Notes under the pieces: model-generated
The model's database searches: none
What the model was told of the DNA's origin: nothing
The model's input: only the letters and a program-made list of their open reading frames with translations
Translations under genes and position numbers: made by a program
Origin: Halorientalis marina
GTDB taxonomy: Archaea; Halobacteriota; Halobacteria; Halobacteriales; Haloarculaceae
Direction of reading: 5' to 3'
Length of the DNA stretch: 64,000 nt
Assembly (NCBI RefSeq): GCF_023028345.1
Contig: NZ_CP095487.1
Coordinates: forward strand, 1,054,001-1,118,000
In this document: positions 1 to 64,000 of the stretch, piece by piece
How positions within the stretch are numbered: the stretch's first letter is position 1
How the letters are laid out: every line of letters starts with the position of its first letter

Positions 1-4
1 ACTT

Positions 5-1708
5 TCAGACGAAGAGGCCGACGGCGTGGAAGGTCGCGACGTACGTCGTCGTTGCGGCCAGGAGCGTCCAGCCGACGCGGTAGCCGACCAGCGCCCGGTC
101 GAGGCCGCGCGCGAGCCCCGTCGAGAGCGTCGATAGCAGGACCGCGAGGACGAGGACGTACGCGCCGACCGCGAGGCCGAGTTCGCCGGTGCCGGGACCG
201 CCTGACGCCGCCAGTTCGCCCGCGAACTCCATCCCGTCGGCCAGCGCGACCGTCGCGCCGGCGACCATCGGCGCGAAGACGCTGGCCGTGTTCGCGAGCG
301 TGCTCGTGACCATCCGTATCTCGTGGCGTGCCTCGCGCTCGACCTCGCCGAGGCCGTCGAGATGGTCCGCCATCGCGACGATGGCGCCGCCGGCGGGTCG
401 CCCCTCGCGTGCGGCCAGGGCGAGCAACGTGGCGGTACTTCGGGCGCGCGTACTCGGAACGGCGGCGAGCGCCCCGTGCTCGCCGAGGAACGCCTCGTAG
501 ACGCCGACTTTCAGCTGTCGTTGCTGATGTGCGGCGTCGGCCAGCACCTCGGCGGTCGCGTCGGTGACCTCGTCGGCGGCGGACTCGATGGCAACCTCGA
601 CGGCACGTCCCTCCGAGACGCGGCGGCCGACGTGATAGAGCGCGTCGGCCAGCCCCCTCTCGACGGCGCGGACACGGTCACGGACCGTCTTGATCGGCCG
701 ATAGCGGCCGAGGAAGGCCGTCCCGGCGAAGCCGCCGACCGCGACGAGCGGCCCGGTCCAGGGTGCGACGAACCGCGACGCGAGGACGGCCCCGGTGACC
801 GCCACGAGTAGGCCGCCGACGTAGGGCGCCCACCACCGGTCCGGCACGGCCGGGTGGTCGCGCCGCACCGTCGGTGGCGGGAACGTGACGGGGCGACGGA
901 CCAGCAACCAGACGCTCGCGGCGAGAATCACGCCCGGCAGTAGCAGGTCGTACAACAGGACGACGACGGGAAGCGGCACGGCGACGCCCGCTGCACGCGC
1001 CGCGGGCAGGAGCGCGACCAGGGCCAGCGGCAGGAGGACGCCGAAGGCGTACAGCGCTGTCGAGGGCCCCTGCAGCGAGTTGGCGAACTCGGCCATCCGG
1101 TCGCGTGCCCCGTCGAGGACGGCGTCGAGCCCCCGGTCGAGCGTCCGCTCGCGCTCCCCGGCCGGTGCGGTCCCGGCGGCCTCGACGAGCAACAGCGACC
1201 GACGGACCGCGGGGAACCACTCCCGCCACTCCTCGGTGAACGACGAGAGCCCGGAGCGAGGTGTCCCGGCCGCGCGGCGGACGTGGTCGCGGAGGCTGTC
1301 GGCCAGCGGCCCGTCGCCGGTGTCGGCCGCGAACGTCGCCGCCGTCTCGACCGCCGGCGTGATTCGCATCCGGAGGACCGCCCGACTGACCAGCGCGGGG
1401 GCCGCCCCGAGCGCGCGCGTGCGCCGCGCCGTCGCGAGCACTCGCGGCCCCGTGTGGATAGCGTGCGTGACCGACGCAATCCCGACGAGGCCGACGACGC
1501 CGAGTACCGCCCCCATCCCGGGTGGTGCCAGCGTGACCGCAACCACGACGACGGGGAGGCAGGCCAGCGCCGCACCGTAGCCGGCCCGCACGACCGTCTG
1601 CGGTTCGAGGTCGGCCCCGAGGAAACCAAGTGCCCGGTCGAGGTCGTCGCTCGTGTCCACAGCCCAGGGGTAGAGCCGTGCGAGACCGCAGAGCGTGCGC
1701 TCGATCAT
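5..1708 (-). CDS. tadC: Type II/IV secretion (pilus) membrane protein, TadC/GspF-like
   Basis: Integral-membrane platform protein of a type IV pilus-like assembly system, expected to anchor the cytoplasmic ATPase in the membrane. The 567-residue product has several hydrophobic segments separated by long cytoplasmic stretches, arranged as two similar halves as in archaeal F-family proteins. I chose the ATG at 1708 (MIERTLCGLARLYPW) rather than an upstream in-frame start, because it overlaps the stop of the ATPase gene in an ATGA arrangement, which signals translational coupling. The pilin genes usually found next would lie beyond the left edge. Family assignment is from overall architecture and neighbourhood. 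Confidence 0.85.
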   Translation of the reverse strand: MIERTLCGLARLYPWAVDTSDDLDRALGFLGADLEPQTVVRAGYGAALACLPVVVVAVTLAPPGMGAVLGVVGLVGIASVTHAIHTGPRVLATARRTRALGAAPALVSRAVLRMRITPAVETAATFAADTGDGPLADSLRDHVRRAAGTPRSGLSSFTEEWREWFPAVRRSLLLVEAAGTAPAGERERTLDRGLDAVLDGARDRMAEFANSLQGPSTALYAFGVLLPLALVALLPAARAAGVAVPLPVVVLLYDLLLPGVILAASVWLLVRRPVTFPPPTVRRDHPAVPDRWWAPYVGGLLVAVTGAVLASRFVAPWTGPLVAVGGFAGTAFLGRYRPIKTVRDRVRAVERGLADALYHVGRRVSEGRAVEVAIESAADEVTDATAEVLADAAHQQRQLKVGVYEAFLGEHGALAAVPSTRARSTATLLALAAREGRPAGGAIVAMADHLDGLGEVEREARHEIRMVTSTLANTASVFAPMVAGATVALADGMEFAGELAASGGPGTGELGLAVGAYVLVLAVLLSTLSTGLARGLDRALVGYRVGWTLLAATTTYVATFHAVGLFV

Positions 1709-3594
1709 GCCCGCTCCCGCCGGCGGGCGTGTGCCTCGCAGTGGGACCCTGCGTCGGTCCGGCCCCCAGCCACCAGGTCCGCGAGCCACTCGGTCCGGTC
1801 CGCGAGCTCTCGCCTGAGGTCCGCATATTCCTCTTCGGACCGCCGCATCTCATCGACCAGCCTGCTGTTCCCGCGGTCGATCCGCCCCGTCGCGACGAGG
1901 TCGCCGTCCGTCAAGCCGTACAGCGGCTCGAAGCGGACGCCGTCCTCGCCGACGACGACTTCCTGAATCGATTTCACGCGGCGCCCGCTCTCGCCGTGGT
2001 AGGGTTCACACGTGACGAGCAGGTCGGTCGCGCCGAACGAGGACTCCGGGACGCCGAGATCCGCGACCACGCGCTCGCGAACGGCCGCGCCGCCGTCGCC
2101 GTGGATCGTCCCCAGAACGGCGCTCCCGCTCGCGCCGACCCGCATCGCCTCGTAGAGGACGGCGGCCTCCTCGCCGCGGACCTCGCCGACGACGAGCGCC
2201 CCCTCGCCAAGTCGGAGCGCGGTTCGGAGTGCCGACGCCGGATCGATCCCGGCGCCGGCGGGGTCGTCGGCCGTGCGGAGCGCCTGCACGTCCCGGTCGG
2301 CGGCCTGGAGGCGCCCGACGGGTAGTTCGGGCGTGTCCTCGATGACGACCGTCCGGGTCGCGGCCGGCAGTTCCCACAGTAGCGCGCCGAGAAGCGTCGT
2401 TTTGCCCGCGCCACGGGTCCCGGCGACGAGCGTTGCCGCGGCGCGCTCGACCGACAACGAGAGCAGTGCGGCGGCGTCGGCCGGCAGGGTCCCGTTCGCG
2501 ACGAGCGCGGGCAGCGTCCAGGCCTCCCGCTCGTGGGCACGGAAGGCGAAGGCGACCCCGTCGCTGACGGGCTCCGTGACGCCCGCGACCCTGATTCTGC
2601 GGTCGCCGACGGTCGCCGCGGCGTCGAGCGTCGGGCTCGCCCGCGAGAAGGCCCGGCCGCTCTCCCGGCGGAACCGAGAGGCCAGCGCCTCGACGCCGCG
2701 CTCGGTCAGCCTGACGTTGGTCAGCATGGTCTCGCCGTCGACCCTGACCCGGAGCGTGTTGTCGGTCGTCGGTGCCGTCGCGAAGGCATCGGAGACGCGC
2801 TCGTCGGCGAACAGGTCCGTCAGGACGCCGTGCCCGTGCGTGTGCTTCCGCAACACGGCGGCGAGCTTCGCCACGTCCGTCCCGTCGTCCGCGACCCGAC
2901 GTACTGCCCGGCCCGGGGCGCGGTCCCCGCCCGAGACCGCGCCGCTCGCGAGCCGGTCGTAGGCCGCCATCAGCGTCGCCGTCGCCGCCGGGTCGAGGTC
3001 GTGTTCGACCGGCTCGACGTGGTAGGTCGCCCGCTCGGTCGCTGGCTGCGTGTACCGACGGACCACCGCACCGGTGTCGAGGTCGCGGCGCTCCTCGAAT
3101 CGTGCGTCCGCCGGGGGGCGGACGGCCACCCGCGACCGGCTGATCGTCGGCCCGACGTACGGCCTGAGCCCGTCTTCGTACCCCGCGGCACGCTCGGCCA
3201 GCGCCGCGAGCCCCGTCTCGGCTGCGATCCGCGCGACCGGTCCGGCCCTGCCGGTCGCCTCCCGGGCGGCGCCGAGCGGGTCCGTCCGCGCCCGGGCAGC
3301 CAGCCGGTCGTCGTGAAACCCTGCCGCATCGGCGAACCGTCCCGCCGCCACGAGCAACGCCGCCGCGTCGTCCTCGTACACCCGTTCCGTTCCCGAGGCC
3401 CGCGTCGATATCGCGTCCACGCCTCGCGATTCGAGCCGTTCGATCACCGTCGCGCGACAGTCCGGTGCGGTCGACAGCCGACCGTCGCCCGGACAGTCGG
3501 TCGCGTCGACGGTCAGTCGGTCCCCGTCGACGGCGGTCACGCACCGACACCCGTCGTCGGCGTCGTCAGTCACGCGGTCCAGTAACCCTCGCAT
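1705..3594 (-). CDS. tadA: Type II/IV secretion system ATPase, TadA/GspE-like
   Basis: Hexameric motor ATPase that powers assembly of type IV pilus-like structures from the cytoplasmic face. The 629-residue protein has a variable N-terminal region (about 1-240), then a conserved core. Walker A is GTRGAGKTT near 392-400, an Asp box VVIEDTPELP follows at about 416-425, Walker B-like LVVGEVRGEEA near 467-477, and a His box GTIHGDGG after it. It overlaps the TadC gene by 4 bases. Its start lies about 30 bp from the end of a tnpB element, which separates it from the two upstream genes of the same operon. After the insertion the only TATA-like sequence nearby is TTCAAA in the element end. Confidence 0.9.
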   Translation of the reverse strand: MRGLLDRVTDDADDGCRCVTAVDGDRLTVDATDCPGDGRLSTAPDCRATVIERLESRGVDAISTRASGTERVYEDDAAALLVAAGRFADAAGFHDDRLAARARTDPLGAAREATGRAGPVARIAAETGLAALAERAAGYEDGLRPYVGPTISRSRVAVRPPADARFEERRDLDTGAVVRRYTQPATERATYHVEPVEHDLDPAATATLMAAYDRLASGAVSGGDRAPGRAVRRVADDGTDVAKLAAVLRKHTHGHGVLTDLFADERVSDAFATAPTTDNTLRVRVDGETMLTNVRLTERGVEALASRFRRESGRAFSRASPTLDAAATVGDRRIRVAGVTEPVSDGVAFAFRAHEREAWTLPALVANGTLPADAAALLSLSVERAAATLVAGTRGAGKTTLLGALLWELPAATRTVVIEDTPELPVGRLQAADRDVQALRTADDPAGAGIDPASALRTALRLGEGALVVGEVRGEEAAVLYEAMRVGASGSAVLGTIHGDGGAAVRERVVADLGVPESSFGATDLLVTCEPYHGESGRRVKSIQEVVVGEDGVRFEPLYGLTDGDLVATGRIDRGNSRLVDEMRRSEEEYADLRRELADRTEWLADLVAGGRTDAGSHCEAHARRRERA

Positions 3595-3601
3595 GGGCGC
3601 G

Positions 3602-3760
3602 GCTGGTCCCGGCTTCCGGTTTGAATGTTACCCCGCGCACGGTGGCGCGGGGAATCCTGCTCTTACGAGGGCAGGCTTCCTGTTTCGATGACGCGACTTG
3701 CAGACACAGACTCAAACTGAGCCGTGTCCGTAGCGGTCACAGTCTCCACAGGCGTTGATT
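3602..3760 (-). ncRNA. Predicted omega-RNA (reRNA) overlapping the tnpB 3' end
   Basis: TnpB guide RNAs are known to arise from the 3' part of tnpB and the right end of the element, with the guide lying just beyond that end. Here two adjacent stem-loops are visible on the minus strand. One has arms 3671-3680 and 3651-3660 (9 pairs plus one mismatch, loop containing the stop codon). The other is a perfect 8-bp stem, 3645-3652 with 3631-3638. Haloarchaeal sense-overlapping RNAs from IS1341-type genes have been described. The guide would be the roughly 16-20 nt at 3601-3620. The 5' limit is a guess from the size of known scaffolds. Confidence 0.5.
3631..3652 (-). repeat. Right-end hairpin of the tnpB element
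   Basis: Perfect 8-bp stem (CCCCGCGC with GCGCGGGG) around a 6-nt loop ACGGTG. It is the counterpart of the left-end hairpin at 4967-4988, which has the same loop, and it is also the last stem of the predicted guide RNA. Confidence 0.8.
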
Positions 3761-4904
3761 CGGGCCATCCCAGCCCTAATTCAGAGAACCCACGTTTCAG
3801 GACGTTCATCGCCGCATTCGCATCCCTATCCGTTTCAAACCCACACGCCGGGCAGGCGTGTTCCCTGACCCAAACGGGTTTCGCTGTCTCCACACCACAC
3901 GACGCGCACTCTTTCGTCGTCCCTCGTGCTTCGACCTGCACGACGTGCGTTCCGTGCAGGTCGGCTTTGTATTCGAGCAGAGTGATGAACTGTCGCCACG
4001 CCCCATCCTGCTTGTTCCGAGCGTTTCCGTCACTCTGAAGCATACTCTGGACGTTCAGGTCTTCCACGAACACGGCATCGTACTCGCGGACGAGCCACGT
4101 CGTTATCTTGTGCTGGTAGTCCAGCACTTTCCGCTTGATGTGGCGTTTGACCTTGGCGACCTTCTGGCGTTGCTTCTCGTAGTTGTTCGACCCCTTCTGT
4201 TTCCGCGACAACTTCCGCTGTTCTCGTCGGAGTCGGTCGTACTCGTCTTCGAGGCCAAGCCAGTCCACAGTCTTGCCGTCGCTGGTGTGGATGTAGTTGA
4301 GAATACCGAGGTCAATACCGACGCTGTTGCTCGTGTCAAGCGTGTCCACGTTAGGTTTCTCGGGAAAGTCGGCATCGTTGGTTTCCAGACCGAAGGAGAC
4401 GAACCATTCGCCGGTCGTCTCTTTCTTGACCGTGACTTCTTTGATGGTGGCGTTGTCGGGAATCGGACGCGAATACCGGATTTTCACCCACCCAATCTTG
4501 CTGAAGCGGACGTAGGCGTACTTGTCGTGGCCCATCTTTTCATCGAGGTCGAAACCAGACTGGCTGTACGTCACGCTTCGGTATCCGGTGGGTGTTTGTC
4601 GTTTGAGCCGACCAACAGTGTACCCTTTCTCTTTCTTCTTGCGAAGGTTTGAGAGGTTACGGTGGAAGCGTGCCACGGTGGCTTGTGCGGCTTTCGAGTG
4701 CAATTCACCGAACACCGGCCACTTGCGTTTCCACTCGGGGAGTTTGTTGTTCTGGCCGTACTCGGACGGTTTGTCGTCCTCCGGGGCTTGTTCGTAGTGC
4801 CAGCGGACGTGGTTGTACAGTTGGCGATGAACGTCGAGATGGTGTTCCAGTCGCTCCGCTACCTCTCCTGTCGGGTAAGCGCGGTAGCGGTGACTGTATT
4901 CCAT
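3663..4904 (-). CDS. tnpB: RNA-guided endonuclease TnpB (IS200/IS605 OrfB)
   Basis: TnpB is an omega-RNA-guided DNA nuclease, ancestor-like to Cas12, that helps IS200/IS605 elements persist. The 413-residue protein looks intact. It has RuvC-I Asp198 in VGIDLGILN, RuvC-II Glu281 in FVEDLN, and a Cys4 zinc finger (CASC at 333-336, CPAC at 351-354). RuvC-III Asp361 is in DRDANAAMN. These positions are close to those of ISDra2 TnpB. Start is the ATG at 4904 (MEYSHRYRAYPTGEVAERL), the usual N-terminus. Codon and base composition differ from neighbours, consistent with a mobile gene. No tnpA lies beside it. Confidence 0.93.
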   Translation of the reverse strand: MEYSHRYRAYPTGEVAERLEHHLDVHRQLYNHVRWHYEQAPEDDKPSEYGQNNKLPEWKRKWPVFGELHSKAAQATVARFHRNLSNLRKKKEKGYTVGRLKRQTPTGYRSVTYSQSGFDLDEKMGHDKYAYVRFSKIGWVKIRYSRPIPDNATIKEVTVKKETTGEWFVSFGLETNDADFPEKPNVDTLDTSNSVGIDLGILNYIHTSDGKTVDWLGLEDEYDRLRREQRKLSRKQKGSNNYEKQRQKVAKVKRHIKRKVLDYQHKITTWLVREYDAVFVEDLNVQSMLQSDGNARNKQDGAWRQFITLLEYKADLHGTHVVQVEARGTTKECASCGVETAKPVWVREHACPACGFETDRDANAAMNVLKRGFSELGLGWPESTPVETVTATDTAQFESVSASRVIETGSLPS

Positions 4905-4966
4905 CGCTGTCTCCTGATTAGAAATGTGTTCACTTAATGGTTTGTATCACGAGTTGTCAGCTTCAT

Positions 4967-4988
4967 CCCCGACCACGGTGGGTCGGGG
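4967..4988 (-). repeat. Left-end hairpin of the tnpB element
   Basis: Perfect 8-bp stem (CCCCGACC with GGTCGGGG) around loop ACGGTG, 63 bp upstream of the tnpB start and about 28 bp from the stop codon of the interrupted operon's upstream gene. It matches the right-end hairpin in loop and position relative to the element tip. Confidence 0.75.
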
Positions 4989-5015
4989 TATTCGCCTCGC
5001 TGACCAGTATAAACC

Positions 5016-5492
5016 TCAGCCGACGCGGCTGACGAGGATTCTCCGCTCGCCGTCGCGCCACGCCAATTCGACCGCGATGCGGTGGGTGCCCGGCTCCCGC
5101 AGGACGAGCGGTCGATCACCTGCCGTCCCCGCCGCCTCGACGCGCACGCCCGTGATTTGGTTCGTGCGCTCGTCCGCGCCGTCGATCCGCCAGGCGAAGG
5201 TCGTCCCGTTCCGGTCGCCGCGCGCGTCCACCGGGCGGCCGCCGAGCGCGACGTACGAGACGCCGGCGTGGATCCAGTCGCGGTGGGGGATGTGAACGGT
5301 GACGACGCGGCGTGCTCCCGGCTCGACGGTTGCCTGGTCGCGCGCGCGGAGGTCAGCGACTGCGGATTCGAGCCGGTCGAGTTCGCCCGCGACCTGGGTC
5401 TCCGTCCGCTGGTGCTTGGCCGTCTCGACGGCGGGGAGCGTCGTCGCGAGCAGCGCCGCGGCGAGGACGACCGCCACGACCGCCCGCAGCAT
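5016..5492 (-). CDS. Small membrane-anchored protein of the pilus operon (DUF7311-like)
   Basis: A 158-residue protein with one N-terminal hydrophobic helix (about 3-20, rich in Ala, Val and Leu) and a soluble, beta-rich remainder, so probably anchored in the membrane with the domain outside the cell. It starts by overlapping the stop of the coiled-coil gene by one base (TAATG). It resembles the haloarchaeal family I remember as DUF7311, which sits just before the TadA-type ATPase in pilus operons. Biochemical role unknown. The tnpB element begins within about 30 bp after its stop codon. Confidence 0.65.
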   Translation of the reverse strand: MLRAVVAVVLAAALLATTLPAVETAKHQRTETQVAGELDRLESAVADLRARDQATVEPGARRVVTVHIPHRDWIHAGVSYVALGGRPVDARGDRNGTTFAWRIDGADERTNQITGVRVEAAGTAGDRPLVLREPGTHRIAVELAWRDGERRILVSRVG

Positions 5493-6280
5493 TACAGCGA
5501 CTCGCGGAGGCTGGCGAACAGCCCACTGTCGTCGTCCGTCTCGCTTTCCGGCGTCGGTCCGCCGTCCCGGCTGCGTCGGCCACCGCTGGCGGTTTCTGCC
5601 CGTTCACCGCACTCGCTCCGTCCGCCGCCGGCCGTCGGTCGGTCCCGTCGGTGGTGCTCGCCGCCGGCCACCGCTCGCGTCCCTCGATTCGGGTCGTGGG
5701 CCTCGGTTTCCGCGCCCGCCTGGGAACCGTCGCGCCGGGACCGTCCGCCGTGGGGGTTCCGTGGCTCGCTCGCCCCATCGTTGCGGGCCGCTCCACAGCG
5801 TTCACAGCGGTCGGGCTGTGAGGTGACGGTGTCGGGGGTCCTGTCACCGTCCACGTCCGCCAGCGACCCGTCACGGGTGTGAGGGTCGGCGGGGTGGCTG
5901 GCCTCGGCCGAGTCGTGGACGGCCGACTCCTTCGTCGTCCCCTGCGGGCGTTCGTCGCCGTTCCCACCCGTCTCGCCGTCGAGTTCCGCTTCGAGGGATT
6001 CGACCTTCGCCAGCGCGGCGTCGGCGCGGCGCTCGATGTCGCGGTCGACGCTCCGGACGTTTCCGACGTAACCACGGAGCGCCTGCGTCGCCGCGTCGAG
6101 GTCCGCCACCTGCGCTTCGAGGTCGTCCAGTCGCTCCCGGAGGTCCGCGAGCGCCGTGCGGTCCGCGTCCCCGAACGCCGCGGGCTCCCCGTCGCCGTCG
6201 GTGAGCGCGCGCTCGACGGCCGTGAGCCGCTCGTCGAGTTCGTCGAGTTCGAGCCGGTCGTCGTGCTGGCCGTTCGTCAT
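5492..6280 (-). CDS. Coiled-coil, zinc-motif protein of the pilus operon (DUF7310-like)
   Basis: A 262-residue soluble protein. Residues about 10-115 form a predicted coiled coil with heptad-like Leu spacing (LDELDERLTAVERAL, LADLRERLDDLEAQVADLD). The middle is a low-complexity acidic and basic tail with one CERCGAARND motif, half of a possible zinc site, and the C-terminus ends GLFASLRESL. The ATG at 6280 (MTNGQHDDRLELDE) is preferred over an upstream start because the coiled coil starts right after it. It is first in the pilus operon and divergent from cetZ. It resembles DUF7310; a scaffold role is only a guess. Confidence 0.65.
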   Translation of the reverse strand: MTNGQHDDRLELDELDERLTAVERALTDGDGEPAAFGDADRTALADLRERLDDLEAQVADLDAATQALRGYVGNVRSVDRDIERRADAALAKVESLEAELDGETGGNGDERPQGTTKESAVHDSAEASHPADPHTRDGSLADVDGDRTPDTVTSQPDRCERCGAARNDGASEPRNPHGGRSRRDGSQAGAETEAHDPNRGTRAVAGGEHHRRDRPTAGGGRSECGERAETASGGRRSRDGGPTPESETDDDSGLFASLRESL

Positions 6281-6363
6281 AGCGGCGATGGTCCCGGTCT
6301 CCCATTTCAACTTTCGGCCGAAAGCACCCAACGTTGAATAGTCGGTATCACAACAGTCGAGGT

Positions 6364-7443
6364 ATGAAGGTCGTCCTGATTGGTGTCGGTCAAGCCGGCG
6401 GGAAGATCACGCAGGCCTTGGCCGAGTTCGACTACGAACGCGGGTTCGGCGCCGTCCAGGGCGCGTTCGCCGTCAACACCGCCCGTGCCGACCTCCAGAA
6501 CCTGGAGATCGACACGATGCTCATCGGCCAGGACCGCGTGAAAGGCCACGGCGTCGGCGGCGACAACGAACTCGGCGCGGAGATCATGAAAGACGAGGCG
6601 ACGGAGGTGATGGACGAACTCGACGGCCGCGTCACCAGCGAGGCCGACGCCGTGTTCGTCATCGCCGGCCTCGGTGGCGGCACCGGCTCCGGCGGCGCAC
6701 CGATGCTCACCCGCAAACTTCAGCGCATCTACGAGATGCCCATCTACGGCATCGGGGTCCTCCCCGGCCGCAACGAGGGCGGCATCTACCAGGCCAACGC
6801 CGGCCGCTCGCTCAAGACGTTCGTCCGTGAGTCCGACTCCGTCCTCATGATCGACAACGACGCCTGGCACTCCTCCGGCGAGAGCGTCGAAGAGGGCTTC
6901 GACACGATCAACTCACGGATCGCCGAGCGCGTCGGCCTGCTGCTCGCCGCCGGCGAGGTCATCGAGGGCGTCGGCGAGTCCGTCGTCGACTCCTCGGAGA
7001 TCATCAACACGCTCAAATCCGGCGGCATCGCCTCGCTCGGCTACGCCTCCGCCGAGGCCGACGAGGACGCCGGCGAGAACATCAACGTCATCACCTCCAC
7101 CGTCCGCAACGCCTTGCTTACCGGCACCTCCCTCCCCAACGCCGTCAAGGCCGACGCTGCCCTCCTCATCGTCGCCGGCCATCCCGACCGTATCGCCCGC
7201 AAAGGCGTCGAACGCGCCCGGAAGTGGCTCGAAGAGGAGACGGGCTCGCTGGAGGTCCGCGGCGGCGACTTCCCGCTCGGCTCCGAGCGGATCGCCACGC
7301 TCGTCCTGCTGGGCGGTGCCGAGCGCTCACAGCGCCTCGACGACTTCCTCGAACGCGCCCGCGAAGCACAGGAGAGCCGAGAGGAGGGGACCCGGGACGC
7401 CGCACAGACCTTCGAGAACGACGAACTCGACGATCTCTTCTAA
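6364..7443 (+). CDS. cetZ: CetZ family tubulin-like protein
   Basis: CetZ proteins are archaeal FtsZ/tubulin relatives that bind GTP and in haloarchaea influence cell shape and motility. The 359-residue product starts MKVVLIGVGQAGGK and carries the tubulin signature loop GGGTGSG at 104-110. The T3 region (DNELGAE) and the acidic tail NDELDDLF typical of the family are also present. The ATG at 6364 aligns with the family's N-terminal beta strand, so the upstream in-frame ATG is not used. It is divergent from the pilus operon. The sequence looks more like the shorter CetZ paralogues than CetZ1, which is an impression only. Confidence 0.92.
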   Translation: MKVVLIGVGQAGGKITQALAEFDYERGFGAVQGAFAVNTARADLQNLEIDTMLIGQDRVKGHGVGGDNELGAEIMKDEATEVMDELDGRVTSEADAVFVIAGLGGGTGSGGAPMLTRKLQRIYEMPIYGIGVLPGRNEGGIYQANAGRSLKTFVRESDSVLMIDNDAWHSSGESVEEGFDTINSRIAERVGLLLAAGEVIEGVGESVVDSSEIINTLKSGGIASLGYASAEADEDAGENINVITSTVRNALLTGTSLPNAVKADAALLIVAGHPDRIARKGVERARKWLEEETGSLEVRGGDFPLGSERIATLVLLGGAERSQRLDDFLERAREAQESREEGTRDAAQTFENDELDDLF

Positions 7444-7448
7444 CCCAC

Positions 7449-7605
7449 CTTTTTGCGGCTCGGGTGCGCGAAGCGCACCGCTCGCCGCAAAAACGTGGTT
7501 CCCGCGAGTGACCGCAGGGAACGAGCGGGTGCTCGGAAGACGAACGCAGTGAGTCTTCCGGTGGCGAAAAAGGCCGGACGCTCACTCCGTTCGCGTCCGG
7601 TACAA
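7449..7605 (+). repeat. Tandem stem-loops after cetZ, including a probable terminator
   Basis: Four consecutive inverted repeats fill the space after cetZ. TTTTTGCGGC (7450-7459) pairs with GCCGCAAAAA (7484-7493) and encloses GGTGCGC/GCGCACC. It is followed by GTTCCC/GGGAAC, GGAAGAC/GTCTTCC and CGGACGC/GCGTCCG. The loops contain related phrases (gcgagtgaccgc, gaacgcagtgag, actccgttcg). The first, with its T run six bases after the stop codon, could terminate cetZ transcription. The others look like haloarchaeal intergenic palindrome families. Confidence 0.7.
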
Positions 7606-7761
7606 TACACTCCAGCACCGCCACCGCACCACTACAACGACCGCATTCGACTCGCCCGACTGCGCGTTCGTCTTCCGTATATAACTCCTTCGACGGTTCG
7701 CTCGGCGGGGCGAGCCGGATTCCGGTATTAAGTGGGCGTGGTGAGAACCTGCGGGGTACCG

Positions 7762-9033
7762 ATGCCGCCCTCCGACGCTCTCGACCACGGCCGCCGCCGC
7801 TTTCTCAAGACCGGCGGTGCGACGCTCACCGTCGGACTGACGACCGCACTCGCTGGCTGTCAGTCGGGTATCCCCCCGCTCAGTGGCCAGTTGAACTTCG
7901 GCCGCATCGACGCCCCGCAACCGACCGCTGACGGCTACACCCGGTGGGTGCCCGCTGCCGCGGCGAGCCCGACGAGTGACGACGCCGACGAGGACGACGG
8001 GGTCGACCACGTCTGGCACGCACAGCCGGCACGGCTCACCGAGTCGCCGTTCGGCGCCGCCTCCCTGCCGGTGGGCATCACGACCGGGCGTCTCGACCAC
8101 TTCGGTGTCGGCTACCGGACCTACGAGCGTGCAGTCACGGCCCTCTCGTCGTCGGTCACCATCGCTGTCGGTGGCTTCGACCGGACGACTGTCGCCGACG
8201 CGGTCGACGGAACCGGCTACGAGGAACGTGGCGGGTACCGGGGCTGGGCGACCTACGGCCGCGACGACCTCCCGCGGAGCGTCGCGGTCGACGATAGCGT
8301 CCTGGTCTACGCACAGAGCGGCACTGACGAACCCGACACAGCCCGCCGGCGCGTCGAGACGACCATCGACGCCGGCGAGGGACGAGTGCCCCGCCAGACC
8401 GAGGCCGAACCCGCGTTCGCCACGCTGGTCGAACGAGCGGCGAGTCGACCCGGGAACTGGCTAGGCGTGTCCCCGTTCGGCGGGGTCGCCGGGTCGGACG
8501 GCCCCGAACTGGACTCGCTGGCCACGAGCTCGATCTCGTGGGACTTCGACGACGAGGCGGTCTACTTCGTCTACGACCTGGTCTTTCCCGAGGGGACTCA
8601 GGCGCCCGAGCGGGCGATCAAGGACTCGCTCCGGGGTCAGCGACGCGCCGTCGAATCCTCGCTGATCGACATCGAGACCGACGGGCGGTTCGCGAGGGTC
8701 GAACTCCGCCGGCCCGCGCGGACGGTCGACTCGAGCGGGCGCGGCGACGGCCACCCGCAGATCACGTGGGGCGTCGAGTACGACCGCACGAGCCAGCAGG
8801 TCACGGTCCGCCACGAGGCCGGCGAGACGGCGGACGCGGCGCGGCTGTCGATCGGGAACGTCGCACCTGAGGCGACGCCGTTCGCCAAGTTCGACCGGTT
8901 CGAGCCGGGCGACAGCGTGACGGTTCAGGTCGAGGACTCGGGTGGACTTCCGTTGCGGGTCGTCTACACGAGTCCGGACGGCGACTCGTCGATGACGCTG
9001 TTCTCCTACGACCCGGCGGAGGAAGATGCATGA
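7762..9033 (+). CDS. Tat-exported lipoprotein, function unknown
   Basis: A 423-residue secreted protein. The N-terminus has a twin-arginine signal (RRRFLKTGG, residues 11-19), a hydrophobic stretch and a lipobox LAGC with Cys33, so it is probably folded in the cytoplasm, exported by Tat and lipid-anchored outside. The mature part is acidic with no enzyme motif I recognise. The ATG at 7762 is chosen over a GTG 30 bp upstream because it places the Arg pair at the usual distance. A weak TATA (tattaa, 7725-7730) fits a nearly leaderless transcript. Likely co-transcribed with the following wHTH and membrane genes. Confidence 0.75.
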   Translation: MPPSDALDHGRRRFLKTGGATLTVGLTTALAGCQSGIPPLSGQLNFGRIDAPQPTADGYTRWVPAAAASPTSDDADEDDGVDHVWHAQPARLTESPFGAASLPVGITTGRLDHFGVGYRTYERAVTALSSSVTIAVGGFDRTTVADAVDGTGYEERGGYRGWATYGRDDLPRSVAVDDSVLVYAQSGTDEPDTARRRVETTIDAGEGRVPRQTEAEPAFATLVERAASRPGNWLGVSPFGGVAGSDGPELDSLATSSISWDFDDEAVYFVYDLVFPEGTQAPERAIKDSLRGQRRAVESSLIDIETDGRFARVELRRPARTVDSSGRGDGHPQITWGVEYDRTSQQVTVRHEAGETADAARLSIGNVAPEATPFAKFDRFEPGDSVTVQVEDSGGLPLRVVYTSPDGDSSMTLFSYDPAEEDA

Positions 9034-9096
9034 GAGCACAGCCAGCGATTCGCGGGGCACTGCCCCGCCGACGGGCGCGACGGATCGGAGGGGAGT

Positions 9097-9441
9097 GTGA
9101 GTGACGACCCCGACCTCGAGACCGTCGCCGAACTCCTCGACGACGCGTACGCCCGCGAAATCCTCACGGCCACGAGCATCGAACCCATGACCGCGAACCG
9201 ACTGAGCGAGCGCTGCGACGCCTCGCGCTCGACCGTCTACCGTCGCACCGAGCGTCTCGTCGACGCCGGCCTGCTCGGCGAGCGTACCCGTCCGCGAGCC
9301 GACGGCCACCACGACACCGTCTACTACGCGACACTCGACAGTGTCGAGGTCCGGCTGCGGGACGGCGAACTGCACGTCGAGGTCGACCGCGTGCGCGGCG
9401 ACCTCGCCGACGGCCTCACCGCGCTCTGGGAGAACCTATGA
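9097..9441 (+). CDS. Winged helix-turn-helix transcriptional regulator, ArsR-like
   Basis: A 114-residue DNA-binding protein. Residues about 8-65 form a wHTH: DDAYAREILTATSIEPMTANRLSER is interrupted here only by spacing, then the recognition-helix region CDASRSTVYRRTERLVDAGLL follows, and a wing RPRADGHHDTVYYATL ends the domain. Confidence 0.3.
   Translation: MSDDPDLETVAELLDDAYAREILTATSIEPMTANRLSERCDASRSTVYRRTERLVDAGLLGERTRPRADGHHDTVYYATLDSVEVRLRDGELHVEVDRVRGDLADGLTALWENL
9097..9441 (+). promoter_or_regulatory. Further note on the wHTH gene: Shine-Dalgarno and start choice
   Basis: The GTG start at 9097 follows a purine-rich GGAGGGGA (9087-9095), a plausible ribosome-binding site that is unusual in a window where most genes seem leaderless. 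The gene codes 114 residues with a wHTH in the first 65. The DNA-binding helix SRSTVYRRTERLVDAG and wing with HHDTVYYATL resemble ArsR-like regulators, and the C-terminal VEVDRVRGDLADGLTALWEN may dimerise. It begins 64 bp after the lipoprotein gene. Confidence 0.75.
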
Positions 9442-9782
9442 GGGTCGCCGGATTCAATCCCATCCAGCTTGCGGCGACCCTCGCGGCCGCCGGCACGGCC
9501 CTCGTTGGCCTGTTCATCGCGTATCACGCCTACCGCGGCCTGCGACGCAACGACAGCCGGGCGATGTGGTACCTCTCGGCCGGCCTCATCCTCGTGTTCG
9601 GCGTCACGTACGTCGTCGCGCTGGCCGGTCAGGGACTGATCACCGCCCGCGTCCTCCCCCTGCGATACCGCGACGCCTTCCGGCTCGGCGTCCGGCTCCT
9701 CCAGCTCGCCGGCCTGCTCTCTATCGCCTACTCGATGCAGTTGGCCGCGAGCGCGCCCGACGAGCAGGTTCGAAAGGACTAA
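9438..9782 (+). CDS. Small membrane protein partnered with the wHTH gene (DUF7521-like)
   Basis: A 114-residue protein with three hydrophobic segments, roughly 8-32, 45-68 and 84-104, separated by short basic loops (RGLRRNDSR, RYRDAFR), so probably three membrane helices. Its ATG overlaps the stop of the wHTH gene (ATGA), a pairing that recurs in haloarchaea. I recall it as DUF7521. It could be a membrane partner or signal sensor for the regulator, but nothing in the sequence proves that. It ends in a short polar tail (PDEQVRKD). Confidence 0.7.
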   Translation: MRVAGFNPIQLAATLAAAGTALVGLFIAYHAYRGLRRNDSRAMWYLSAGLILVFGVTYVVALAGQGLITARVLPLRYRDAFRLGVRLLQLAGLLSIAYSMQLAASAPDEQVRKD

Positions 9783-9807
9783 TCGCCGGCGAGCAGAAGC
9801 GCCACGC

Positions 9808-10098
9808 ATGGCCGAGGACGAGGAACCCGAAGAAGAAGAGGAACCCGCCGTCGAACTGGGCGAGGGCGAATCGGTCGAGGGCGTCCCGCTCGCGCAGGTG
9901 TCGGCCCGGCTGATGTGGGGCATCGAGGAGAGCGAACTCCGGCGCCGCGAGGGCGACACCGTCATTCGCACGCCGGACGGCCCCCGCGAACTCGGCGACG
10001 TACTCGACGAGGTCGATATCCCCTACTTCGAGAAGCGACAGGAGTTCGAGGACGCGGTCCGCGAGGTCGTCGGCACCGGCCCGGTTCCGACCGAGTGA
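9808..10098 (+). CDS. Small acidic conserved protein (DUF5789-like)
   Basis: A 96-residue, very acidic cytosolic protein. It opens with a Glu-rich stretch, followed by the conserved core VELGEGESVEGVPLAQVSARL and VIRTPDGPRELGDVLDEVD, and ends VVGTGPVPTE. This pattern matches a haloarchaeal family I remember as DUF5789. Function unknown. It lies 25 bp after the membrane protein gene in the same direction and 37 bp before the convergent kinase-like gene. Confidence 0.3.
   Translation: MAEDEEPEEEEEPAVELGEGESVEGVPLAQVSARLMWGIEESELRRREGDTVIRTPDGPRELGDVLDEVDIPYFEKRQEFEDAVREVVGTGPVPTE
9808..10098 (+). other. Further note on the small acidic protein
   Basis: Identification as a DUF5789-type protein rests on the whole 96-residue pattern, including LMWGIEESELRRREGDTVIR and IPYFEKRQEFEDAVREVVG. 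Members are short, soluble and confined to haloarchaea as far as I recall. The gene is real by length, composition and spacing (25 bp after the previous stop). Confidence 0.8.
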
Positions 10099-10135
10099 CG
10101 GTCCCCAGCGGCCACCGTTTCACGGACCTCGCGGC

Positions 10136-10750
10136 TCAGATGTCCAAGTCCGGCGTGGGGAACGCTCCCTCGTCGACTTCGGGGTCGTACTCCCGGATAG
10201 CCGCGAGGACGAGGTCGAGCGTCCCCTCGGGGCTCCACCGAGCGGTGTTTATCGAGAGGTCGTAGATCGACCGGTCGGTGATGTCGATGTCGTAGTAGGA
10301 CTCGTAGCGGTCGGCCTCGATGACCTCCCGGACGAGCATCTCGGCGCGGCCCTCCTCGCGGTCGCTGGTCCGTTCGACCCGGACCTCCTCCGGGGCGTCG
10401 AGCCAGATCCGGAGGTCGGCGCGGTTCCCGGCGAGCCAGCCCGCGAGCCGGGATTCGAGGACGAACGCCTTGTTCGCGGTCCCCCACTTCTCCGCGATGG
10501 TCTGGAGCCGGCGGTCGAGCGCCCGGTCGATCTCGTCGGACTCGCCTGCTTTCGCCCCCAGTTGGTTGAGGCTCATGTCGCGGTCCTCGGCGATCTCCCG
10601 GAACACCTCGCCGCCGGAGGCGAAGCCACAGTCGAGCGTCTCGGCCAGCCCCTTCGCGAGCGTGGTGCCGCCACACCCCGGCGGCCCCGAAATCGTGATG
10701 AACAGGTTCGTCTCGCTCAACGTCCGTTCGCTCGGCGCGGCCTCTGACAT
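10136..10750 (-). CDS. Cytidylate-kinase-like protein with altered P-loop
   Basis: A 204-residue protein of the archaeal (d)CMP kinase fold. After a 20-residue extension the P-loop reads ISGPPGCGGTTLAKGLAE. The position normally held by the Walker A lysine is glycine, checked in the DNA (GGC GGC ACC ACG). Other family features remain: FASGGEVFREIAEDR, the substrate-binding VLESRLAGWLAG, LRIWLDAP, and YYDIDITDRSIYDLSINT. Haloarchaea usually have a separate, canonical Cmk encoded among ribosomal genes, so this is probably a divergent paralogue. Kinase activity is doubtful. The start at 10750 (MSEAAPSERT) is uncertain; an ATG lies four codons upstream. Confidence 0.75.
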   Translation of the reverse strand: MSEAAPSERTLSETNLFITISGPPGCGGTTLAKGLAETLDCGFASGGEVFREIAEDRDMSLNQLGAKAGESDEIDRALDRRLQTIAEKWGTANKAFVLESRLAGWLAGNRADLRIWLDAPEEVRVERTSDREEGRAEMLVREVIEADRYESYYDIDITDRSIYDLSINTARWSPEGTLDLVLAAIREYDPEVDEGAFPTPDLDI

Positions 10751-10858
10751 ATGGCGTGGCATTGACAGCGGGCGCGGATAAGGTCGGGGGGACCCGACGG
10801 GACCGCGACCCCGTACCGTGACGGCAGGCTTTTGCCCTTCGCACAATTCTATATGGGT

Positions 10859-11296
10859 ATGACGCTCCCGATTGATCCGGCGACACTGGACTCCGACGAC
10901 TTCGGCGAGAAGCAGGCCGTCCTGGAGATGGGCCACGAAGAAGCGATCGAACACACCCGCGAAGTGTTTGCGGACGCGGGCTTCGGCGTGGCGGTCGAGT
11001 TCTCCGTTTCGGACATGCTCGCGGAGAAGATCGACGCGAACCGCGACCCGTACTACGTGCTCGGTGCGTGCAATCCCGAGGTGGCCGACCGGGCGCTCGA
11101 CGAGTGTATGCAACTCGGCGGGCTGATGCCGTGTAACGTCGTCGTCTGGGAGGAAGAGCCCGGTCGACAGCGGGTCTATCACCTCTCGATCATGAAAGTC
11201 GCGCGCCTGGTCGGCATGGCCGAGGACGACGAGGCCTGGCAGGACATCGTCGACACGACCGGCGAACTGGTCGAAGAGGCGTTCGAGAACCTCTGA
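10859..11296 (+). CDS. DUF302 domain protein
   Basis: A 145-residue cytosolic protein made almost entirely of one DUF302 domain. It shows a two-layer alpha/beta pattern with the conserved DPYYVLGACNPEVADRAL and LMPCNVVVWEEEPGRQRV segments. The two cysteines (GACNP and LMPCN) are the only ones and are conserved in the family as I know it. DUF302 proteins bind ligands or act in stress and thiol-related contexts, but no activity can be assigned. Two in-frame ATGs (10853 and 10859) are possible; the second begins at MTLPIDP, the usual N-terminus. A TATA-like gcttttg lies about 25 bp upstream. It is divergent from the kinase-like gene. Confidence 0.85.
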   Translation: MTLPIDPATLDSDDFGEKQAVLEMGHEEAIEHTREVFADAGFGVAVEFSVSDMLAEKIDANRDPYYVLGACNPEVADRALDECMQLGGLMPCNVVVWEEEPGRQRVYHLSIMKVARLVGMAEDDEAWQDIVDTTGELVEEAFENL

Positions 11297-11300
11297 GGCG

Positions 11301-12560
11301 TCACGAGAAGTCGCTCAACTGCGCCTGCAGACCCGAGACCATCCCCGATTTCCGGCGCAACTCGGCCAGCGAGACGGGGAAGTGCGGCGCGAGGTCGCGG
11401 ATGGCGTCGTGGAACGACTCGGCGACGCCGTGCTCGCCGTCGAAGGCGTGCCGTATCCCCTCGCGGATCTGCCAGACGCCGACGGGCGCCCAGTACTCCG
11501 GCGAGGCGTGCCGGACGACGAGGACCTTCGCCTGCCGGCCTCGCTCTTCGAGATGTTCGAGGACGCCGAGCCGCGTGGCGTAGTAGGCGCCGGAGGTCTC
11601 GTCGACGTAGGCGGTCCGTCCCTCGTAGCCCTCGCTGTCGGCGGCCATGTACATCCCCGCGTCGGGGTCGGGGTTCCAGATGCTCCCCGGGGCTTTCAGC
11701 TCCACCAGCTCGAACTCCCACTTGCCGGGGGTCATGATGATCCAGTAGGCGTTGCCCATGTAGTCGTTGCGCCGGACCTCCGTCTGGTCGATGCTCGGGG
11801 CGTTGCGGATGCCCCCGCGGAGGTACTGGGAAACGGTGTCGTCGACGGCGGTGATCGACCAGCGCGTGGGGACGAGTCGGCGGTTCTCGCCACGACCGAG
11901 CGCGCCCGCCGAGAGGATCTCCTTGATGTCGTACACGTCGAACCCGCGGCGGTAGAGGTAGGTGATGGCGCCCTCGGCCTGCCAGTCGTCGTCTTCGAGG
12001 GTCTTCTCGACGGCCCTGGGCACGGAGGGGTTCTCCGCGAGGTCGGCCGACCGCGCCCTGGCCCGTGGCCCGCGCGGCGCGCCGATGTCGTCGACGTCCA
12101 CGTCGAGGTCCGGCTCGCCGTCGAGCCCGATCTCCACGTCGACCGGACTGTCCGCGATGGCGACCTCGCGCTGGGTGCCGACGAAGCCGTCCCAGACGTC
12201 GTTCACGTCCACGCTGGCAGAGCGCGTGGAGTTCAACAGACCCGTCCGGCGCTGGAACACGTCGTCGATGGAGTAGCCCTGCTGGTACCACTCGCCGCTG
12301 GTGACGAAGTCGGTGGGGTCGGTGTCGGGGCCGCCGACCGGCGACAGCACCCCGGTCGAGACGTTCGGGTAGTTCGAGCGGCCGACGAAGATGGAGGGCG
12401 CGGTGGAACCGAAGAGCGAGTCCCCCTGGACGGTCTCGTCGAGCTGTTGCTCCACGTCGTCCAGGTACTCGGTGATGGCGTAGGACTTCTCCTCGGCGAG
12501 GCGCCGGAGGTCGGCGGCCTCGTCGCGCTGGAAGTCGTCGATGAACTCGTCGAGCCGCAT
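11301..12560 (-). CDS. nreA: DNA repair protein NreA
   Basis: NreA is an archaeal PCNA-interacting protein needed for survival of DNA damage. The 419-residue protein has the family hallmarks: APSIFVGRSNYPNVSTG near residue 54, the central region with YLYRRGFDVYDIKEIL, and the conserved WAPVGVWQIREGIRHAF near the C-terminus. It ends QAQLSDFS, a PIP-box-like tail (Q-x-x-L-x-x-F) for PCNA binding; Haloferax and Archaeoglobus Nre proteins carry such a motif. The final aromatic residue of a classical PIP box is replaced by Ser. It is convergent with the DUF302 gene (4 bp apart) and 81 bp downstream of tfb in the same direction. Confidence 0.92.
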   Translation of the reverse strand: MRLDEFIDDFQRDEAADLRRLAEEKSYAITEYLDDVEQQLDETVQGDSLFGSTAPSIFVGRSNYPNVSTGVLSPVGGPDTDPTDFVTSGEWYQQGYSIDDVFQRRTGLLNSTRSASVDVNDVWDGFVGTQREVAIADSPVDVEIGLDGEPDLDVDVDDIGAPRGPRARARSADLAENPSVPRAVEKTLEDDDWQAEGAITYLYRRGFDVYDIKEILSAGALGRGENRRLVPTRWSITAVDDTVSQYLRGGIRNAPSIDQTEVRRNDYMGNAYWIIMTPGKWEFELVELKAPGSIWNPDPDAGMYMAADSEGYEGRTAYVDETSGAYYATRLGVLEHLEERGRQAKVLVVRHASPEYWAPVGVWQIREGIRHAFDGEHGVAESFHDAIRDLAPHFPVSLAELRRKSGMVSGLQAQLSDFS

Positions 12561-12641
12561 CTACCGGGCGTTGGTCGTTCGCCGGTATGAATCTTCAGGT
12601 GCGGCGCTCGCGTCGCGAGCGACGAAAAGCGGGCAGCGGCT

Positions 12642-13607
12642 CTAGCTGTGGATGCCCATCGCCTCGATCTGTTCCTGATAGCGGTTCCGGATGGTGACCT
12701 CGGTGACCTGAGCAACGTCGGCGACCTCCCGCTGGGTCTTTTTCTCGTTGCAGAGCAGGGAGGCGGCGTAGATGGCGGCGGCGGCGTAGCCCGTCGGGGA
12801 TTTCCCCGAGAGGAGCCCCTTCTCGGCGGTGGTCTCGATGATCTCGTTGGCCTTGGTCTGGACTTCCTCGCTGAGTTCGAGTTCGGAACAGAAGCGGGGG
12901 ACGTACTTCTTGGGGTCGACCGGCTCCATCTCCAGGCCGAGTTCCTGTGAGATGTAGCGATAGGTACGGCCGATCTCCTTGCGTTCGACGCGGGAGACCT
13001 CCGAAATCTCCTCCAGCGAGCGCGGAATCCCCTCCTTCCGGCAGGCGGCATACAGCGCAGAGGTAGCGACGCCCTCGATGGACCGGCCGCGGATCAGGTC
13101 CTCGCTGAGGGCGCGTCGGTAGATGACGGAGGCGACCTCACGAACCGAACGGGGGACGCCCAGGGCGGAGGCCATGCGGTCGATCTCCGAGAGCGCGAAC
13201 TGGAGGTTGCGTTCGCCGGCGTCTTTCGTGCGGATGCGTTCCTGCCACTTCCGCAGACGGTGCATCTGCGAGCGTTTCTTCGAGGAAATCGAACGGCCGT
13301 AGGCGTCCTTGTCCTTCCAGTCGATGGTCGTCGTCAGCCCCTTGTCGTGCATCGTCTTCGTCGTCGGTGCCCCGACGCGGGACTTGTTCTGGCGCTCCTG
13401 ATGATTGAACGCCCGCCACTCGGGCCCCGGGTCGATGTTCCCCTCCTCGACGACGAGCCCACAGTCGTCACAGATCAACTCCCCGCGGTCCGCGTCCTTC
13501 ACTAACTCCTCGGACTCACACTCCGGACAGGTGCGCACACCCTCGCTGTCCGCTCGTTCACTCTCGGATTCGCGCTCGCGCTCCCGCTGACGGGTGGACC
13601 GTGTCAT
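12642..13607 (-). CDS. tfb: Transcription initiation factor IIB
   Basis: TFB recruits archaeal RNA polymerase to TBP-bound promoters and sets transcription direction through the BRE. The 321-residue protein has a charged N-terminal extension, a Cys4 zinc ribbon (CPEC and CDDC, residues about 27-49) and a B-reader/linker region ([20 protein letters not shown]). Two cyclin repeats follow (about 125-215 and 220-315), ending in the [24 protein letters not shown]. Haloarchaea have many tfb paralogues; which one this is cannot be told from sequence alone. A TATA element lies about 30 bp upstream of the ATG, indicating a short or absent leader. Confidence 0.96.
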
Positions 13608-13636
13608 CGCACTTTTATGATAGTAGCGTGGTCGGA

Positions 13637-13644
13637 CTTAAATT
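13637..13644 (-). promoter_or_regulatory. TATA element of tfb
   Basis: On the minus strand the sequence AATTTAAG lies 30-37 bp before the tfb ATG. Another A+T-rich stretch (cataaaag, 13609-13617) is too close to the start codon to be the TATA box. The 190-bp space to rnhA otherwise holds only G+C-rich repeats of ccggt/accgg. Confidence 0.6.
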
Positions 13645-13797
13645 CTTGGACAAATACTTTATGGTTTCCGGTGAGGCGTCAGACGTTACGCCGGGCGGCG
13701 GTTCGAGCCGAGTCGCGGGTTTCGGGCCGAAACCGGTACCGGTTACGCCGCTACGGGACCACAAGCGGTAACTCCGGGCGGCGATTGGCTGGGTGTA

Positions 13798-14391
13798 ATG
13801 CCGGTCATCGAGTGTGACCCGTCCGCGGCGCGGGAGCGACTGGAAGCCGCCGGTGTCGACGTCGAGACGGGGAACACGGACCACGAGCGCTGGCGGGCGA
13901 GCCACGACGGCGCGACTGCAGTGGCCTACGACGACAAGGTCGTGATCCAGGGCGAACGCCCCGAGGGGGTCGAGGCCCTGCTCCGCGACGGAGGTGGACG
14001 TGCCCACGTGTACTTCGACGGTGCCGCCCGGGGAAACCCCGGGCCGGCGGCCGTCGGGTGGGTGATCGTCACGGGCGACGGCATCGCGACCGAGGGCAAC
14101 CGGACCATCGGGCGGGCGACGAACAACCGCGCCGAGTACGAGGCGCTGGTCGCGGCCCTGGAGGTCGCCCGCGACTACGGCTTCGACGAGGTGGAGATCC
14201 GGGGCGACTCGGAACTGATCGTCAAGCAGGTCCGCGGTGAGTACGACACCAACGACCCCGACCTGCGCGAGCGGCGGGTCCGGGTCCACGAACTCCTCCG
14301 CGAGTTCGACGACTGGTCCATCACGCACGTTCCGCGGGAGATAAACGAACGCGCCGACGAACTTGCAAACGACGCACTCGACGATGACTGA
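13798..14391 (+). CDS. rnhA: Ribonuclease HI
   Basis: Cleaves the RNA strand of RNA-DNA hybrids, for example R-loops and Okazaki primers. The 197-residue protein has an N-terminal extension of about 67 residues typical of haloarchaeal enzymes, then the RNase H fold. The four metal-binding acids are Asp74 (YFDGAARGNPGP), Glu113 (NNRAEYEAL), Asp137 (RGDSEL) and Asp187 (NERADELAN). The basic protrusion of E. coli RNase HI is absent, as in archaeal enzymes. The next gene starts inside its last codons (ATG at 14384, stop 14389-14391). Confidence 0.94.
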   Translation: MPVIECDPSAARERLEAAGVDVETGNTDHERWRASHDGATAVAYDDKVVIQGERPEGVEALLRDGGGRAHVYFDGAARGNPGPAAVGWVIVTGDGIATEGNRTIGRATNNRAEYEALVAALEVARDYGFDEVEIRGDSELIVKQVRGEYDTNDPDLRERRVRVHELLREFDDWSITHVPREINERADELANDALDDD

Positions 14392-15055
14392 ACACGACGC
14401 GGACCGACCAGACGCGGCGACGGACGACCGGGCGACGGACGACGGAGGCGACGACCGGGCAGCGGACGCGACCGAGGAGCGTTCGGCAACCGACGCGGAG
14501 CAGGAAGTCCCCCCGGACGTAATCGACGAGGTCGAGCGCCTCACGCGCCTCGCGCGGGCCGCGGTCGACGAGAACGAGGCCGCGGCCTACCGGGCGGAGC
14601 GCGACGACCTCGTTTCGACCCACGACTTCGAGGCACGGGTCCGCGAGGACGAGGCACGCGACACGCTCGTCCTCTACCCCGCGGAGTGGATCGACGAGGA
14701 CGGACTGATCCGGCGCGAGCGGATCGAGGACGTGGACCGCGGTATCGAGCGGCCGCTCGAAGGGCCCGGTGTCGGTGACGACTGGGAGGAAATCGAGGCG
14801 TACAACAGCGAGGTCGTCGAGCGAGTCGCCGACGAACACGGCGAGCACCACGCCGCGAACGCCCGGGCGTTCGCCGATTTCATGGGCAACCACCGCGCCA
14901 GCCCGCTCGACGACGCGACCGACGACGATGTCGCGGAGTTCCTCGACGAGTACTACCCGCGGAACGTGTGGCCGACGGACGAACAGCGCGAAGTGGTGGC
15001 TGAATCGGTCGAACTCGCGCTCGAAACTGCCGAGTCTACTGGGCCTGTTCGATGA
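14384..15055 (+). CDS. RnhA-linked acidic protein (DUF7108-like)
   Basis: A 223-residue soluble protein with an Asp/Glu/Ala-rich disordered N-terminal third (to about residue 45), then a helical domain: VIDEVERLTRLARAAVDENEAAAYRAER, followed in the protein by LVLYPAEWIDEDGLIRRE and a C-terminal EEYYPRNVWP-like segment. Confidence 0.3.
   Translation: MTEHDADRPDAATDDRATDDGGDDRAADATEERSATDAEQEVPPDVIDEVERLTRLARAAVDENEAAAYRAERDDLVSTHDFEARVREDEARDTLVLYPAEWIDEDGLIRRERIEDVDRGIERPLEGPGVGDDWEEIEAYNSEVVERVADEHGEHHAANARAFADFMGNHRASPLDDATDDDVAEFLDEYYPRNVWPTDEQREVVAESVELALETAESTGPVR
14384..15055 (+). other. Further note on the rnhA-linked acidic protein
   Basis: The 223-residue product is encoded by an ATG inside the last codons of rnhA, so translation is coupled. 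Its folded part contains AYRAERDDLVSTHDFEARV, TLVLYPAEWIDEDGLIRRE, EHHAANARAFADFMGNHR and LDEYYPRNVWPTDEQRE. No catalytic motif is recognised. I recall it as DUF7108, with a recurrent link to rnhA in haloarchaea. Its 3' end overlaps the convergent padR gene by 20 bp. Confidence 0.7.
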
Positions 15056-15395
15056 GGTCCTGCAGTTCCGCCGCTCGCTCGTCGTCGGTGACGAACCGGC
15101 CGAACTCCCAGGCGAACTGTTCGAGGAGCGTGTCGTGGCCCGTCTCGGTCAGCGCGTACTGGTTCGTCCGCTTGTCCAGTTCGCTCTTCTCGACCAGCCC
15201 CATCTCGACCAGCTCGTCCAAGTTCGGGTAGAGGCGACCGTGGTTGACCTCCGAGTCGTAGTAGGACTCCAGTTCGCGCTTGATCGCCAGTCCGTACCGT
15301 GGCTCCTCGGCCAGGATGGTCAGAATGTTCTGTTGAAACGCGGTGAGTTCGCTCGCGACGCCTGACTGTTCAGTGACGGTTTGTGACTCTGACAT
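15036..15395 (-). CDS. PadR family transcriptional regulator
   Basis: A 119-residue winged-helix regulator of the short PadR type. After about 15 residues the wHTH runs FQQNILTILAEEPRYGLAIK, then the characteristic GRLYPNLDELVEMGLVEKSE recognition helix and turn, and the wing KRTNQYALTETGHDTL. A C-terminal helix supports dimerisation. Family members often repress their own promoters and efflux or stress genes. Here a perfect TTAGCTAA palindrome sits right before the start codon. Its 3' end overlaps the convergent upstream gene by 20 bp, so antisense interference is possible. Confidence 0.9.
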   Translation of the reverse strand: MSESQTVTEQSGVASELTAFQQNILTILAEEPRYGLAIKRELESYYDSEVNHGRLYPNLDELVEMGLVEKSELDKRTNQYALTETGHDTLLEQFAWEFGRFVTDDERAAELQDLIEQAQ

Positions 15396-15396
15396 A

Positions 15397-15424
15397 GTTA
15401 GCTAAATGTCACCTGGCTATTTAA
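15397..15424 (-). promoter_or_regulatory. padR promoter with palindromic operator candidate
   Basis: On the minus strand GTTAAATAG (15416-15424) is a TATA box 21-29 bp before the padR ATG. Between it and the ATG lies the perfect 8-bp palindrome TTAGCTAA (15397-15404), at about the expected transcription start, a good place for autorepression. Operator function is inferred. Confidence 0.55.
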
Positions 15425-15700
15425 CACTTTTTGCCCGTCGGGCAGTTTATTCGAGATTCGACCCCTCTGGGTTCGGTTTTTCACTGTCGCTCTTTCGATT
15501 CGACCAGTCCGTGTTACCACTTGGTGGCGGAACACCGACTCCGAGATGTCCGGGAAATGACTATATGTGGCGGTGCCGGATTCGGTGACTGGCGCGCCGC
15601 TCGTATGTGGTTCGATGGCCGGCTCTCGCTGGTCGTGGCTGCCGACGGGATCGGACTCAGGTCGAAAGGACTTTTGGACCGCCTGCCACAGACGCGGACG
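15425..15700. other. Intergenic region between padR and ppa
   Basis: About 276 bp with no convincing gene. The plus-strand reading frame of ppa is open through it but has no family similarity there. A TATA-like gactatatg (15557-15565) and cttttgg (15671-15677, about 27 bp before the ppa start) are visible; the latter is the likely ppa promoter. I see no tRNA or strong hairpin. Confidence 0.5.
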
Positions 15701-16234
15701 ATGACGAACCTCTGGGAAGACTTGGAGACCGGACCGAACCCGCCTGAGGAGTTCTATGCAGTCGTCGAGTGTCTCAAAGGCGAGCGCAACAAGTACGAGT
15801 ACGACAAGGACATCCCCGGGGTGGTGCTGGATCGAGTCCTGCACAGCAACGTCCACTACCCCAGCGACTACGGCTTCATCCCGCAGTCCTACTACGACGA
15901 CGGCGACCCCTTCGACGTGCTCGTGCTCGTCGAGGACCAGACGTTCCCAGGCTGTGTCATCGAGGCCCGCCCGGTCGCGCTGATGGGCATGGACGACGAC
16001 GGCGAGCAGGACGACAAGGTCATCGCCGTCCCGACCGAGGACCCCCGCTTCGACCACATCGAGGATCTCGAAGACATCCCACAGCAGGAACTCGACGAGA
16101 TCGCCGAGTTCTTCGAGACCTACAAGAACCTCGAGGAGGGCAAGGAAGTCGAGACCCTCGGCTTCGAGGACAGGGACGCGGCGGAAGACGCCATCGAGCA
16201 CGCGATGGACCTCTACGAAGAGAACTTCGCCTGA
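15701..16234 (+). CDS. ppa: Inorganic pyrophosphatase (class A, soluble)
   Basis: Hydrolyses pyrophosphate to phosphate, driving nucleotide polymerisation and other biosyntheses. The 177-residue protein is of normal length for the family I soluble enzyme. It has the substrate-binding ERNKYEYDK segment, HYPSDYGFIPQSYYDDGDP, and the signature D-G-D-P-F-D-V-L-V. Downstream Asp and Lys residues (EDPRFDHI, ETYKNLE) complete the metal and phosphate site. The ATG at 15701 (MTNLWEDLETGPN) is the usual N-terminus, although the frame is open far upstream. A TATA-like cttttgg is about 27 bp before it, suggesting a leaderless message. Confidence 0.95.
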   Translation: MTNLWEDLETGPNPPEEFYAVVECLKGERNKYEYDKDIPGVVLDRVLHSNVHYPSDYGFIPQSYYDDGDPFDVLVLVEDQTFPGCVIEARPVALMGMDDDGEQDDKVIAVPTEDPRFDHIEDLEDIPQQELDEIAEFFETYKNLEEGKEVETLGFEDRDAAEDAIEHAMDLYEENFA

Positions 16235-16245
16235 CTGCGCCGCCG

Positions 16246-16479
16246 TCAGCAGTTCTCCCCGCAGGTGTCGATGCCCAGCAACCGATTCATCAGACACCGC
16301 TGGGTCACGGCGTTGAACAGCAGGGCGGCCCCGCCCGCGGCGAGCATCACCGCGAGCGTCCCGCCGAGGCCCGTTCCGGCGACCAGCGCCGCCACGCCGA
16401 GCACGATCAGAAGCGTCCCGGCCACGAATCGCAGTTGTCTGTCACGCCCGCCCACGTTCCTCGGGAGCACGTCGCTCAT
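16246..16479 (-). CDS. Small membrane protein, DUF2892/YgaP-like
   Basis: A 77-residue protein with two hydrophobic helices (about 17-34 and 39-57) joined by a Gly-rich turn, then a Cys-containing C-terminus (RCLMNRLLGIDTCGENC). This is the DUF2892 (YgaP membrane domain) pattern, with N-terminal PRNVGGRDRQLR and the closing Cys residues. Members are inner-membrane proteins, often beside sulfur-transfer enzymes, but no rhodanese is nearby. Of three in-frame ATGs the one at 16479 (MSDVLPRNVGGRD) best matches the family. Convergent with ppa, 11 bp apart. Confidence 0.8.
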   Translation of the reverse strand: MSDVLPRNVGGRDRQLRFVAGTLLIVLGVAALVAGTGLGGTLAVMLAAGGAALLFNAVTQRCLMNRLLGIDTCGENC

Positions 16480-16627
16480 ACCCATTGGTCGGTCGCGAGC
16501 CACAAGTGTCCCTCGCCGCGTTGGCCGCCGACGCCGCGACCGTATGCCCCGGAGTAATCCCCGCCCGTCAGCGCCATGTGTTATGATTATGGGTAATTAT
16601 TTGGGTGTGAGGCCCCATCTTTCGAAC

Positions 16628-16759
16628 ATGGCGACGAAAGACACCGGCGGCATGGCGCACCTCACCGTGGTCCCGGAGAACTTCGACCCGGACGGGGCGG
16701 CCGAGCGCGACGACACCGGCACGTCGACCGGCGCCGAGTCGGCGGCCGACGAGCGGTAG
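16628..16759 (+). CDS. Possible 43-residue protein
   Basis: A short reading frame, MATKDTGGMAHLTVVPENFD followed by an acidic Asp/Glu/Thr/Ser tail ending ADER. Support comes from an A+T-rich promoter-like stretch (16581-16600, ttatgattat...aattat) about 30-45 bp upstream, and from an acidic haloarchaeal composition. Against it are its size and lack of a recognised family. No function suggested. It lies between the divergent DUF2892 gene and the phosphodiesterase-family gene. Confidence 0.45.
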   Translation: MATKDTGGMAHLTVVPENFDPDGAAERDDTGTSTGAESAADER

Positions 16760-16845
16760 CTCGCGGTATTTGCCGGTGTCTGCGACCGACGGCGTGTCAA
16801 GACGCGAAAAGAAGCTTCTTGTGGCAGTCCCCGGTAACGGTTGGT

Positions 16846-18195
16846 ATGGGTCTGTTCGACCGACTTCGTGGTGATGGCGGCCCTCGCGTCGCCTTCTTCG
16901 GGATCGATGGGGTGCCGTACAGTATGCTCGCGGAACACTTCGACGAGTTCGAGAACCTCGCGGCCATCGCCGACGAGGGTGCCGCCGGCCCGATACAGAG
17001 CATCGTGCCGCCGGAGTCCAGCGCCTGCTGGCCGGCGCTCACGACCGGCGTCAACCCCGGTGAAACGGGCGTCTACGGCTTCCAGGACCGCGAGGTCGGC
17101 TCCTACGACACCTACGTCCCGATGGGGAGTGCCGTCCAGGCGACCCGGCTCTGGGACCGCGTCCACGACGCCGACCGGAACGCGACGGTGATGAACGTCC
17201 CCGTCACGTTCCCGCCACAGCGCGACGTCCAGCGGATGGTCTCGGGCTTTCTCTCCCCCGGCCTCGACAAGGCCGCCTACCCCGACGACCTCCGCGAGAA
17301 TCTGGAGGACCTCGACTACCGCATCGACGTCAACGCCAAACTCGGCCACAAGGACGACAAGTCGGAGTTCATCCAGGACGCCCACGAGACGCTGGACAAG
17401 CGCTTCGAGGCGTTCAAGCGATACATCGAGCAGGACGACTGGGACCTGTTTTTCGGCGTCTTCATGACGACCGACCGGGTCAACCACTTCCTGTTCAAAG
17501 ACTACGAGGAAAACGGCGAGTACAGGGAGGAGTTCCTCGAGTTCTATCGGAAGGTCGACCGGTATCTCGGCGAACTCCGCGACATGCTCGCCGACGACGT
17601 GACGATGGCCGTCGCCAGCGACCACGGGTTCACGTCGCTCGATTACGAGGTCCACCTCAACGAGTGGCTCGCCCAGGAGGGCTGGCTCTCCTACGAGGAC
17701 GACGATCACGACGAACTCGGCGATATCGCCGACGACACGCGGGCGTACTCGCTCATCCCCGGGCGCTTCTATATCAACCTCGAGGACCGCGAACCCCGCG
17801 GTTCCGTCCCCGAGGACGAGTACGAGGGCGTGCGTGACGAACTCCGGGCCGAACTCGAAGCCCTCGAAGGCCCCGACGGGAACAAGGTCGCAGAGCGCGT
17901 CGTGACCAAGGAAGACGCCTTCCGTGGAAACCACGACGACATCGCGCCGGACCTCGTCGTCATCCCGAACCACGGTTTCGACCTCAAGGCCGGGTTCAAG
18001 GGGAGCGAGGAGGTCTTCGGCGTGGGCCCGCGCAACGGAATGCATAGCTTCGACAACGCCTGCCTGTTCGTCGACGACGAGAACGTCCGCATCGACGACG
18101 CGGACCTCTACGACATCGCGCCCTCGCTGCTGGACCTGCTCGACGTCGAGTACGACCGGACTGCCTTCGACGGTTCCAGCCTCGTGACGAACTGA
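16846..18195 (+). CDS. Alkaline phosphatase superfamily phosphodiesterase/pyrophosphatase-type enzyme
   Basis: A 449-residue predicted metal-dependent phosphohydrolase of the type I phosphodiesterase/nucleotide pyrophosphatase group. Visible site residues: Asp in FFGIDGVPYSM (metal 1), a Ser nucleophile region PPESSACWPALTTGVNPGE, DRVNHF, and SDHGF (two metal ligands). A late His is in RNGMHSFDN. There is no signal peptide, so it is cytoplasmic, and archaeal relatives are annotated only as nucleotide-pyrophosphatase-like or AP-family hydrolases. The ATG at 16846 (MGLFDRLRGDGG) is preferred to upstream starts because an 8-residue lead precedes the first strand. Substrate unknown. Confidence 0.88.
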   Translation: MGLFDRLRGDGGPRVAFFGIDGVPYSMLAEHFDEFENLAAIADEGAAGPIQSIVPPESSACWPALTTGVNPGETGVYGFQDREVGSYDTYVPMGSAVQATRLWDRVHDADRNATVMNVPVTFPPQRDVQRMVSGFLSPGLDKAAYPDDLRENLEDLDYRIDVNAKLGHKDDKSEFIQDAHETLDKRFEAFKRYIEQDDWDLFFGVFMTTDRVNHFLFKDYEENGEYREEFLEFYRKVDRYLGELRDMLADDVTMAVASDHGFTSLDYEVHLNEWLAQEGWLSYEDDDHDELGDIADDTRAYSLIPGRFYINLEDREPRGSVPEDEYEGVRDELRAELEALEGPDGNKVAERVVTKEDAFRGNHDDIAPDLVVIPNHGFDLKAGFKGSEEVFGVGPRNGMHSFDNACLFVDDENVRIDDADLYDIAPSLLDLLDVEYDRTAFDGSSLVTN

Positions 18196-18280
18196 CCCGT
18201 TCGTACCACGTTCCCTCCGCTCAGGCCGTCTGACGGGCGTCTGACGGGTTGTTTTGAGGAGTCGCTACGTACACGCCCGC

Positions 18281-19237
18281 ATGACTGATCTGACGAGCGT
18301 GTACGAACGGGAGGTCGGCGAGATCGCCAGCCGGAAGCGAGTCTACTTCGGGCTGGCGCTGTTCGCCGTCGGGGCGGCCATGATCGTCGCCGGCATCGCG
18401 GTCGCGACGACGGCCCTGGGCGACCGCCTCGGTCTCGGCGTCTACGAGGCCCGCGAACTCGCCGGGGTCCTCGCCGGCCTCGGCCTGCCCGCTGTCTTCA
18501 TCGGCAGTTTCGTCCTGCTCCCCGCGAGCCGCCGGCTCCGCGCCGCCGCGGGCATCGGCGCTGCCCTCTCGGTGTTCGGCGTCGTCCTCTTTCGCGAGGC
18601 GTACCCCGCCCACTGGGTCGGGTCGCCGGCTCCGGTCGCGGACCTGACGCTCCCGGTCACCGCCGTCTACTTCGTCGGGATGGGTGCGACGTTCTGGTGT
18701 CTGTTCCTCGCCATCGCCAATTTCAAAACGCGCAACGACCCCGGCGGGACCGTCACCATGCAGGTCACCGAGGAGGGAACCACCGTTCTCGAGGTCTCCG
18801 GCGCCGTGCCCGGTCTCGGCGGTACCGGCTCGATGCCCGGCCTCGGGAGCGTCGGCCTCTTCGGTCGGAACCCCGACGGCGATGTGGAGACGCAGACGAA
18901 CCGCGGCGAGACACAGGATCACGGCGACGACGCGCTGTACACCCGCGAGTCGGCCCCCTCGGAGACGGCCAGCCAGCCGACCGGGCCGGCGCCCGCCAGC
19001 GACGGTGGCTCGGCGACCCACCCTGCCACCGGGGGCGGTGACGCCGGGCCGTCCGCGGGCGACGACGAGGAGTTCGTCGAGGCCGCGAAGCGCCGCGGTC
19101 GGCCGGATTCGTACTGTGGCAACTGCGAGCACTTCCAGTACGTCCGCGTCGACGGCGACATCCGCCCGGCCTGCACCCTCCACGAGGAGGTCATGGACGA
19201 CATGGACGCCTGCGAAGAGTGGACGCCGAACAACTAG
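18281..19237 (+). CDS. Membrane protein with C-terminal Cys motif (DUF7139-like)
   Basis: A 318-residue protein. The N-terminal 150 residues hold four or five hydrophobic helices (for example about 17-40, 54-74, 80-100 and 118-145). A low-complexity linker follows, and then a small domain with four cysteines, CGNCEHF...CTLHEEVMDDMDAC, a probable zinc or iron-sulfur site on the cytoplasmic side. I recall similar haloarchaeal proteins as DUF7139, with moderate certainty. Start at ATG 18281 (MTDLTSVYEREVGEI). Its stop TAG shares a CTAG with the stop of the convergent MscS gene. Confidence 0.7.
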   Translation: MTDLTSVYEREVGEIASRKRVYFGLALFAVGAAMIVAGIAVATTALGDRLGLGVYEARELAGVLAGLGLPAVFIGSFVLLPASRRLRAAAGIGAALSVFGVVLFREAYPAHWVGSPAPVADLTLPVTAVYFVGMGATFWCLFLAIANFKTRNDPGGTVTMQVTEEGTTVLEVSGAVPGLGGTGSMPGLGSVGLFGRNPDGDVETQTNRGETQDHGDDALYTRESAPSETASQPTGPAPASDGGSATHPATGGGDAGPSAGDDEEFVEAAKRRGRPDSYCGNCEHFQYVRVDGDIRPACTLHEEVMDDMDACEEWTPNN

Positions 19238-19815
19238 TCGTCGCTCGCCGCTCCCGTCCCGTCCGCCGACTCCGCTTTCTTGGTCCACTTCGACTCCACG
19301 TCACGGTTCGCGACGACGAGCGTGTCCCCGTTCTCCAGCCGGAACCGGCTCTTTCGGAGGCCGATCTCGGTCAGGACGCCCGTCCCGGCGCTGGCGATTA
19401 CGGTGTCACCGGGGTTGAAATCGGCGTCCCGGAGGAGGTAGACGCCGGCGACGGTGTCCTCGATCATCTCCGAGAGGGCATAGGAGATGCCGAGCGCGAT
19501 GAAGCCGGCGGCAGTGCCGAGACTCGCCGCGAGACCGCCGAGGCCGACGATGGAGAGCAGTGTGAGGCCGACGCCGAACCAGAGGAAGATACTGACGACG
19601 ATGACGATGAAATCCACGATGAGCCGTTGTTCGGTGGGGTAGGCCCGGCCGAGTATCGACCGGAGGACGGCCTGGATGATCCTGATCGCGACGTACGCGA
19701 GCGTGAGGAACACGAGGCCGGCGAGCAACTCCGGGACCGCGCCGACGATCCCCCGGACGAACTCGTTGAGCGACCGTTCGAGGGTGGCGGTGAATCCTGC
19801 CATGGTGTCCGTCAT
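19234..19815 (-). CDS. Small mechanosensitive channel (MscS-like)
   Basis: A 193-residue MscS-fold protein that would open under membrane tension to release solutes during hypo-osmotic shock. Three hydrophobic helices are seen (about 22-45, 65-92 and 95-118). The last, GLAASLGTAAGFIALGISYAL, has the Gly/Ala packing pattern of the pore helix. A short beta domain (FNPGDTVIASAGTGVLTEIGL) follows, but the usual C-terminal alpha/beta vestibule is missing, so this is a minimal form. Start at 19815 (MTDTMAGF) or 19803 (MAGF). Convergent overlap of 4 bp with the preceding gene. Confidence 0.85.
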   Translation of the reverse strand: MTDTMAGFTATLERSLNEFVRGIVGAVPELLAGLVFLTLAYVAIRIIQAVLRSILGRAYPTEQRLIVDFIVIVVSIFLWFGVGLTLLSIVGLGGLAASLGTAAGFIALGISYALSEMIEDTVAGVYLLRDADFNPGDTVIASAGTGVLTEIGLRKSRFRLENGDTLVVANRDVESKWTKKAESADGTGAASDD

Positions 19816-19921
19816 CACCAACCGACGGCGCTCACATAGGGATTTTCCCCGCGCGGATACCGACGATTCTCGTCGCATCCGACGGGATTATAACGCCGTC
19901 CCGAGTAGGGGTGGGAATACA

Positions 19922-20245
19922 ATGGAGTTCTGTGACGAGTGCGGCTCTATGATGAAGACCGAAGACGGCGTGTGGGTCTGTGGGAGCTGCGGCGCCGAGA
20001 AGGCGCGGGATACACAGAAGGAAGCGGCGATGACCTCCACGCAGTCCCAGGAGGAAAGCGAAGTGATCGACACCTCCGAGGTCAGCGCCGAGGACATGGG
20101 CCCGACGACCGATGCCCGCTGTCCCGAGTGTGGCAACGACCGCGCGTTCTGGGAGATGAAACAGATCCGGGCCGCGGACGAGAGCGAGACGCGGTTTTTC
20201 ACCTGTACCGAGTGCGAGCACAAGTGGCGTGAAGACGACCACTGA
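19922..20245 (+). CDS. tfs: Transcription elongation factor S (TFS)
   Basis: Archaeal homologue of the RPB9 and TFIIS zinc ribbons; it stimulates cleavage of backtracked transcripts by RNA polymerase. The 107-residue protein has an N-terminal Cys4 ribbon (CDECGSMM, CGSCG), a flexible linker and a C-terminal Cys4 ribbon (CPECGND, CTECEHKW). The catalytic acidic pair is in RAADESETRFF, so it should be cleavage-competent. The ATG at 19922 (MEFCDECG) is the standard start. The following gene starts 4 bp after its stop, so the two probably share a transcript. Confidence 0.95.
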   Translation: MEFCDECGSMMKTEDGVWVCGSCGAEKARDTQKEAAMTSTQSQEESEVIDTSEVSAEDMGPTTDARCPECGNDRAFWEMKQIRAADESETRFFTCTECEHKWREDDH

Positions 20246-20248
20246 CAG

Positions 20249-20872
20249 ATGAGCGGCGACGCCGGCCGGTTCCCGGCCGTCCCCGACGGCCGGCTCGACG
20301 GCTGGACCCGGACCGACGCGTTCTCCGAGACCGTCTTCGAACTCTCCGCTGTCAGCGTCGAGGGTCACACGGTTATCTACGAGGACGACCGCCTCCGGAC
20401 GGCCGTTCGCGAGGCGACCGGCGTCGACCGGATGTGGCGCTTCTTCTTCGCGACCCGGCTGGAGTTCTCGCCGCCGCTCCCGCCCGGCGTCGGTCCCATG
20501 GCCGTCTTCTCGACGGTCGCATCCCAGGCCGACGACCGGTTCGTCGACATCCTCGCCGAGCGGGGGTTTCGCTCGGTCTCACGGGGCCGCCGCGAGCGCG
20601 TCCGTGTCGAGACCGGCGGCCGCGCACGGCTCCGGAAGTACACCGCCGTCCTCGACGTCGATGCCGGCGACGACGCTATCGACCTCCAGACCGCGGGTAT
20701 GCTCGCGGTCTGGACCGTCGATGGGGAGTTCCGGCTCGCCGGCGGCGCGTATCCGTCGCGGCCGCTCGCGGACGTACTACGAATCGAGGACTCCGGGGTC
20801 GACGAATTGACCGCCGCCGGCGAGAATCGGTTCCGTGAGGACCTGCTCGGGGTGATCCGAGCGGTCCGGTGA
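20249..20872 (+). CDS. Conserved haloarchaeal protein, function unknown
   Basis: A 207-residue soluble protein, mixed alpha/beta, beginning MSGDAGRFPAVPDGRLDGWT and containing RMWRFFFATRLEFSPPLPP and LAVWTVDGEFRLAGGAYPS. No catalytic motif, membrane helix or metal site is apparent. I do not recognise a named family, although it has the look of a conserved haloarchaeal hypothetical. It follows tfs by 3 bp in the same direction, suggesting co-transcription, and is convergent with the gene at 20874. Confidence 0.65.
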   Translation: MSGDAGRFPAVPDGRLDGWTRTDAFSETVFELSAVSVEGHTVIYEDDRLRTAVREATGVDRMWRFFFATRLEFSPPLPPGVGPMAVFSTVASQADDRFVDILAERGFRSVSRGRRERVRVETGGRARLRKYTAVLDVDAGDDAIDLQTAGMLAVWTVDGEFRLAGGAYPSRPLADVLRIEDSGVDELTAAGENRFREDLLGVIRAVR

Positions 20873-20873
20873 C

Positions 20874-21263
20874 TCACGGCGCGCGCAGCACTGCGGCCCC
20901 GACGCCGCGAGCGTGTAGCCTGACCGGTCCGAGACCGAGACGGGCGGCCAGCGGCCCCGGCGTGGCGTCCGCGCCGACCGTCGCGATCCGACTGCGCCCG
21001 ACCACGACCGCCGCGGTCAGGCCGGCGGCATCCAGCAGGCTCGCGACCCTGCCGAACCGACCCGACTCCCGCCGGACGAGCGCGAGCGCCGCCCGGAGCG
21101 ACGGCAGTTCGACCCGGAGCAGGTCAGTGAACGACGACACCGACAGCGCCGTTCCGTCGACGGTGACGGTGAGGTCACTCGACACGCTCAGTCCAGGGCC
21201 GGCACGGAGGCGGTGCTCGATCTCCGCGAGGGGTCCGCCGGTGGCGGTCCGCGACTCACTCAC
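20874..21263 (-). CDS. Conserved haloarchaeal protein, function unknown
   Basis: A 129-residue soluble protein with two Ala/Leu-rich helical stretches (FTDLLRVELPSLRAALALVRR and LLDAAGLTAAVVVGR) and few aromatic residues. It starts with GTG at 21263. No motif that assigns a function. It lies 5 bp after the 75-residue gene upstream, so the two probably form an operon, and is convergent with the gene ending at 20872 (1 bp between stops). Confidence 0.6.
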   Translation of the reverse strand: MSESRTATGGPLAEIEHRLRAGPGLSVSSDLTVTVDGTALSVSSFTDLLRVELPSLRAALALVRRESGRFGRVASLLDAAGLTAAVVVGRSRIATVGADATPGPLAARLGLGPVRLHARGVGAAVLRAP

Positions 21264-21268
21264 GGGTC

Positions 21269-21496
21269 TCAGTCCTGTTCGGTGGTGGTGATCTTGAGGG
21301 TCCCGTCGATCTCCCAGTGGGCGTGCTCGGCGTCCTCGCCCGCCTTGCTCGGCACCGCGATCTCCAGGTCTTCGAACTCGTAGGTGATCCGTGCGCCGCG
21401 GCCCGTCAGTCGGTCGTAGAGGCTGATCGCCAGTTCCGGCCAGGTCGTCGTCTCGTCGATACGGTCGTCTGTCGACTCGGTTTCTGCGTCACTCAT
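21269..21496 (-). CDS. Small conserved haloarchaeal protein
   Basis: A 75-residue acidic protein. After a disordered start it contains TTWPELAISLYDRLTGRGA and ITYEFEDLEIAVPSKAGEDA, and ends in a beta strand, IDGTLKITTTEQD. It appears to be one small alpha/beta domain. I recall similar short proteins in other haloarchaea but no function. It is first of a two-gene unit with the 129-residue gene and lies downstream of trmI in the same direction (46 bp gap). Confidence 0.6.
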   Translation of the reverse strand: MSDAETESTDDRIDETTTWPELAISLYDRLTGRGARITYEFEDLEIAVPSKAGEDAEHAHWEIDGTLKITTTEQD

Positions 21497-21542
21497 GATG
21501 CGGCATCTAGTTGGGCGACTGGAACTTATACCTGTGGGGCGG

Positions 21543-22274
21543 TCACTCCAGTCGCGCGAACGTCAGATACCCGGTGTGGCCGACGCCAGCCGTCGAGGGA
21601 CGCGAGCCGCGGTCGTCGAAGTCCATCTCGCGCTGGATGGTTTCGAGCGTCTCGATCCCGGCGAGGCCGGCCGCCCGGGCCGCCTCGACCACGTCCCGCG
21701 TGGCTTCGACGAACGGCGAGTAGACGGCGACGTGGCCGCCTCGGACCAGCAGGTCGGGGGTGCGCTCGACCACGGCGGCGGCGTCGGCGGTGTCGAGCGT
21801 CACCGCGTCGAACCCCTCGCCGTCCGCCAGGTCGTCGAGGTCCTCCGTCAGGTCGCCGGTCCGCACGTCGACGAGGTCGTCGACGCCCGCCAGCGCCATG
21901 TTCTCGCGGGCGACGTCGGCGAACTCGGCGTCCTGTTCGTAGGTCGTGACCGACGCGCCGGCACGGCCCATGTACGCCGAGAGGACGCCGGTACCGGTGC
22001 CGGCGTCGAGGACGTGGTCGCTGCCGCCGATGCCAGTGTGGCCGAGGACGAGGCCGACGTCCCGCGGGAGCATGGGCGCGCCCGTGCGCTCGAAGTGATT
22101 GAAGAGGTCCGGGCCGCGAAGTGCCCGGACGACGAACGTCTCCTCGAGGTGCGTGTCGACCTCGTCGCCGGGGGCGGCGTCCGCGGGGACCTCCAGCACG
22201 CCGAGGTCGGTTTCGAGGGTCTCGCCGCGCTCCAGCAGGTATTCGCGGTCGTCCCGGACCAGGAGAACGGCCAC
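21543..22274 (-). CDS. trmI: tRNA (adenine-N1)-methyltransferase TrmI
   Basis: Archaeal TrmI methylates N1 of adenines 57/58 in the tRNA T-loop using S-adenosylmethionine. The 243-residue protein has an N-terminal beta barrel and a Rossmann methyltransferase domain. The SAM-binding loop is VLDAGTGTGVLSAYMGRAGA, the acidic residue binding ribose is in VTTYEQDAEF, and motif IV region is FDAVTLDTADA. GTG start at 22274, one base after the NAC stop codon. The nac-trmI pairing supports the call. Confidence 0.9.
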   Translation of the reverse strand: MAVLLVRDDREYLLERGETLETDLGVLEVPADAAPGDEVDTHLEETFVVRALRGPDLFNHFERTGAPMLPRDVGLVLGHTGIGGSDHVLDAGTGTGVLSAYMGRAGASVTTYEQDAEFADVARENMALAGVDDLVDVRTGDLTEDLDDLADGEGFDAVTLDTADAAAVVERTPDLLVRGGHVAVYSPFVEATRDVVEAARAAGLAGIETLETIQREMDFDDRGSRPSTAGVGHTGYLTFARLE

Positions 22275-22275
22275 G

Positions 22276-22677
22276 TTACTCCAGGCGCTCGACGGCGGCC
22301 GCGAGGTCGCCGTCGGTCTCCTCTAAGGCCTCGCGGGCGCGGTCCTCGCTGGCGCCCGTCCGCTGGGCGACGATCTCCACGTCCTGTGGCTCGACGGCGG
22401 GTGTCCCGCCGCCCCCGTCACCGGTGTCGCCGCCGGCGGCCGCCCCGCCGTCGGACCCGCCCTCGCCGCGTGCGCGGCTCTCGGGACTGCCGATGACCTG
22501 GTAGGTGGCCTGGCCCTGGGCGTCCATCTTCTGGACTTCGGCGTCGTGGAAGACCAGTTCCTCGTCCTCGGTACGGATGACGACCTCCTCGGCGTCGATC
22601 TCGGTGAGGTCGATCCCGAACTGGTCCATCATCTGCTGCATCTTGCGCGGGTCGAACCCGCCTCCGCCTCCGAACAT
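22276..22677 (-). CDS. nac: Nascent polypeptide-associated complex protein
   Basis: Archaeal NAC is a homodimeric ribosome-associated factor that contacts emerging chains. The 133-residue protein starts [21 protein letters not shown], has the NAC beta domain ([26 protein letters not shown] here split by position 50-75), a Gly-rich linker, and a C-terminal UBA helix bundle. Confidence 0.3.
22276..22677 (-). other. nac: Further note on the NAC protein
   Basis: The NAC beta domain spans about residues 25-75 ([36 protein letters not shown]) and the UBA domain about 95-133 ([33 protein letters not shown]), the standard archaeal NAC order and length. The identification is secure. The ATG at 22677 ([12 protein letters not shown]) is followed by a Met-rich helix. 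It forms an operon with trmI, whose GTG start comes one base after the nac stop. Confidence 0.93.
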
Positions 22678-22718
22678 ATCCGTCCGGTCGCGCCCGGCAC
22701 AAAAAACCCCTTCGACCC

Positions 22719-24086
22719 TCAGAGGTCCCCGGCGTCCTCGACGGCCACGGGGGCCGACGTGTCTCGGTTTCGCCACCAGACGACGAGACCGACGACGGTC
22801 GCGACGACCCCGACCACCACCGAAAACAGGTGCCACTCGGTGACCCAGAACGGGACCGACACGGTGGTCCGGAGCACGAACAGGCCCTCCGAGAGGACGG
22901 GGACGCTGTCGTCGGTCGACTCGGACACGCCCCCGATGCTCGGGTTGTAGACGGACGCGCCGACCGTCTCGCCCTCGGGGAGCCGCTCGGCCTCGTAGGG
23001 CACGACACCCTCGAACGACGACGACGCCCACACGACGGTGCCGGACTCGTTGACCTCGACGACCCGCTGGTTCATCGAGTCGGTGATGAGCGTGTTGCCG
23101 TTCGCCAGTCGGTCGGCGTCGCGCGGCCAGCTGAACTCGAGGCCGTTTGCCGACCGGAGTTCCCACGCGACGGTCCACTCGCCCTCGGAGCCGTTGCGGT
23201 GGAGTTCGACGATGCGGTCGTTGCCGCTGTCCGCGACCAGCACGGCGTTCTCGCCGAGCCACTGTGGGTTGTGCTGGTGGTCCATGACGTCGGGGTCGCC
23301 ACACTGGGGGTCCTCCCCGACGAGCTGCTGGCCGTACAGCTGGCAGCTCCCGTCGTTCGACGGGTCGGTGTCCTCGTTGATCACGTCGGCGACGCCCTCG
23401 CCGCGCTCGACGACGAGCAACTGGTTCGAGTTCCTGACCGACACCAGATACCGCCCCCCGTCGATGGCGTCCACGTCGTTGATGTGGAGCCAGTCACGGC
23501 GCGTCGGGTCGTCCGGCGGCGTGTAGAACTCGCTCGCGCGCCACTCCCAGGTCGCGGTGCCGTTAGGAGCGACCTCGACGAGCCGTTCCTGGTCCATGTC
23601 GGTGAGGAGGTACCGGCCCGAGGGGAGCCGCTCGACGTCGTGGACCTCGCTGTTGCCCTGACTCCGGACGGGGAAGGCGTACTCCCCGACGGTCGGCTCG
23701 GAGGCGTTCGGGTCGAGGACCCGGTAGCCGGTCTTCACGCAGGGCGACTCGTAGGGGCCACACGCCTCGTAACCCCCGTCCATGAAGGCCGCGAGGACGC
23801 GCCCGTTCTCGGCTCGTGATACGTCGAAGTAGCTGTCGGCGTTGGCGACCCGCCACACGACGCTCCCGTTCTCGTCGTGGAGTTCGACGCTCCCGAACTC
23901 GTGGAGGCCGGTGCCGCCGCCCTGGACGCCGACCAGGGTCCGTGAGTCGTTCTCACCGACGACCCCGCGGGACGGTGCGGTCGCGGCACTGACGCTGAAC
24001 AGGAGCGTGAGGACGGTTACCGCAAGTATCGCGGTCAGGAGGCCGAGCCGCCCACGGTCGAGCGAGCCGAGACTACCGAGCGCCAT
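22719..24086 (-). CDS. Arylsulfotransferase-like beta-propeller membrane protein
   Basis: A 455-residue protein with an N-terminal hydrophobic helix (about 14-37), a large extracellular domain and a C-terminal membrane helix (about 412-438) followed by a short cytoplasmic tail. The outside domain has repeated propeller-like blades with His, Asp and Asn ([43 protein letters not shown]), matching the aryl-sulfate sulfotransferase (ASST)-like fold. Whether it transfers sulfate is unknown; the covalent His of bacterial ASST cannot be assigned with confidence. Several N-x-S/T sites are present, so N-glycosylation is likely. Confidence 0.8.
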
Positions 24087-24146
24087 CTGCCTACCCCGAA
24101 CGGCCGCGGCGTATAAAGCGCTCCCATTCCGACCGGGGCGGTCAGC

Positions 24147-24653
24147 TCAGGCGGCGCCGTCGGCCGGTTCGTCCGTCCGCCCGCCCGGTGCGTCGAGCCC
24201 GTTCCGGACGAACACGGCCATGCCGGTGTCGAAATCGAGCATCCCCCCGCCGGCGAGTTCGGCTCGGCCGACCGCGAGCAGTGCGCCGTCTTCGTGCTCG
24301 ACCAGCACCTCGTCGCCCGGGCGGATGTCGGGGTCGGCGTCCCGGACGAACTTCGCGAAGGCGTTGCGCCCCTCGCGGACGTACGGCTCGGACTCGTCGC
24401 CGACGACGACCCGACATCGGGGGCGTGCCAGCGCGTCCTGCAGGCGGCGGCCGCCGGCGGCTCCGAGCGTGAACCGGCCGTCGACGGCGTAGGTGACCAG
24501 CCGCCCCTCGTCGGCGATGACCTGGCGCGGCCGCCCCGAACTCGTCCGCGTCACCTCGGGGTCGCCGTCGGCCGGGAACAGCGCCGTCCCCGCGCCCACG
24601 CCGAACTGGTAGTCCGCGACGCGTCCCAGCATCCGCCGGTCGTCCTCGTTCAT
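24147..24653 (-). CDS. PUA domain protein
   Basis: A 168-residue protein with an N-terminal domain like the C-terminal part of archaeosine tRNA-guanine transglycosylase (VADYQFGVGAGTALFPADGD, RQVIADEGRLVTYAVDGRFTL cut at GAAGGRRL). A C-terminal PUA domain follows (DADPDIRPGDEVLVEHEDGALL, FDTGMAVFVRNG). Confidence 0.3.
   Translation of the reverse strand: MNEDDRRMLGRVADYQFGVGAGTALFPADGDPEVTRTSSGRPRQVIADEGRLVTYAVDGRFTLGAAGGRRLQDALARPRCRVVVGDESEPYVREGRNAFAKFVRDADPDIRPGDEVLVEHEDGALLAVGRAELAGGGMLDFDTGMAVFVRNGLDAPGGRTDEPADGAA
24147..24653 (-). other. Further note on the PUA protein
   Basis: 168 residues from the ATG at 24653 (MNEDDRRMLGRVADYQFG). The N-terminal part (about 1-75, SGRPRQVIADEGRLVTY, DGRFTLGAAGGRRL) resembles the C2 domain of archaeosine tRNA-guanine transglycosylase and the C-terminal part (about 85-155, IRPGDEVLVEHEDGALLAVG, FDTGMAVFVRNGLD) is a PUA fold. 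Such stand-alone proteins are thought to bind structured RNA, probably tRNA. An in-frame start at 24746 would add a poorly conserved Pro-rich stretch and is not used. Confidence 0.82.
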
Positions 24654-24795
24654 CGGCCGCCGCTTCGGCGGCCACGGGCAAAACCCTGCCGTCGGCGAGC
24701 CGTCCAGTACGGGTTCCGTGGCTATCGGTATCAGGGGCCGTGACATACTGAGTCAATCATGAACTATCATGCCACATGCGGGCGGTTTGAGTGGA

Positions 24796-24803
24796 TTTAT
24801 ATC
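24796..24803 (+). promoter_or_regulatory. TATA box of the 60-residue membrane protein gene
   Basis: TTTATATC centred 26 bp before the ATG at 24825. This is the clearest TATA box in the window and implies a leaderless or very short-leader transcript. Confidence 0.75.
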
Positions 24804-24824
24804 CCATAGCTGCCTCGTTCCGAT

Positions 24825-25007
24825 ATGGCAACGAATACGACGAAAATCGGACTCGGTGCGGTGCTGCTGCTGCTGAGCAGCGTCCTCATCCTGAGCACGG
24901 GCGTGCAGGGCGTCAATCTGCCGGTGATCGGCGCGACCGTCGCGGCGCTCGGGCTGGCGGCGGGCGCACTGCTCGTGGGCACGTCCGACGAAGGTCGGCC
25001 CGTCTAG
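24825..25007 (+). CDS. Small two-helix membrane protein
   Basis: A 60-residue hydrophobic protein. Helix one is about residues 7-26 (GLGAVLLLLSSVLILSTGVQ) and helix two about 31-53, joined by GVNLPV; the end is polar (GTSDEGRPV). It has a strong TATA box 26 bp upstream, so it is expressed as its own unit. I think similar short proteins occur in other haloarchaea, but I cannot name a family. Its TAG stop shares a CTAG with the stop of the convergent NYN gene. Confidence 0.7.
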   Translation: MATNTTKIGLGAVLLLLSSVLILSTGVQGVNLPVIGATVAALGLAAGALLVGTSDEGRPV

Positions 25008-25501
25008 AGCAGGAACGTGTCTTCTCGTTCGCTGAGATCGATGAACTCGTCAGCGGCCGCCACGAGCTCTTCGGCGGTCGACTCCTGGAAGCCCATCGCT
25101 TCGACGCGACAGCCCTCGTGTTTCAGGTGCGTACAGAGCCGCGAGAAGTCCCCGTCGCCGGTACAGAGGATGATGGTGTCGACGTGGGGGGCGAGCGAGA
25201 CGGCGTCCAAACTCATCCCCACGTCCCAGTCGGCCTTCTTCGAGCCGTCGCCGAAGGTCTTGATCTCTTTCGTCTTGGCCTCGAAGCCGATGTCGACGAG
25301 CGCCTCGAAGAACGATTCCTCGTCCTCGGCGTTGGCGCGGATGACGTAGGCGATGGCACGGGTGACCTGGCGACCGCGAGCCCCCTCCTCCAGCAGCGAC
25401 GAGTAGTCGATATTGCGGTTGTAGAGGCTCCGGGCGGTATGATACAGGTTCTGCGCGTCGGCGAGCATGGCGACGCGCTGCCCGGAATGGATGTCAGTCA
25501 T
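25004..25501 (-). CDS. NYN domain protein (LabA/DUF88-like, PIN-fold nuclease)
   Basis: A 165-residue PIN-like protein, predicted to cleave RNA with a metal ion. The NYN acids are visible: Asp in AMLADAQNLYH, Asp in KKADWDVGMSLDAV, and the pair in IILCTGDGDFSRL. The C-terminal helix EELVAAADEFIDLSE is typical. The ATG at 25501 (MTDIHSGQRVAM) is preferred over a start nine codons upstream, since family members begin just before the first strand. It is on the opposite strand to the next operon (dap genes) and convergent with the 60-residue gene, overlapping it by 4 bp. Confidence 0.88.
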   Translation of the reverse strand: MTDIHSGQRVAMLADAQNLYHTARSLYNRNIDYSSLLEEGARGRQVTRAIAYVIRANAEDEESFFEALVDIGFEAKTKEIKTFGDGSKKADWDVGMSLDAVSLAPHVDTIILCTGDGDFSRLCTHLKHEGCRVEAMGFQESTAEELVAAADEFIDLSEREDTFLL

Positions 25502-25798
25502 GCGCGGCTTTTGTGAGCGGTCCACCAAATGCCTTCGTGTCCCATCGCGAGCGGCAGTCGCAACGCCTAAGTCGCCTCGTGACGGTCACTCGCGTATGCG
25601 AACTGCCACGCTCGGCACCGCTGGCTCGACCGCCAGCCGCCGGTGTGGCGAGGCCCGTTCTCAGGGGCGCGCGAAACCCAAAAAACGCCGGTAGGCGGCT
25701 CGTGGCGGGCGTAGCGACCCCGTCCCGGGCCGGTTCAACCGCACCGTGCGCCCACTACCTTCGACCACGCGACACCACACAGCGATACATCACCAGCA
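25502..25798. other. Unassigned 297-bp region upstream of dapA
   Basis: No convincing gene. A TATA-like cctaagtc (25566-25573) stands about 27 bp before an ATG at 25597 that opens a 32-codon frame ending in a basic KPKKRR. Inverted segments CGGTG (near 25651) and CACCG (near 25743) could close a long hairpin. A GGTTCAACC near 25734 recalls a tRNA T-loop, but the flanking stems do not pair. The dapA promoter must lie in the last 60 bp. Confidence 0.4.
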
Positions 25799-26719
25799 AT
25801 GACATACGACACCTTCGACGGCGTGTTCCCCGCGATGACCACGCCGTTCCACGAGGACGAGAGCATCGACTTCGAGACGCTTCGCGAGCACGCCCAGTAT
25901 CTGGAGGCGGCCGGCGTCGACGGCCTCGTCCCGATGGGCACGACCGGCGAGAGCGCGACACTCACCCACGACGAACACATCGAGGTCATCGAGGCGGTCT
26001 GTGCGGCCGTCGACGACGTGCCGGTCATCGCCGGCTCCGGCTCGAACAACACCCGCGAGGCGCTGGAACTCTCCGAGCGCTCCGCCGACGCCGGCGCCGA
26101 CGGCTTGCTGCTCATCTCCCCGTACTACAACAAGCCCGAACCCGCGGGGATGGAAAACCACTTCCGCCAGATCGCCGACGCCGTCGACCTCCCACAAATC
26201 ATCTACAACGTCCCCTCGCGGACGGGCCGTAACATCGCCGTCGAGTCGGCCGTGAATCTCGCGAGCCACGACAACATCGTCGGCTACAAGGCCGCCAGCG
26301 GCGACATGAACCGCATCACGGAGGTCATCGAGCGCACGCGCGAGGAGACGTTTTCGGTCCTCTCGGGCGACGACGCGATGACCCTCCCCGTGATCGCGAC
26401 CGGGGGCACCGGCTGTATCAGCGTCTCCGCGAACGTCGAACCCGAGCGGACCTGCGCGATGGTCGGCGCGGCCCTCTCGGAGGACATGGACCGGGCACGG
26501 GACATCCACCACGAACTCGGGCCGCTCTTTCGCGCACTCTTCATGGTCACCAACCCTATTCCGATCAAGGAGGCGATGGCGATCCGCGGCCACTACGACT
26601 CCGCGCGGATGCGCTCGCCGCTCTCGCGGATGAACGAGGACGACCTCGCCGAACTGGAGGCCGTCCTCGCGGACCTCGACGGCGAACCGATGCCGGAAGC
26701 GAGGGAGGCTGCCGAATGA
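25799..26719 (+). CDS. dapA: 4-hydroxy-tetrahydrodipicolinate synthase
   Basis: First committed step of lysine/DAP synthesis: condenses pyruvate with aspartate semialdehyde. The 306-residue TIM barrel has the Thr-Thr site in VPMGTTGESATL, the catalytic Tyr in IIYNVPSRTGRN, and the Schiff-base Lys in VGYKAASGD. FDGVFPAMTTPFHEDE is the usual N-terminus. First gene of a six-gene operon; its stop overlaps dapB by ATGA. In haloarchaea the DAP route is used for lysine, there being no murein. Confidence 0.95.
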   Translation: MTYDTFDGVFPAMTTPFHEDESIDFETLREHAQYLEAAGVDGLVPMGTTGESATLTHDEHIEVIEAVCAAVDDVPVIAGSGSNNTREALELSERSADAGADGLLLISPYYNKPEPAGMENHFRQIADAVDLPQIIYNVPSRTGRNIAVESAVNLASHDNIVGYKAASGDMNRITEVIERTREETFSVLSGDDAMTLPVIATGGTGCISVSANVEPERTCAMVGAALSEDMDRARDIHHELGPLFRALFMVTNPIPIKEAMAIRGHYDSARMRSPLSRMNEDDLAELEAVLADLDGEPMPEAREAAE

Positions 26720-27474
26720 CACGGATCGCGGTCAACGGCGCGGCCGGCCGGATGGGGCGGACGGTCATCGAGACGGCCGCCGAGCGCGGCGACGTCGACG
26801 TCGTGGTGGGCTTCGACGTGGACGACGCCGACGAGATCGAGGGCGTCCCGGTCGTCCACGCCGACGAGACGGAGGCCGCCCTCGCGGAGCACGACCCAGC
26901 GGTGGTCGTCGACTTCACGATTCCCGAGTCGACGCTGGCGCTCGCCGAGGCCTGCGTCGCCACCGACACCGCGATGGTCGTCGGCACGACCGGCTTCGAC
27001 GAGGACGGCTTCGCGACCCTCGAATCGGCCAGCGACTCGGTTCCGGTGCTGAAGGCCACCAACTTCGCCCGCGGGGTCCACGCGCTCCTGCGAGCCATCG
27101 AATCGGCGCTCGAAGCGGTCCCCGAGTACGACCTCGAACTGATGGAGACCCACCACAACGAGAAGATCGACGCGCCCTCGGGGACGGCCAAGACGATGCT
27201 CGAGACCGTCCAGAAGCACCGCGACGTGGAACCGGTCTACGGGCGCGAAGGCCACGCACCGCGCGACGAGGACGAAATCGGCGTGTTCGCGCGCCGGGCC
27301 GGCGACATCCGTGGCGAGCACGAACTCGTCGCGGCGGGCAACGACGAGGTACTCTCGCTGTCCCACCACACGGAAGACCGGAGCGTCTTCGCGGCGGGCG
27401 CGCTCGACGCGGCGGTCCACATCGAAAACCAGGACCCCGGCTGGTACGAATTCGGGGACGTGATCGACGGATGA
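26716..27474 (+). CDS. dapB: 4-hydroxy-tetrahydrodipicolinate reductase
   Basis: Reduces the DapA product with NAD(P)H to tetrahydrodipicolinate. The 252-residue protein has the Rossmann motif VNGAAGRMGRTV (residues 6-17), VVGTTGF, and the substrate and catalytic segment ELMETHHNEKIDAPSGTAK with the His and Lys residues of the family. The C-terminal HHTEDRSVFAAGAL is typical. Start and stop overlap the neighbours by 4 bp on both sides, indicating translational coupling in the dap operon. Confidence 0.95.
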   Translation: MTRIAVNGAAGRMGRTVIETAAERGDVDVVVGFDVDDADEIEGVPVVHADETEAALAEHDPAVVVDFTIPESTLALAEACVATDTAMVVGTTGFDEDGFATLESASDSVPVLKATNFARGVHALLRAIESALEAVPEYDLELMETHHNEKIDAPSGTAKTMLETVQKHRDVEPVYGREGHAPRDEDEIGVFARRAGDIRGEHELVAAGNDEVLSLSHHTEDRSVFAAGALDAAVHIENQDPGWYEFGDVIDG

Positions 27475-28319
27475 GCCTCAGAGACGACATCGACGACCTG
27501 TGGAACCGCTACGACGAGGGACTGACAGCCGAGGACGCCACCGCCGACGACCTCGCGACGCTCGACGCGTTCCTCGAATCGCTGGAGGCCGGTGAGGTAC
27601 GGGCCGCCGAGCCCTCGGGGAGCGGCGAGTCCGTCCGGGACCGCTGGACGGTCAACGAGTGGGTCAAGCACGGCATCCTCCTGAACTTCGGCCTGCGCTC
27701 CATCGAGCCCCGAACCCACGGCGACGTGGACTACCACGACGTGCTCCCCCTGCGCGAGACGGGCGACATCGGCGAGCGGGGCTCCCGGAACACGCCCGAC
27801 GGCACCGTCCTCCGTCGTGGTGCCTACGTGGGCAGCGACGCCATCATGATGTCGCCGTCGTTCGTCAACATCGGCGCGTACGTCGGCGACGGAACGCTCG
27901 TCGACTCCTGTGACACCGTCGGCTCCTGTGCACAGATCGGGGCGGACGTGAAACTCGGCGCGAACACGCTGATCGGCGGCGTCCTCGAACCGGTCGAGGA
28001 CAACCCCGTCATTATCGAGGACGGCGTCTCGCTGGGCGCGGGCTGTCGGGTCACGAGCGGCTTCGCCGTCGGCGAGAACTCCGTCGTGGGCGAGAACACG
28101 CTCCTGACACCGCGGATTCCGGTCTACGACCTCGTCGAGGAGGAAGTGCTGTACGGCGAACTCCCCGCGGAGCGGCGGGCGTTCGCGCGGTACGTCGAAT
28201 CGTCGGTCAGCGACGAGGACCTCATCCCCGGCGCGGCGTACAAGCCGGCGGTGGTCGCGACCGACATCGAGACCGAAACCCTCGAAAGCACGGAGCGTGA
28301 AGACGCGCTACGTCAATGA
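27471..28319 (+). CDS. dapD: 2,3,4,5-tetrahydrodipicolinate N-succinyltransferase
   Basis: Transfers succinyl from succinyl-CoA to tetrahydrodipicolinate, committing the pathway to the succinylase branch. The 282-residue protein has an N-terminal helical domain and a left-handed beta helix made of hexapeptide repeats, from GAYVGSDAIMMSPSFVNIGA to GENSVVGENTLLT, as in bacterial DapD. The C-terminal extension carries IPVYDLVEEEVLYGEL. Overlaps dapB and lysA by ATGA on each side. Confidence 0.93.
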   Translation: MSLRDDIDDLWNRYDEGLTAEDATADDLATLDAFLESLEAGEVRAAEPSGSGESVRDRWTVNEWVKHGILLNFGLRSIEPRTHGDVDYHDVLPLRETGDIGERGSRNTPDGTVLRRGAYVGSDAIMMSPSFVNIGAYVGDGTLVDSCDTVGSCAQIGADVKLGANTLIGGVLEPVEDNPVIIEDGVSLGAGCRVTSGFAVGENSVVGENTLLTPRIPVYDLVEEEVLYGELPAERRAFARYVESSVSDEDLIPGAAYKPAVVATDIETETLESTEREDALRQ

Positions 28320-29563
28320 GCACTGGACCCGCGGTGCGCCGGCCGTCCGACTGGGACGCCGAGCGACTGCGCGGGCTCGCCGCCGAGTTCGACACGCCGC
28401 TGTACGTCCTCGACCCCGACCGCGTGCGCGAGAACGCGCGCCGTCTCCGCGACGCCTTCCCCGACGCCGACATCAGCTACGCGGTGAAGGCCAACACGAC
28501 GCGGCCGGTCCTCGAAACCGTCCGGGACGCGGGCGTCGGCGCCGAGTGTGCCTCGGCCGGCGAGGTCCAGCGCGCCCTCGACGCGGGCTTTGCCGGCGCG
28601 GACGTGCGCTACACGGCCGTCAATCCGCCGGCGCGTGACCTGGATCACGTCGTTTCCCTCTCCCGCGAACACGACCTCGTGGTGACCGTCGGCGCCGCGG
28701 ACACGCTCGACCAGCTGGCCGAGCGGGACTACGACGGGCGGCTCTGCATCCGGGCGAACCCGGGCGTCGGTGCCGGCCACCACGAGAAGGTCTCGACGGG
28801 GGCCGCGCCGAAGTTCGGCGTCCCCGCCGACCGGGTACCGGCCCTCGCAGAGCGGGCGGTCGACCGCGGCTTCGACCTCGTGGGCCTGCACGCCCACGCG
28901 GGAAGCGGCATCTCGGGCGACGACCTCGACGCACATCGCGAACTGGTCGTCCGGATGGCCGACATCGCCGAGCGGGTCGCCGACGTGACCTCGCTCGACT
29001 TCGTCAACGTCGGCGGCGGGTTCGGGGTCCCCTACCGGCCCGACGAATCGCCGCTGGACCTCGACGCGGTGGCGGACGCGACCCGGGCGGCCTTCGGCGA
29101 CACCGACGCCGCGCTGGGTATCGAGCCGGGACGCTATTTCGTGGCCGACGCGGGCGTCCTGTTGACGACGGTCAATACCGTCAAGGAGACGCCGGAGACG
29201 ACGGTCGTCGGCGTCGACGCGGGGATGACGACCCTAATCCGGCCGGCGATGTACGGCTCGTACCACGAGACCGTCTCGCTCGCGCCGGACGCGGCCGACC
29301 GCGAGGAGATCACGGCGACCGTCGCCGGGCCGATCTGTGAGACGGCGGATGTGCTCGGCGAGGACCGGGCGCTGCCGGCCCCCGAGCCCGGCGACCGACT
29401 CGCGGTGGGGACGGCGGGTGCGTACGGCTACGAGATGAGCAGTCAGTACAACTCGCGACCGCGGCCCGCGGTCGTTGCCTACGACGGCAGCGACGCGCGG
29501 CTGGCGACGCGGCGGGAGCGGCTGGCGGACCTGACACGACTGGAGGAACAATGGTCGGAGTAG
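28316..29563 (+). CDS. lysA: Diaminopimelate decarboxylase
   Basis: PLP enzyme of the last step, meso-DAP to lysine. The 415-residue alanine-racemase-fold protein has the PLP Lys in ISYAVKANTTRPVL, the substrate and phosphate loops GLHAHAGSGISG and VNVGGGFGVPYR, and EPGRYFVADAG. The C-terminal segment GPICETADVLGED contains the active-site Cys donated across the dimer. It sits between dapD (ATGA overlap) and dapF (13-bp overlap), before dapF although it acts after it. Confidence 0.95.
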   Translation: MSTGPAVRRPSDWDAERLRGLAAEFDTPLYVLDPDRVRENARRLRDAFPDADISYAVKANTTRPVLETVRDAGVGAECASAGEVQRALDAGFAGADVRYTAVNPPARDLDHVVSLSREHDLVVTVGAADTLDQLAERDYDGRLCIRANPGVGAGHHEKVSTGAAPKFGVPADRVPALAERAVDRGFDLVGLHAHAGSGISGDDLDAHRELVVRMADIAERVADVTSLDFVNVGGGFGVPYRPDESPLDLDAVADATRAAFGDTDAALGIEPGRYFVADAGVLLTTVNTVKETPETTVVGVDAGMTTLIRPAMYGSYHETVSLAPDAADREEITATVAGPICETADVLGEDRALPAPEPGDRLAVGTAGAYGYEMSSQYNSRPRPAVVAYDGSDARLATRRERLADLTRLEEQWSE

Positions 29564-30492
29564 AGAAATATCACGGGACGGGTAACGACTTCATCATCAT
29601 CGACGCGGCCGAGAACGTGCCGGACCGCCGGGCGCTGGCCGCGGACCTCTGTGACCGGGAGACGGGGCTGACCCATCCGGACGCCTCGACGACGGGCGCG
29701 GACGGCATCCTCTTTCTCGCGCTGGAGGACGAGTACTCGCCGCCACGCGTCATTATGACTCTCGTCCAGCCGGATGGGAGCGTCGCAGCCATGTGTGGCA
29801 ACGGCGCGCGCTGTGCGGCCAAGTGGGTCGCCGAGCGCACCGGCTCGAACGTGGTGATGATCGACACCCAGTCCGGGACTCGCCGCGCCGAGATCGGCGA
29901 TCAGGGCGTCACCATCGAGATGGGCGCGCCCGCCTTCGAGCCAGAGGGAGTTCCCCTCGACCGAGACGACCCGCTGATCCAGGAGACCGTCGAGGGGCTG
30001 CCGGTCACGGCGGTCAACACCGGCGTCCCCCACGCCGTTGCGTTCGTCGACGACGTGACGACGGTTCACATCGACGAGGTGGCCCCGCCGGTGCGTCACG
30101 CCGACGTGTTCCCGGAGGGCACGAACGTGACATTCGCCGCCGCGCGCCCGGACGGGGGTCCCGCGAGCCGCGGCGAGGGGGACCAGGACGGACGGTCCCC
30201 CTCCGTCCGTGGCTTCGACCAGCGGACCTTCGAGCGCGGCGTCGAGGGCGAGACCGACTCCTGTGGGACGGGCGCGGTCGCCATCGTCGCCGCCGCCGAG
30301 CGACTGGGGAAAGTCGAGCGCGGCGAGCGGGTGCCCGTCCACCCGCCGGGGGGGCGTCTGGTCGTCGAACTTACTGACGACGACGCGCTCCTGCACGGCC
30401 CGGTCGAACGGGAGTTCGCCGGGCAGGCCGCAGTCACCGGCTCCGACCGCGTCGGCGGCGACGCGGACGCCGACGCCACCGGCGACGACTGA
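29551..30492 (+). CDS. dapF: Diaminopimelate epimerase
   Basis: Converts LL-DAP to meso-DAP with two cysteines. The 313-residue protein has both: the first in MCGNGARC, the second in DSCGTGAVA. N-terminal KYHGTGNDFIIID is canonical. Between GTNVTFA and RTFERG is a segment of about 24 residues where family members usually have roughly ten. The extra part contains GPASRGEGDQDGRS and is encoded by an inverted repeat (30175-30203). The insert lies in a surface loop, so the enzyme should still work. Start overlaps lysA by 13 bp. Confidence 0.93.
   Translation: MVGVEKYHGTGNDFIIIDAAENVPDRRALAADLCDRETGLTHPDASTTGADGILFLALEDEYSPPRVIMTLVQPDGSVAAMCGNGARCAAKWVAERTGSNVVMIDTQSGTRRAEIGDQGVTIEMGAPAFEPEGVPLDRDDPLIQETVEGLPVTAVNTGVPHAVAFVDDVTTVHIDEVAPPVRHADVFPEGTNVTFAAARPDGGPASRGEGDQDGRSPSVRGFDQRTFERGVEGETDSCGTGAVAIVAAAERLGKVERGERVPVHPPGGRLVVELTDDDALLHGPVEREFAGQAAVTGSDRVGGDADADATGDD
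30175..30203 (+). repeat. In-frame palindrome inside dapF
   Basis: GAGGGGGACC (30175-30184) and GGTCCCCCTC (30194-30203) pair perfectly around a 9-nt loop. The surrounding codons form an insertion not expected in the family. Confidence 0.7.
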
Positions 30493-30493
30493 C

Positions 30494-31630
30494 ATGGCCT
30501 TCGACACGCTCTCCTTCCACGAACGCGCCGTCGATACTCCCTCACACGAGGACGTGACCGCGATGCGCGAGTTACTCGTCGACACGCTCGCGGACGCCGG
30601 CCACGACCCCACGGTCGACGACGCCGGCAACACGCTGGCCGTCCGCGAGGGCGCGGCCGACGGCCCGCATATCGTCTTGAACACGCACATCGACACGGTC
30701 CCGCCACACGTCGAGTGCCAGCGGGTCGCCGGCGTCCCGAACGCGGACGGGTCGGCGGTCCCCGACTCCGACGGCGACGTCCTTCTGGGACGGGGCGCCT
30801 GCGACGCGAAGGGACCGCTTTCGGCACTGCTCGCGGCCTTCTTCGACGCCGACGTCGAGCGCGGTCGGCTGACGCTGGCGGTGACGCCCGACGAGGAGAC
30901 TCACTCCACGGGCGCGGCGGCGCTCGCCGACCGGCTCGACGCCGACGGCTACATCGTCGGCGAGCCGACCGGGCTGGACGTCTGTACCGCCTCGACGGGT
31001 CGCTTCGAGGGAACGGTCACCATCGAGGGGGTCGCGGCCCACGCGGCGGAGCCGGGAAGCGGTGCGAACGCGGTCCGGGCGGCCGCGCCCGTGTTGCAGG
31101 CCATCGAGAGCTACGACGAGACGGTCGGGCCGCCCGCACACGACACGCTCGGCCGGCCGACGCTGGAGCCGACCATTATCGAGGGCGGCGAGGCGACCAA
31201 CCAGATTCCCGCGGAGTGCCGCATCACCGTCGACCGCCGCTCGGTGCCCCCCGAGACCCAGCAGGGCTTCCGGGAACAGTTCGAGGCCCACCTCGAGGCG
31301 TGGATACCGGAGTCGATGTCGCTCTCCTTCGCCTACACCGAGCGGGAGACGCCCTTCTTCGAGGCGTTCGAGACGCCGGCCGACGCCGACGTGGTACGGG
31401 CGCTCCGGGACGCGGGCGCGGGCGACCCGCGGCCGTTCGGCGCCGTCGCGGAATCCTCGTACTTCGCGGCGGACGCGCCGACCGTTATTTTCGGCCCCGG
31501 CGACCTGGCCGACGAAGTCGGCGCCGTCGCCCACGCCGACCGCGAGTACGTCCGCCGGTCGGCGGTCGAGCGGGCGGGCGAAATCGCGACCGGCGCGGTC
31601 GAGACGCTGCTCGGGGATTCGACTGCGTGA
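30494..31630 (+). CDS. dapE: Succinyl-diaminopimelate desuccinylase (M20 family)
   Basis: Removes succinate from N-succinyl-LL-DAP. The 378-residue M20 zinc hydrolase shows all metal sites: His in LNTHIDTVPP, the bridging Asp in GRGACDAKGP, the catalytic Glu pair in TPDEETHSTG, Glu in IVGEPTGLD, and a late His in AVAHADREYV. The dimerisation domain lies about 165-280. The context (last gene of dapA-B-D-lysA-dapF) favours DapE over an ornithine or LysW-type deacylase. The N-succinyl-DAP aminotransferase is not encoded here. ATG at 30494 is one base after the dapF stop. Confidence 0.9.
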   Translation: MAFDTLSFHERAVDTPSHEDVTAMRELLVDTLADAGHDPTVDDAGNTLAVREGAADGPHIVLNTHIDTVPPHVECQRVAGVPNADGSAVPDSDGDVLLGRGACDAKGPLSALLAAFFDADVERGRLTLAVTPDEETHSTGAAALADRLDADGYIVGEPTGLDVCTASTGRFEGTVTIEGVAAHAAEPGSGANAVRAAAPVLQAIESYDETVGPPAHDTLGRPTLEPTIIEGGEATNQIPAECRITVDRRSVPPETQQGFREQFEAHLEAWIPESMSLSFAYTERETPFFEAFETPADADVVRALRDAGAGDPRPFGAVAESSYFAADAPTVIFGPGDLADEVGAVAHADREYVRRSAVERAGEIATGAVETLLGDSTA

Positions 31631-31751
31631 TACTCGAACCTCGGGGGACGGGCCCCGGTATTTCGCGCCGTGATAGCGCCCGGCAGACGACCGGCGGACG
31701 GGCGTCAGACGCCCGGAGAAGGCTTTTGTCGGCGGATTCGAACTACCAATC

Positions 31752-32219
31752 ATGGCAACGGCACGGGCACGGCAGTTGGACACGGAATCGCTGGCACGGG
31801 CAGGCGCGCTGGTCGCGGCGTGTACGCTGGTACTGACCGCGAGTTTCGTCGGGCTGGTCGCCCTGCTCTCGGCGTCGGCGCCGGGCGTGAGCGGGCGGCT
31901 CCCGCTCTACGTCCTCGGGACGGCCGGGGCGTTCGTCGCGGCGATCCTCTTTCTGGAGGCCCAGCGCGTCGACGGCGAGCAGGTCATCGCGACCGCGGGG
32001 TCGGTCGCCGTCGCGACGTTCATCTTCGGGACGCTGAGCGGCGAGGGGATCGTCTACGTCCTCCGCAACCCCGGCGAACTGGTGGCCTCACAGCTCGTCT
32101 TTTATTTCCTCGCGGCCGGGATGATCGCCACCGGGCTTGGCTACTGGGCGCTGAACCACTGGAACGAACTGGCCGTTTCGACGGACCTCGGGACGCCCTC
32201 GCGGTCGTTCCGCCGCTAA
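31752..32219 (+). CDS. Four-helix membrane protein, unknown
   Basis: A 155-residue protein with four hydrophobic helices (about 15-41, 50-68, 80-98 and 113-136) and a short basic tail (TPSRSFRR). No known family recognised. A TATA-like gcttttg is found about 28 bp before the ATG. It ends by overlapping the convergent HTH-10 gene's stop (CTAA). Confidence 0.65.
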   Translation: MATARARQLDTESLARAGALVAACTLVLTASFVGLVALLSASAPGVSGRLPLYVLGTAGAFVAAILFLEAQRVDGEQVIATAGSVAVATFIFGTLSGEGIVYVLRNPGELVASQLVFYFLAAGMIATGLGYWALNHWNELAVSTDLGTPSRSFRR

Positions 32220-32866
32220 CCGAGCAGGGCGTTCAACAGCCGCGATTCGACCTTTCTGAGAATCTCGCCGACGGTGCCGGGAGCGACGTCCACCTCGGCG
32301 GCGATGTCGTCGTATGTGACCTGCCGCGGCGTGTCGTAGTAGCCCATCTCGACGGCGATCTCGGCGACCTCGCGCTGGCGGTCGGTCAGCCGGGTCAGCA
32401 GGCGCTCACCCTCCGGCTCGTAACTGCCGAGCTTTTCGAGTTCGACGGTGATGCCCTCGGGGATGGCGTCCATAGCCTCGCGGATCTGTTCCTCGCCGCC
32501 GACGATGGTCAGGCGGACGGCCCCGTCGCGCGTGAACTCGATGGGGAAGTCGGGGACGATCTCGTACTGGTGTGGGATCTCGAGCAGTTCCTGGAGCATC
32601 TCGTTGGCTTCGAGGTGGGCGTAGGTGATGATCCGGTCCTGCATCGGGGAGATCTGGTAGGTGATGAGCTCCGGCATGTGCTCGGCGGCGAACTCGACGA
32701 CCTCACGGTCGCCGCTGAGTTCGTACATCGTCGTCACCGTCCCGTCCTCCAGCAGTTCCATCTGGAGGATGCGCTCGTTCTCGATCCCCGGCGCCTTCTG
32801 AATCCGGCGCTCGATGGGGTGGAACCACCCCCGGTCCGGAACCAGCAGCCCCTCGACGTACCGCAT
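32216..32866 (-). CDS. Bacterio-opsin-activator-type HTH-10 regulator
   Basis: A 216-residue regulator with an N-terminal ligand or sensor-like domain (about 1-150) and a C-terminal HTH_10 domain, LTRLTDRQREVAEIAVEMGY followed by TYDDIAAEVDVAPGTVGEILRKVE. There is no PAS or GAF domain, unlike full-length Bat. It is a paralogue of the two HTH-10 regulators at 46328 and 47127. It could control the neighbouring purB or the membrane-protein gene, but no operator is obvious. Confidence 0.88.
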   Translation of the reverse strand: MRYVEGLLVPDRGWFHPIERRIQKAPGIENERILQMELLEDGTVTTMYELSGDREVVEFAAEHMPELITYQISPMQDRIITYAHLEANEMLQELLEIPHQYEIVPDFPIEFTRDGAVRLTIVGGEEQIREAMDAIPEGITVELEKLGSYEPEGERLLTRLTDRQREVAEIAVEMGYYDTPRQVTYDDIAAEVDVAPGTVGEILRKVESRLLNALLG

Positions 32867-32937
32867 TGAGGAGTCGGTATCGCTGGAAGGCTATCAGTGT
32901 TCCCGTTCGACAGGAACGTGCTGGCCCGCCCCGCAGT

Positions 32938-34329
32938 TCAGGCGTCGCCGAGGTCGTCCACGAGGTCGGCCCCGACGCCGGTGTAGCCGGCCGGCGTCAG
33001 GGCGCGGAGTTCCTCCCGAACCGACTCGGACACGTCGAGGTCGTCGAACAGCGCCCGGAAGTCCTCGATGGTGACGCGCTGGCCCCGGGTCAGCTCCTTC
33101 ACCTGCTCGTAGGCGTCTTCGTGGCCCTCCCGGCGGAGGATCGTCTGGACGGCCTCGCCGATTATCTCGGGCGTCGCCTCCAGTTCCTCGCGCATGACCT
33201 CCTCGTTGGGGACGACCTTCGCCAGCCCGTTGCCACATTTCTCGTAGCCGATGAGACAGTGGGCCAGCGCCGCGGCGATATTGCGCTTGATCGTCGAGTC
33301 CGAGAGGTCACGCTGGAGCCGGGACTTCGTCACGTAGTCGCCGAGGAAGGTCAGGTCCGAGTTGGCCTTCGAGAGGTTCCCCTCGCTGTTCTCGAAGTCG
33401 ATGGGATTGACCTTGTGTGGCATCGTCGAGGAGCCGGTTTCGCCGGAAACGGCCTCCTGACCGAGATAGCGGTCCGAGACGTAGAGCCACGCGTCGCGGT
33501 CGAGGTCGAGCAGGACGTTGTTCGCACCGCGGAGCGCGTCGAACAACTCCGCGAGGTCGTCACAGGGGTTGACCTGCGTGGTGAGGCCGGCGTGGTCGAG
33601 CCCCAACCGGTCCACGAACTCCGCCGAGAACGCCCGCCAGTCCACATCCGGGTAGGCCGCGTCGTGGGCGGCGTATGTGCCGGACGCGCCCGCGAGCTTG
33701 CCTTCGAGGGAATCGGCGGCGCGCTCGATGCGACCGAGCGCGCGGCCGAGGCGGGCGGCGTAGACGGCCATCTCCTTGCCGAACGTCGTCGGCGTCGCCG
33801 GCTGGCCGTGGGTGCGCGCGAGCATGGGCACGCCGCGGTACTGGCGGGCCAGTTCGGCGAGGTCGTCGCGGCGCTCCTGGAGTGTGGGGACCAGGACGTC
33901 TTCCACCGCTGGACCGACGAGCAGACGGTAGGCGAGGTTGTTCACGTCCTCGCTGGTCAGGCCGAAGTGAATCCAGTTGCCGGCCTCGAGGCCCGCGGGG
34001 AGTCCCTCGCGGACGAAGTACTCGACGGCCTTCACGTCGTGATTGGTCGCGGCGTACTCCTTCCAGCCCTCCGTCTCCAGTCGTTTGACGATCTCGGCGT
34101 CCTCGACGGTGAAGTCCTCGTAGCGGTCCCGGAGGGCGGCGCGCTCGCCGTCGTCGATGGTCAGGGGGGTGGCGTCGAGGTCGGCGAGCGCGATCAGGTA
34201 CTCGACTTCGACCCGGACGCGGGCACGCATGAGCGCCCGCTCGCCGGCGTAGGGGACGAGCGGTTCCGTGTAGCGGGCGTACCGCCCGTCGAGCGGCGAG
34301 ACGGCGTCGAGCGAGCTACGGTCGGTCAT
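32938..34329 (-). CDS. purB: Adenylosuccinate lyase
   Basis: Acts twice in purine synthesis, splitting fumarate from SAICAR and from adenylosuccinate. The 463-residue all-helical protein starts SLDAVSPLDGRYARYTEPL. It contains GLTSEDVNNLAYRLL, the catalytic His in ARTHGQPATPTTFGKEM, and the flexible signature loop SSTMPHKVNPIDFENSEGN. Length and motifs are normal. Purine partner purNH lies 3.8 kb away on the other strand. The ATG at 34329 is 121 bp from the divergent ATPase-like gene. Confidence 0.95.
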   Translation of the reverse strand: MTDRSSLDAVSPLDGRYARYTEPLVPYAGERALMRARVRVEVEYLIALADLDATPLTIDDGERAALRDRYEDFTVEDAEIVKRLETEGWKEYAATNHDVKAVEYFVREGLPAGLEAGNWIHFGLTSEDVNNLAYRLLVGPAVEDVLVPTLQERRDDLAELARQYRGVPMLARTHGQPATPTTFGKEMAVYAARLGRALGRIERAADSLEGKLAGASGTYAAHDAAYPDVDWRAFSAEFVDRLGLDHAGLTTQVNPCDDLAELFDALRGANNVLLDLDRDAWLYVSDRYLGQEAVSGETGSSTMPHKVNPIDFENSEGNLSKANSDLTFLGDYVTKSRLQRDLSDSTIKRNIAAALAHCLIGYEKCGNGLAKVVPNEEVMREELEATPEIIGEAVQTILRREGHEDAYEQVKELTRGQRVTIEDFRALFDDLDVSESVREELRALTPAGYTGVGADLVDDLGDA

Positions 34330-34450
34330 GCCCGTGAGTGGGCGGACGGCGTGAAAAAGCGTGTCGAAGCCGTCGCTCCCGTGGTCACACCCGTCGTCGA
34401 CTCGCTGACGGCCCTACTTTTTTGCCCACGCCGCGTGTTACCCGTGTCGG

Positions 34451-35431
34451 ATGGAGGCTCGCGGGTTCGAGTACGTGGACGCCGGCGCCGAGCGGGAGGC
34501 CATCGAGCGGACCGTCGCGGCCGTCGAAACTGACACGACGCCACACGTCGCAGTCGTCGGCGAGCCCTACGCCGGGCGGGCAGCACTCCTCGATCACGCC
34601 GCCTCGTTGCTCGCGGAGAGCGTCCGCGTTTCCCTCGCGGACCCGGTCGACGAACCGGTCGAACTGCCGGACGCGCCGGCGGTCGTCGTCGACGACTGTC
34701 AGTACCTCTACACCCGGTCCGTCGACGGGTTCGACCCGCTCGCGGCGTTCGCCGACGACCTCGTCGACGGGGAGCGGCTGTTCGTGACCGGCTGGAACCG
34801 GCAGGCGTGGAACTACCTCACCGCGGTCAGGGACGTGGACGAGCTGTTCGCGGCGACCGTCGAGGTCCCGGGGCTCTCCGCCGACGCGACCGAGCAGTTC
34901 CTCACCGAGAATCACGACGGCTCCCTCCCGGAGTTCGCCGAGAGCGAGCACCCGACGGGACACGCCGAGGACGCGCCGGCGCTGTCCCTGCCCGGCGGCC
35001 GATCGATCCCGCTCCCGGCGGTCTCGCTGGCTGCGGTCGGCGACGCGCTCGGGAGCGACGACCCCGACGACGTGCGCGCTCGCGTCTTCGAGACCGTCGC
35101 CGACAGGTCGGGCGGGAACCCGACGGTCGCGTGGGCGCTGTGGAACGCGGCCATCGAGGACGACACGGTATCGCCGGCCCGCGTTCGCGCGTCGGTCCCG
35201 GAGGTGTCGCTGAACGATGCCGACGCCTTCACGCTGGTCGTCGTCCTCACGAACGAGGAGGTGCCCGCGGCCCGGCTCGAATCCATCGTCGGCGGCAGGG
35301 AGTACCGCCGGAGCCTGCGGCGGCTCCGCCAGCAGGAGCTGGTGACCGTCACCGACGGGCGGGTGTCGATCCGCCCGGCGGCCGTCCCGAGCGCGACGGC
35401 GTTTCTCTCCCGGAGGCGGTTGGTGTGGTAA
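34451..35431 (+). CDS. ATPase-like protein with degenerate P-loop
   Basis: A 326-residue soluble protein with the outline of an AAA/STAND-type ATPase. The Walker A position reads VVGEPYAGRAALLDHA, where Lys is Arg and the next Ser/Thr is Ala. A Walker B-like AVVVDDCQYLY and a sensor-like RLFVTGWNRQAW follow. The C-terminal part (LRRLRQQELVTVTDGRVSIRP) is a winged-helix-like domain. The protein probably binds nucleotide weakly or not at all. The downstream MscS gene starts inside its last codons with its own ribosome site, so they are co-expressed. Confidence 0.7.
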   Translation: MEARGFEYVDAGAEREAIERTVAAVETDTTPHVAVVGEPYAGRAALLDHAASLLAESVRVSLADPVDEPVELPDAPAVVVDDCQYLYTRSVDGFDPLAAFADDLVDGERLFVTGWNRQAWNYLTAVRDVDELFAATVEVPGLSADATEQFLTENHDGSLPEFAESEHPTGHAEDAPALSLPGGRSIPLPAVSLAAVGDALGSDDPDDVRARVFETVADRSGGNPTVAWALWNAAIEDDTVSPARVRASVPEVSLNDADAFTLVVVLTNEEVPAARLESIVGGREYRRSLRRLRQQELVTVTDGRVSIRPAAVPSATAFLSRRRLVW

Positions 35432-36234
35432 TCGCGCAGGCAGTTCCCGGGGTCGACCTGAACGCGGGGACGGTCGTCGGCGCCGCGCTCACACTCGTCG
35501 TGGCGTACGTCCTGGCCCGGATCGTCGTCGCCGTCCTCGGAGCCGTCTCCGAGCGGTTCGTCGAGTACCGCATCAGCGTCCGGATGCTCGCCCCGGTCCT
35601 CAAGTTCGTCATCTACGGCGCCGCGCTGTACTACATCCTGGGCCCCCTGCTGCAGCTGTCCGGCACCCAGTTGCTCGCGGTGTCGGGCCTGCTCGGTGCC
35701 GCGCTGGGCTTCGGCCTGCAGGACCTCTTCGCCAACGTCATCGGCGGACTCGTTCTGCTCGTCTCCCGGCCCTACCAGGTCGGAGACAAGGTGACCTTCG
35801 GCGAACACTACGGCGAGGTGACCGACATCGGGCTCCGGTCGACGGCGGTGCGGACCCCGGGCGACAGCGTCGTCTCGGTTCCCAACTACACGTACATCAC
35901 CGACGCCGTCGTCAACGCGAACACCGGGCGCCCGGAGATGATGATCGTCGTCGAGTTCCACATCGTCGACGATGCCGACGTCGACCGCGCCATGGAGATC
36001 GTCGAGGACGCGCTCGTCGTCGCGCCCTACGTCTACGTCGACGACGACCGCCCGTTCACCGTCCTGGTCGAGGACGAGCCGCTCTATCGGACGATCCGCG
36101 GGAAAGCCTACGTCAACGACCTCCGCAACGAGTTCGCGTACACCTCGGACGTGACCGAACGGGTCCTCGCGGCGTTCGCCGACGCCGACATCGAGCGGCC
36201 GCGGGCGCGTGCCGGGACGATCGAGGGGGAGTGA
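35425..36234 (+). CDS. Mechanosensitive ion channel MscS family
   Basis: A 269-residue MscS channel. Helices at about 10-32 and 48-72, then the pore helix LLAVSGLLGAALGFGLQDLFANVIGG split here after GLQDL, are followed by the beta domain. Confidence 0.3.
   Translation: MVIAQAVPGVDLNAGTVVGAALTLVVAYVLARIVVAVLGAVSERFVEYRISVRMLAPVLKFVIYGAALYYILGPLLQLSGTQLLAVSGLLGAALGFGLQDLFANVIGGLVLLVSRPYQVGDKVTFGEHYGEVTDIGLRSTAVRTPGDSVVSVPNYTYITDAVVNANTGRPEMMIVVEFHIVDDADVDRAMEIVEDALVVAPYVYVDDDRPFTVLVEDEPLYRTIRGKAYVNDLRNEFAYTSDVTERVLAAFADADIERPRARAGTIEGE
35425..36234 (+). other. Further note on the MscS channel gene
   Basis: The GTG start at 35425 sits in the last codons of the degenerate-ATPase gene and is preceded 8 bp upstream by GGAGG (35412-35416), a good ribosome site. 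The pore helix LLGAALGFGLQDLFANVIGG is followed by the beta domain (RPYQVGDKVTFGEHYGEVTD, TPGDSVVSVPNYTYITD) and the alpha/beta vestibule (MMIVVEFHIVDDADVDRAME), so the channel is complete, unlike the minimal one at 19234. Likely role: osmotic release valve. Confidence 0.9.
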
Positions 36235-36237
36235 CGC

Positions 36238-37827
36238 TCAGATCGGGTTGATGGAGTGTTTCTTCGGCGGCCAGTCGTCGTCTCTGGTGTCCTCGGCGCG
36301 GTCGATGGCGCGGGCGACCCGCCCGCGGGTGTCAGCGGGGTCGACGACGGCGTCGATGCCGACCCGGGAGGCAGCGCGGACGGCGTCGGTGCGGTCCTTG
36401 AACTTCTCGATCAGTTCGGTGCGCTTGGCGTCGGGGTCGTCGGCGGCCTCGATCTCGCGGCGGTAGGCCACGTCGACTGCGCCCTCGATACCCATGGCGG
36501 CGATCTCGGCGGTCGGCCACGCGAGGCTCAGGTCGGTATCGGTCGAGCGGCCCCCGCCCATCGCGACGTAGCCGTAGCCGTACCCGCGGCGGAGACAGAC
36601 GGTGACTTTCGGCACCGTTGCCCGGTTCAACTCGAAGGGAAGCTTCGCGGAGTGGCGGGCGACGCCCTCCCCCTCGGAGTCGGGGCCGGGGAGGATGCCG
36701 GGCACGTCGATGAGCGAGAGGACGGGCAGGCCGAACGCGTCACAGACGCTGACGAAGTGGCTGGACTTGTCCGAGGCGTCGGTGTCGATGGTGCCGGCCT
36801 TGTGCCGCGGGTTGTTGGCGATCACGCCGATGGGTCGGCCTTCCAGCCTCGCGAACCCGGTGACGATGTTCCGGGCGAACTCGGGTTTCAGCTCGAAAAA
36901 GGAGTCCTGGTCGACGACCCCCTCGACGATGGCGTAGATGTCGTAGCCCTTCTTCGCGTTCGCGGGGATCACGTCGGTCAGCGCGGCCACCTGGTCGTCG
37001 CCCGGCGCGTCGAAGCCCCCGGCGGTCGGCGGGTCACGCGTGGCGTTCCGCGGGAGATAGGAGAGATACGTCTCGATGGCGTCGAGACAGGCCTCGTCGT
37101 CCTCGCAGGCCACGTCGGCCATGCCGTGGCGGCGGGCCTGGACGTTCGGGCCGCCGAGTTCGGCCTTCGAGAGGTCCTTCCCGAGGGCGGCCGCTACCAG
37201 GGAGGGGCCGGCGACGCCGAGCGTCGAGGTCCCCTCGACCATCGGCACGAAGTCACAGAGCGCGGCGAAGTTGGTCGGGGCGGCGAAGCCCGGCCCCATC
37301 ATCGCGGAGACGGTCGGGACCCATCCCGAGAGGGTCTCCTGCAGGTTGGCGAAGCCGGCGTCGCCGCGGGCTGTCGGGGCGGCGTCCAGCCCCTCCTGGA
37401 TGCGGTGGCCGCCCCCGTCGTGGAGCATGACGAAGGGATACCCACGGTCCCGGGCGAGTTCGGCGACGCGCTCCAGCTTGCGGCCGCCGGCGTGACCGAT
37501 GGACCCGCCCTTGACGGTGTAGTCGGTCGCCACGATCGCCACCGGGCGGGCGTCGACCTCACCGATGCCACAGACGACGCCGTCGGCGGGGGCGTCTTCG
37601 CGCTCCCAGTCAGCGGTTTCGGGTGTCGTCGGCATCGGTGCCGCCAGTTGCCCGATCTCGTCGAAGGTCCCGTCGTCACAGAGGTAGTCGACCCGCTCCC
37701 GCGCGGTGAGCTTGTCCGCCTCGTGCTGACGCTCGACTGCCTCGGGCCGGCCGGCGTCCGCCACGCGCTCTTTGACTGCCTGCACCTCCTCGATCAGGTC
37801 CGCCACGTCCATCTCGTCCTCGCTCAT
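36238..37827 (-). CDS. Acyl-CoA carboxylase, carboxyltransferase (beta) subunit
   Basis: Transfers a carboxyl group from biotin to acetyl- or propionyl-CoA. The 529-residue protein has two crotonase-like halves, with the CoA- and biotin-binding glycines in VKGGSIGHAGGRKLERV and GPGFAAPTN in the first. In the second are FARLEGRPIGVIANNP, LIDVPGILPGPDSEGEGV and the closing KKHSINPI. Substrate (acetyl, propionyl or other) cannot be told. The biotin carboxylase and carrier subunits are not here. A promoter-proximal inverted repeat lies about 50-90 bp upstream. Confidence 0.9.
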   Translation of the reverse strand: MSEDEMDVADLIEEVQAVKERVADAGRPEAVERQHEADKLTARERVDYLCDDGTFDEIGQLAAPMPTTPETADWEREDAPADGVVCGIGEVDARPVAIVATDYTVKGGSIGHAGGRKLERVAELARDRGYPFVMLHDGGGHRIQEGLDAAPTARGDAGFANLQETLSGWVPTVSAMMGPGFAAPTNFAALCDFVPMVEGTSTLGVAGPSLVAAALGKDLSKAELGGPNVQARRHGMADVACEDDEACLDAIETYLSYLPRNATRDPPTAGGFDAPGDDQVAALTDVIPANAKKGYDIYAIVEGVVDQDSFFELKPEFARNIVTGFARLEGRPIGVIANNPRHKAGTIDTDASDKSSHFVSVCDAFGLPVLSLIDVPGILPGPDSEGEGVARHSAKLPFELNRATVPKVTVCLRRGYGYGYVAMGGGRSTDTDLSLAWPTAEIAAMGIEGAVDVAYRREIEAADDPDAKRTELIEKFKDRTDAVRAASRVGIDAVVDPADTRGRVARAIDRAEDTRDDDWPPKKHSINPI

Positions 37828-37876
37828 CGACGGTCACCCCGCGTGTGTCCAGTGTGGTTCATACCCACGTCAATAA

Positions 37877-37917
37877 TTACAACGGATAAAAAACCCATGA
37901 GTGAGGTAACGTTGTAA
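37877..37917 (-). promoter_or_regulatory. Inverted repeat at the carboxyltransferase promoter
   Basis: TTACAACG (37877-37884) and CGTTGTAA (37910-37917) are perfect 8-bp inverted repeats with a 25-bp spacer, just upstream of the carboxyltransferase gene. On the minus strand the inner arm runs into TTGTAATTATT, a possible TATA. The 328-bp space to purNH (37828-38155) has no gene; its right half is a pyrimidine-rich tract (38007-38055). Confidence 0.5.
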
Positions 37918-38155
37918 ATCAGGCTCGGTTAGAAGCGAAACAATGATAATCGACGACTCACAGAACCACGGTGGGGACACCCACACCCACACAGGTTTCC
38001 CCCTCCTATCCCTCTCTTTCCCCCCCCTCGATACCACTTTCCCCCTTCCTCGCGTCCGGGTAGCGACGCCGCCGGTCGGCGTCCGTGAGGTGTCGGTGGA
38101 GGCGTGAGTCGACGGAAACGCAATGCATTTGCGGCCGGCCGGCCCCCTGCCGAAC

Positions 38156-39769
38156 ATGAAGATAGCGGGAATGGCCAGCAACCGTGGCCGGAACCTGATG
38201 AACGTCCACGACCTCGCGCCGGGCGGTGCCGAACTCGCCGTCGTGCTCACGAACTCGGCGGACGCGCCGGTCGTCGAGAAAGCCGAGAAACGCGGAATCC
38301 CGACCGAGACGGTCGTCCGCGACGATGGGGAGGGGCGCCGCGAACACGAAACACGGGTGGTCGACGCGCTCGCCGACTACGACTTCGATCTCGTCTGTCT
38401 CGACGGGTACATGCGCGTGCTCTCGGGGACGTTTCTCGACCCGATGCCGACCACGCTCAACGTCCACCCCTCCCTGCTCCCCGCGTTCCCCGGGATGGAC
38501 GCCTGGGGCGACGCCTTGGAGTACGGCGTCGACGTGGTGGGCTGTACCGTTCACGCCGTCACCAACGCCGTCGCCGACGACGGCTCGCTCATCGAGGACG
38601 AGGTCGACGGCGGCCCCGTCGTCACACAGGAACCCGTCCCGGTCTACGAGGGCGACACCAGGGAGGACCTGCAGGACCGCGTGCTCTACCAGGGCGAAAT
38701 GAAGGCGTACCCCCGGGCTGTCCGCTGGTTCGCCGAGGGCCGCGTGGAGATCGACTGGGACGCGAACGCGGTTTCCGTCGACGGAGATACCGGGGGCGAC
38801 TTCCCGGGCCGGCGCGTCACGAGCGAGGACCGGCACGCCGACCTCCGGTACGGGGAGAACCCGCATCAGGACGCCGCGCTTTACGCCGACGTGACGACCG
38901 AGGAGGCCAGCGTCGTCACCGCCGAACAGTTGAACGAGGGCGCGAAGGGGATGAGCTACAACAACTACAACGACGCCGACGCGGCCCTGAACCTCGTCAA
39001 GGAGTTCGACGAGCCCGCGGCGGCAGTCATCAAACACACCAACCCCGCGGGCTGTGCGACGGCCGACACCCTCGCGGACGCCTACGCGGACGCGCTCTCG
39101 ACGGACGCCAAGAGTGCCTTCGGCGGCATCGTCGCGCTCAATCGCGACTGTGACGCGGCGACTGCCGAGCGGATAATCGACTCGTTCAAGGAGGTCGTCG
39201 TCGCGCCGGGCTACACCGACGACGCCCTCGACACCCTCTTCGAGAAGGAGAACCTCCGCGTGCTCGACGTCGGCGACCAGTACGACCCGACCGAGACGGT
39301 CACGGAGAAGGACCTCGTCGGTGGGACGCTCGTTCAGGAGCGGGACGACCAGGCACCGACGCGCGAGGACCTCGAAGTCGTCACCGAGCGCGAGCCGACC
39401 GACGAGCAGATCGAGTCGATGCTCTTTGCCTGGCAGACGATCAAGCACGTCAAGTCCAACGCGATCCTGTTCGCGACGGGCACCGAGACGGTCGGTGTCG
39501 GTGCGGGGCAGGTGTCGCGGGTCGACGCCGTCGAGATCGCGAAGATGAAAGCGGGGAAGGACGCCGAGGGCAAGTCCGCCGAGGGGGCCGTGATGGCTTC
39601 GGACGCCTTCTTCCCGTTCCCGGACGGGATCGAGGCCGCCGCCGAGGCGGGGATCGAGGCGGTCATCCAGCCCGGCGGCTCGGTCAACGACGAGGACGTG
39701 ATCGCGGCGGCCGACGAGCACGACATGGCGATGGTGTTCACCGGGAGTCGGTGCTTCAGACACGACTAG
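38156..39769 (+). CDS. purH: PurN-PurH fusion: GAR formyltransferase and AICAR formyltransferase
   Basis: Two folate-dependent purine enzymes in one chain of 537 residues. Residues about 1-200 are a GAR transformylase (PurN) with the Asn and His in [14 protein letters not shown] and the Asp in [12 protein letters not shown]. After a linker, about 225-537 are an AICAR transformylase, with [41 protein letters not shown] and [16 protein letters not shown]. The IMP cyclohydrolase half of normal PurH is absent; archaea use PurO for that. The fusion is known in haloarchaea. The ATG at 38156 is chosen because [13 protein letters not shown] begins the PurN fold. Confidence 0.93.
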
Positions 39770-39805
39770 TGGTGGAGGCTCGAAAGACGAGCGGAGCGAC
39801 CCTTT

Positions 39806-39904
39806 CGGCGTTTCCGGCACGATTGAGCGTCAGCGACCGAGTGCCGGAAACTCGTCGTGGAGCGACGCGGAACGACGGCGTTTCCGCCACGACTGAGCGT
39901 TAGC
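39806..39904. repeat. Duplicated palindromic element after purNH
   Basis: Two 29-bp near-identical copies, 39806-39834 and 39876-39904 (GGCGTTTCCG, then GCACGATTGAGCG or CCACGACTGAGCG), lie 70 bp apart. The first forms an 11-bp perfect stem, GTTTCCGGCAC (39810-39820) with GTGCCGGAAAC (39841-39851). It may act as a terminator or be a haloarchaeal palindromic repeat. Confidence 0.65.
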
Positions 39905-39993
39905 AGGGGCATCGCACGCATGGCGATTCAGTCGCCGCTCCGGACAGGTCAGCTGCCGAACCATTGAAGTTCCTGGCTGACAGTCGGCCCGAC

Positions 39994-40956
39994 ATGGGAA
40001 TGCTCAGTAACCTCAAAGGCCCGGTGATCGGGCTGGCGATTACGGCACTGGTGTTCGTCGTCGTGGGCTTGTTCGGGATCGCGCAGGTTCTCGGTGCGCT
40101 CACGTCCGAGGCGTCCATCGTGACGACCTTCATCACGTACCTGATTGCGCTCGTCGTTATCGGGCTGATCGGGGTCGGGTTCCTCGTCTGGGGCGTCGTC
40201 CGCGCGGCGAAGTCGGTCGACACGGACAGCAAACTCTTCCAGAACAAGTACGCACGCAAGGCCGCGTCGATGGCGGGCGTCGGCGGCGGTGCTGCTGCGG
40301 CGGGCGCTGCCATGGGCGGTCTCGGTGGCGGCGGCTCCGCCGGTCCGGGCGGCCACCAGTCCGGCCAGCGAGGCCACGGCGGACAGGCGGGTGGCCAACG
40401 TGGCGGCCAAGCCAGGGGTCAACCGGGACAGGGCGGTCAGCCAGGTCAGGGCGGCCAACCGGGACAGGGTGGCCAGGGTGGCCAACCCGGCCAAGGTGGT
40501 CAACCGGGACAGAGTGGACAGCCTGGTCAGGGCGGCCAACCCGGTCAAGGTGGACAGCCTGGTCAGGGCGGCCAACCCGGTCAAGGTGGACAGCCTGGTC
40601 AGGGCGGCCAACCCGGTCAAGGTGGACAGCCTGGTCAGGGCGGCCAACCCGGTCAAGGTGGACAGCCTGGTCAGGGCGGCCAACCCGGTCAAGGTGGACA
40701 GCCTGGTCAGGGCGGCCAACCCGGCCAAGGTGGACAGCCTGGTCAGGGCGGCCAACCAGGTCAGGGTGGCCAGGGTGGACAGCCGGGCCAAGGTGGTCAG
40801 CCGGGACAGAGTGGACAGCCTGGTCAGGGCGGCCACGATGGGCAGCCAGGTCAGGGTGGACAGGGCGGTCAGCCAGGCCAGGGACAGCCCGGTGACAACG
40901 AGTCGGACGACGACGAGCAGGGCGGACAGCCCGGGCAGACTGGCGGCCAGCGATAG
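39994..40956 (+). CDS. Two-helix membrane protein with long Pro-Gly-Gln repeat tail
   Basis: A 320-residue protein. Residues about 10-35 and 48-72 are membrane helices, then a basic stretch (KSVDTDSKLFQNKYARKA), a Gly/Ala hinge and a tail of about 190 residues. The tail is built of PGQGGQ units with rare Ser variants, ending in an acidic patch (DNESDDDEQ). No Cys, and hardly any aromatics in the tail. Six consecutive 36-bp units are almost identical in DNA. The tail is uncharged, odd among acidic haloarchaeal proteins, and may self-associate. Start at ATG 39994, or 40000 two codons on. Confidence 0.75.
   Translation: MGMLSNLKGPVIGLAITALVFVVVGLFGIAQVLGALTSEASIVTTFITYLIALVVIGLIGVGFLVWGVVRAAKSVDTDSKLFQNKYARKAASMAGVGGGAAAAGAAMGGLGGGGSAGPGGHQSGQRGHGGQAGGQRGGQARGQPGQGGQPGQGGQPGQGGQGGQPGQGGQPGQSGQPGQGGQPGQGGQPGQGGQPGQGGQPGQGGQPGQGGQPGQGGQPGQGGQPGQGGQPGQGGQPGQGGQPGQGGQPGQGGQPGQGGQGGQPGQGGQPGQSGQPGQGGHDGQPGQGGQGGQPGQGQPGDNESDDDEQGGQPGQTGGQR
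40522..40737 (+). repeat. Six tandem 36-bp repeats inside the Pro-Gly-Gln gene
   Basis: Units begin at 40522, 40558, 40594, 40630, 40666 and 40702 and each codes PGQGGQPGQGGQ. Only the last unit shows a base change (GGT to GGC in the second half). The flanks hold more diverged copies from about 40420 to 40880. Synonymous codons alternate in a fixed order within the unit, so this is DNA-level duplication rather than protein selection alone. Confidence 0.9.
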
Positions 40957-41103
40957 TTTCCAACGCCGCCCGCGTTCAGCGTCGGCCGGCAGGTCGGTGA
41001 GTTCGTAGCCGACGGTTCACGCGCTGTCTCCTCATTTCCGAGGCGGGTTTATGTCGGCCGGCGGATGGCCAAAAGATATGCCGGGCCGGCCCGAACGCCC
41101 GGT

Positions 41104-41532
41104 ATGGTTCTCTCGAAACTGAAGGTTGCACCGGCCGCAGTCCGCGAGCGGTTGCCCGGCGGCGACGACCTGCCCGGGCCCGACCCGTCCGGCGCGATGC
41201 CGGACACTGCGCCGGACGTGCCCGACGCCGTGCCGACGCCCGAGCTACCGGACCGCGACGACCTGCCCGAGACCAGTTCCCGGGACAAACTGACGCTCGG
41301 GCTGACGCTGCTCACGGTCGTGGGTGCGCTGCTGGCCGTGATCGGACTGGTCGGGCGTGCCGTGGTCAAGCGGCGGCGAACGTCGACCGCGGTCGACATC
41401 GAGGTGACCGACGAGGAAGACGAGACGGTGCCCGAGCCCGAACGCGAGTACCCGAAGGTCGCGCCGCTCGTCGGCATGGCGGCGCTCGTGGCGATGCGGC
41501 TGTTCGTGAACCGGCTGCGCGGCGAGGACTGA
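41104..41532 (+). CDS. Membrane protein, unknown
   Basis: A 142-residue protein with a Pro/Asp-rich N-terminal half (PGPDPSGAMPDTAPDVPDAV), one clear helix (about 66-88, LTLGLTLLTVVGALLAVIGLVG) and a weaker one near 124-136 (LVGMAALVAMRLF), with basic residues between. No family recognised. The ATG at 41104 (MVLSKLKVAP) is used; the frame opens 13 codons earlier. It follows the repeat-tail gene in the same direction but 147 bp away. Confidence 0.6.
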   Translation: MVLSKLKVAPAAVRERLPGGDDLPGPDPSGAMPDTAPDVPDAVPTPELPDRDDLPETSSRDKLTLGLTLLTVVGALLAVIGLVGRAVVKRRRTSTAVDIEVTDEEDETVPEPEREYPKVAPLVGMAALVAMRLFVNRLRGED

Positions 41533-41636
41533 ACACGGATGGCACCGCGGCGGGCGGGGGGTCCCGCCGCGGTTGGGATGGGGCCGCCCTCGACGACGGC
41601 GACAGACGAGTTGGGGCTGCGAGTGAAACCGGATCG

Positions 41637-42842
41637 CTATTTGTACGCCGAGTGGCCCGTGATTTCCTTGCCGACGATGAGCTTCTGGATTTCCGTGGTC
41701 CCGTCGGGGATAGGCATGACGCGTGCGTCCCGGAAGTACCGTTCGAGGCGGTTCTCGGTCTTCAGTCCCTCGCCGCCGTGAATCTGGAGCGCGCCGGAGG
41801 TCGCCTCGACTGCCTTCTCGGCGGTATAGCCTTTCGCCATCGAGGAGAACAGGCGGGCGTCACTGGAGCCGCGCTCCAGCATCTCCAGGGCGCGCCGCGA
41901 GAGCTGGCGCGAGGTTTCGAGGTTCACGCGGATGTCGTAGAGCTGCTCCTGGACCAGCTGGTGTTCGGCGATGGGCTTGCCGAAGGTCTCCCGCTCGGTG
42001 ACGTAGGCCTCGGCGGCGTCGTAGGCGGCCTGCATGATGCCGACGGACATGAACGCCATCCCCGTCCGCATGAACGAGAACGTGGCGTTCAGGGCCTTCT
42101 GCTCGAAGAACAGTTCCGCGACGGAGTCCGGGAAGGGGACCACGTCGGTGATGTGGTGGCCCTCCCGGAGCGCGTTGCCGATGATGTTCGAGAGCTTGTT
42201 GTCCGCCGGCACCCGGACGCCGTCGAGGTCCATCCGGCCGTTGTTGACGGCCTTCCAGCCGAGTTTGTTCAGCGTCTCCGCCTCGTAATCGGAATACTCG
42301 CGGTCGACCAGGAACATGTCCTGAGCGCCGCTGTCCTCGTCCTCGGCGACGACCAGCGACACGTCCGCGACCGGGGCGTTCCCGACCCACGTCTTCTGTC
42401 CTTCGAGGACGTACTCGTCGCCCTCCTTCCGGGCGGTCGTCCGCGGGCGCGCCGTGTCGGAGCCGCCCTCCGGTTCGGTGACGGCCAGCGAGCCGATGCA
42501 CTCCCCGGTTTCGAGCTTCGAGAGCTGGTTCTCCCGGGTCACTTCGGCGGCGTGCTGGACGAAGACCGCCGGGAAGCTCATCAGCAGGCCGACGTTCAGG
42601 CTCGGCCAGACGTAGCTGACCTCCTCGGAGACGATGGCGAACCGCCGCAGGTCCCCGAAGAAGTCCGATGCCGTCTCGGGGTCGAACCCGACGCCGAGTT
42701 CCTGGAGGTCCTTGACGTATTTCACCATCTCCTCGCGCGTGAACGGCGACCGGTCTGCCTCGTCGACGACCGGCTCGACCTCCGCCTCGAGGTAGCCCCG
42801 GAGGTCCTCGCGGAACGCCGCCTGTTCCTCTGTCAGGTCCAT
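41637..42842 (-). CDS. Acyl-CoA dehydrogenase family protein
   Basis: FAD enzyme that introduces a double bond next to the thioester of acyl-CoA. The 401-residue protein has the three family domains, with FAD and substrate signatures SLAVTEPEGGSDTARPRTTA, KTWVGNAPVAD and GGEGLKTENRLERYFRDARV. The C-terminal segment where medium-chain enzymes carry the catalytic Glu (YEGT) reads IPDGTTEIQ, an Asp instead. It follows the first SCP2 gene by 1 bp, so the two are an operon. Substrate unknown. Confidence 0.9.
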   Translation of the reverse strand: MDLTEEQAAFREDLRGYLEAEVEPVVDEADRSPFTREEMVKYVKDLQELGVGFDPETASDFFGDLRRFAIVSEEVSYVWPSLNVGLLMSFPAVFVQHAAEVTRENQLSKLETGECIGSLAVTEPEGGSDTARPRTTARKEGDEYVLEGQKTWVGNAPVADVSLVVAEDEDSGAQDMFLVDREYSDYEAETLNKLGWKAVNNGRMDLDGVRVPADNKLSNIIGNALREGHHITDVVPFPDSVAELFFEQKALNATFSFMRTGMAFMSVGIMQAAYDAAEAYVTERETFGKPIAEHQLVQEQLYDIRVNLETSRQLSRRALEMLERGSSDARLFSSMAKGYTAEKAVEATSGALQIHGGEGLKTENRLERYFRDARVMPIPDGTTEIQKLIVGKEITGHSAYK

Positions 42843-42843
42843 C

Positions 42844-43407
42844 TCAGTTGGGCACCGACTCGGTGATCTCGCCCATTACGGAGGCGAGCTGTGTGCCTTT
42901 CTGGACGGAGCCGTCGAGTTCGTACTCCTGGGTCATGAAGCCCTGAATCGGGTCGATGGTCCCGGTGATGAGGCCAGTCAGCGTGTCGCCCGGCCCCGTC
43001 AGCGTCAGGTCCGGATCGTCGACCAGACTCGCGCCGCCCGTGATCGTCTCCTCGTCGGCGTCGACGTCGAGATGACCTTCCATCGGGCAGTCGTCGGCCT
43101 CGAAGTTGGCCGTGATATCGGTGGCGATCTGCTCGCGAATCTCCTCGTTGTTCTCGACGAGGAGGTTCACGCCCGTCCAGAGCAGTTCCTGGAACTGGTC
43201 GGCGGCTTCGGGCGCGTCCGCGTAGAAGCTCTCGATGTCGATGTCGTCCATCCGCGAGACGACCCCGGCGAACACCTCGGGGTTCTCCGCGATGATTTCC
43301 CGCTCTTGCCCCTCGATCTCCGCGAGCAGGGCCGGCAGGTCCTCCTTGAGCTGGTCTTCGTCCTTCTCGAGCGATGCCTCGACTCGGTCGATGAGTTCCT
43401 CGGTCAT
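42844..43407 (-). CDS. SCP2 sterol-carrier-domain protein (operon with acyl-CoA dehydrogenase)
   Basis: A 187-residue acidic protein. The N-terminal helical part is followed by an SCP2 fold, with LTGPGDTLTGLITGTIDPIQ and GFMTQEYELDGSVQKGTQLA, the typical lipid-binding end. SCP2 proteins bind acyl-CoAs and other lipids in a hydrophobic tunnel. Start at ATG 43407 (MTEELIDRVEASLEKDE). A TATA element lies about 95 bp upstream, so the leader is about 70 nt, long for a haloarchaeon. One base separates it from the dehydrogenase gene. Confidence 0.85.
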   Translation of the reverse strand: MTEELIDRVEASLEKDEDQLKEDLPALLAEIEGQEREIIAENPEVFAGVVSRMDDIDIESFYADAPEAADQFQELLWTGVNLLVENNEEIREQIATDITANFEADDCPMEGHLDVDADEETITGGASLVDDPDLTLTGPGDTLTGLITGTIDPIQGFMTQEYELDGSVQKGTQLASVMGEITESVPN

Positions 43408-43484
43408 CGTTTCACCCCACCGGCCCACCTCGTGGCCGATGGCTACCCCGATGTTGTTCGGGTACCTCCCTGAGCCTGTTCCGT

Positions 43485-43508
43485 CGGATGTGAGGTGATT
43501 TTATATTC
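43485..43508 (-). promoter_or_regulatory. Promoter of the SCP2-acyl-CoA dehydrogenase operon with shared element
   Basis: On the minus strand a TATA (TATAAAAT, within 43498-43508) is followed at once by ACCTCACATCCG (43485-43496). The same element follows the TATA-like sequences of the second SCP2 gene and the R2lox operon. Confidence 0.6.
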
Positions 43509-43579
43509 GTCCCGTCGCTCCCTTTTTATTTCATACGTAGGTACTGGTCGTTCGAGGACATCACGACCGGGCAACTGAG

Positions 43580-43616
43580 GGGAAAAAACGGCGAGGATTG
43601 CTCGTGAACGATCCTC
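43580..43616 (-). terminator. Probable terminator of the second SCP2 gene
   Basis: On the minus strand GAGGAT (43611-43616, covering the stop) can pair with ATCCTC (43593-43598). It is followed after a few bases by a run of six T (43583-43588). T-rich stretches terminate archaeal RNA polymerase. Confidence 0.5.
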
Positions 43617-44352
43617 AGAAGAGGAACCGCTTGTCCGTCTCGGAGGCGATGTCGGTCATCATCAACGCGGCGTCGGAGTACTGGAGGATTTTCTGCATAT
43701 CGCCGTCGAGTTCGAGTTCGCCGGACATGATTCCCTCGACGACGTCGAGGTCGCTGGTGACCAGCCGGACCCACTGCTCGTACTCGCCGGTGAGAACGAA
43801 TCCCTTGTCGCGCTCGTCTAGCTCCATCAGCGTGTCGACGCCGGTGCAGTCGCCGTCTTCGAGTCCGATCCAGGCGTAGACGTGCCCGTCGTCGGTGACG
43901 TTCTCTTCGAGTTGGTCGAGCAGGAACTCCAGGACGTCGGGCATGACCCGACGGAGGCCGTCCCAGGTCTTGTCCGGCGCGTTGATGATCTTCGTCTCGA
44001 GGAGTTCGTTCGCCGCACGGTCCGAGAGGGGTCCCTCCCGTTCCTCGATGCCGTCCTGTACCGCCTGCGGTGCGTCCTCGAGGACCGTCTCCAGCACGCC
44101 CTCAGGGAGCTGTCGAATACCCTTGTCGAGGGCTTTCCAGACCTCCTCGGGGAGGTCCTGGACTTCGTTTTCCTCGATGGGCAGGTTGTTGATCTCGAAG
44201 ACGAAATCGCCGTTGAACCCCTGTCCCCAGCCGCCCATCACACGGGACAGTTCCTCGCTCTCGGTGAGGTCGTCCTCGTACTTCTCGAGCCAGGTCGTCG
44301 TCGGCCAGTACTCGTCGTAATCGTATTCTTCGATTTCTTCGTACGCACTCAT
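43615..44352 (-). CDS. SCP2 sterol-carrier-domain protein
   Basis: A 245-residue acidic protein with an N-terminal helical region (to about 130) and a C-terminal SCP2 domain, of which FVLTGEYEQWVRLVTSDLDV and GIMSGELELDGDMQKILQYS are the typical end. It is related to the protein at 42844 but longer. Start at ATG 44352 (MSAYEEIEEYDYDEYW). It has its own promoter and a probable terminator, and lies between the dehydrogenase operon and the R2lox-ferredoxin operon, all on the minus strand. Ligand unknown. Confidence 0.85.
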   Translation of the reverse strand: MSAYEEIEEYDYDEYWPTTTWLEKYEDDLTESEELSRVMGGWGQGFNGDFVFEINNLPIEENEVQDLPEEVWKALDKGIRQLPEGVLETVLEDAPQAVQDGIEEREGPLSDRAANELLETKIINAPDKTWDGLRRVMPDVLEFLLDQLEENVTDDGHVYAWIGLEDGDCTGVDTLMELDERDKGFVLTGEYEQWVRLVTSDLDVVEGIMSGELELDGDMQKILQYSDAALMMTDIASETDKRFLF

Positions 44353-44445
44353 TGTGATCACCCCGTTGTCGTGTCGGCACCCCCCCAGGGGGCGTCCAAC
44401 GGGTTCATATACACCCTCTCTCGGTATGAAAGTATCCGTTCTCCC

Positions 44446-44467
44446 GGTGATCTGAGGTGGTTTATAT
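44446..44467 (-). promoter_or_regulatory. Promoter of the second SCP2 gene with shared element
   Basis: Minus strand: CATATAAACC, then ACCTCAGATCACC (44446-44458), the same TATA-then-ACCTCA layout as at 43485 and 46224. A second TATA-like sequence (GTGTATATG, near 44404-44414) is nearer to the ATG and could be an alternative. Confidence 0.5.
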
Positions 44468-44501
44468 GCCAGCCATCGGGCCGACGGGCACGGACCGCGG
44501 C

Positions 44502-44879
44502 TCAGAGGATGTCGCCGCCGAACATGTCGTCCTGCGTCTCGGTCTCGATCCGGCAGTCCGAGCGAGGGGAGGCGATACAGAGCAGGGCGAATCCGTCCTC
44601 TTCTTGCATCGGGTCCAGTGCCGTCCCCTCGCTCTGGTCGATATCGCCGTCGAGCAGCGTCCCGACACAGGAGGTACACTGCCCCTGCCGACAGGAGTAG
44701 GGCAGGTCCAACCCCGCGTCCTCCGCGGCGTCGAGGATGTACTCGTCCTCGTCGACACCGACCGTCACCGTCTCCCCGTCGTGCTCCAGTTCGACGGCGT
44801 AGTCACCGTCGACGCCTCCGCCGGTTCCTTCGAGGGAACCAACCGATTCGTCGGCATCGACCTCGGCGGACTCCGTCAT
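44502..44879 (-). CDS. 2Fe-2S ferredoxin
   Basis: A 125-residue plant-type [2Fe-2S] electron carrier. Ligands are the three cysteines of SCRQGQCTSC and a fourth in FALLCIASP. The N-terminal 30 residues are acidic and Gly-rich with a palindrome-coded GSLEGT. Overlaps the 86-residue gene by ATGA and is last in the R2lox operon, so it is the likely electron donor to the oxidase. Major haloarchaeal ferredoxins have a longer N-terminal insertion, so this is a dedicated paralogue rather than the main ferredoxin. Confidence 0.9.
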   Translation of the reverse strand: MTESAEVDADESVGSLEGTGGGVDGDYAVELEHDGETVTVGVDEDEYILDAAEDAGLDLPYSCRQGQCTSCVGTLLDGDIDQSEGTALDPMQEEDGFALLCIASPRSDCRIETETQDDMFGGDIL

Positions 44880-45136
44880 AGCTCCTGGCGGAGTTTGAAC
44901 ACTTCGAGGGCCTCCAGCCGGGGATCGTCGGCGGTGTCCTCGTTGACCGCCGCCGCCGCGCCGGCCACGCCCTCGTTGTTGACACGGCCCGACCCCGAGT
45001 CGAGGATGTAGGCGACTTCCTCGGACACCGTCTCGGGGTCCATCCCGAGTTCGGCGGCGGCGTCCTCGACGGCGGCTTCCACTTCCGCGTCGTCAGCGGT
45101 GAAGTCGGCGCCCTCGATGTCGGTGAGTTTCGTCAT
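44876..45136 (-). CDS. 86-residue acidic protein of the R2lox operon
   Basis: A small soluble protein starting MTKLTDIEGADFTADDAEVE, mostly helical and rich in Ala, Glu and Asp, with LGMDPETVSEEVAYILDSGS and a C-terminal helix LEALEVFKLRQEL. No cysteines and no known family recognised. It is placed 2 bp after the R2lox stop and overlaps the ferredoxin start by ATGA, so all three are translated together. A binding partner or assembly factor for the oxidase is possible but unproven. The ATG at 45136 is used; a TTG two codons earlier is unlikely. Confidence 0.75.
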   Translation of the reverse strand: MTKLTDIEGADFTADDAEVEAAVEDAAAELGMDPETVSEEVAYILDSGSGRVNNEGVAGAAAAVNEDTADDPRLEALEVFKLRQEL

Positions 45137-45138
45137 GG

Positions 45139-46176
45139 TCAATCACCCGCCGCCTGGCGCTTGGCGTCGTAAATGTGCTCGTACTGCTCGATGACGCCGC
45201 CGTAGTCGTTGCCCTGGGCCTCCTCCATGGCGTCGGCGGCGGCCTGCATGTAGTCGCGGGCCGTGGCGTTGTCGAGTTCGAGCGTGTCGAACAGCATATC
45301 GCCGGCCAGTCGCGCCCCGCGGTTGACGAGGTCGTCGAAGTCCACGTCCAGCGGGTCGCCGAGGTCGGCGGTGATGAAGTAGCCGGTGTCGGTGATGTAT
45401 CCCACGTCCTCGACGGCCTGCTCCCAGATGGCGTTCTGGACGCCCTGGTACGCCGGCAGCCCTTCCTTTTCTTTCTCGATGAGCTCCTCTAGGACTTCGA
45501 GGCCGAACGTGATGTGTCGACCCTCGTCGGTGCTGATGAACTGGAAACCCTTGTTGAGGAGCGTCAGCGGGGCCTCCTGCATCATCCGATTCTTTGCGAA
45601 GTAGCCACCGCGGGCGAGGACGCCCTCGACGCCGATGTGGTAGTTCGTCGCCGCACGGGCGATGTCGACGGGGTCACCGCCGTCGGCGGCCTGTGCCTGG
45701 AGCGTGCCCTGGCGCTCGAACATCTCGCCGGCCCCGCAGGCCTCGGTGCGGGGAATCTGGATGCCCCCGCGACGCGTGTCGAGTTCGTACTGCGGGAACT
45801 TGTCGGTCATCACGTTCGAGATGTACAGGTCGAAAAACTGCGTGTGCTTTGCCTCCTCCAGGGCGAGCGCGGAGGCGAACATCTCCTTCTCGATGGAGCG
45901 GTCGAAGTAGGGGGAGGACACCGTCTTCATGATGCGACGGGCGTCCTGTGCGACCGCGTGTTCGCCGTCGATGAAGTACGCGATCAGCCGCGCCCACTGC
46001 TCTTTCTCGTCGTCGTCGAGGCCCTCCCAGACCTCGCGGTCCTCCTCGAAACCGACCTTCTCGACGAGCTTCTCGGCGTCCCACGTCCCCAACTCGACGG
46101 ACTTCTGGTACAATTCGTAGTAGGTACTGTCCCTGTCGATGCGCCCCGTCGCCGGTTCGCTGGCACTGGCATCCAT
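45139..46176 (-). CDS. R2-like ligand-binding oxidase (R2lox) type ferritin-fold protein
   Basis: Ferritin-fold protein related to ribonucleotide reductase R2; many relatives are annotated as the beta subunit. Predicted metal ligands, counted from the ATG at 46176, are Glu72, Glu108, His111, Glu184, Glu218 and His221, in FIDGEHAV, LEEAKHTQFF, YHIGVEGV and TDEGRH. Tyr179 (five before Glu184) and Val75 (three after Glu72) match the pair that R2lox crosslinks by oxygen chemistry, and no R1 gene is near. R2lox proteins carry Mn/Fe and bind a fatty-acid-like ligand; their substrate is unknown. Product 345 residues. First gene of an operon with a small acidic protein and a 2Fe-2S ferredoxin. Confidence 0.88.
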   Translation of the reverse strand: MDASASEPATGRIDRDSTYYELYQKSVELGTWDAEKLVEKVGFEEDREVWEGLDDDEKEQWARLIAYFIDGEHAVAQDARRIMKTVSSPYFDRSIEKEMFASALALEEAKHTQFFDLYISNVMTDKFPQYELDTRRGGIQIPRTEACGAGEMFERQGTLQAQAADGGDPVDIARAATNYHIGVEGVLARGGYFAKNRMMQEAPLTLLNKGFQFISTDEGRHITFGLEVLEELIEKEKEGLPAYQGVQNAIWEQAVEDVGYITDTGYFITADLGDPLDVDFDDLVNRGARLAGDMLFDTLELDNATARDYMQAAADAMEEAQGNDYGGVIEQYEHIYDAKRQAAGD

Positions 46177-46223
46177 ACTATCCACCCGACCCAAGGTACG
46201 GATTCCCAATACAAATAGTTCCC

Positions 46224-46242
46224 CGGATGTGAGGACCTTTTT
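46224..46242 (-). promoter_or_regulatory. R2lox operon promoter region with shared element
   Basis: Minus strand: GAAAAAGG (TATA-like) followed by TCCTCACATCCG (46224-46235). The last eleven bases are identical to the element at 43485. A second A+T-rich stretch, ACTATTTGTATTG (46209-46221), is closer to the start codon. Confidence 0.5.
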
Positions 46243-46327
46243 CAACGCCGCTCCGAGCGGAAACCAGTGCGAGCGACGAAGCCAACCGACGATAAAAATT
46301 TACGGTGACCGACGGTGAGCCGTTGAT

Positions 46328-46981
46328 ATGCGCTACTTCCAGGTTCGGCTGGCGCCCGAAGACGGGGGGTTTCACCGTCTGGATTCGCTGACGGCGGCGA
46401 TGCCGGACGTACAGCGACAGGCCATCCTGCACCTCGATTTGCTCAACGACGGGACCGGGGTTGCCCTCTTTTCGATGGAGGGACGGCCCGAGTCGCTGGT
46501 CGAGATGTACGAGTCCGAGGAACTGGTCCGCTCCTACGACGTGTTCGACAGCGAGGAGGAGGGGTTTTTCGCACACGTCCACTTCGAGCCGGACAGCCCG
46601 GCCGACGAACTCCTCCGTATCATCGACCGGTACAAACTGATGCTCGATACGCCCCTGGAGTTCGGCGGCGACGGGAGCCTCCGGGTCACGGCCGCCGGCC
46701 CGCAGGAACTCGTCCGGCAGGCGGCCGTCGACATCCCGGACGGCGTCGACTTCCACCTCGAACTCATCGGGGAGTACGAGCCACAGCGCGAGGGGCTGGC
46801 GACGATGCTGACCGACCGCCAGCGGGACGTGCTCCGGACCGCCATCGAGATGGGCTACTACACCATCCCGCGGGAGGCGACCCACGAGGACCTGGCCGCG
46901 CAACTGGACTGTTCGGCCGGCACCGTCGGCGAGCACCTCCGGAAGATCGAGGCGCGGGTGCTCTCGGAACTGATGGCGTAA
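46328..46981 (+). CDS. HTH-10 regulator (bacterio-opsin activator type)
   Basis: A 217-residue regulator with an N-terminal domain (LDLLNDGTGVALFSMEG) and a C-terminal HTH_10, LTDRQRDVLRTAIEMGYYTI and HEDLAAQLDCSAGTVGEHLR. It is divergent from the R2lox operon (151 bp between starts) and closely related to the next gene. A TATA (ataaaaattt, 46291-46302) lies 26-37 bp before the ATG. Its position suggests it controls the R2lox operon. Paralogues in haloarchaea act as metabolic regulators; the ligand is unknown. Confidence 0.88.
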   Translation: MRYFQVRLAPEDGGFHRLDSLTAAMPDVQRQAILHLDLLNDGTGVALFSMEGRPESLVEMYESEELVRSYDVFDSEEEGFFAHVHFEPDSPADELLRIIDRYKLMLDTPLEFGGDGSLRVTAAGPQELVRQAAVDIPDGVDFHLELIGEYEPQREGLATMLTDRQRDVLRTAIEMGYYTIPREATHEDLAAQLDCSAGTVGEHLRKIEARVLSELMA

Positions 46982-46993
46982 ACGCGCCGACGG

Positions 46994-47056
46994 CGAGTGG
47001 TGTGATCGACGTCGTGAACCGCCGGGGAGTCGAGTGGTGTGATACTCCCTCACACC
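46994..47056 (+). promoter_or_regulatory. Duplicated operator-like repeats before the second HTH-10 gene
   Basis: GAGTGGTGTGAT occurs twice, at about 46995 and 47033. The second copy forms a perfect inverted repeat, GGTGTGA (47036-47042) and TCACACC (47050-47056), with a 7-bp spacer. A TATA-like ggtttttgtcc lies about 27 bp before the ATG at 47127. CCCTCACA in the palindrome resembles the CCTCACATC element of the SCP2 and R2lox promoters. Confidence 0.6.
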
Positions 47057-47126
47057 GCCGTACGGCGCCGTTTCCCCTCACAAGAGGGGCGAACGGTTTT
47101 TGTCCTCCCGTTGGGAACACGGAGGT

Positions 47127-47783
47127 ATGCGGGAGTTCAATATCGTCCTCCGGTCGGAGGACGGTGCCTACAACCCCTTCGACGAGGCCATCATCGACCA
47201 TCCCGAACTGTCCCGGGACGGCGTGACACACTTCGACCTGATGCCCGACGGCACGACGGTGCTGCTCTACGACATCGTCGGCGACGCCGACACCGTCCGG
47301 ACGCTGCTGGACGAGGAGCCGAGCGCCCTCTCCTACGACGTGTTCCCGGTCGAGGAAGGGACCGTCCGCGCCCACGTCCACTTCGAGGAGGACACGCTCG
47401 TCACGGCACTCATCCACCTGAAAAACGAGTACGACCTCATCATCAACCCGCCCCTGGAGATCGACGAAGACGGGGGGCTCCACATGAGCGTCGCGGGCGA
47501 TCCCGAGAAGATCCGCGAGGCGGCGATGATGCGCCCCGACAACGTCGACATCATGCTCGAGGAGGCCGAGGAGGGCGACGTCGACATGGTCGACGTGACG
47601 ACGCTGCTGACCGACCGCCAGCAGGAGGTACTGGAGGTCGCCCTGGAGAAGGGGTACTACGAGATTCCGCGGCGGGCGACCAACGAGGACATCGCCGCCG
47701 AGATGGACTGTTCGACCAGCACCGTCGGCGAACACCTCCGGAAGATCGAATCCCGAATCATCTCGGAAGTCGGCCCAACCTGA
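47127..47783 (+). CDS. HTH-10 regulator (bacterio-opsin activator type)
   Basis: A 218-residue paralogue of the preceding regulator. Both share the N-terminal pattern (LRSEDGAYNPFDEAI here, LAPEDGGFHRLDSLT there), LLTDRQQEVLEVALEKGYYE and DCSTSTVGEHLRKIE. An acidic insertion (EEAEEGDVDMVD) precedes the HTH. The ATG at 47127 is 145 bp downstream of the first regulator. The palindromic repeats upstream suggest it has its own regulated promoter, perhaps autoregulated. Confidence 0.88.
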   Translation: MREFNIVLRSEDGAYNPFDEAIIDHPELSRDGVTHFDLMPDGTTVLLYDIVGDADTVRTLLDEEPSALSYDVFPVEEGTVRAHVHFEEDTLVTALIHLKNEYDLIINPPLEIDEDGGLHMSVAGDPEKIREAAMMRPDNVDIMLEEAEEGDVDMVDVTTLLTDRQQEVLEVALEKGYYEIPRRATNEDIAAEMDCSTSTVGEHLRKIESRIISEVGPT

Positions 47784-47832
47784 CCCTTTCCAGTCCGACA
47801 CGCTAAAGCGCGCCGCTCCGCTCGACACGGGT

Positions 47833-50280
47833 ATGGAGTTCCACGACGCGGCGAACTTCCTGTTCGATCTCCGGCGCTATCCGCCGCGCGCTGGGACCGA
47901 CGCGACGGCGGCCCTGCTCTCGCACCTCGACGACCCTCACGAGTCGTACCGGGCGGTCCAGGTCGCCGGCTCGAACGGCAAGGGCAGCACGGCGCGGATG
48001 GTCGAGCGCGTCCTTCGCGAGGCCGGGTTGGACGTGGGACTGTACACCTCGCCACACCTCGACGACGTGCGCGAGCGCGTCCGTATCAACGGCCGGAAAC
48101 TCACCGACGCCGCGCTCGTCGAGTTCGTCGAGGCGGTCCGCCCCTACGTCACCGAGCAGGCGGCCGCCGGCGACCCCCCCACGTTCTTCGAGACGCTCAC
48201 CGCGTTGGCCTGCTGGGCCTTCGAGCGCGCCGACGTGGACGTGGCAATCCTCGAAGTCGGGATCGGCGGGCGATACGACGCCACCAGCGTCGTCGACCCC
48301 GTCGCCGGCGCGGTCACGACCGTCGCGCTCGAACACACCGACCTGCTGGGCGACACCGTCGAGGAGATCGCTCGCGACAAAGCCCACGTCGCTCCGGACG
48401 ACGCGCCGCTCGTTACCGGCGCGACCGGGGACGCACTCGACGCCATCCGGTCGGCCACCGACGACGTGTTCACGGTTGGGACCGACTCGGCTGATTCGGA
48501 TCTCACCGTCGACTACCACGGACGGGATTCCCTCGAGGGTACCATATCCCTCGAAGGAACTAACTGGGGTGTGGAGACGAAAATCCCACTGCTGGGCGCC
48601 CATCAGGCACGGAACGCGGGCGTTGCGGCGGCGCTGTGCAGGCAGGTGGCGGACGTGGCCGACGACGACCTGGCACGGGGGTTGCGCAACGCCCACTGGC
48701 CGGGTCGGTTCGAGGTGATGAGTCGAGAACCGCTGGTCGTCCTCGACGGGGCGCACAACCCCGGCGGCTGTGCGGCGCTGGCCGAGACTCTCGACTCGTT
48801 CGACTACGACGACCTCCACGTCGTCGTCGGCGCGATGAGTGACAAGGACCACCGCGGGATGGCCGAGGCCCTGCCAGACGCGGCGACGGTCGTCGCCTGC
48901 GAGCCGGACCTCGACCGGGCCGAGGCGGACGACGTGCTCGCGGCGGCCGTCGAGGCGGCGATGCCCGACGCCGGGGTGTCGACCCGGAGCGACGTGGCCG
49001 GCGCCTTCGAGCGGGTCCGCGAGGCCGCTGGCGAGGACGACTGCGTGGTCGTCACGGGGTCGCTCTACTGCGTCGCGGAGGCCCGCGCGGACTGGACCCG
49101 ACCATACGTCCCCAAGCAGGTCGACGCGATCCCGGAGGCCCGCGAGACTCTCGAACGAGCACACGTCACCGAGGCTGGCGCCTGGCGGATGCGCGGCAAA
49201 GCCGTCCACCGCGTTCTGCAGACGCGGGTCCAGCCCCGGCAGGCCCAGTACCTCAAAGAGGAGATGCTCTCGCTGGGCGGGGAGTGTGCCGTTTCGGGGC
49301 TGAACGACCAGGACCGTGAGAACCTCGACGCGGTGCTGATGGGGACGCTCGCGCAGTTCAAGCGGCTGGCGGGCAAACTCGACGGCCAGCCCTACGGCCT
49401 CGCGCCGCTGGCCGACGACCTCCGGGCCGCCCTCGGCATCGAGGGTCACGGCCGCGACGACGACGGCTACCCCTGGGCCGACGGGACGGCCGTCATGGGC
49501 ATTCTGAACGTCACGCCGGACAGTTTCCACGACGGCGGGGAGTTCGACGCCGTCGCGGACGCCATCGACCGCGCCGAGGAGATGGTCGCGAACGGCGTCG
49601 ATATCGTCGACATCGGTGGCGAATCGACGCGACCCGGCGCTGACCCGGTCCCGGTCGAGGAGGAGATCGACCGCGTGGTCCCCGTGATCGAGGCCGTCAG
49701 CGATCTCGACGCCTGGATCTCCATCGACACGCGCAAGGCCGCGGTCGGACGGGCGGCACTCGATGCCGGCGCGGACATCCTCAACGACGTTTCGGGACTG
49801 GAGGACCCGGAGATGCGACTGCTCGCCGCCGAGCGCGACGTGCCCGTGGTCGTCATGCACAGCATCGAGACGCCGGTCGATCCCGACACGGATATCGAGT
49901 ACGACGACGTGGTCGGGGACGTCATCGACGACCTCACCGAGCGCATCCTGCTTGCGGAGAAGGCCGGACTCGACCGCGAGCAGATCATCGTCGACCCCGG
50001 CCTCGGCTTCGGGAAATCGAGCGCCGAGAGCTTCGAGCTGCTCGGGCGCATCGACGAGTTCGCTGCCCTCGGCTGTCCGGTGCTCGTGGGCCACTCCCAC
50101 AAGTCGCTGTTCGAGCTCGTGGGCCGTGAGGCCGGCGACCGACTCCAGTCGACCGTCGCGGCGACCGCGCTCGCGGCCGAACGCGGCGCCGACATCGTCC
50201 GCGTCCACGACGTGAGAGAGAACGTCGCCGCCGTCCGGACCGTCGCCGCCGCGGACGACCCCGAGCGCTTCGAGGAGTAG
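47833..50280 (+). CDS. folP: FolC-FolP fusion: dihydrofolate synthase / dihydropteroate synthase
   Basis: Two folate enzymes in one 815-residue chain. Residues about 1-420 are a FolC-type ligase: P-loop VAGSNGKGSTARMV, then TSPHLDDVRERVRING, EVGIGGRYDATSV and VLDGAHNPGG. Residues about 420-540 link, and 550-815 are dihydropteroate synthase, with MGILNVTPDSFHDGG, VDIGGESTRPGA, ISIDTRKAAVGR and DPGLGFGKS. The fusion is known in haloarchaea. A direct repeat of TCCCTCGA lies in the variable loop of the FolC half (48528-48562). ATG at 47833. Confidence 0.94.
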   Translation: MEFHDAANFLFDLRRYPPRAGTDATAALLSHLDDPHESYRAVQVAGSNGKGSTARMVERVLREAGLDVGLYTSPHLDDVRERVRINGRKLTDAALVEFVEAVRPYVTEQAAAGDPPTFFETLTALACWAFERADVDVAILEVGIGGRYDATSVVDPVAGAVTTVALEHTDLLGDTVEEIARDKAHVAPDDAPLVTGATGDALDAIRSATDDVFTVGTDSADSDLTVDYHGRDSLEGTISLEGTNWGVETKIPLLGAHQARNAGVAAALCRQVADVADDDLARGLRNAHWPGRFEVMSREPLVVLDGAHNPGGCAALAETLDSFDYDDLHVVVGAMSDKDHRGMAEALPDAATVVACEPDLDRAEADDVLAAAVEAAMPDAGVSTRSDVAGAFERVREAAGEDDCVVVTGSLYCVAEARADWTRPYVPKQVDAIPEARETLERAHVTEAGAWRMRGKAVHRVLQTRVQPRQAQYLKEEMLSLGGECAVSGLNDQDRENLDAVLMGTLAQFKRLAGKLDGQPYGLAPLADDLRAALGIEGHGRDDDGYPWADGTAVMGILNVTPDSFHDGGEFDAVADAIDRAEEMVANGVDIVDIGGESTRPGADPVPVEEEIDRVVPVIEAVSDLDAWISIDTRKAAVGRAALDAGADILNDVSGLEDPEMRLLAAERDVPVVVMHSIETPVDPDTDIEYDDVVGDVIDDLTERILLAEKAGLDREQIIVDPGLGFGKSSAESFELLGRIDEFAALGCPVLVGHSHKSLFELVGREAGDRLQSTVAATALAAERGADIVRVHDVRENVAAVRTVAAADDPERFEE

Positions 50281-50295
50281 TCCGTTCCCGACCTC

Positions 50296-51177
50296 TCACT
50301 CCGCCTCGATTCCCGGTTCCCTGACCGTCAGCACCGGCACCGGTGCCGTCCGGATCAGTTTCTCCGCGACGCTACCCAGGAGGTAGCGGTTCAGCCCGGT
50401 TCGGCCGTGGGTACCCACGACGATGAGGTCCACGTCGTGGTCCTCGGCGTACTCCACGATGGCGCGCCCGACGGACGAGCCGAACTCGACGGTCTCGGAG
50501 ACCGTCTCGACGCCGCTGGCCGACGCCGCCTCCGTGGCCGTCTCGACGATCTCGTTCGCGCTCTCCTCCAGTATGTCGACCTGGAACTCCGCCCGGACGT
50601 CGACACCGAGGCTGGTCACGTCGACGACCGACAGGACGTGGAGGGCCGCGTCCGCCCCGGTCGCCACCTCGATGGCCTCGTCGAGTGCAGCGTCTGCACA
50701 CTCGCTCCCGTCCGTCGGGGCGAGGACGTTCCGGTAGGGATAGCGGAGCCGCTCCTCGTCCGGGCGGATCGTGAGTACCGGGACGGTCGCCCGCCGGACG
50801 ACACGCTCCGTGACGCTCCCGACGAGGAGCCGCTCGATACCCTGCCGACCGTGCGTCGGCATGGCGACGAGGTCGATCCCGCGCTCGTCGGCGTAGTCGA
50901 CGATCGTCGCGGACGGGGTGCCCTGCAGGACGGCCGTCTCGGTCACGACCCCTCGCTCCTGTGCGCGCTCGGCCGCGTCGTCGACGATATTCTGCCCCTC
51001 GATTTCGAGTGCGTCGATGACCTCGTCGCCGATTCGGGTGACGCTGTCGTGTCCCGTGTCGGCGACGGTGAGGAGATGAACCGTCGCGCCGTGGGCCGCC
51101 GCGATGTCGAGGACGTGGTCGAGAGCCGCGGTCGCTCCGTCGCTCCCGTCGGTCGGAAAGAGCAGCCTGTCGTACAT
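50296..51177 (-). CDS. Tandem universal stress protein
   Basis: A 293-residue protein of two UspA domains. The first begins [20 protein letters not shown] and ends [20 protein letters not shown]. The second begins [20 protein letters not shown] and ends [20 protein letters not shown]. Each has the ATP-binding G-x2-G-x9-G-S pattern, so it is of the ATP-binding type and a single chain replaces a homodimer. Start at ATG 51177 with no signal peptide. Convergent with folP, 15 bp between stops. Confidence 0.93.
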
Positions 51178-51230
51178 ACGTGACCCTTCGACGGGCCAAC
51201 ACAAAAAACGGGACGGCGGTTCCTGCCGCT

Positions 51231-52289
51231 TCAGAACAGGCCGCTCTCGGCCCGGCACTCCTCGTAACAGTCCACGTACTGCTGGAGGACGGCGTCGTGG
51301 TCGTAGCGGTCGAACGACTCGTCGACACTCCGGCGGTCGTAACCGCCGGCCTCGACGATTGCGGCGGCGAGTTCCTGGTCGTCGGTGACCCGGAAGCTCC
51401 GCTCGTAGGTCTCGATGAGTTCGTGGGCGCTGGACTCGGCCTGGTACTCGACGATGCCGACACAGCCACAGGCCAGCGCCCACAAAAGCTCCGTCGCGAA
51501 GGTCTCGCGGTAGGCGGTCTGGACGAACGTGTGGGCGCCGCGGTAGGTGGCGATCCGCTCGCTGCGCGGGACGTCACCCGTGAACGTGACGCGGCCGTCG
51601 ATCCGCAGGTCGGCGGCCTGTGACTCGAACTCGTCGCGTTTCGGCCCGTCGCCGATGATCGTCGCCGACCAGTCGCGGTCGCGCAGTTCCGCGAGTCCGA
51701 GCAGGAGGCTCTGGACGTTGGCGCTCCCGTCGAGCCGGCGGGCGAAGACCACGTCGGCGTCCTCGTTCGGGTCGATCTCCCTGACGCGGTCCATGTCGAT
51801 TCCCTCCGGGATGACGCGCGTGTTCTCCGCCGTCGCGCCGCGCTCGCGGACGGTCGTCCGGACGAGTTCGGAGGGCGTGACGATGGTCGCCGGCGTCCGC
51901 GTCGCGTACCGGGCCACGCGGGACTCCGGAACCGATTCCTCGCCGGTCCACTCGACGACGAGCGGGGCGCGGGCGAGCGTCCCGCCGACGCTGGCAGCGA
52001 CGACCGTCCCAGGCGGTTCCGGGCTCGCGTGAATCACGTCCGGCCGGTACCGGAGCAGAAACGCCGGGAGGCGAAAGAGAAACGAGGTGGTCGCCGGTTC
52101 GGTCGTGACCGCGCGGTAGACGACGCCGTCCTGTGTCGTGGACGCCTCGTAGCCCGACCACCACTGCGTGCAGAAGACGGTGACTTCGTGTCCGCGGGCG
52201 GCGAGGCCGCGAGCGACCCGATGGAGGCGTGTACGCGGTCCCGTTGCGCCCTGAAAGACCGTCGTTTCCGACACGAAGGCGACCCGCAT
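51231..52289 (-). CDS. Family 4 glycosyltransferase
   Basis: A 352-residue GT-B enzyme using a nucleotide sugar. N-terminal MRVAFVSETTVFQGATGPRT and RVARGLAARGHEVTVFCTQ, then VIPEGIDMDRV, VVFARRLDGSANVQ, and the C-terminal donor site with ETFATELLWALACGCVGIVE. Acceptor unknown; surface glycan or lipid glycosylation is possible. The usual E-x7-E motif is here AYRETFATELLWALA, with Glu in the first and second positions. The ATG at 52289 is the natural start; divergent from the S9 peptidase gene (116 bp). Confidence 0.88.
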   Translation of the reverse strand: MRVAFVSETTVFQGATGPRTRLHRVARGLAARGHEVTVFCTQWWSGYEASTTQDGVVYRAVTTEPATTSFLFRLPAFLLRYRPDVIHASPEPPGTVVAASVGGTLARAPLVVEWTGEESVPESRVARYATRTPATIVTPSELVRTTVRERGATAENTRVIPEGIDMDRVREIDPNEDADVVFARRLDGSANVQSLLLGLAELRDRDWSATIIGDGPKRDEFESQAADLRIDGRVTFTGDVPRSERIATYRGAHTFVQTAYRETFATELLWALACGCVGIVEYQAESSAHELIETYERSFRVTDDQELAAAIVEAGGYDRRSVDESFDRYDHDAVLQQYVDCYEECRAESGLF

Positions 52290-52405
52290 ACGCCAGGGGA
52301 GGCGTCCCCTTCTCAAAAATCCCTGCCCTTCGTGGCTCTGCCCGTCGTTCGCCCGGCACCGTGGCACGCCGCGGCGCTTTTGTCCGTCCCGGCCTACCGA
52401 CCGCC

Positions 52406-54202
52406 ATGCACCACCTGGAGCGGTACCTCAACATCCGTAGTGCCTACGGCGCGTCCGTCGGTCCCGAGGGCACCGTTGCCTTCCTCCTCGACGCGACCGG
52501 GACGCCGCAGGTCTGGACGCTCGACGAGCCTGGCGCCTGGCCGGAACAGCGGACCTTCTACGACGAGCGCGTCAGCTTCTGCTCGTTCTCGCCCGAACGG
52601 CGCGAACTCGCCTTCGGCATGGACGAGGGCGGCGACGAGTTCACCCAGCTGTTCCGGTTCGACCTCGCGGACGGCCTCGTCCAGCCGCTGACGGACACCC
52701 CCGACGCCATCCACTACTGGGGCGGCTGGTCCCACGACGGCGACCGCATCGCCTTCGCCGCCAACCGCCGCGACGAGTCCGTCTTCGACGTGTACGTCCA
52801 GGGTCGCGACGACCGCGGCGAAGATGCGACCCTGGTCCACGAGGGGGATAGCTGGCTCTCGGTGAGCGGCTGGTCGCCGAGCGACGACCGCCTCGTCGTC
52901 TCCGAACACCGCTCCAGTTTCGACCAGGACCTCTACGTCCTCGATATCGAGAGCGGCGACCTCGACCACGTCACGCCACACGAGGGGGCGGCGCGCTTCG
53001 AGAGTCCCTCCTGGGCGCCCGACGGCGACGCACTCTACTGCTGTACCGACCGGGACACCGACACGATGGAACTCGTGCGGCTGGACCTCGACGAGCTCGC
53101 CACCGAGACGGTCGAATCAGGGGGCGAGTGGAACGTCGACGGGATCGCGCTGGACGACGAGACCGGCCGCTTCGCCTTCTCGCGGAACGTGGACGGCTAC
53201 ACGGACCTCACGGTCGGTGAACTCACGGGGCCGACCAGCTACGAGGAGCGGCCCGCGCCGGCCCTGCCCGAGGGCGTCGCCGGCGGCGTGAGCTTCGACC
53301 CCGACGCCGAGCGGTTCGCGCTCTCGGCCGCCAGTCGGACGGAGAACACGAACGTCCACGTCGTCGACTTCGAGACTGGCGAAGCCGAGCGCTGGACGCA
53401 CGCATCGACGGCCGGCGTCCCGAGAGAGTCCTTTCGCGCGCCCGAACTGGTCCACTACGAGACCTTCGACGACCGTGAGATTCCCGCCTACGTCACATTC
53501 CCCGCCGAGGTGCCCGAGGGCGGCGCGCCGGTCATCGTCGACATCCACGGTGGGCCCGAGAGCCAGCGCCGCCCCTCCTTCTCGGGACTCAGACAGTACT
53601 TCCTCTCCCGGGGCTACGCCCTCTTCGAGCCGAACGTCCGCGGCTCGACGGGCTACGGGAAGGCTTACACGCACCTCGACGATGTTCGAAAGCGGATGGA
53701 CTCGGTGAAAGATATCCGCGCGGCGGTCGACTGGCTGGCAGCCCACGACGACGCCGACGCGGACCGGCTGGTGGCCTACGGCGGCAGTTACGGCGGGTTC
53801 ATGGTCCTGGCGGCGCTGACGGAATACCCCGACCTGTGGGCCGCGGGCGTCGATTCGGTCGGCATCGCCAGTTTCGTCACCTTTCTCGAGAACACCGGGG
53901 CCTGGCGGCGCGAGCACCGCGAGGCCGAGTACGGTTCGCTGGAGGAGGACCGGGAGTTCCTCGAGTCCATCAGCCCGCTCAACCGCGCCGACCGCATCGA
54001 GGCCCCGCTGTTCGTTCTCCACGGCGCCAACGACCCGCGCGTCCCGGTCGGTGAAGCCGAACAGATCGCCGAGGAGGTGGCCGACCACGGCGTCCCCGTC
54101 GAGAAACTGATCTTCGAGGACGAGGGCCACGGCATCTCCAAGCTGGAAAACAGGATCGAGGCTTACACCGCGGTCGTCGACTTCCTCGACGAACACGTCT
54201 GA
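52406..54202 (+). CDS. S9 family prolyl oligopeptidase
   Basis: A 598-residue cytoplasmic serine peptidase. The N-terminal 340 residues form a WD-like propeller (repeats such as WAPDGDALYCC, FSPERRELAF). The C-terminal 250 form the alpha/beta hydrolase: oxyanion region IVDIHGGPESQRRP, nucleophile Ser in VAYGGSYGGFMVL, Asp in HGANDPRVP and His in DEGHGIS. It most resembles acylaminoacyl peptidases (S9C). ATG at 52406. Confidence 0.93.
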   Translation: MHHLERYLNIRSAYGASVGPEGTVAFLLDATGTPQVWTLDEPGAWPEQRTFYDERVSFCSFSPERRELAFGMDEGGDEFTQLFRFDLADGLVQPLTDTPDAIHYWGGWSHDGDRIAFAANRRDESVFDVYVQGRDDRGEDATLVHEGDSWLSVSGWSPSDDRLVVSEHRSSFDQDLYVLDIESGDLDHVTPHEGAARFESPSWAPDGDALYCCTDRDTDTMELVRLDLDELATETVESGGEWNVDGIALDDETGRFAFSRNVDGYTDLTVGELTGPTSYEERPAPALPEGVAGGVSFDPDAERFALSAASRTENTNVHVVDFETGEAERWTHASTAGVPRESFRAPELVHYETFDDREIPAYVTFPAEVPEGGAPVIVDIHGGPESQRRPSFSGLRQYFLSRGYALFEPNVRGSTGYGKAYTHLDDVRKRMDSVKDIRAAVDWLAAHDDADADRLVAYGGSYGGFMVLAALTEYPDLWAAGVDSVGIASFVTFLENTGAWRREHREAEYGSLEEDREFLESISPLNRADRIEAPLFVLHGANDPRVPVGEAEQIAEEVADHGVPVEKLIFEDEGHGISKLENRIEAYTAVVDFLDEHV

Positions 54203-54344
54203 GCGGCCCGCGCGACCCGGGTCTTTCGCTCGTATCGAATCTCGATAGGACCCCGACGCCCTCCGGCTTCAATCGGGGCTTGCACCCGCCACCGGGCGCG
54301 AACTGTCTGCCGGGTTTATGTCGGCGACGTCCATGGGACGGTCC

Positions 54345-54824
54345 ATGGATACCGTCGCTCGGTCGCGCGACCAGGTCGAAGCCGTCCTCGCGACGCTCGA
54401 AGCGTCTTACGACGCGTTTCCGGTGAATCAGACCTCCGTGACGGTCCCGCCGGCGCTGTTCGAGGCGGTGAGCGAGCGGTGCCGCGCGGGCACGGCACGG
54501 ATCGACGTGTACGTCCGCGACGACCGCGGACGCGTGCTGGTCGTCGAGCGCGACGACGATCCGGTCGCGCCCTCGGTCGTCGTCGACCGGGCGGCGTCGG
54601 TGCCGGACCGCGCGCGCGATGCCGTGCGGTCGCGGACGGGTGTGGAGTTCGCCGACGGAGCCGTCCGCGAGGCGACCATCGCGGGCGTGCGCGACGAGCG
54701 TGACCCGGATGCGGACCCGATCTATCGCCTGATCGCGCTGCTCGACGGCGAGCACGTCGCGGGCGACCCCGGGCCGCGGACCTGCTGGACGGCCGAGCCG
54801 CCGGTGCCGCCGCTGCTCAGATGA
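54345..54824 (+). CDS. NUDIX-fold-like protein lacking the Nudix box
   Basis: A 159-residue protein. After an N-terminal helical stretch (about 1-50, like haloarchaeal NUDIX hydrolases) it has a beta-rich core: ARIDVYVRDDRGRVLVVERD, VGVEFADGAVREATIAGVRD-like strands and IYRLIALLDGE. The Nudix box G-x5-E-x7-R-E-U-x-E-E is not present, so hydrolase activity is doubtful. The start at 54345 fits the TATA-like gggtttatg centred about 28 bp upstream; two earlier ATGs would overlap that promoter. It overlaps the convergent egsA by 8 bp. Confidence 0.55.
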   Translation: MDTVARSRDQVEAVLATLEASYDAFPVNQTSVTVPPALFEAVSERCRAGTARIDVYVRDDRGRVLVVERDDDPVAPSVVVDRAASVPDRARDAVRSRTGVEFADGAVREATIAGVRDERDPDADPIYRLIALLDGEHVAGDPGPRTCWTAEPPVPPLLR

Positions 54825-55875
54825 CGCCGGTCGCTCGGACGACCTCGCGGGCCGCCTCCTCGCTCATCCCGTCCCCGAGGATGGTGTAGCGGTCGCGAAT
54901 CTCGTGGGCGGTCGTGAGCGCCTCGAGCATCGTCTCGTCGGCGATCCCGAGGTCGGCGGCAGTCGTCGGCGCGCCGATGTTCGCCAGCGCGTCGCGGACC
55001 GACCGCCACTCGCCTTTCGCGCCGCTGTGGAGGTACTCCGTCAGGATGGAGGCGACGCCGACCTGGTGGCCGTGGAGGCCAGGGTCGTCGGCCAGCCGGT
55101 CGAGCTGGTGGGAGATGAGGTGTTCCGCGCCACTGGCCGGCCGCGAGGAGCCGGCGATTGACATCGCCACGCCCGAGGAGACCAGCGCCTTGACGACGAT
55201 CCAGGCCGACTCCTCCAGTCCCTGCTTGATGGAGTCGGCGTTCTCGACGAGCATCTCCGCGGTCATCTGACTCAGGGCGCCCGCGTACTCGGAGTACTCG
55301 ACGTTTTTCAGGCGATTGGCGAGCTGCCAGTCCTTGACCGCGGTGTAGTTGCTGATGATGTCGGCACAGCCCGCCGTCGTCAGCCGCCAGGGCGCGTCGG
55401 CCAGGATTTCGGTGTCGGCGACGACCGCGAGCGGTGGCTCGGCGGCGACGGAGTGGCGCGTGTCCCCTTCTGGAACGGAGCCGCGGCCGCTGACGATGCC
55501 GTCGTGGCTCGCGGCGGTCGGGACCGAGACGAACCCGAGGCCGAGTTCGTCGGCGGCCATCTTCGTGATGTCGATGGCCTTCCCGCCGCCGACGCCGACG
55601 AGAAAGCCCGCGTCGGCCTCCTGTGCGGTCGCGATAACCTCCTCGACCGCGCCGAAACTCGCCTCCTCGACGACGGCCGTCGCCGGCGCCGGTCCCTCGT
55701 CCGCGAACCCCGCGACGACCCGCTCGCCCGCGACCTCCCGCGGCGTCGGGCTGGTGACGACCAGCGGCCGGCCCGTGAGGTGGAGTTCCGCCACGGCCTC
55801 GGCCGTCCGGTCGAGGACGTCGTGGCCCACCACCACGTTCCGCGGGAGGCGGATCCACGTCGACTTCTCGAACAT
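54817..55875 (-). CDS. egsA: Glycerol-1-phosphate dehydrogenase
   Basis: Makes sn-glycerol-1-phosphate from DHAP, the stereochemistry-setting step for archaeal ether lipids. The 352-residue iron/zinc alcohol-dehydrogenase-like protein has the NAD(P) glycine motif VGVGGGKAIDITKMAA, SVPTAASHDG, and the metal ligands Asp in GCADIISNYTAV and His in GAEHLISHQLD and GLHGHQVG. This enzyme identifies the organism as archaeal. ATG at 55875. Convergent with the NUDIX-like gene. Confidence 0.95.
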   Translation of the reverse strand: MFEKSTWIRLPRNVVVGHDVLDRTAEAVAELHLTGRPLVVTSPTPREVAGERVVAGFADEGPAPATAVVEEASFGAVEEVIATAQEADAGFLVGVGGGKAIDITKMAADELGLGFVSVPTAASHDGIVSGRGSVPEGDTRHSVAAEPPLAVVADTEILADAPWRLTTAGCADIISNYTAVKDWQLANRLKNVEYSEYAGALSQMTAEMLVENADSIKQGLEESAWIVVKALVSSGVAMSIAGSSRPASGAEHLISHQLDRLADDPGLHGHQVGVASILTEYLHSGAKGEWRSVRDALANIGAPTTAADLGIADETMLEALTTAHEIRDRYTILGDGMSEEAAREVVRATGVI

Positions 55876-55943
55876 ACCCTCGCATCTCGCCCGACGACGT
55901 AAGGATTTGTCCCTCGGGCCGGGTCGCGGTCACGCGACCGCGC

Positions 55944-56930
55944 TCACAGCGTGTCCAGCACGCCCAGCACGCGCTCGGCGCGTGCCCGGTCCGGGCCGTA
56001 GTCGCTCCCGTCGCGGTCGCTCTCGACGTACTCCGCGACCGTCGCGTCCATCGCCGCCTCGCGCGGCGTCGACTCCCAGCCAAGCCCCGCGAGTCGGCCG
56101 GTATCGAGCAGGTGCGGGTAGTCCCGGTAGAGCGGGAACTCGCCGGGGTCGATGTCGCCGGCGGCCAGTTCCCGCGCGCCGGCGTGGACGACTTCGACGG
56201 ACTCGTCGAGGGCGTCGGCGATCAGGTCGACGGTCTCCTCCAGCGTCGCCGCGCGGCGGTCGCCGACGTTGTACGCACGGCCGTCCGCTCCGTCTTCGAG
56301 CACGAGCCTGATTGCGCGGGCCACGTCCGTGACGTAGACGCGGTGCCAGACGTTCGTGCCGTCGCCGGGGACGAGCACGCGGTCGAACCGCTGGATGCGG
56401 TCGATCCAGTAGTCGACGCGGCCGGTGTGGTCCTCGGGACCGTAGACGTTACACGGCCGGACGCTCCGGGCGGGGACGCCCTCCTCGGCCGCCGCGAAGA
56501 CCGCCCGGTCGCCTTCGGCTTTCCGCGGGCCGTACGTCTCGGCCGCGTCCTCGGTCGCCTGCTCGTCGGTGCAGTCGTGCAGCGCGGTCTCGCCCTCGCG
56601 TTTCGGGATCGCCTCGGTGCCGTAGGCCGCGCCGCTGGAGACGTAGACGTAGGCCTCGCAGTCGTCGAACACGCGGGTCGCCGTCCGCACGTCCCGGGGG
56701 AAGTAGGCCGCACAGTCCACGACGACCTCCGGGTCGACCGCCCGGGCGACGTTCGCGAGATCGGCGTCGTCGGTCCGGTCGCCGCGGACGTGGGTCACGT
56801 CGTCGTCCGCGAAGGGGTTCTCCCGCTCGCCCCGCGAGCAGACCGCCACCTCGTAGCCGTGATCGCGCAACTCCCGGACCGTGTGGCGGCCGAGGAACCC
56901 CGTCCCGCCGACGACCAGCGCCTGTGTCAT
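55944..56930 (-). CDS. NAD-dependent epimerase/dehydratase (extended SDR)
   Basis: A 328-residue extended short-chain dehydrogenase. It starts MTQALVVGGTGFLGRHTV with the NAD glycine motif. The catalytic Ser is in VYVSSGAAYGTE; the usual YxxxK is YGPRK, followed by RSVRPCNVYGPEDHTGR and the C-terminal sugar site. Close families act on nucleotide sugars, but the substrate is unknown. It lies 68 bp upstream of egsA on the same strand, which may mean joint expression. ATG at 56930. Confidence 0.9.
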   Translation of the reverse strand: MTQALVVGGTGFLGRHTVRELRDHGYEVAVCSRGERENPFADDDVTHVRGDRTDDADLANVARAVDPEVVVDCAAYFPRDVRTATRVFDDCEAYVYVSSGAAYGTEAIPKREGETALHDCTDEQATEDAAETYGPRKAEGDRAVFAAAEEGVPARSVRPCNVYGPEDHTGRVDYWIDRIQRFDRVLVPGDGTNVWHRVYVTDVARAIRLVLEDGADGRAYNVGDRRAATLEETVDLIADALDESVEVVHAGARELAAGDIDPGEFPLYRDYPHLLDTGRLAGLGWESTPREAAMDATVAEYVESDRDGSDYGPDRARAERVLGVLDTL

Positions 56931-57111
56931 GTCACGACCCACGGCGCCACGATGCAAAAAGGTCCGTCCGACCGCCCGTGTGCTGTCGCCGTCCGGCACT
57001 CGTCGATTCCGCCGTGACCGTCCGGCACGTCGGGCGTCCCGACGGGGGGACACGCCGGCGGGGCCGGCGGACACCAAGTTTCAAACCCCTCTCGGATGAA
57101 GAGGGCGAGTG

Positions 57112-57330
57112 ATGCCCTCCGATACGCTCGCCGACGACCGCGGCTGCCCGAAGTGTGGTCACACCGACGCCGAAGTCGACAAGATCACCACCACCGGCGG
57201 TGGCCTCAGCAAACTGTTCGACATTCAGAACCGCGGGTTCGAGACCGTCTCCTGTACGAACTGCGGGTACACGGAACTGTACAAGTCCGACGCGGGGACG
57301 AGTGACCTCGTCGATATCTTCTTCGGGTGA
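57112..57330 (+). CDS. Small zinc-ribbon protein
   Basis: A 72-residue protein with one Cys4 zinc ribbon, CPKCGHTDAEVDK and SCTNCGYTELY, and a short tail SDLVDIFFG, a known haloarchaeal pattern in which the conserved region between the pairs is TTGGGLSKLFDIQNRGFE. Function unknown; may bind RNA or protein. The ATG at 57112 follows a GTG one codon earlier, and aagtttcaaac about 30 bp upstream is TATA-like. The next gene starts 6 bp after its stop, so they form a pair. Confidence 0.85.
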   Translation: MPSDTLADDRGCPKCGHTDAEVDKITTTGGGLSKLFDIQNRGFETVSCTNCGYTELYKSDAGTSDLVDIFFG

Positions 57331-57336
57331 TCGCCG

Positions 57337-57540
57337 GTGGCGACCGTCGCGATCGCCTTCCTCGTCGTTGGCCTCCTGTTCACCGTCGGCCTCTGGCTGG
57401 TGATCAGGTCCGAGACGACTGACAACCCCGTTCTGGACCGGGACAGCGCCGAGCAGGCTGCCCGCGCCGACACCCGCGAGAGCGCCGAGCGCAGCGCGCG
57501 GCGGGACACCGACGAGTGGGGGAGCGACCGGCGGACGTGA
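57337..57540 (+). CDS. Small single-helix membrane protein
   Basis: A 67-residue protein starting with GTG: one membrane helix (about 3-23, TVAIAFLVVGLLFTVGLWLV) followed by a highly charged, Arg- and Glu-rich cytoplasmic tail with Ala-Asp-Arg repeats (AARADTRESAERSARRD). No family recognised. The GTG start is the only option in this frame and lies 6 bp after the zinc-ribbon stop. Confidence 0.5.
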   Translation: MATVAIAFLVVGLLFTVGLWLVIRSETTDNPVLDRDSAEQAARADTRESAERSARRDTDEWGSDRRT

Positions 57541-57690
57541 GCCCGTCGAACGCTGGCCGTCGCCGCCCCACGGGTCCGTCGGCCACGTGTCGGTGGCCCG
57601 GGGCGGCAGCAGGGCCACCTCTACCGATTCGGTGAAACGGTTCTTTGTCCTTCGAGAAAGCACTTCGGCTGTCGTCGTCATGATGACAGT

Positions 57691-58203
57691 ATGAAACGGC
57701 GAACGATGCTCGCCATCCTCGGCGCGGGGATGGTCCCGGCAACCGGCTGTCTCTCGGGGACCCCGGAGTCCGGCTCCGACACCACCGACAGCCCGCAGAC
57801 CGACGCCGATGGGTCCCCATCGGGGACCGCGACACCGCTTCCACCGGGCAGCGTCGACTTCCCGGACGGCCCGAAAGCGCCGCCCGAGCGTCCGTCGTCA
57901 CTCACCGAATCGACGGTCCGAAACTACGTCCGGGCCCACGAGTACCGCTACGCGTACAACTCGCTTTGGGTGAACGAACACAGCGACGTGGAACTCGACT
58001 GCCGCGTCGACAGCGTGGCCGACCGGCAGTGGGGGTACGAGGCCGTCGTCACGTGTACGGGGTACTCGAACACGGACCCGCCGGAGGACTCGACAGCGAC
58101 GCCCGGACCCCACGCCGACTGGTTCACGCAGTCGTTTCGTTATCGCGTGAGCGAGAACGCGACGCACCGTCTCCGGGTGGACAATCGAGACCCGGTCTCG
58201 TGA
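57691..58203 (+). CDS. Lipoprotein, unknown
   Basis: A 170-residue exported protein with a short Tat-like signal (KRRTMLAILGAG) and a lipobox ending ATGC (Cys20), then a Ser/Thr/Asp-rich spacer and a small domain (about 70-165) with YVRAHEYRYAYNSLWV and two cysteines (LDCRVDS, VTCTGYS) that may form a disulfide. Haloarchaeal lipoproteins of this design are common. It lies 150 bp after the small membrane protein and is convergent with gltB. Confidence 0.75.
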   Translation: MKRRTMLAILGAGMVPATGCLSGTPESGSDTTDSPQTDADGSPSGTATPLPPGSVDFPDGPKAPPERPSSLTESTVRNYVRAHEYRYAYNSLWVNEHSDVELDCRVDSVADRQWGYEAVVTCTGYSNTDPPEDSTATPGPHADWFTQSFRYRVSENATHRLRVDNRDPVS

Positions 58204-58254
58204 CCGTCCGCCGGATACCTGCGAACGGAGACGTCGGGGAGAACGGGACGCCGC

Positions 58255-62931
<4,677 letters not shown>

Positions 62932-62952
62932 ACGTGGATGTTTGACTCGATC

Positions 62953-63021
62953 ATTAAGAGGTTGACCATCAAGGGTTAAGGGTTCTCTATACGCAAATAA
63001 GGGTGTTTAATCGCACACCCT
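62953..63021 (-). promoter_or_regulatory. gltB promoter region
   Basis: On the minus strand CTTAATGA (about 62953-62960) is a TATA-like box 22-30 bp before the ATG. Upstream lie two direct copies of AACCCTT (near 62970-62985), and farther up AGGGTGT/ACACCCT (63000-63006 with 63015-63021), an inverted repeat with an 8-bp spacer. These are candidate operators. The 232 bp to proS hold no other gene. Confidence 0.5.
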
Positions 63022-63163
63022 ATAGTACTGATATATTTTACGACCTCTCAGGGAACATCCGGGGCTGTGGGACGGTTCGGCGACCTTCGAAAAACGTCAC
63101 GGATAATTCAGGTATCGTGGGGGTGTGTGCCACCTCGTCGTCGGCCGGCGCGTGACGCGGTCG

Positions 63164-64000
63164 TCAGTACGACTTCGCGAAGTAGGCGGTTTCTTCGGCG
63201 GCGTCCCCACAAATCGCACACTCCTCGCCGCTGGGTTCGGCGTCGCGGTCCATCGGAACCATCACGATCTCGGCGGCGATGGCCTCCTTGATCGGGTCCT
63301 CACAGTCCTCGTCGCCACACCACGGCGCTTTGACGTACCCGCCGTGCTGACCGATGGTACCCAGGATCTCCTCGCGGCTGTCGGCCTCGCGGACGTTCTC
63401 CTCCAGGGTCTCCTCGGCCGACGCCTTGAGCTTCGCGAAGACGGTGTCGAGGTGGTCGTCGACCGTCGCGGCCAGGTTCTCGCGGCCGACCGTCTCCTCT
63501 TCACCGTCGGGGCGATGGACGATGGTGACTTCGCCGTCCTCGACCTCGTGGGGGCCGATCTCGATGCGGAGCGGGACGCCTTTCAGCTCCCACTCGTTGA
63601 ACTTGAAGCCGGGGTTGCGCTCCTCGCGGTCGTCGAGTTTCACGCGCACCTCGTCGTCGAGTTCCGTCCGCAACTCCTCCGCGTAGCCCAGCACTTCCTC
63701 CTTGGTGTCCTCCTGCCAGATGGGGACGATGACGACCTGATCGGGCGCGAGCGCGGGCGGCAGGACGAGTCCCTGGTCGTCCGAGTGGGTCATGATGAGC
63801 GCGCCGAGCGCGCGCCAGGACAGCCCCCACGAGGTCGTGTGAGCGGTCCGTTCTTCCTCGTCCTCGTCGATGTAGGTCACGTCGTAGGCCTCGGCGAAGG
63901 ACTGCCCGAGGTAGTGAGAGGTCGCGCCCTGGACGGACTTGCCGTCGGGCATGAGCGCCTCGACCGTCGTCGTCGTGTGTGCCCCGGGGAACTTGTCGTG
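63164..64000 (-). CDS. proS: Proline--tRNA ligase (partial, N-terminus beyond the window)
   Basis: Class II aminoacyl-tRNA synthetase, archaeal/eukaryotic type. 278 C-terminal residues are seen, continuing off the right edge (HDKFPGAHTTTTVEAL at the edge). Catalytic-domain parts include QGATSHYLGQSF and TTSWGLSWRALGALIMTHSD. The anticodon-binding domain follows (QVVIVPIWQEDTKEEVL), and the C-terminal zinc domain has CGDEDCED and CAICG and ends in YFAKSY, the invariant C-terminal Tyr of archaeal ProRS. It is upstream of gltB on the same strand. Confidence 0.95.
   Translation of the reverse strand, partial: HDKFPGAHTTTTVEALMPDGKSVQGATSHYLGQSFAEAYDVTYIDEDEEERTAHTTSWGLSWRALGALIMTHSDDQGLVLPPALAPDQVVIVPIWQEDTKEEVLGYAEELRTELDDEVRVKLDDREERNPGFKFNEWELKGVPLRIEIGPHEVEDGEVTIVHRPDGEEETVGRENLAATVDDHLDTVFAKLKASAEETLEENVREADSREEILGTIGQHGGYVKAPWCGDEDCEDPIKEAIAAEIVMVPMDRDAEPSGEECAICGDAAEETAYFAKSY

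What the first reader, a model, noticed from the sequence alone, without database searches (positions are those of the whole stretch)
44502..46242. R2lox-type oxidase in an operon with its own ferredoxin and a small acidic partner
The oxidase keeps six predicted metal ligands (Glu72, Glu108, His111, Glu184, Glu218, His221). It also has the Tyr179/Val75 pair whose counterparts form the R2lox ether crosslink. No ribonucleotide reductase large subunit is nearby. The next two genes, 2 bp and a 4-bp overlap away, encode an 86-residue acidic protein and a 2Fe-2S ferredoxin. R2lox function is unsolved, so a coupled electron donor and a small partner are useful clues. The substrate and the role of the 86-residue protein are inference.
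Basis: partly seen in the sequence, partly recalled or inferred. Interest (0 to 1): 0.78.

Follow-up and report, generated by a model that had tools for sequence, protein, structure and literature searches.

The report
Haloarchaeal R2lox oxidase and ferredoxin operon
In salt-loving archaea a metal-dependent oxidase of poorly understood function is encoded next to a small unknown partner protein and, mostly, an electron carrier and lipid-handling genes, which suggests that it oxidises oily carbon chains and makes that idea directly testable.

Summary
Window 44502-46176 (- strand) carries an R2lox-type oxidase (345 aa), an 86-aa acidic protein and a plant-type 2Fe-2S ferredoxin, spaced as stated. 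Six metal ligands and the Val/Tyr crosslink pair are invariant in 39 of 39 subfamily members; four haloarchaeal RNR R2 proteins have Thr/Phe at the pair. The model matches R2lox structures best; the subfamily is its own R2lox lineage (98/97), outside RNR. Partner in 39 of 39 loci read (10 genera), ferredoxin in 34, SCP2-type lipid carriers in 34 (40 random stretches: 0, 0, 1). In the window two SCP2 genes and an acyl-CoA dehydrogenase follow; a minority of loci add ALDH, ADH or acyl-CoA ligase. Rhodococcus plasmid R2lox operons carry an analogous kit with another ferredoxin type. Best reading: a ferredoxin-fed dimetal oxygenase that hydroxylates a hydrophobic alkyl chain and feeds CoA-linked oxidation, with the partner as effector-like subunit. 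R2lox is no longer wholly unsolved: a 2024 paper reports alkane degradation by GkR2loxI and cites hexadecane induction of an R2lox gene in Halorientalis, the window's genus. New here: partner, likely donor, SCP2 link. Activity and substrate are inferred.

The parts
45139..46176 (-). R2lox-type dimetal oxidase, 345 aa
44876..45136 (-). 86-aa acidic partner protein without a known family; proposed effector-like subunit
44502..44879 (-). Plant-type 2Fe-2S ferredoxin, 125 aa; proposed electron donor
   Evidence: (fdx_plant 109 bits, cut-off 81)
43615..44352 (-). SCP2-domain protein, 245 aa, 149 bp after the ferredoxin; proposed lipid carrier
42844..43407 (-). SCP2-domain protein, 187 aa
41637..42842 (-). 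Acyl-CoA dehydrogenase family protein, 401 aa, 1 bp after the SCP2 gene
46328..46981 (+). HVO_0513_N / HTH_10 regulator, divergent from the operon; possible regulator (inference)
47127..47783 (+). Second HVO_0513_N / HTH_10 regulator in tandem

Best explanation
A ferredoxin-fed R2lox-type oxygenase for hydrophobic alkyl chains. The dinuclear (Mn/Fe or di-iron) site activates O2 with electrons from the co-encoded 2Fe-2S ferredoxin and hydroxylates an alkane or other alkyl chain that SCP2-type proteins deliver or carry away. The product is taken to the acid and acyl-CoA by alcohol dehydrogenase, aldehyde dehydrogenase and AMP-forming ligase (linked in some loci, presumably elsewhere in this genome) and enters CoA-linked oxidation through the neighbouring acyl-CoA dehydrogenase. 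The small partner is proposed as a subunit or effector that couples substrate binding, ferredoxin docking and O2 activation, as MMOB/DmpM do in diiron monooxygenases (analogy recalled, no homology shown). Shown here: ligands, Val/Tyr pair, predicted fold, separate lineage, gene order, conservation and neighbour enrichment. Inferred: metal content, activity, substrate, electron transfer, partner role.
For: Six ligands and Val75/Tyr179 in 39/39 subfamily, 48/48 other haloarchaeal and 2/2 bacterial R2lox proteins; Thr/Phe at the pair in 4/4 haloarchaeal RNR R2. Model pLDDT 91.1; the 28 best PDB matches are all R2lox. Subfamily one group, support 98/97, apart from RNR. Within 5 kb of the oxidase, 39 loci: ferredoxin 34, SCP2 34, ACAD 19, ALDH 7, ADH 6, ligase 5; 40 random stretches of the same genomes: 0, 1, 2, 0, 1, 0. 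Partner 39 of 39 (38, L089 by tblastn). Pfam SCP2 is rare (50 places in 14 genomes), yet 20 lie within 6 kb of a listed R2lox-type gene, 0.34 expected. Rhodococcus plasmids: R2lox beside FAD oxidoreductase, ferredoxin and NDMA-type ADH in 4 of 4 regions read, with ALDH, SCP2 and acyl-CoA ligase in 3 of 4. PMC10867098: lysate with GkR2loxI degrades alkanes, its gene cluster has ADH, ALDH, ligase and ACAD, and it cites an R2lox gene induced by hexadecane in Halorientalis. No PF00487 (AlkB superfamily) match in 14 of 14 genomes.
Against: No activity data for this subfamily. The GkR2loxI result rests on crude lysate and the ligand double mutant lost only part of the activity. ADH, ALDH and ligase were not found next to the window's operon and lie near only 5 to 7 of 39 subfamily loci; ACAD near 19. 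Five loci lack an adjacent ferredoxin and five an SCP2 gene. Other haloarchaeal R2lox loci do not show the kit: SCP2 2, ferredoxin 3, ACAD 1, ALDH 3, ADH 1 of 47, though ligase 13; of seven haloarchaeal plasmid R2lox regions read, one has a beta-oxidation neighbourhood, the others at most single related genes. P450 genes, rival alkane hydroxylases, occur in 12 of 14 genomes. The hexadecane-induced Halorientalis gene was not identified: that paper is not held and Halorientalis genomes carry several R2lox genes. Some SCP2 calls are below Pfam's cut-off or without a Pfam hit. The Rhodococcus ferredoxin is of the Fer4 type, so the donor is analogous, not homologous.
Confidence: 0.55

Rival explanations
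1. Same machinery, other substrate: an in-chain hydroxylase or desaturase of fatty acyl(-CoA) or isoprenoid chains rather than a terminal alkane hydroxylase; SCP2 and acyl-CoA dehydrogenase act on the same acyl chain.
For: SCP2 and ACAD are the commonest enzyme neighbours (34 and 19 of 39), ADH and ALDH much rarer (6 and 7 of 39). GkR2loxI co-purifies with hydroxy fatty acids (stated in PMC10867098).
Against: PMC10867098 argues that the bound hydroxy fatty acid is unlikely to be a substrate, and reports alkane loss with GkR2loxI. Rhodococcus kits carry ADH in 4 of 4 and ALDH in 3 of 4 regions.
Confidence: 0.25
2. The ferredoxin serves only cofactor assembly or repair of the oxidase, as YfaE does for class I RNR, and the oxidase is a slow, self-modifying or sensor-like protein.
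For: R2-type gene followed by a small 2Fe-2S ferredoxin resembles nrdB-yfaE (recalled); weak YfaE model match, 30.3 bits. R2lox is known to form its own crosslink (abstracts).
Against: Ferredoxin scores far higher as plant type (109 bits) than YfaE (30 against a cut-off of 75). Enrichment of SCP2 and ACAD genes and the Rhodococcus kit imply metabolism of a lipid-like compound.
Confidence: 0.13
3. It is a ribonucleotide reductase small subunit.
For: Weak Pfam Ribonuc_red_sm match, 36.7 bits.
Against: Tree, Val/Tyr pair, fold ranking, and the single large-chain gene about 1.5 Mb away.
Confidence: 0.01
4. The partner is not a subunit but an independent small protein, for example a regulator, chaperone or metal-loading factor of the oxidase.
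For: Model has only three helices with a poorly predicted middle (pLDDT 69); weak HTH_PafC hit, E 0.013, below cut-off.
Against: Adjacent to the oxidase in 39 of 39 loci with gaps of -35 to 25 bp, which fits a stoichiometric partner but does not prove it.
Confidence: 0.35

Closest known systems
R2-like ligand-binding oxidase (R2lox), e.g. GkR2loxI, MtR2lox, SaR2lox
   Same: Predicted fold, six metal ligands, Val/Tyr pair; the GkR2loxI gene cluster also has ADH, ALDH, ligase and ACAD
   Different: 20-24% identity in structural alignments; below NCBIfam cut-offs; 34 subfamily-specific positions against 48 other haloarchaeal R2lox, e.g. Arg189 for Gln; small partner and 2Fe-2S ferredoxin in the operon
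Rhodococcus plasmid R2lox operons (pROB01 and others)
   Same: R2lox with ferredoxin, ADH, and mostly SCP2, ALDH, acyl-CoA ligase
   Different: Ferredoxin is Fer4 type (tested for pROB01) with an FAD oxidoreductase gene; no partner-like gene is annotated beside it (not searched by sequence; gene tables incomplete)
Bacterial multicomponent diiron monooxygenases (sMMO, phenol hydroxylase)
   Same: Works like: carboxylate-bridged dimetal oxygenase, small accessory protein, 2Fe-2S electron carrier (recalled)
   Different: One R2-type oxygenase chain, no beta or gamma subunit gene in the operon, partner without detected homology to MMOB-type effectors, no fused reductase
NrdB-YfaE (class I RNR and its maintenance ferredoxin)
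   Same: R2-fold protein followed by a small 2Fe-2S ferredoxin (recalled)
   Different: No R1 nearby; ferredoxin is plant type, below the YfaE cut-off

Membership tests
R2lox | Six metal ligands E / ExxH / E / ExxH | tested here: met
   39 of 39 subfamily members
R2lox | Val and Tyr at the ether-crosslink positions | tested here: met
   39 of 39; Thr/Phe in 4 of 4 haloarchaeal RNR R2
R2lox | Closest fold is R2lox rather than RNR R2 | tested here: met
   Foldseek ranks 1-28 all R2lox, first R2 at rank 29; TM-scores of R2 entries overlap those of R2lox
R2lox | Groups outside RNR R2 in a tree | tested here: met
   RNR 100/100, subfamily 98/97; only 3 RNR and 2 bacterial R2lox rows, long deep branches
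R2lox | Reaches the curated NCBIfam R2lox cut-offs | tested here: not met
   65-104 bits against 194-346; hence filed as a divergent sister lineage of the R2lox type, not under those named models
R2lox | No radical tyrosine after the first ExxH | tested here: inconclusive
   Leu, Phe or Ile, never Tyr, at position 115, but the haloarchaeal RNR R2 rows also have Phe
R2lox | Mn/Fe cofactor, formed crosslink, bound fatty acid | not testable with these tools
   needs purified protein
Class I RNR small subunit | R1 gene in reach and grouping with R2 | tested here: not met
Multicomponent diiron monooxygenase | Alpha/beta hydroxylase subunits | tested here: not met
   one R2-type oxygenase chain in the operon
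Multicomponent diiron monooxygenase | MMOB-type effector | tested here: inconclusive
   partner has no Pfam hit over cut-off and no PDB match with E <= 0.001, but its model is of low confidence
YfaE maintenance ferredoxin | Curated YfaE model cut-off | tested here: not met
   30.3 against 75 bits; fdx_plant 109 against 81

The most novel reading that the evidence does not exclude
A new kind of three-component monooxygenase: an R2-fold Mn/Fe (or di-iron) hydroxylase with a dedicated ferredoxin and a novel effector subunit, serving as an alkane or alkyl hydroxylase of haloarchaea, in genomes where no AlkB-type gene was found; actinobacteria assembled an analogous R2lox system with a different ferredoxin.
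Probability: 0.35. Interest if true: 0.85.

Novelty: new variant of a known kind. Interest (0 to 1): 0.62.

Why it matters
R2lox has been known structurally since 2009 (PDB 3ee4) without an agreed substrate or electron donor. A co-conserved small partner and a usual ferredoxin give candidate missing components for an assay, and the recurring SCP2, acyl-CoA dehydrogenase and, less often, ADH, ALDH and ligase genes point to a substrate class. If right, it names a candidate alkane or alkyl hydroxylase of haloarchaea and shows that R2-type scaffolds were turned into multicomponent oxygenases in two domains of life.

Tried and rejected
RNR subunit: rejected by residues, tree and distance to the one R1 gene. 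Partner as a known fold: model only pLDDT 69, no PDB match with E <= 0.001; the weak HTH_PafC hit (0.013) was not trusted. Partner as a widespread protein: in a sample of 392 genomes of the phylum it was found in 3, each time beside this R2lox subfamily. Six weak hits (E 0.002-0.009, in open frames of 254-980 aa) were dropped as probable chance without further study. Absence of a radical Tyr was tried as a discriminator and fails. A Val-Tyr distance could not be measured because model coordinates are not exposed. Literature: 10 searches of an open-access library. R2lox with ferredoxin gave 4 papers: of these I read PMC10867098 in parts 1-3 of 4, passages of PMC10811679 and PMC5134839, and for PMC10401708 the listing only; none of what I saw reports this operon. 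Passages also of PMC11217053, PMC12292952, PMC11948995, PMC8400010. Absence from print is claimed only for these searches.

Full report
Observation. The three genes are present with the stated spacing: oxidase 45139-46176, partner 44876-45136 (2-bp gap), ferredoxin 44502-44879 (4-bp overlap), all on the - strand. The oxidase matches Pfam Ribonuc_red_sm weakly (36.7 bits, cut-off 33.6) and, in NCBIfam, the R2lox models best (65-104 bits, cut-offs 194-346), the best RNR model at 18.7 bits. Its nearest PDB sequence is GkR2loxI, E 1.6e-17. The ferredoxin is plant-type 2Fe-2S (109 bits, cut-off 81). The partner has no family over a cut-off.

The run of genes continues: two SCP2-domain proteins (43615-44352 and 42844-43407) and an acyl-CoA dehydrogenase (41637-42842), the last two genes 1 bp apart. 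Two HVO_0513_N/HTH_10 regulators lie divergently upstream. That all six - strand genes form one transcript is inferred.

Origin.

Distribution. In 392 genomes of the order, 138 have an R2lox-type match at E <= 1e-10. By my count of its table, 33 of the 392 hold a member of 45% identity or more (one of them, G068, only as fragments); the other listed matches lie at about 26-36%. I read 39 loci of this subfamily, including the window, from 33 genomes of 10 genera (G004 came, G068 was not read). The partner is directly downstream in 39 of 39: 38 by gene calling and L089 by tblastn. All 18 strong partner hits (E <= 2e-11) coincide with these loci. In 392 sampled genomes of the phylum the partner profile matched 3, all already known R2lox neighbours. 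R2lox-to-partner gaps range from -35 to 25 bp, on the same strand, in the 38 loci called (start sites come from a simple caller).

Neighbour statistics (5 kb either side; profiles built from the clusters). Subfamily, 39 loci: ferredoxin 34, SCP2 34, ACAD 19, ALDH 7, ADH 6, ligase 5. Other haloarchaeal R2lox, 47 loci: partner 0, ferredoxin 3, SCP2 2, ACAD 1, ALDH 3, ADH 1, ligase 13; some of these contigs are short, and profiles made from the subfamily's neighbours may miss distant SCP2 relatives there. Random stretches of 20 of the same genomes, 40: partner 0, ferredoxin 0, SCP2 1, ACAD 2, ALDH 0, ADH 1, ligase 0. Loci within a genus are not independent; in each of the 10 genera at least one locus has the partner, at least one the ferredoxin and at least one an SCP2 gene, though in g41 these are not the same locus; ACAD is absent from the loci of 3 of 10 genera. 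By another route, Pfam SCP2 finds 50 places (E <= 0.01, some below cut-off) in 14 genomes; 20 lie within 6 kb of an R2lox-type gene against 0.34 expected. The R2lox positions used were those listed, a capped list, so both numbers are somewhat low. The 20 include SCP2 genes beside all three R2lox-type genes that I placed in the window's own genome. Several oxidase-adjacent SCP2 relatives score below Pfam's cut-off and one (L064) has no Pfam hit, so their identity as SCP2 is weaker.

Structure and descent. The oxidase model (27-sequence alignment) has pLDDT 91.1 and pTM 0.90. The first 28 PDB matches are R2lox entries; RNR R2 follows at rank 29. Against 48 other haloarchaeal R2lox, 2 actinobacterial R2lox and 4 haloarchaeal RNR R2 proteins, the ligands are shared by all, but Val75/Tyr179 is in every R2lox row and Thr/Phe in every RNR row. 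A tree of 52 rows puts the subfamily (20 rows after thinning) on one branch (98/97) apart from RNR (100/100); the first tree of 54 rows gave SH-aLRT 88 and warned of long branches. Subfamily-specific residues include Arg189 (Gln in 47 of 48 others); the position of the GkR2loxI Tyr175 is variable (14 Tyr of 39), and 5 members have Leu for Gly71. The partner model is poor (pLDDT 69).

Independent parallel. Four Rhodococcus plasmid regions were read, two of them the same operon in R. opacus strains: all have NDMA-dependent ADH, FAD oxidoreductase and ferredoxin beside R2lox; three also have ALDH, SCP2 and acyl-CoA ligase. The pROB01 ferredoxin is Fer4 type and its SCP2 is over Pfam's cut-off. 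One Mycobacterium plasmid has ACAD, ligase, ADH and a weak SCP2 match (0.0021, below cut-off) beside R2lox. Of seven haloarchaeal plasmid R2lox regions read, one has beta-oxidation genes, one two AMP-binding proteins, one an acyl-CoA dehydrogenase some 5 kb off, one fatty-acid-synthesis-like genes, and three nothing obviously related.

Literature. PMC10867098 (parts 1-3 of 4 read) reports that lysate with GkR2loxI degrades C10-C22 alkanes, that a double ligand mutant loses only part of this, that its gene cluster holds ADH, ALDH, ligase and ACAD, and it cites Kumar et al. 2020 for an R2lox gene induced by hexadecane in Halorientalis hydrocarbonoclasticus. The latter paper is not held, so which gene it was is unknown; Halorientalis genomes show 3 to 5 R2lox-type matches each. 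R2lox with ferredoxin was found in 4 papers, none of which, as far as seen, reports such an operon.

Mechanism. Shown: anatomy, conservation, predicted fold, neighbour enrichment. Inferred: O2 activation at a dimetal site, electrons from the ferredoxin, hydroxylation of a hydrophobic chain handled by SCP2-type carriers, product channelled to CoA-linked oxidation, partner as effector-like subunit. No PF00487 (AlkB superfamily) match was found in 14 of 14 genomes; P450s are present in 12 of 14 and not found in two that carry this operon. R2lox is thus a plausible, not the only, candidate for alkane attack; LadA-type enzymes were not searched.

Verdict. A real, conserved module; a divergent R2lox lineage with new components. 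The family is known and a substrate has been proposed, hence a new variant of a known kind, with good prospects for a decisive assay.

Noticed in passing
L094:5834-6097 (-), G001:C7: An 87-aa frame that begins like an R2lox paralogue and ends in residues like the end of the partner: it looks like an internal deletion of a second oxidase-partner pair.
   Followed up: partly
L057, L058, L082 (Halorientalis paralogues): Second R2lox-partner pair without adjacent ferredoxin or SCP2; L057 has Leu in place of the Gly before the first metal ligand. It may share the ferredoxin of the main operon.
   Followed up: partly
L055:5771-8099 (own genome, about 894 kb): Deep-branching R2lox paralogue with its own partner, ferredoxin, a weak SCP2 match and an AMP-forming ligase, near an ArsA-type ATPase and a chemotaxis transducer.
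   Followed up: partly
window 47833-50280: 815-aa open frame that looks by eye like a fused FolC-FolP folate enzyme; not searched.
   Followed up: no
L066:3134-3754 and relatives (cluster of 11 proteins): A roughly 206-aa probable membrane protein without a Pfam hit recurs near the operon in a subset of loci.
   Followed up: no
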